From the NCBI GenBank assembly GCA_015852425.1, contig JAAAIG010001055.1, forward strand, positions 1-11,606: a stretch of 11,606 nt of DNA, written 5' to 3'. A program made the translations under genes and the position numbers. Source of the stretch: Gryganskiella cystojenkinii (Eukaryota; Mortierellomycota; Mortierellomycetes; Mortierellales; Mortierellaceae). This document shows, piece after piece, positions 1-11,606 of the stretch. The stretch's first letter is position 1, and each line of letters starts with the position of its first letter. The notes under the pieces were generated by a model. The model had not been told where the DNA came from. It saw nothing but the letters and a program-made list of their open reading frames with translations, and did not search any database.

Positions 1-180
1 TGTTGTGCTTTTTGTACCCCCTTTTGATCGTAGTAGCGCCGCCTGAAGCTGAAAGAGGCAATTGGTTTTTGGACTGTGACCCAATAAATCTCTTATCAAC
101 AAAAAAAAAACATCGCGGTTCGTTGACCAAAGGACGGTTCAAAAGGATACCGTGTCCACAGCAAAATAAATAGACTTCGC
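1..180. other. 5' flank of the Ser-rich gene, no gene seen
   Basis: No coding region is convincing here. The stretch holds an ATTGG/CCAAT pair of boxes (around 61-66 and 81-85), an A10 run near 101 and an AAATAAATAG element near 163-173. These are compatible with a fungal promoter for the plus-strand gene that follows, but none is decisive. Confidence 0.35.
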
Positions 181-382
181 ATGCACGCACAAAACACACC
201 GACACTCTCTTTTTTACGTGTGGCACTTTTCTCCATCCATTTCTCATTTCATTCTCTTCCATTCCCACTTTTTTTTCTCTTTCCTTCTTCTTCTTTCCTT
301 GCTGCCTTCCTCCTCCTCACTCTGGAACAGGAAAGAACACCGCCCACGGCCTTCAAGAACAAACCCCAAGAACTCAGTATCC

Positions 383-1205
383 ATGGAGACCTTTTCGATG
401 GCGAGCGCCATCAAGAGTCGCTTACTTCATCTTCTGCCATCCAAACAGGGACTAGTAACTCCCGATCGTCCTTATCCTGCTCGCACTTAGGACCAGCCCA
501 GGAGATCGCCTCTCGAACCCTTCACTCTCCACATACAGTATTGAGTCTATACCGCTCACCCCCTCCGTCATCATCGTTGTCGGCCTCAGATTCTGTCCGG
601 TCCCGATCGTCGTCTCCGTCACCTTCGTTGTCGCCAAGTTTGTCTCGGTCCACACAATCAACCTCGTCCACACTATCATCGACACCTCAGTCTTCTCGTC
701 GTATCCTAAGCCGATCGATTACCGCTACAACCACACGCGCAAACCAGACTCTTTCCCTCGTCAGAGATCGTGGTCATCAGACGATTGGATTAAGCGATAG
801 CGAGGACTTTGTCATCTACAAGGATAACTTCAACGTAGAAGAAGGTGATGAAATAGAAGGGGAGGTAAGAAAACCTAATCACCAAGGATTTATTTTGTGT
901 GGGGGGGGGGGGGGGGGGGGAGTTGAAGTGCTCTATGCCGGTTTACTGCTTATAGGTACTGCTAGGTTTCCTTTCGTTTCTAAAAATGGCACTCTAACCC
1001 TGCTCTGTATTTGCTTGTCTCTCTGAATTGTGATGAACGGTAGACCGAGGCGGAAGGATTGCTTGAACCAGAGAATGACAAAGAGAACGTCTTGCATCAT
1101 GACGATGGCCAAGGTAGACGGAGCAGAAACCTAAACCGGCTGGACTTGAATCATGCCTCGGTCAGACATCCTTCGGTTGTTCGTGACCCTCTTCACGAAC
1201 TCTGA
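383..1205 (+). CDS. Ser/Arg-rich disordered protein with KEN motif, spliced (start uncertain)
   Basis: I do not recognise the family. The last intron is clear: a GAG|GTAAGA donor at 865 and an acceptor ending ACGGTAG at 1041-1043. Removing it keeps frame and joins a long Ser/Arg/Pro-rich disordered region (502-864) to an acidic 53-residue tail (1044-1205). The tail contains ENDKENV, a KEN box of the kind read by APC/C, and ends RDPLHEL. The start is uncertain. One model starts at ATG 383 (METFSMASAIK) with a 47-nt GTAACT...CCCAG intron at 455-501, giving 198 residues. The other reads frame 1 without a break from ATG 181. I prefer 383, because translating 181-380 gives only Phe/Leu/Ser/Pro typical of a pyrimidine-rich leader. 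No signal peptide or fold is visible. A cell-cycle role would be inference from the KEN box alone. Confidence 0.5.
865..1043 (+). other. Intron with G20 homopolymer
   Basis: A GTAAGA donor and a TAG acceptor delimit 179 nt. Retaining it would add a Gly run and an unrelated hydrophobic end, whereas splicing restores a polar, acidic tail. The intron carries an uninterrupted run of 20 G (901-920) on the coding strand. Confidence 0.7.
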
Positions 1206-2435
1206 AGCAAGTTTTCCGCAGATCATTTAAACTTCTTAGCATGCAAACCCATTTTATATTCTCTTTCTCTATGCTTCCTACTCTCTTGACCATATAGCTG
1301 TCGTGCTTGGCATGTATCCACATGTGCGTCTTGTGTCTTTGGTTAGTTTCTCTTTGCTTTTTTTGCGCAAAATACCTGTTTTCAAGGCTTTCTTGCTTGT
1401 GCAATACACTCTGCTTTCTTGAGTTGATGACCAAAAGGTGTGAAGTGGAAAATAATGCCATGCTTTGCATTGTTTTATTCCGAAAAAAAATCAAGCAAGC
1501 AACTCGTCACCTTTCAGCTGCCACTCGGTCACCCTGAATGGTGGTGAAAGAGGAGAACAGGAGATCAGCCGAGTCTTCTCCACTGGCGCGATCTAGGCGA
1601 AACCTTGGCGATCCATATTTTTCCACTCCTAGACGCTCGGCTAGGACAACAACAGAAACCAACGAGGGACAATATACTTTTTTTTTTTTTTGGCCCGAGA
1701 CCCAAACATAACCTTGGAAGAACCATCGCTACTCTTTCATTCTAAATATCAATCGATTTTCCCACGAGTCAGGGCACAGAGAGTTCTACCCTTCTTCTTG
1801 AAACCCAGGCAGGAAACCCTTGAGGATAACCATCAACTATCAATTGTTATACGTCACGACCGCGACTTCTCTCTTCGCCTCTCTTCCTCTTAGGCGGAGG
1901 ATTAAAAAAAAATTCGTCGGACTTGAGAGCTTGTGTGCCATTGCCCCCACAAAAAAAAGGGGGAGGGGGAGGTTAAGTAGTCCTTCCAAACTGACAAGTG
2001 CTCTCTACCCTTGATAGTACGATACACTGCTATTTCTTCCATTGCATTACTATCTGTGCAAGAGACTAAGCCTGTATAATGAATCGGACCATCTGACCCT
2101 CTCCCGATGGCCATTTAAACAGGTCCTGTCCGGCCGCTCTTTGTTCGCTTCTTTTTCTTTCGCTTCCTCGTCCAATACTGTTACCCAAAGACCTCACTCT
2201 AGCCCTCCGACTGAACTAAATTTACTCTGCATGTTAAGAAGTTCATTCTCTCTCTTCAGCCCTCATCCTTCGGATGATTGCCACATGAATAATTCAGCTT
2301 GACTACCGATTTCGCGCCTTTTTCTCTTGAAACCGAATCTACAGCTCTATTTAGCCTTCCAATTGATATTCTCCATCCTTTTTCTCATCATCTTCGGCCC
2401 CGGCTCATTTTCACATCTGAAACAAACACTAGAAT
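1206..2435. other. Gene-poor interval with one short coding-like ORF
   Basis: No gene can be modelled with confidence. The part from 1240 to 1500 is T/C-rich like a UTR or intron. At 1538-1711 a 57-codon plus-strand ORF has coding-like composition (motifs SPLARSRRN and FSTPRRSARTTT) but runs into a T14 tract and stops, with no GT donor available beforehand. At 1946-1972 there is an A/G-rich tract with G5 runs. From 2303 to 2459 an open stretch contains an F-box-like phrase (LFSLPIDILHPFSHHL), which is too little to call. There is no RNA gene or clear repeat. Confidence 0.4.
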
Positions 2436-2718
2436 TCAATCCTTCTCCATGCGATCATAACGATCGTGGTTCTCGTGGCACTTCTGACGATAGTGTTTGA
2501 GGTCGTGATATCAAGTATCAACGGCGACTGCCATCGCTTGCCTTGTCGAACTGGTCCTCCAATTCATCCCGGGTCTGACCTATCCACCTTTGATTGGCAA
2601 GCATGACCTGTGCTTCTATGTCGGACCAGTTTGTGACATTTGTGCGGGTATCAATGAAAGAAAAAAGCTCGTCAAGAAGAAGTTCGTGTCCATCTTGGTC
2701 TAGGTGCTGACATGCCAC
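2436..2718 (-). pseudogene. Broken hydrophilic coding remnant, unknown family
   Basis: A minus-strand frame from ATG 2718 runs 66 codons to a stop at 2518-2520. It is rich in charged residues (for example DELFSFIDTR, RWIGQTRDELEDQF). Eight bases further on, in another frame, 2510-2436 reads 24 codons of the same highly charged style (DLKHYRQKCHENHDRYDRM). The two pieces look like one helical, hydrophilic protein split by a small indel, but no splice sites fit between them. I do not recognise the family. The coding signal is compositional only, so chance cannot be excluded. It sits just upstream of the isolated SRP-receptor exon on the opposite strand. Confidence 0.3.
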
Positions 2719-2840
2719 TTCCCCCTCCCAAAGAGCCTTTGTCGCACCGCTTCTGGCTCTCAGTTCCTACGCACAACAAGCTCCGCTGCCCTGTTTGCCC
2801 ACCCTTGGACTTGTACGATTTTTTTTTTTTTTTGAAATAG

Positions 2841-3146
2841 CTCGTAACAGTGAACAACCCAGACAAGATCATTTTCGTGGGAGAGGCTCTGGTCGGTAAC
2901 GAGGCTGTGGACCAGTTGACGAAATTCAACGCGGCTTTGAAGGATTATTCGGGACTGGCGAACCCTCGTCACATCGACGGTATGATCTTGACCAAGTTTG
3001 ATACCATTGATGACAAGGTCGGAGCAGCACTCTCTATGACGTATACAACGGGTCAACCGATTTTGTTTGTGGGTACGGGTCAGACGTATACGGATCTCAA
3101 GAATATGAAGGTCAGCCATGTGGTAGCTTCGCTTTTGCGAGAGTAA
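2841..3146 (+). CDS. SRP receptor alpha subunit, 3'-terminal exon only (orphan)
   Basis: This is the C-terminal end of the signal-recognition-particle receptor alpha subunit (SRP101/SRPRA type), the GTPase that docks SRP-ribosome complexes at the ER membrane. It opens after a strong acceptor (T15 tract, then GAAATAG, ending at 2840) and encodes 101 residues beginning [20 protein letters not shown]. The G-domain features seen are [13 protein letters not shown], the G4 guanine-specificity motif TKFD (about residues 52-55), the [13 protein letters not shown] segment and the G5-like VGTGQTY. The P-loop, G2, the DTAGR (G3) motif and the whole N-terminal SRX and linker region should precede it. None was found between 1 and 2840, where another gene lies. 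The reading frame has no lesions. It may be a duplicated fragment, the end of a gene with an exceptionally long intron, or an assembly join. Confidence 0.85.
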
Positions 3147-3596
3147 AACGGGTCTCTCCTCTAGGTTCTAGTCTACTCCATCATACCATATCGCTCTCAT
3201 TTCATTTCTAGACACTCCTCTTCTCGCCTAATCTTTGTCTACAAACAACGACAATAAAAAATCAAAAAGTCATAACCTGACATGGGATGGGATTCGAGTG
3301 TGGTCGAGAGCAGATAAATGTGAACAAGGGAATTTGATTCTCGAGTTTACTCGCTTGACAGAGCAGAGAGAGGACCGGTTGGGAACCGCCGTTCCTCATG
3401 CAGTCCAAAGATGACACAATGACGCGCGCCCTAAACGCGATCCTGCAAATCTTCGCAGAGTGACGTAGAAGCACTTTTTTTTCTTTTGGTCACACGCTCA
3501 ATTGTTGGAACGTTTTTCTTTTATGCATCAACCATTTCATCTCTTTTCATTACTTCCATCTTTCTTTAGTACCACACTCCGATTAAAACAAACAAC
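3147..3596. other. Intergenic: 3' UTR of SRPR exon and promoter of first inhibitor gene
   Basis: No further coding is supported. The left third is a plausible 3' UTR with a poly(A) signal. The right third becomes T/C-rich (from about 3475) and ends in AAACAAACAAC directly before ATG 3597, a favourable A-rich start context for the inhibitor_I9 gene. Confidence 0.4.
3252..3257 (+). terminator. Putative poly(A) signal AATAAA
   Basis: An AATAAA hexamer lies about 106 nt after the stop of the SRP-receptor exon, a normal distance for a fungal 3' UTR. This suggests the fragment kept its 3' end when duplicated. Confidence 0.4.
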
Positions 3597-4328
3597 ATGT
3601 CTTGTAAGCGCAACCCATCTTTGTCGGTTTTCCGCTTCTGTTTTGCCCTGGCTCTATATTTTTAAGTACGTGGAAAACTAACACCTATTTCCTTGGCATT
3701 GCCACAAACGCCATTATAACGCACTATCCTCCAGCCCATTCTCATTCCCACGGCCAGCAGGCTCACGGACAGCAGGCTCATGGACAGCAGGCTCACGGAA
3801 CTACCAACGCGACTGTGAATGCTCTCTCTGCCTCAGTCCTCCCTGTTGCAACGGCTCACCCTGGAGCCAATGTTGCTCATTCCTTGGCCACAGCTCCTGG
3901 TGAAGCTCCGTCAACAATCCCCTCGAAGGCTGGTCTTTCGGCCCCAGAAGGAAAGAACAAGGTTATTGTCGTCTTCAAGTCTCACACCCCCGCTGCAGAG
4001 ATCGAGGCTGCGATCAAGGATTGTGAAGCCCAAGGTAAAAAAAAAAAATGCGACGCTTTATCGTGGGAGAGGAGAATTTGAGAAGAGCTTTTTATTATTT
4101 TTTATCGCAGCATAATATGCGTTCGCAAAAAAAAACTGAACTCTTTCTCTCTCTTGCTTTGTTCTAGGAGGAAAGATTACGCAAAGATATACCTCGGCTC
4201 TGTTGGGATTCGCGGCCGAGGTTCCTGATGGCAACCTGCAGACCCTGACCGTACACCCTCATGTGGATTATGTTGAGCCCGATGGTGAGGTCTCGATCTA
4301 TGGCAAGAAGCTTTTGTCCAAGAAGTGA
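3597..4328 (+). CDS. Inhibitor_I9 / proteinase B inhibitor-like protein, paralog 1
   Basis: This encodes a 155-residue, probably cytosolic protein of the peptidase inhibitor I9 family (subtilisin propeptide-like, as in yeast Pbi2), expected to bind and inhibit subtilisin-type proteases such as vacuolar proteinase B. There are three exons: 3597-3603 (ATG TCT T), 3735-4034 and 4168-4328. Both introns are GT-AG and phase 1 (3604-3734 and 4035-4167). The I9 fold spans about residues 77-147: KVIVVFKS strand, AEIEAAIKDCEAQG helix, ITQRYTSALLGFAAEVP, then VHPHVDYVEPDGEV. Known relatives of about 75 residues lack the roughly 75-residue Ala/Pro/Gly-rich N-terminal extension seen here. The extension starts with a His-rich run (SHSHSHG, then three GQQAH units). 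No signal peptide is visible. A second paralog with the same gene structure lies at 7450-8161. The family call is firm; the protease target is inferred. Confidence 0.88.
3604..3734 (+). other. Intron 1 of inhibitor paralog 1
   Basis: The donor is T|GTAAGC after the seventh coding base, and the acceptor is TATCCTCCAG. It is 131 nt, phase 1. The same position and phase occur in the second paralog. Confidence 0.8.
3752..3796 (+). repeat. Three tandem 15-bp units encoding GQQAH
   Basis: The units 3752-3766, 3767-3781 and 3782-3796 differ by one or two bases and encode three in-frame copies of Gly-Gln-Gln-Ala-His. Following SHSHSH, they make a His-rich N-terminus that the second paralog lacks. 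Confidence 0.9.
4035..4167 (+). other. Intron 2 of inhibitor paralog 1
   Basis: The donor is CAAG|GTAAAA followed by a long A run, and the acceptor is TTTGTTCTAG. It is 133 nt, phase 1. It splits the Gly-Gly between the first helix and the second strand of the I9 fold. Confidence 0.85.
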
Positions 4329-4702
4329 AACGGCCGACGATCATCATTACTGTCGTCATCATCTCCGTTGCGACCTTCAACAGCGTCAACCCCAGGATCA
4401 GGTCGGATCAACAGAACAAACAGGAGCCCAACATCTAGACTGTAAACCTAAGCTTTTTCTATCATAAAGGATGAGTTTTTAACGGTCGAAAAAGGTGCCT
4501 GCCTGCTCGTGGAATATTTATGTGTGTCGCGGGTCTTGTATAGATAGTGCTTGGGTGAAAAATGGACAATGCGCGCGATTCTGTCATCATGCAGTCCCTA
4601 GGCGAGTCGTGAGAGTTGGTGTTCGAGTCGTGAGGCAGCGAGTTCTAGCCTAGTCCCACAAAATGTGTTTGTACAGTTATATTGAGACCAAAAAATGAAA
4701 AG

Positions 4703-4718
4703 GACCTCCTAGGAGGTC
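4703..4718. repeat. Perfect 16-bp palindrome
   Basis: GACCTCCTAGGAGGTC reads the same on both strands with no spacer. It lies in the convergent intergenic region, so it could be a dimeric protein-binding site or a short structured element in a 3' UTR. Confidence 0.6.
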
Positions 4719-4837
4719 TAGGGAACATGCATGTAAAGCAATATGGCGCTTATGCGAAATAGACACGATTGACAAGAAATATGGCACAATCATTTCAAAA
4801 AAGTATATGGTAGACAAGTTTATGAGCTGTAATGATT

Positions 4838-4843
4838 TTTATT
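4838..4843 (-). terminator. Putative poly(A) signal for the minus-strand gene
   Basis: AATAAA on the minus strand lies about 285 nt downstream of the stop at 5129. A plus-strand AATAAA at 4862-4867 lies next to it, so the 3' ends of the convergent genes may overlap. Confidence 0.3.
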
Positions 4844-5128
4844 TTTTCGAACAATATCTTCAATAAAGCCAATGATTAAGCAAAAAAAAGGCAAAGCATA
4901 AACGACAAATGAAGAAAAGGAAGCAGGAAGCAGACTATGAAAAGGAGAATACGGACTATGATACAAGAAGATTACAAGCTAATGGTGGTGTACAAATCAA
5001 GCGGGATAGGAATGATTGTTCAAGGTATGAAAGCGAGAGATGAGGGCTAGCAAGGTCGCTGTGATGATGATAAAAGATGGGTATGCAAATGATGGGCAGC
5101 TTGGACAGTACCTGAGATACGTGTTTTC

Positions 5129-6247
5129 TTACTCTGCAAAGGCCTCGTCCGAATATCGGTCGATGGGTACGTAGCCAGGGCTGGGACTGAGACTCAGCCT
5201 TCCGCTTGAATAACAAGTGAAGCCTACTGCAGCGTATGAATCATCATGCATATCCATATCCATATCCATATCATTGTCTTCGTCATCATCATAATAGTTC
5301 ACCTCATTCTTGTGGGAGTAAACGGGTCCATCTTGAATGTAGAACTTGTCGTCGTTGGGATCGAGATCCGGGTTCAGGGTGTTGTAATCAAAGGGTACAT
5401 ATGGTTCCTCGCCGTCGTCGTCCTCAGACATCCACCAGCTGGATCGGGGAAGGAGCGTCCACTGGGTTGACGGAGATGAGGAAGCATCATAGTAGGGTGA
5501 TTGAGAGTTCACTTGATCTAAGGAAGGGGACCAACCAGGCGTGGTCGGGAATCTTGGCGAGACGAGGTGGTTGTCGTTGTAGTAGGAGAGTGAAAGTGGA
5601 CTCTGGCCGCTGTAGTAGACAGTGTGTTGGCTTGAGTACTGACTTGAGGGAACCAAGTCGTCGGCGAAAGGAGGGGTGGCATGACCGACAGTAGCAGCCG
5701 CAGGAGAAACGGACCAACGAGAAGGGGAAGAAACATTCGGTGTCTTGGCCAAGGAGTCGTTGGTATTGCTGAGCTCAGAAAAAGAAGAAGTCGACATAAA
5801 ATGAGTGGCTGTCTCATGTTGAAGCGGAGAATGAATCTGAGCAGTAGAGGAAACCAATGACTCTTCTTGGACGAAAAAAGGGCTGCGGCCACGGCAGATA
5901 GGAGACGCAGGTGGGGAGGAGACCTTGTGGCCTTGCTCCTGGCTTGAAAACGAGGATGAGACAGCAGCGGCAGCTGACTCGGTGGTCGTCATACGACTCT
6001 TGTTATTCTTGCTGGCGAGAATTTCGAGGTCGAGGAGGGTCATCTCGGGCGAAGGATAGTATTGTTGCTGCTGACTGGCAGTGAGATTGACAGTCAAAGA
6101 AGCAGAAAAAGATTTGTTAGCAGCTGCAGGGCTACTAGCATTCATCTCTAGAGAAGGCGACGAAGTCGTAGGGGGAAGGCGGTTCTTACCATGGAGCCCC
6201 TCCATCCCATCTACTGATTCAAAAGCCATCATTGGTGTGTCCAACAT
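5129..6247 (-). CDS. Ser/Pro-rich disordered protein with acidic tail, unknown function
   Basis: An intronless frame encodes 372 residues from ATG 6247 (MLDTPMMAFES; A at -3 and A-rich leader) to a TAA at 5129-5131. The frame stays open upstream to 6571. That part translates to Phe/Leu/Ser and HQ repeats from CT-rich DNA, so I treat it as leader. The N-terminal two thirds are low-complexity Ser/Thr/Pro/Ala with many SP/TP sites (for example SSPSRWSVSPAAA, TTPGWSPSLD), candidate CDK/MAPK targets. The last 110 residues are acidic and aromatic (SEDDDGEEPYVPFDY, then a DNDMDMDMDM run). No catalytic motif, signal peptide, membrane helix or recognised DNA-binding domain is visible. An acidic activator or scaffold role is possible but is only inference. 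The protein is hydrophilic and likely intracellular. Confidence 0.75.
   Translation of the reverse strand: MLDTPMMAFESVDGMEGLHGKNRLPPTTSSPSLEMNASSPAAANKSFSASLTVNLTASQQQQYYPSPEMTLLDLEILASKNNKSRMTTTESAAAAVSSSFSSQEQGHKVSSPPASPICRGRSPFFVQEESLVSSTAQIHSPLQHETATHFMSTSSFSELSNTNDSLAKTPNVSSPSRWSVSPAAATVGHATPPFADDLVPSSQYSSQHTVYYSGQSPLSLSYYNDNHLVSPRFPTTPGWSPSLDQVNSQSPYYDASSSPSTQWTLLPRSSWWMSEDDDGEEPYVPFDYNTLNPDLDPNDDKFYIQDGPVYSHKNEVNYYDDDEDNDMDMDMDMHDDSYAAVGFTCYSSGRLSLSPSPGYVPIDRYSDEAFAE
5249..5272. repeat. Hexanucleotide microsatellite in coding sequence
   Basis: Four tandem CATATC units encode the Asp-Met alternation in the acidic tail of the minus-strand gene. Unit gain or loss would change length without breaking frame. 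Confidence 0.85.
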
Positions 6248-6640
6248 ATTTTTGATTGTCTTCAAAAAAGCAAAAAAAAAAAAAAGTAACGAGAAGCTGA
6301 CAAAAGGGGAAAGAGGGAGAAAAGAGAACAAAGAAGAGAAAAAGGCAAAACCGGCAAAGATGGTGGACCGTGTGTATATGTGTGTATATGTGTAGTGTCT
6401 GATATAGAGAGAGAGGGAGAGGCAGAGGATGTGTTGATGTTGATGTTGATGTGAAGAAGAAAAAGAAAGAAAAAGAAAAAAAAAAGTGGCGGAGTGCTTT
6501 TCTTGGTTGCGTTGGGCTCTTTCAAAAGGGTATGGAAATAACGAGAAAATTGTTGACGTCATCAATTGCATGGAAATAAAGGTTTTGATTGAATGTTCGA
6601 TTGTGATCGCAAAATTGATCTACAGAAATATCGAAAGGTA
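6248..6640. other. Leader and promoter of the minus-strand gene, low complexity
   Basis: On the minus strand this is a long CT-rich leader. Its simple repeats, read on the plus strand, are an A13 run (6276-6288), alternating TGTGTATATG (6370-6396), a GA-rich tract (6405-6430) and TTGATG triplets (6433-6450). A perfect CRE-like site lies at 6554-6561. No separate gene is seen. Confidence 0.45.
6554..6561. promoter_or_regulatory. Perfect CRE / ATF-CREB bZIP site TGACGTCA
   Basis: The 8-bp palindrome TGACGTCA sits 307 bp upstream of the minus-strand gene's ATG and 80 bp from the tRNA-Ala gene. In fungi this is the classic bZIP (ATF/CREB) site used in stress responses. Assigning it to the minus-strand gene is inference from position. 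Confidence 0.5.
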
Positions 6641-6712
6641 GGGGTTGTAGCTCAGTGGTAGAGCGCTCGCTTTGCATGCGAGAGGCCCTGGTTTCAATCA
6701 CCAGCTGCTCCA
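6641..6712 (+). tRNA. tRNA-Ala(UGC), slightly atypical
   Basis: A full cloverleaf of 72 nt. The acceptor strand is GGGGTTG, the D stem GCTC/GAGC, and the anticodon stem CTCGC/GCGAG with loop TTTGCAT (anticodon TGC). The T stem is CTGGT/ACCAG with loop TTCAATC, and the discriminator is A. The G3-U70 wobble that marks alanine tRNAs for AlaRS is present. There is no intron. A box TAGCTCAGTGG fits consensus. T6 opposite T67 is a mismatch. The near-universal G53-C61 pair is replaced by T-A, which also weakens the B box. A T run at 6715-6720 can end Pol III transcription. It could be a functional minor copy or an early pseudogene. Confidence 0.88.
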
Positions 6713-6714
6713 CA

Positions 6715-6727
6715 TTTTTTGCTTTTT
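6715..6727 (+). terminator. Pol III terminator T-tracts
   Basis: A T6 run two bases after the tRNA-Ala discriminator, followed shortly by a second T6 run, is a standard RNA polymerase III stop signal. Confidence 0.7.
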
Positions 6728-7449
6728 TCTTCGGTTAAAGAGCAATGCCCTTTTTTTTGCCTTCCGGCCCTAGTGTGCTATCCCGCTGGCACATACTCTT
6801 ATTGTCGAACTCACGCGAGAAATCGCCCGCCTCGCGTTCTTCGAGAACCCCAAGAAAAACAATGAAGCAAACCATAAAAGATCATGAGCAAGGAAGAAAT
6901 AAAGTGCTTTCTTTCCTTAACACAAACCACACGGACTAAGAAAATTGTGGCCATTTAAGAACGCGAGGACACTCTGCAACAAAGCTTCCACTTTTTTGGA
7001 GGCATCGAGTGCCAAGTCCTTCACCTGTGCTTACTAGGGCAAGAGCGAAAAAATCTTTTGAGTTGCATGAATTGCACCGTCTTGTCTTTCTTTTTCTTGT
7101 GTGATATGATTATGCCTTCTGCCATCATCCGGTTTACTAGCTTCCCCCTCCCCCTTTTTTTCGAACCCCCAATGCTCAAAAGAAACGCGCTTTTGAGTTT
7201 GAGGTCAGCGCCAAAAGAAGAGACCTCGGGATGGTGGAGATAAGGACAAGGATGACATCGGAGTCAGGTGACACAATGCTTCTTCAAGCATAAAAGTAGA
7301 ATGCATGGGCCTTAATTTCGCATCTCTTTCTTTTTTTCCTTGCTCCCTTCGCTCATCACCCCCCACCTCACACCCTTCCTTTATTCCACTCTCCTTTTCC
7401 ACCCACGCTGTCCTTCTTTAAACGTCTCTTTTCCGCCCGACGCCCCATC
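6728..7449. other. Intergenic region and promoter of second inhibitor gene
   Basis: No convincing coding on either strand; the open frames are short and compositionally random. From about 7320 the sequence becomes strongly C/T-rich, typical of leaders of well-expressed fungal genes. A TATA-like ATAAAAG lies at about 7291, some 160 bp before ATG 7450. CT-rich runs with CCCCT near 7142-7160 resemble STRE cores but are ambiguous in such composition. Confidence 0.4.
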
Positions 7450-8161
7450 ATGACCTGTAAGTCCACTTCACTTTTCCCTGTTAGTCTTTACGACGCCAAG
7501 GCTATGTAACCTTTTACTCACTCACTCCCTTTCAAATCTATGATGAATCTCCATCAAATATTTTAGCTGATTCCGAAGCCAACGCCTTGACTGCCTCCAT
7601 TCTCCCCGTTGGCACGACCGTCCCTGGAGCCAAGACTGCCAAACCGTTGGCCACGGCACCAGGCGTTGCACCCACAGGTCACGCCGCTGCCGAGCATAAA
7701 AACGCTGTGAACTCGGTCATCGTCGTCTTCAAGGCCGGTACTCTTGCCAGCGAGATCAAGGCCGCAGAGGATGATATCATCTCCCAAGGTAATTGTTGAT
7801 GAACCCTCTGGGTGTTGGAAGGACAAAAAGGAGGAATCACATTCGATTTATTTTCGTGTGCTCTATTTTTTCCCACACACGAACGTTTGCTCACGGTGTC
7901 ACTTTGCGGCTTTCCCTATTTGATACCCAATTCGTTACCGAAATTTTCTATAACGCTGACAACATTTCTGTTCTCTCGTGTTGTCCTTCAACATAAACTA
8001 TAGGTGGTGAGATCACTCAGAGATATACCACCGCCTTGCTCGGTTTCGCCGCCAAGGTACCCGACAACGCGTTCCAGTCCCTTACCGTTCGCCCTCAGGT
8101 GGACTATGTCGAATCTGATGGTGAAGTCAGCATTTACGCCCAGAACCTCATGAAGGGTTAG
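7450..8161 (+). CDS. Inhibitor_I9 / proteinase B inhibitor-like protein, paralog 2
   Basis: This encodes 128 residues of the same I9 inhibitor family as the gene at 3597. Exons are 7450-7456 (ATG ACC T), 7567-7788 and 8004-8161; introns are 7457-7566 (110 nt) and 7789-8003 (215 nt), both GT-AG and phase 1. The I9 core spans residues 52-121: SVIVVFKAGT, SEIKAAEDDIISQG, ITQRYTTALLGFAAKVP, VRPQVDYVESDGEV. The N-terminal extension shares the pattern ALxASxLPVxT..PGA..A..LATAPG.AP with its paralog, but has no His-rich repeats and is 25 or so residues shorter. No signal peptide is visible. The tyrosine- and Glu-rich end (YVE.DGEVSIY) is where I9 propeptides lie against the protease active site. The protease target is inferred from the family. 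Confidence 0.88.
7457..7566 (+). other. Intron 1 of inhibitor paralog 2
   Basis: The donor is T|GTAAGT and the acceptor is AAATATTTTAG. It is phase 1 and lies after the seventh coding base, exactly as in paralog 1. Confidence 0.85.
7789..8003 (+). other. Intron 2 of inhibitor paralog 2
   Basis: The donor is CAAG|GTAATT and the acceptor is AACTATAG. It is 215 nt, phase 1, at the same Gln-Gly position as intron 2 of paralog 1, but its sequence is unrelated. Confidence 0.85.
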
Positions 8162-8390
8162 GACTACTTTTGTTATTTTATGCCTTTCCCATTACCCACC
8201 ACAACCGCACCCGCCCTTTGCGCCCTTCTCTCTCTTTCTTCATGAGTAGTAGTAGCAGCGGCGCAGCTTTATTTCAGTTTTGTAGATTATGTTTTCCTTT
8301 TTTTTTTTCTCTCTCTATTTCCCTTAACCTTTTCCCTCCCGTCCGATCCTCAATGGTTGCATGAGTATGACATGTACATGCGTATTTGAG

Positions 8391-8441
8391 GAATATCTTC
8401 TTTTCTTTTTCGACTACAAACGACAAAGAAAAGAAATATTC
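8391..8441. repeat. Long imperfect inverted repeat (hairpin)
   Basis: The left arm 8391-8412 (GAATATCTTC...TTTTTCG) and right arm 8421-8441 (CGACAAAG...AATATTC) pair over 20 of 21 positions with one mismatch and one bulged base, around an 8-nt loop. In the transcript of the inhibitor gene this would form a stable 3' UTR stem. Confidence 0.7.
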
Positions 8442-8599
8442 GGAAATGACCTTTATGAAAAAAACCGAACAGGCTCTCGTTTACTCCGATCAAGTAGACG
8501 ATGAGCGAACCCTGGTTTTTGTCTTCAAGCATGGTGGTCGACCCCTCTTTCACACACACTCTCTCAAAAAAAAACCAGATTCTGTATATACAATCCCTC

Positions 8600-8605
8600 A
8601 ATAAA
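8600..8605 (+). terminator. Putative poly(A) signal for inhibitor paralog 2
   Basis: AATAAA follows the hairpin and lies about 440 nt after the stop at 8161. It is the first perfect hexamer I found downstream of the gene. Confidence 0.35.
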
Positions 8606-9015
8606 ACAAAATGTTATTGAACGTTCATTTTATGGGCTTTGTTCCGAGGCTTAAAACAGTCGTGAGATAGAGTGAGAACACGTCATGAAAGCTTGATCTT
8701 GCTCAGTCTTACTCTCGCAGAAAAGAGAGCAGGGTATTCAAATACGAGGACCTGGCAGTCCATACACATCTGTTGCGTGCTCGGGCACGTCCAAACATGG
8801 GACATCTTTTTGTTTTTTGAGTGTAGGAGACATACCCGAGACCAACAAAATAATTCAGCCCCGATGTCTTCATTAGGTGCAAGTGCATGCTTTCAAGTTG
8901 TGTTTCCGAGAAAAGTGATTCACTTTTTCTTTTTAGGAAACTGATATCCGAGTAAACCGGGGTTCTTTTCCAGGTAAAGAAGGGAGAGAGCGGCGCAAGC
9001 AGATACCCTCTCCCA

Positions 9016-9420
9016 TTATCTCGCGAATTTCGGCAAAAGTGGGAGGTCTGGATGGAGTTGTGGATTTTGTAACTGACCCTTGACTGAATGCCCCTGCTTT
9101 TGTTGTTCCCATGCTTTTTTTCCTCTTTCAATTTCGGTTCCACAAGTGTTGCGGCCGTGTTTTTCGCGTTCATGGCTGTCTCGATTTCTCTTCCGAGTGA
9201 ACTTCTTCTGGCAATGTCAATCTCGACAAGCGTGGTGGCTCTCGGGATGCGCTTCTCGTTTGTGCACGTTAAGCTTGCATTTTTTGTCACAGGTCCTGTG
9301 GCAACAGTGAAACTCACACTGTATTTCTCAGTTTCTTACCATTTCCAGTGTCGCAAGTTTCCGGCAACCTTCAAAAGCATGTTTCACGTGTCTTGCTTTG
9401 CATTTCTTTCCGCTAATGCT
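9016..9420 (-). pseudogene. C2H2 zinc-finger protein relic
   Basis: One minus-strand frame holds two tandem C2H2 fingers, both C-x4-C-x12-H-x4-H. Finger 1 is 9318-9247 (CEFHCC...NVHKREAH). After the linker PESHHA comes finger 2, 9228-9157 (CRD, stop, HCQKKFTRKRNRDSHEREKH). The frame is broken by TGA at 9328-9330, just before finger 1, and by TGA at 9217-9219, inside the knuckle of finger 2. Upstream in the same frame, 9420-9331 contains CKARHVKHAF and EGCRKLATLEMVRN, which look like an earlier decayed finger. Downstream the frame runs to TAA 9016-9018 with a Lys/Gln-rich tail. This was probably a DNA-binding protein. It lies directly 3' of the Fanzor-like relic on the same strand. No intact start was found. 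Confidence 0.65.
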
Positions 9421-9462
9421 TCAGTCAACTTTGCGAACTTGGTCTCAAAGACAGCTCACTAG

Positions 9463-10873
9463 ACCTGCTGCAACGCTGCGTAGAGGTACATGGACGTCGA
9501 CATTGCCACTAACATACTCCAAGCCAGCGTTGTAAGATTCGTGTGGTTCTGCACACGGAGATGCTGGGGCCATGATATTTGTGGAACGCTCTCGATTGGT
9601 TCCAATTGCGGTAGTTCCACCAAGTGAAAAGCACATTGAGTACTCTTGAACTGTCCAAGACCAATACCAATCAAGACTGGATTGGCGGGGTCCTTGGCTC
9701 CTTGGTTCATAATGCTTCCACCTACGATACCCAACAGACTCGCCGCAATGGCCTAGCATTATGTTTGCTTGGCCCTCATCGAACCCTGGTGTGTTCTTCT
9801 AGAATCGATTATTGTTGCCGTTGTAGAATTTCAGAACCCCTCTACTATTGGCTCCTTTGGTTTCTCCATTTAGGCTTCCTCTGAGAGTTTTTTTGATAGC
9901 TTCGAATGCCTCTCAGTAATTGACGACACTCGCTCCTGGACCTCGAAGTGGTAGGAGACGAGACTCCATATCCACGATCCGCAATCGATTCTGGTTGACC
10001 TTCCACTCCCAATCGCGCCTCTTCTCAAGCCACTTCCTGTATCGGAAGACAGGTTGCATAACTGCCTTTAGTTGACGGCATGGTTATAGTGGCCATCTGG
10101 ATCCACTGGTAGAAAAGCATATGCGCCTACTACAAATGCTTGCCCAGCGTCGAGTGTCAGGGTCTTGATACTGCATGGGTCGACTCTGGGCCACAGCTTT
10201 TCAATGTCCTCCTTGGTTCGGACAATGTGTCGAATTTCCTGGAGATAATAGTCTGTGCCGCTGACGGTCGAGGTAATCTGCGATGGTAAACGCGCTTCCA
10301 GTAGTATCCTGCGTCGCACGCGGTGTGACTCTTTCAACTTGAAAAGCCACCAGGTACAATCCAAAGCTGTCTATTAGCACGGAGCCTCTTGAGATATATT
10401 CATTCTCGTGGTAGTTCCCTGGTGGAAAGCTCGGCTCTTCCAACTTTTTCAAGTACCTCTTGAGGGTATCCAAGGACTGTAACTTGATGTTGCCCGCTTT
10501 TCGTTTCCGGTGATTCGTTAACCTGTCTGGATCCATTTCGGCGACAAACTGTTTGATGAAAAAGCCTGGCTCCTTTTCGTCTATCCAGGTTCGTCTCTCT
10601 TCCTTGACCCAATATCTGGCCGTCAGTGAGATCAAACTTGGCGACGGTTTTCCCGCTCCAACGATGGCACAAACCTCATCAAATCGAGCCTTGTTGATGT
10701 GTGACATCTACCAGTGACAATGTATGTTCGCAGTACTTCAATTATTACCGTCTTTGTGAAGATCACAGGCTCCTCTTCTGTACATTCTCTAAAGCTCTCC
10801 TTTCAGTTGCCCGACGATAGATCGTATCTGGTCTATGGTGGCGAGTGTCCCCGATATGCAGTTATGATTAACT
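9463..10873 (-). pseudogene. Fanzor/TnpB-like RuvC nuclease relic
   Basis: Reading the minus strand downwards, collinear segments of a Fanzor-type (eukaryotic TnpB homolog, RNA-guided nuclease) protein appear in alternating frames. 10851-10740: QIRSIVGQLKGEL, stop, RMYRRGACDLHK. 10707 to about 10310: KEPGFFIKQFVAEMDP and SRGSVLIDSFGLYLVAFQ. About 10310-10068: ITSTVSGTDYYLQEIRHIV, then RuvC-I IKTLTLDAGQAFVVGA with the Asp at 10149-10151. 10068 to about 9756: QPVFRYRKWLEKRRDW, LPLRGPGASVVNY, KFYNGNNNRF. About 9756-9650: AASLLGIVGGSI, PVLIGIGLGQF. About 9650-9463: AIGTNRERSTNIMAPAS and NVDVHVPLRSVAAG. Stops are at 10789-10791, 10738-10740, 10708-10710, 9913-9915 and 9799-9801; frameshifts lie near 10310, 10068, 9756 and 9650. 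The zinc-ribbon cysteines and RuvC-III Asp appear lost. It is non-functional as read. Confidence 0.72.
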
Positions 10874-10976
10874 CTGATTTGACAGAAAAGAAAAATCAAT
10901 TAATCAATCGAAAGGGCACATGTCGTTTGTGTTCAATCGAAATAAGGAGCACATGTCGTTCAGTGCTTGAGCTTAC
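10874..10976 (-). other. Intron joining the PIN-like and Fanzor-like parts in frame
   Basis: On the minus strand AAG|GTAAGC (exon end 10977) and a C/T-rich tract ending TCAAATCAG (acceptor at 10874) define a 103-nt intron. The PIN-like frame ends in phase 2. After removal, the next codons start at 10872, which is exactly the frame that reads into the Fanzor-like segment. Chance gives this one time in three. Confidence 0.5.
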
Positions 10977-11392
10977 CTTATGAATCGATACTTTTTTTGA
11001 TGGGGTAGATTTGTAGGAGAGTAGATATTTCTGTTGTAGTCGTTCGAAGATACAACGGCGAGGGCCGTGACATGTTGTCGAGTCAATCCAAGTTCCTGAC
11101 AGACACCCGTGAGCTTGTATGCAAGGACTAGGCATTTGGAGTCAGGAAGACAATGAGAGATGACAAGTAGAGTGTTGACACAAGACTGGCGCGGCTGATC
11201 ACAGTATAAAATGACAGAGACATCGACGAGAACCCACTGACTGCTCATAGCAAACAGCTTCGTGGATACATGTATTACTTGTGGAGTCCTTAAAGCGTAG
11301 AAACGCGAGTCAGTCTTTAAGTTCCAATGTTGGTTTGCATACGCAATAGTAAGGGCCAGTTTCTTCGGAGTAAAGGGCTGGAGGCCGATCAT
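10977..11392 (-). CDS. XPG/FEN1-like (PIN) nuclease N-terminal exon, internally deleted
   Basis: An open frame starts at ATG 11392 with MIGLQPF, close to the MGIxGLxPxL start of XPG/FEN1 family nucleases. VLVDVSVILYC (Asp57) fits the first PIN-domain acidic strand. LGLTRQHVTALAVVSSNDYN (Asp118) fits the later FEN1-like block equivalent to GTDYxPG. The part that should lie between them, including the EA(D)-type and DSD-type acidic motifs, is missing, so I infer an internal deletion of roughly a hundred residues or more and no activity. The 139-codon frame has no stops up to a canonical donor at 10976, and splicing there enters the Fanzor-like frame. I recall large Mortierella-type proteins with both parts, but did not verify this. 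It may be transcribed from the TATA/CCAAT promoter at its 5' side. Confidence 0.55.
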
Positions 11393-11433
11393 GTCGGGAG
11401 TTAGTGCGATAACTTGAAAAAAAGGGCGACAGT

Positions 11434-11442
11434 CTTTTTATA
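11434..11442 (-). promoter_or_regulatory. TATA box of the PIN-like gene
   Basis: TATAAAAAG on the minus strand ends about 42 bp upstream of ATG 11392. An inverted CCAAT box (ATTGG on plus, 11518-11522) lies about 75 bp further upstream, a normal Pol II promoter arrangement. Confidence 0.5.
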
Positions 11443-11469
11443 ATAACTTGAGCTTTCCAAAAACCCGGG

Positions 11470-11491
11470 CACGTGATCTATTTATCACGTG
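11470..11491. promoter_or_regulatory. Inverted repeat of two CACGTG E-boxes
   Basis: CACGTGAT (11470-11477) and ATCACGTG (11484-11491) form a perfect inverted repeat around a 6-bp spacer. Each arm contains a palindromic CACGTG, the site of bHLH factors (Cbf1/Pho4/MYC type). It lies between the PIN-like gene and tRNA-Leu, 78 bp from the ATG. Confidence 0.55.
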
Positions 11492-11553
11492 ATAATTGTT
11501 GGATTTGATGGAATCCTATTGGAAAATTCTGAAACCGAATTATCGAATCAGAA

Positions 11554-11606
11554 GGCAGTATGGCCGAGTTGGTCTAAGGCGCCAGAATCAGGATCTGGTC
11601 CGAAAG
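11554..11606 (+). tRNA. tRNA-Leu(CAG), 3' part beyond window
   Basis: The 5' 53 nt of a class II tRNA: acceptor strand GGCAGTA, A box TGGCCGAGTTGG with the long leucine-type D loop, and anticodon stem CCAGA/TCTGG with loop ATCAGGA (anticodon CAG, reading CUG). No intron follows the anticodon, and the variable arm has just begun (TCCGAAAG) where the window stops. The acceptor 3' strand and T arm are not visible. Confidence 0.88.

Follow-up and report, generated by a model that had tools for sequence, protein, structure and literature searches.

The closest described counterparts of the C-terminal half of the protein family analysed here are the Fanzor1 nucleases of Parasitella parasitica (PpFz1, PDB 9cf0) and Spizellomyces punctatus (SpuFz1, 8gkh/9ceu). 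Reported Fanzor features are a DPG motif in RuvC-I, near exclusive in them, an alternative RuvC-II Glu that precedes the zinc finger by six residues and, in the WED domain of Fanzor1, a TDG motif (Yoon 2023, PMC10711439). Most Fz1 proteins are 600-700 aa long (PMC11423790), and SpuFz1 is described as leaving 5' overhangs, other Fanzors as leaving blunt or 3' ends (PMC10432273). The Fanzor1 elements of Mucoromycotina, some of which have no recognisable terminal repeats, resemble the family studied here in being multi-copy, fungal and Fanzor1-encoding; however, the terms XPG, PIN domain, FEN1 and fused are absent from the main text of that report (Bao and Jurka 2013, PMC3627910). By term search, a fusion of Fanzor with an XPG/PIN nuclease is mentioned in none of the main texts of PMC10711439, PMC10432273, PMC11423790 and PMC3627910, although prior notice elsewhere is possible. 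A literature search likewise found no paper pairing Fanzor with XPG, which does not establish absence from print; two papers, one of them PMC12719977, contain both Fanzor and flap endonuclease.

Predicted fused proteins in the relatives

A copy of the gene in the Gryganskiella cystojenkinii genome (contig C201) encodes 812 aa; its four exons, separated by three GT-AG introns, keep a single frame until the contig end. When the C201 protein was used as a query, 107 relatives were obtained, and a second search added 11 further proteins (118 in total). All named species among the 107 relatives belong to Mortierellaceae genera except Umbelopsis ramanniana (P0106, Mucoromycota). The gene model of the latter is Fanzor-like and has no nuclease, and its first ~70 residues resemble by eye the linker of the fusion; were the start of this gene mis-called, the fusion might extend into Mucoromycota. 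The long members of the family are predicted as single polypeptides of ~1,170-1,360 aa, differing from most Fz1 proteins in length and in the extra N-terminal 5'-nuclease. In P0006, from Mortierella sp. GBAus27b, a 5'-nuclease of the FEN1/EXO1/XPG type (residues 1-297) is followed by a linker (~298-430) and a Fanzor1-like nuclease (~430-1130), and the latter part in the long members carries the WED TDG, the RuvC-I Asp, the shifted RuvC-II Glu, the zinc finger and the RuvC-III Asp. Most of the 14 aligned proteins over 1,100 aa have both halves, and P0095 is without most Fanzor motifs. Pattern searches found the EAD, DxD and NDY motifs together in 29/107 proteins, and 27 of the 29 contain a Fanzor motif as well; in 70/107, many of them short or partial, a Fanzor motif occurs with an incomplete nuclease motif set. 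A search with residues 1-330 of P0001, a protein of Entomortierella parvispora, in a mode that needs shared exact words, returned four proteins including P0001 itself. Site counts and distances were taken from the 28 of the 118 proteins that exceed 900 aa and have the EAD, NDY and Fanzor motifs, the other 90 being left out; these 28 fused proteins represent seven genera, and several are marked partial.

The top solved structures for the N-terminal part were the DNA 5'-nucleases EXO1, FEN1 and XPG, with EXO1 and FEN1 tied within 1 Z, and its best sequence matches were RAD2 and archaeal FEN1. A sequence search of the 481-aa exon of C201 against solved structures gave chance-level matches only. 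The aligned active-site positions are named here by D34, D86, E158, E160, D179 and D233 of FEN1, which we take to be the corresponding residues. The seven-carboxylate cluster of the FEN1/EXO1/XPG superfamily was recovered in the 28 fused proteins, with D34 in 20 (7 gaps, 1 other), D86 in 26 (2 gaps), E158 in 28, D179 in 26 (2 other), D181 in 28 and D233 in 28, and with Asp at the E160 position in 28. The gateway Lys (D86+7) is present in 26 (2 gaps) and the gateway Arg (+14) in 27 (1 gap), at the spacing of archaeal FEN1; in FEN1 itself, by the numbering that also gives D181, these residues are Lys93 and Arg100 (PMC4825025). Both the fold and the active site of the N-terminal half agree with the FEN1/EXO1/XPG 5'-nuclease superfamily. 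This half is set apart from FEN1, EXO1 and XPG(RAD2) by its fusion to a Fanzor-like nuclease, by an invariable Asp (28/28) where EAE has its second Glu, and by the weak or absent Pfam XPG_I signal in the family proteins scanned. At E 0.01, XPG_I was detected in 14/44 and XPG_I_2 in 4/44 proteins of set A1, and P0001, P0006, P0039, P0074 and P0107 stayed under the curated XPG_I/XPG_I_2 cut-offs, which are a sequence threshold and not a definition. Precomputed Pfam assignments place PF12813 on P0017 and P0022, and PF00867 on P0114 and P0116.

For the C-terminal half a Fanzor1 fold was recovered, and the Cas12f1-like TNB / OrfB_Zn_ribbon domain (PF07282) was detected at E 0.01 in 35/44 proteins of set A1. 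The alternative RuvC-II Glu was found in 37 of the 39 proteins (of 107) whose zinc finger could be read, and the TDG of the WED domain in 65/107 by pattern, its acidic position being Asp in 24 and Asn in 4 of the 28 fused proteins. In the same 28, the RuvC-I Asp is present in 27 (1 gap), the alternative RuvC-II Glu in 18 (8 gaps, 2 other) and the RuvC-III Asp in 19 (8 gaps, 1 other). However, unlike in PpFz1 and SpuFz1, RuvC-I is mostly DLG: among the 76 of 107 proteins in which it was read, 70 have DLG, 2 have DPG and 4 have other residues. Because of this departure from DPG we classify the C-terminal half, on its motifs, as Fanzor1-like and not as a canonical Fanzor.

The first-pass annotation had proposed one polypeptide with flap-endonuclease-like and RNA-guided-nuclease-like domains, to be abandoned if intact relatives always kept the two as separate genes or if the N-terminal part had no PIN fold. 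The long gene models, which are computer predictions, carry both parts, and the N-terminal part has the 5'-nuclease (PIN-like) fold; the fusion stands on both counts. Could these models nevertheless be an annotation artefact in which gene finders merged two adjacent genes? Their being predictions speaks for this, as do the many matches that hold one half only. In the genome of the window, 30 of the 31 contigs examined had family matches, and the nuclease alone was present in 8/30 and the Fanzor part alone in 16/30, counts that are limited by contig ends and short flanks; moreover, no tblastn match in this genome crosses the nuclease-Fanzor junction in one piece. However, both parts lie on one strand in six contigs (C56, C124, C405, C427, C518 and C1019), in the same order as in the proteins in all but C518, where they are interleaved, and this order is kept in seven genera with a linker that is conserved in parts. 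In P0118, from a JGI source, a single open frame runs across the junction (P0006 positions 260 to 641); this model seems to contain an unspliced intron and is therefore taken as an intron-less gene call. In addition, the two halves co-vary: their pairwise distances correlate (Mantel r 0.64, reached by 0/2000 permutations; Spearman 0.40; 378 pairs from 28 proteins), as would be expected under long shared descent. We thus give the merging of separate genes only a very slight chance and hold it almost certain that the 5'-nuclease and the Fanzor1-like nuclease form one polypeptide.

The degenerate copy in the window

The window, by which we mean the whole 11,606-nt stretch of Gryganskiella cystojenkinii DNA analysed here, holds a dead, internally deleted member of this multi-copy gene family, which belongs to Mortierellaceae-like fungi; the window copy cannot make the fused protein. 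When the 107 relatives were compared with it at E 1e-3, 292 matches were obtained, all on the minus strand and with 9576 as the lowest coordinate. The recognisable pieces are listed in Table 1.

Table 1. Pieces of the family gene in the window and the evidence for each.
Feature	Positions	Strand	Evidence
N-terminal 5'-nuclease remnant, with the VLVDV strand at 11219-11233	11195-11335	-	69% DNA identity to C124, E 5e-9
5'-nuclease I-region remnant, with SSNDYN (11033-11050) as the FEN1 D233 block	11018-11146	-	profile, tblastn and C124
GT-AG stretch of 103 nt, in frame between nuclease and Fanzor-like pieces	10874-10976	-	splice-pair reading
Stop-containing remnant of a conserved REC segment of the Fanzor-like part (P0006 residues ~612-636)	10753-10845	-	P0035, P0039
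Fanzor-like remnant, two frames with stops	9576-10707	-	tblastn E 5e-38; C124, 67% over 10587-9640

Three blocks of the window align in order with a paralogue in the same genome (C124); the first and third are those given for it in Table 1, and the second spans 11140-11017 (76% DNA identity). Compared with C124, the window is shorter by ~300 bp between blocks 1 and 2 and by ~500 bp between blocks 2 and 3. The minus-strand frame 11392-10976 is open in the window, and a profile of 14 long relatives matched 41 residues of its 11140-11018 portion with 39.8 bits, against 9.5 bits for the highest-scoring of 35,200 shuffled control ORFs. The SSNDYN block noticed in the first-pass annotation lies inside this match and is thereby borne out; single relative proteins also matched 11146-11003 with E down to 8.9e-10 (tblastn). 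The reading of VLVDV as a PIN-type strand held up in part. In intact proteins, the counterpart of C124 at this position is the first active-site strand (D34 type), whereas P0039 (E 1e-9) and P0001 (E 1.7e-4), in gapped alignments, put the stretch VLVDV/VILYCDQ at the later DSD strand. We prefer the C124 alignment, by which VLVDV is probably at the FEN1 D34 position. The DG, EAD and DSD motifs of the 5'-nuclease were not seen in the window copy, and Pfam gave weak matches to the window pieces, all of them under the cut-off.

The motif MIGLQPF (11392-11372) had been taken as a FEN1-like start. The similarity to C124 begins only at 11335, and no N-terminus aligned on the motif when the first 320 residues of 19 proteins were compared at E up to 5. 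The first codon of C124, an ATG at 9471 that is then followed by a stop, aligns to the N-termini of intact proteins and pairs with ~11327 of the window, some 65 nt inside from MIGLQPF. Because this probable true start lies elsewhere, MIGLQPF is probably fortuitous, and we rejected it as the start of the nuclease.

The 103-nt GT-AG stretch had likewise been proposed to join the two parts in frame, and its length and frame are right: the pair 10976-10874 leads in frame into the REC segment, which is conserved in intact fusions (45% identity to P0035 over 31 residues, E 1.4e-5, with P0039 in agreement). However, 4/8 GT-AG pairs examined near the junction are in frame, and no match to P0006 residues ~240-611, some 370 residues at the junction, was found in the window between the nuclease and Fanzor-like pieces; for these two reasons the stretch was rejected as proof of a native junction. 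The spliced reading across it meets three in-frame stops after the junction. Further downstream, the Fanzor-like remnant retains the RuvC-I-like TLDAGQAFVVGAYAF, and its TDG position reads IDS; the zinc finger and RuvC-III were not found in it.

Other features of the window were noted by eye. Two similar genes with introns lie on the plus strand at ~3600-4328 and 7450-8160, presumably encoding small peptidase-inhibitor (I9-type) proteins, and a plus-strand open frame at 2841-3146 looks similar to the GTPase part at the C-terminus of the signal recognition particle receptor. What looks like the start of a tRNA-Leu gene (~11555-11606, plus strand), ~220 bases away from the relic, is truncated where the contig ends; ARAGORN reported only a tRNA-Ala at 6641-6713.

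A dispersed 42-nt sequence

A near-identical 42-nt sequence was found 3' of the Fanzor part in five copies (C201, C434, C502, C533 and C552). It starts 96 nt after a stop codon in C201, 132 nt after one in C552 and 789 nt after one in C434, and in the decayed C533 and C502 it either overlaps the frame or lies no more than ~45 nt from where clear coding similarity ends. Pattern counts over the genome gave 15 occurrences of a 33-nt form and 18 of a 23-nt form, the reversed pattern being found 0 times; besides the five Fanzor copies, the sequence is thus present at 13 or more further places. At ten other loci with the 42-nt sequence (L065-L074) the flanks are mostly unrelated, and no Fanzor protein homology was detected within up to 1.5 kb on each side; C498 shares an extra 49-nt piece with C201. 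The sequence forms one arm of a long hairpin in C201 (z -5.7) and C434 (z -2.6), and the region folds differently in C502, C533 and C552 (z -1.1 to -2.2). Rfam gave no match at the gathering score on 15 loci, and the window has no copy at up to 3 mismatches. Inverted repeats of at least 18 nt were absent from L012, and none beside the 42-nt sequence was convincing. The 42-nt sequence may be the right end of the element, a part of a guide RNA, or a target next to which the element sits.

Possible roles of the tethered nucleases

Since the predicted long protein of the relatives joins both nucleases, one enzyme could in principle cut with a guide and process the ends. In the mechanism that we propose, an RNA made by the element would guide the Fanzor-like part to a target, RuvC would make a staggered break there, and the tethered 5'-nuclease would trim or resect the 5' ends or flaps after the cut. 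Such resection would discourage simple rejoining and push repair to copy the element from an intact homologous locus; as an alternative to repair copying, the 5'-nuclease could clean up the ends when the element inserts. Of the two halves, the Fanzor-like one probably makes the RNA-guided break, and the 5'-nuclease, judging from its flap/exonuclease active site, probably acts on 5' ends by trimming or resection; we infer the guide RNA, the sequence of steps and what the element gains. The cut-and-resect mechanism is plausible, with a chance somewhat short of even. We are a little more hesitant about a natural one-chain enzyme in which a Fanzor-like RNA-guided nuclease is tethered to a FEN1/EXO1-type 5'-nuclease and the resected break leads repair to copy the element in; a possible source of its guide is the conserved 42-nt sequence that is found 3' of several copies and also at other places in the genome. 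As the best explanation of the whole, we lean towards a dead copy of a fused-nuclease family working by cut and resection.

FEN1-type nucleases act on flaps, and the 5'-nuclease could instead serve transposition by removing flaps or overhangs from the intermediates of excision or insertion, with the Fanzor-like part acting apart. The multi-copy, dispersed state of the gene agrees with such a role, and the conserved 3' sequence near five copies fits a mobile element; however, inverted repeats were lacking as described above, and the tether to a guided nuclease suggests joint action at a guided site, so that we consider this role unlikely. Many PIN-fold proteins are RNases, and a PIN-type domain that shares its chain with a probably RNA-dependent partner could also act on RNA and mature the guide. 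The DNA 5'-nucleases at the top of the structural matches and the retained FEN1-type gateway Lys and Arg speak against this, and we rate guide-RNA maturation as quite improbable. The retention of both active sites in long copies of several genera might point to a family under host control, a domesticated defence or silencing nuclease that does not serve the element, but the 42 dispersed matches in the genome, most of them partial or with stops, are typical of a mobile element and leave this explanation highly improbable.

If active, the fused protein would unite, in a single natural chain, an RNA-guided nuclease and a nuclease that processes the ends. It would then become testable how a eukaryotic element gains from guided cuts and how the resulting break is steered to repair, and the family would offer a ready basis for building genome-editing enzymes that bias the outcome of repair.
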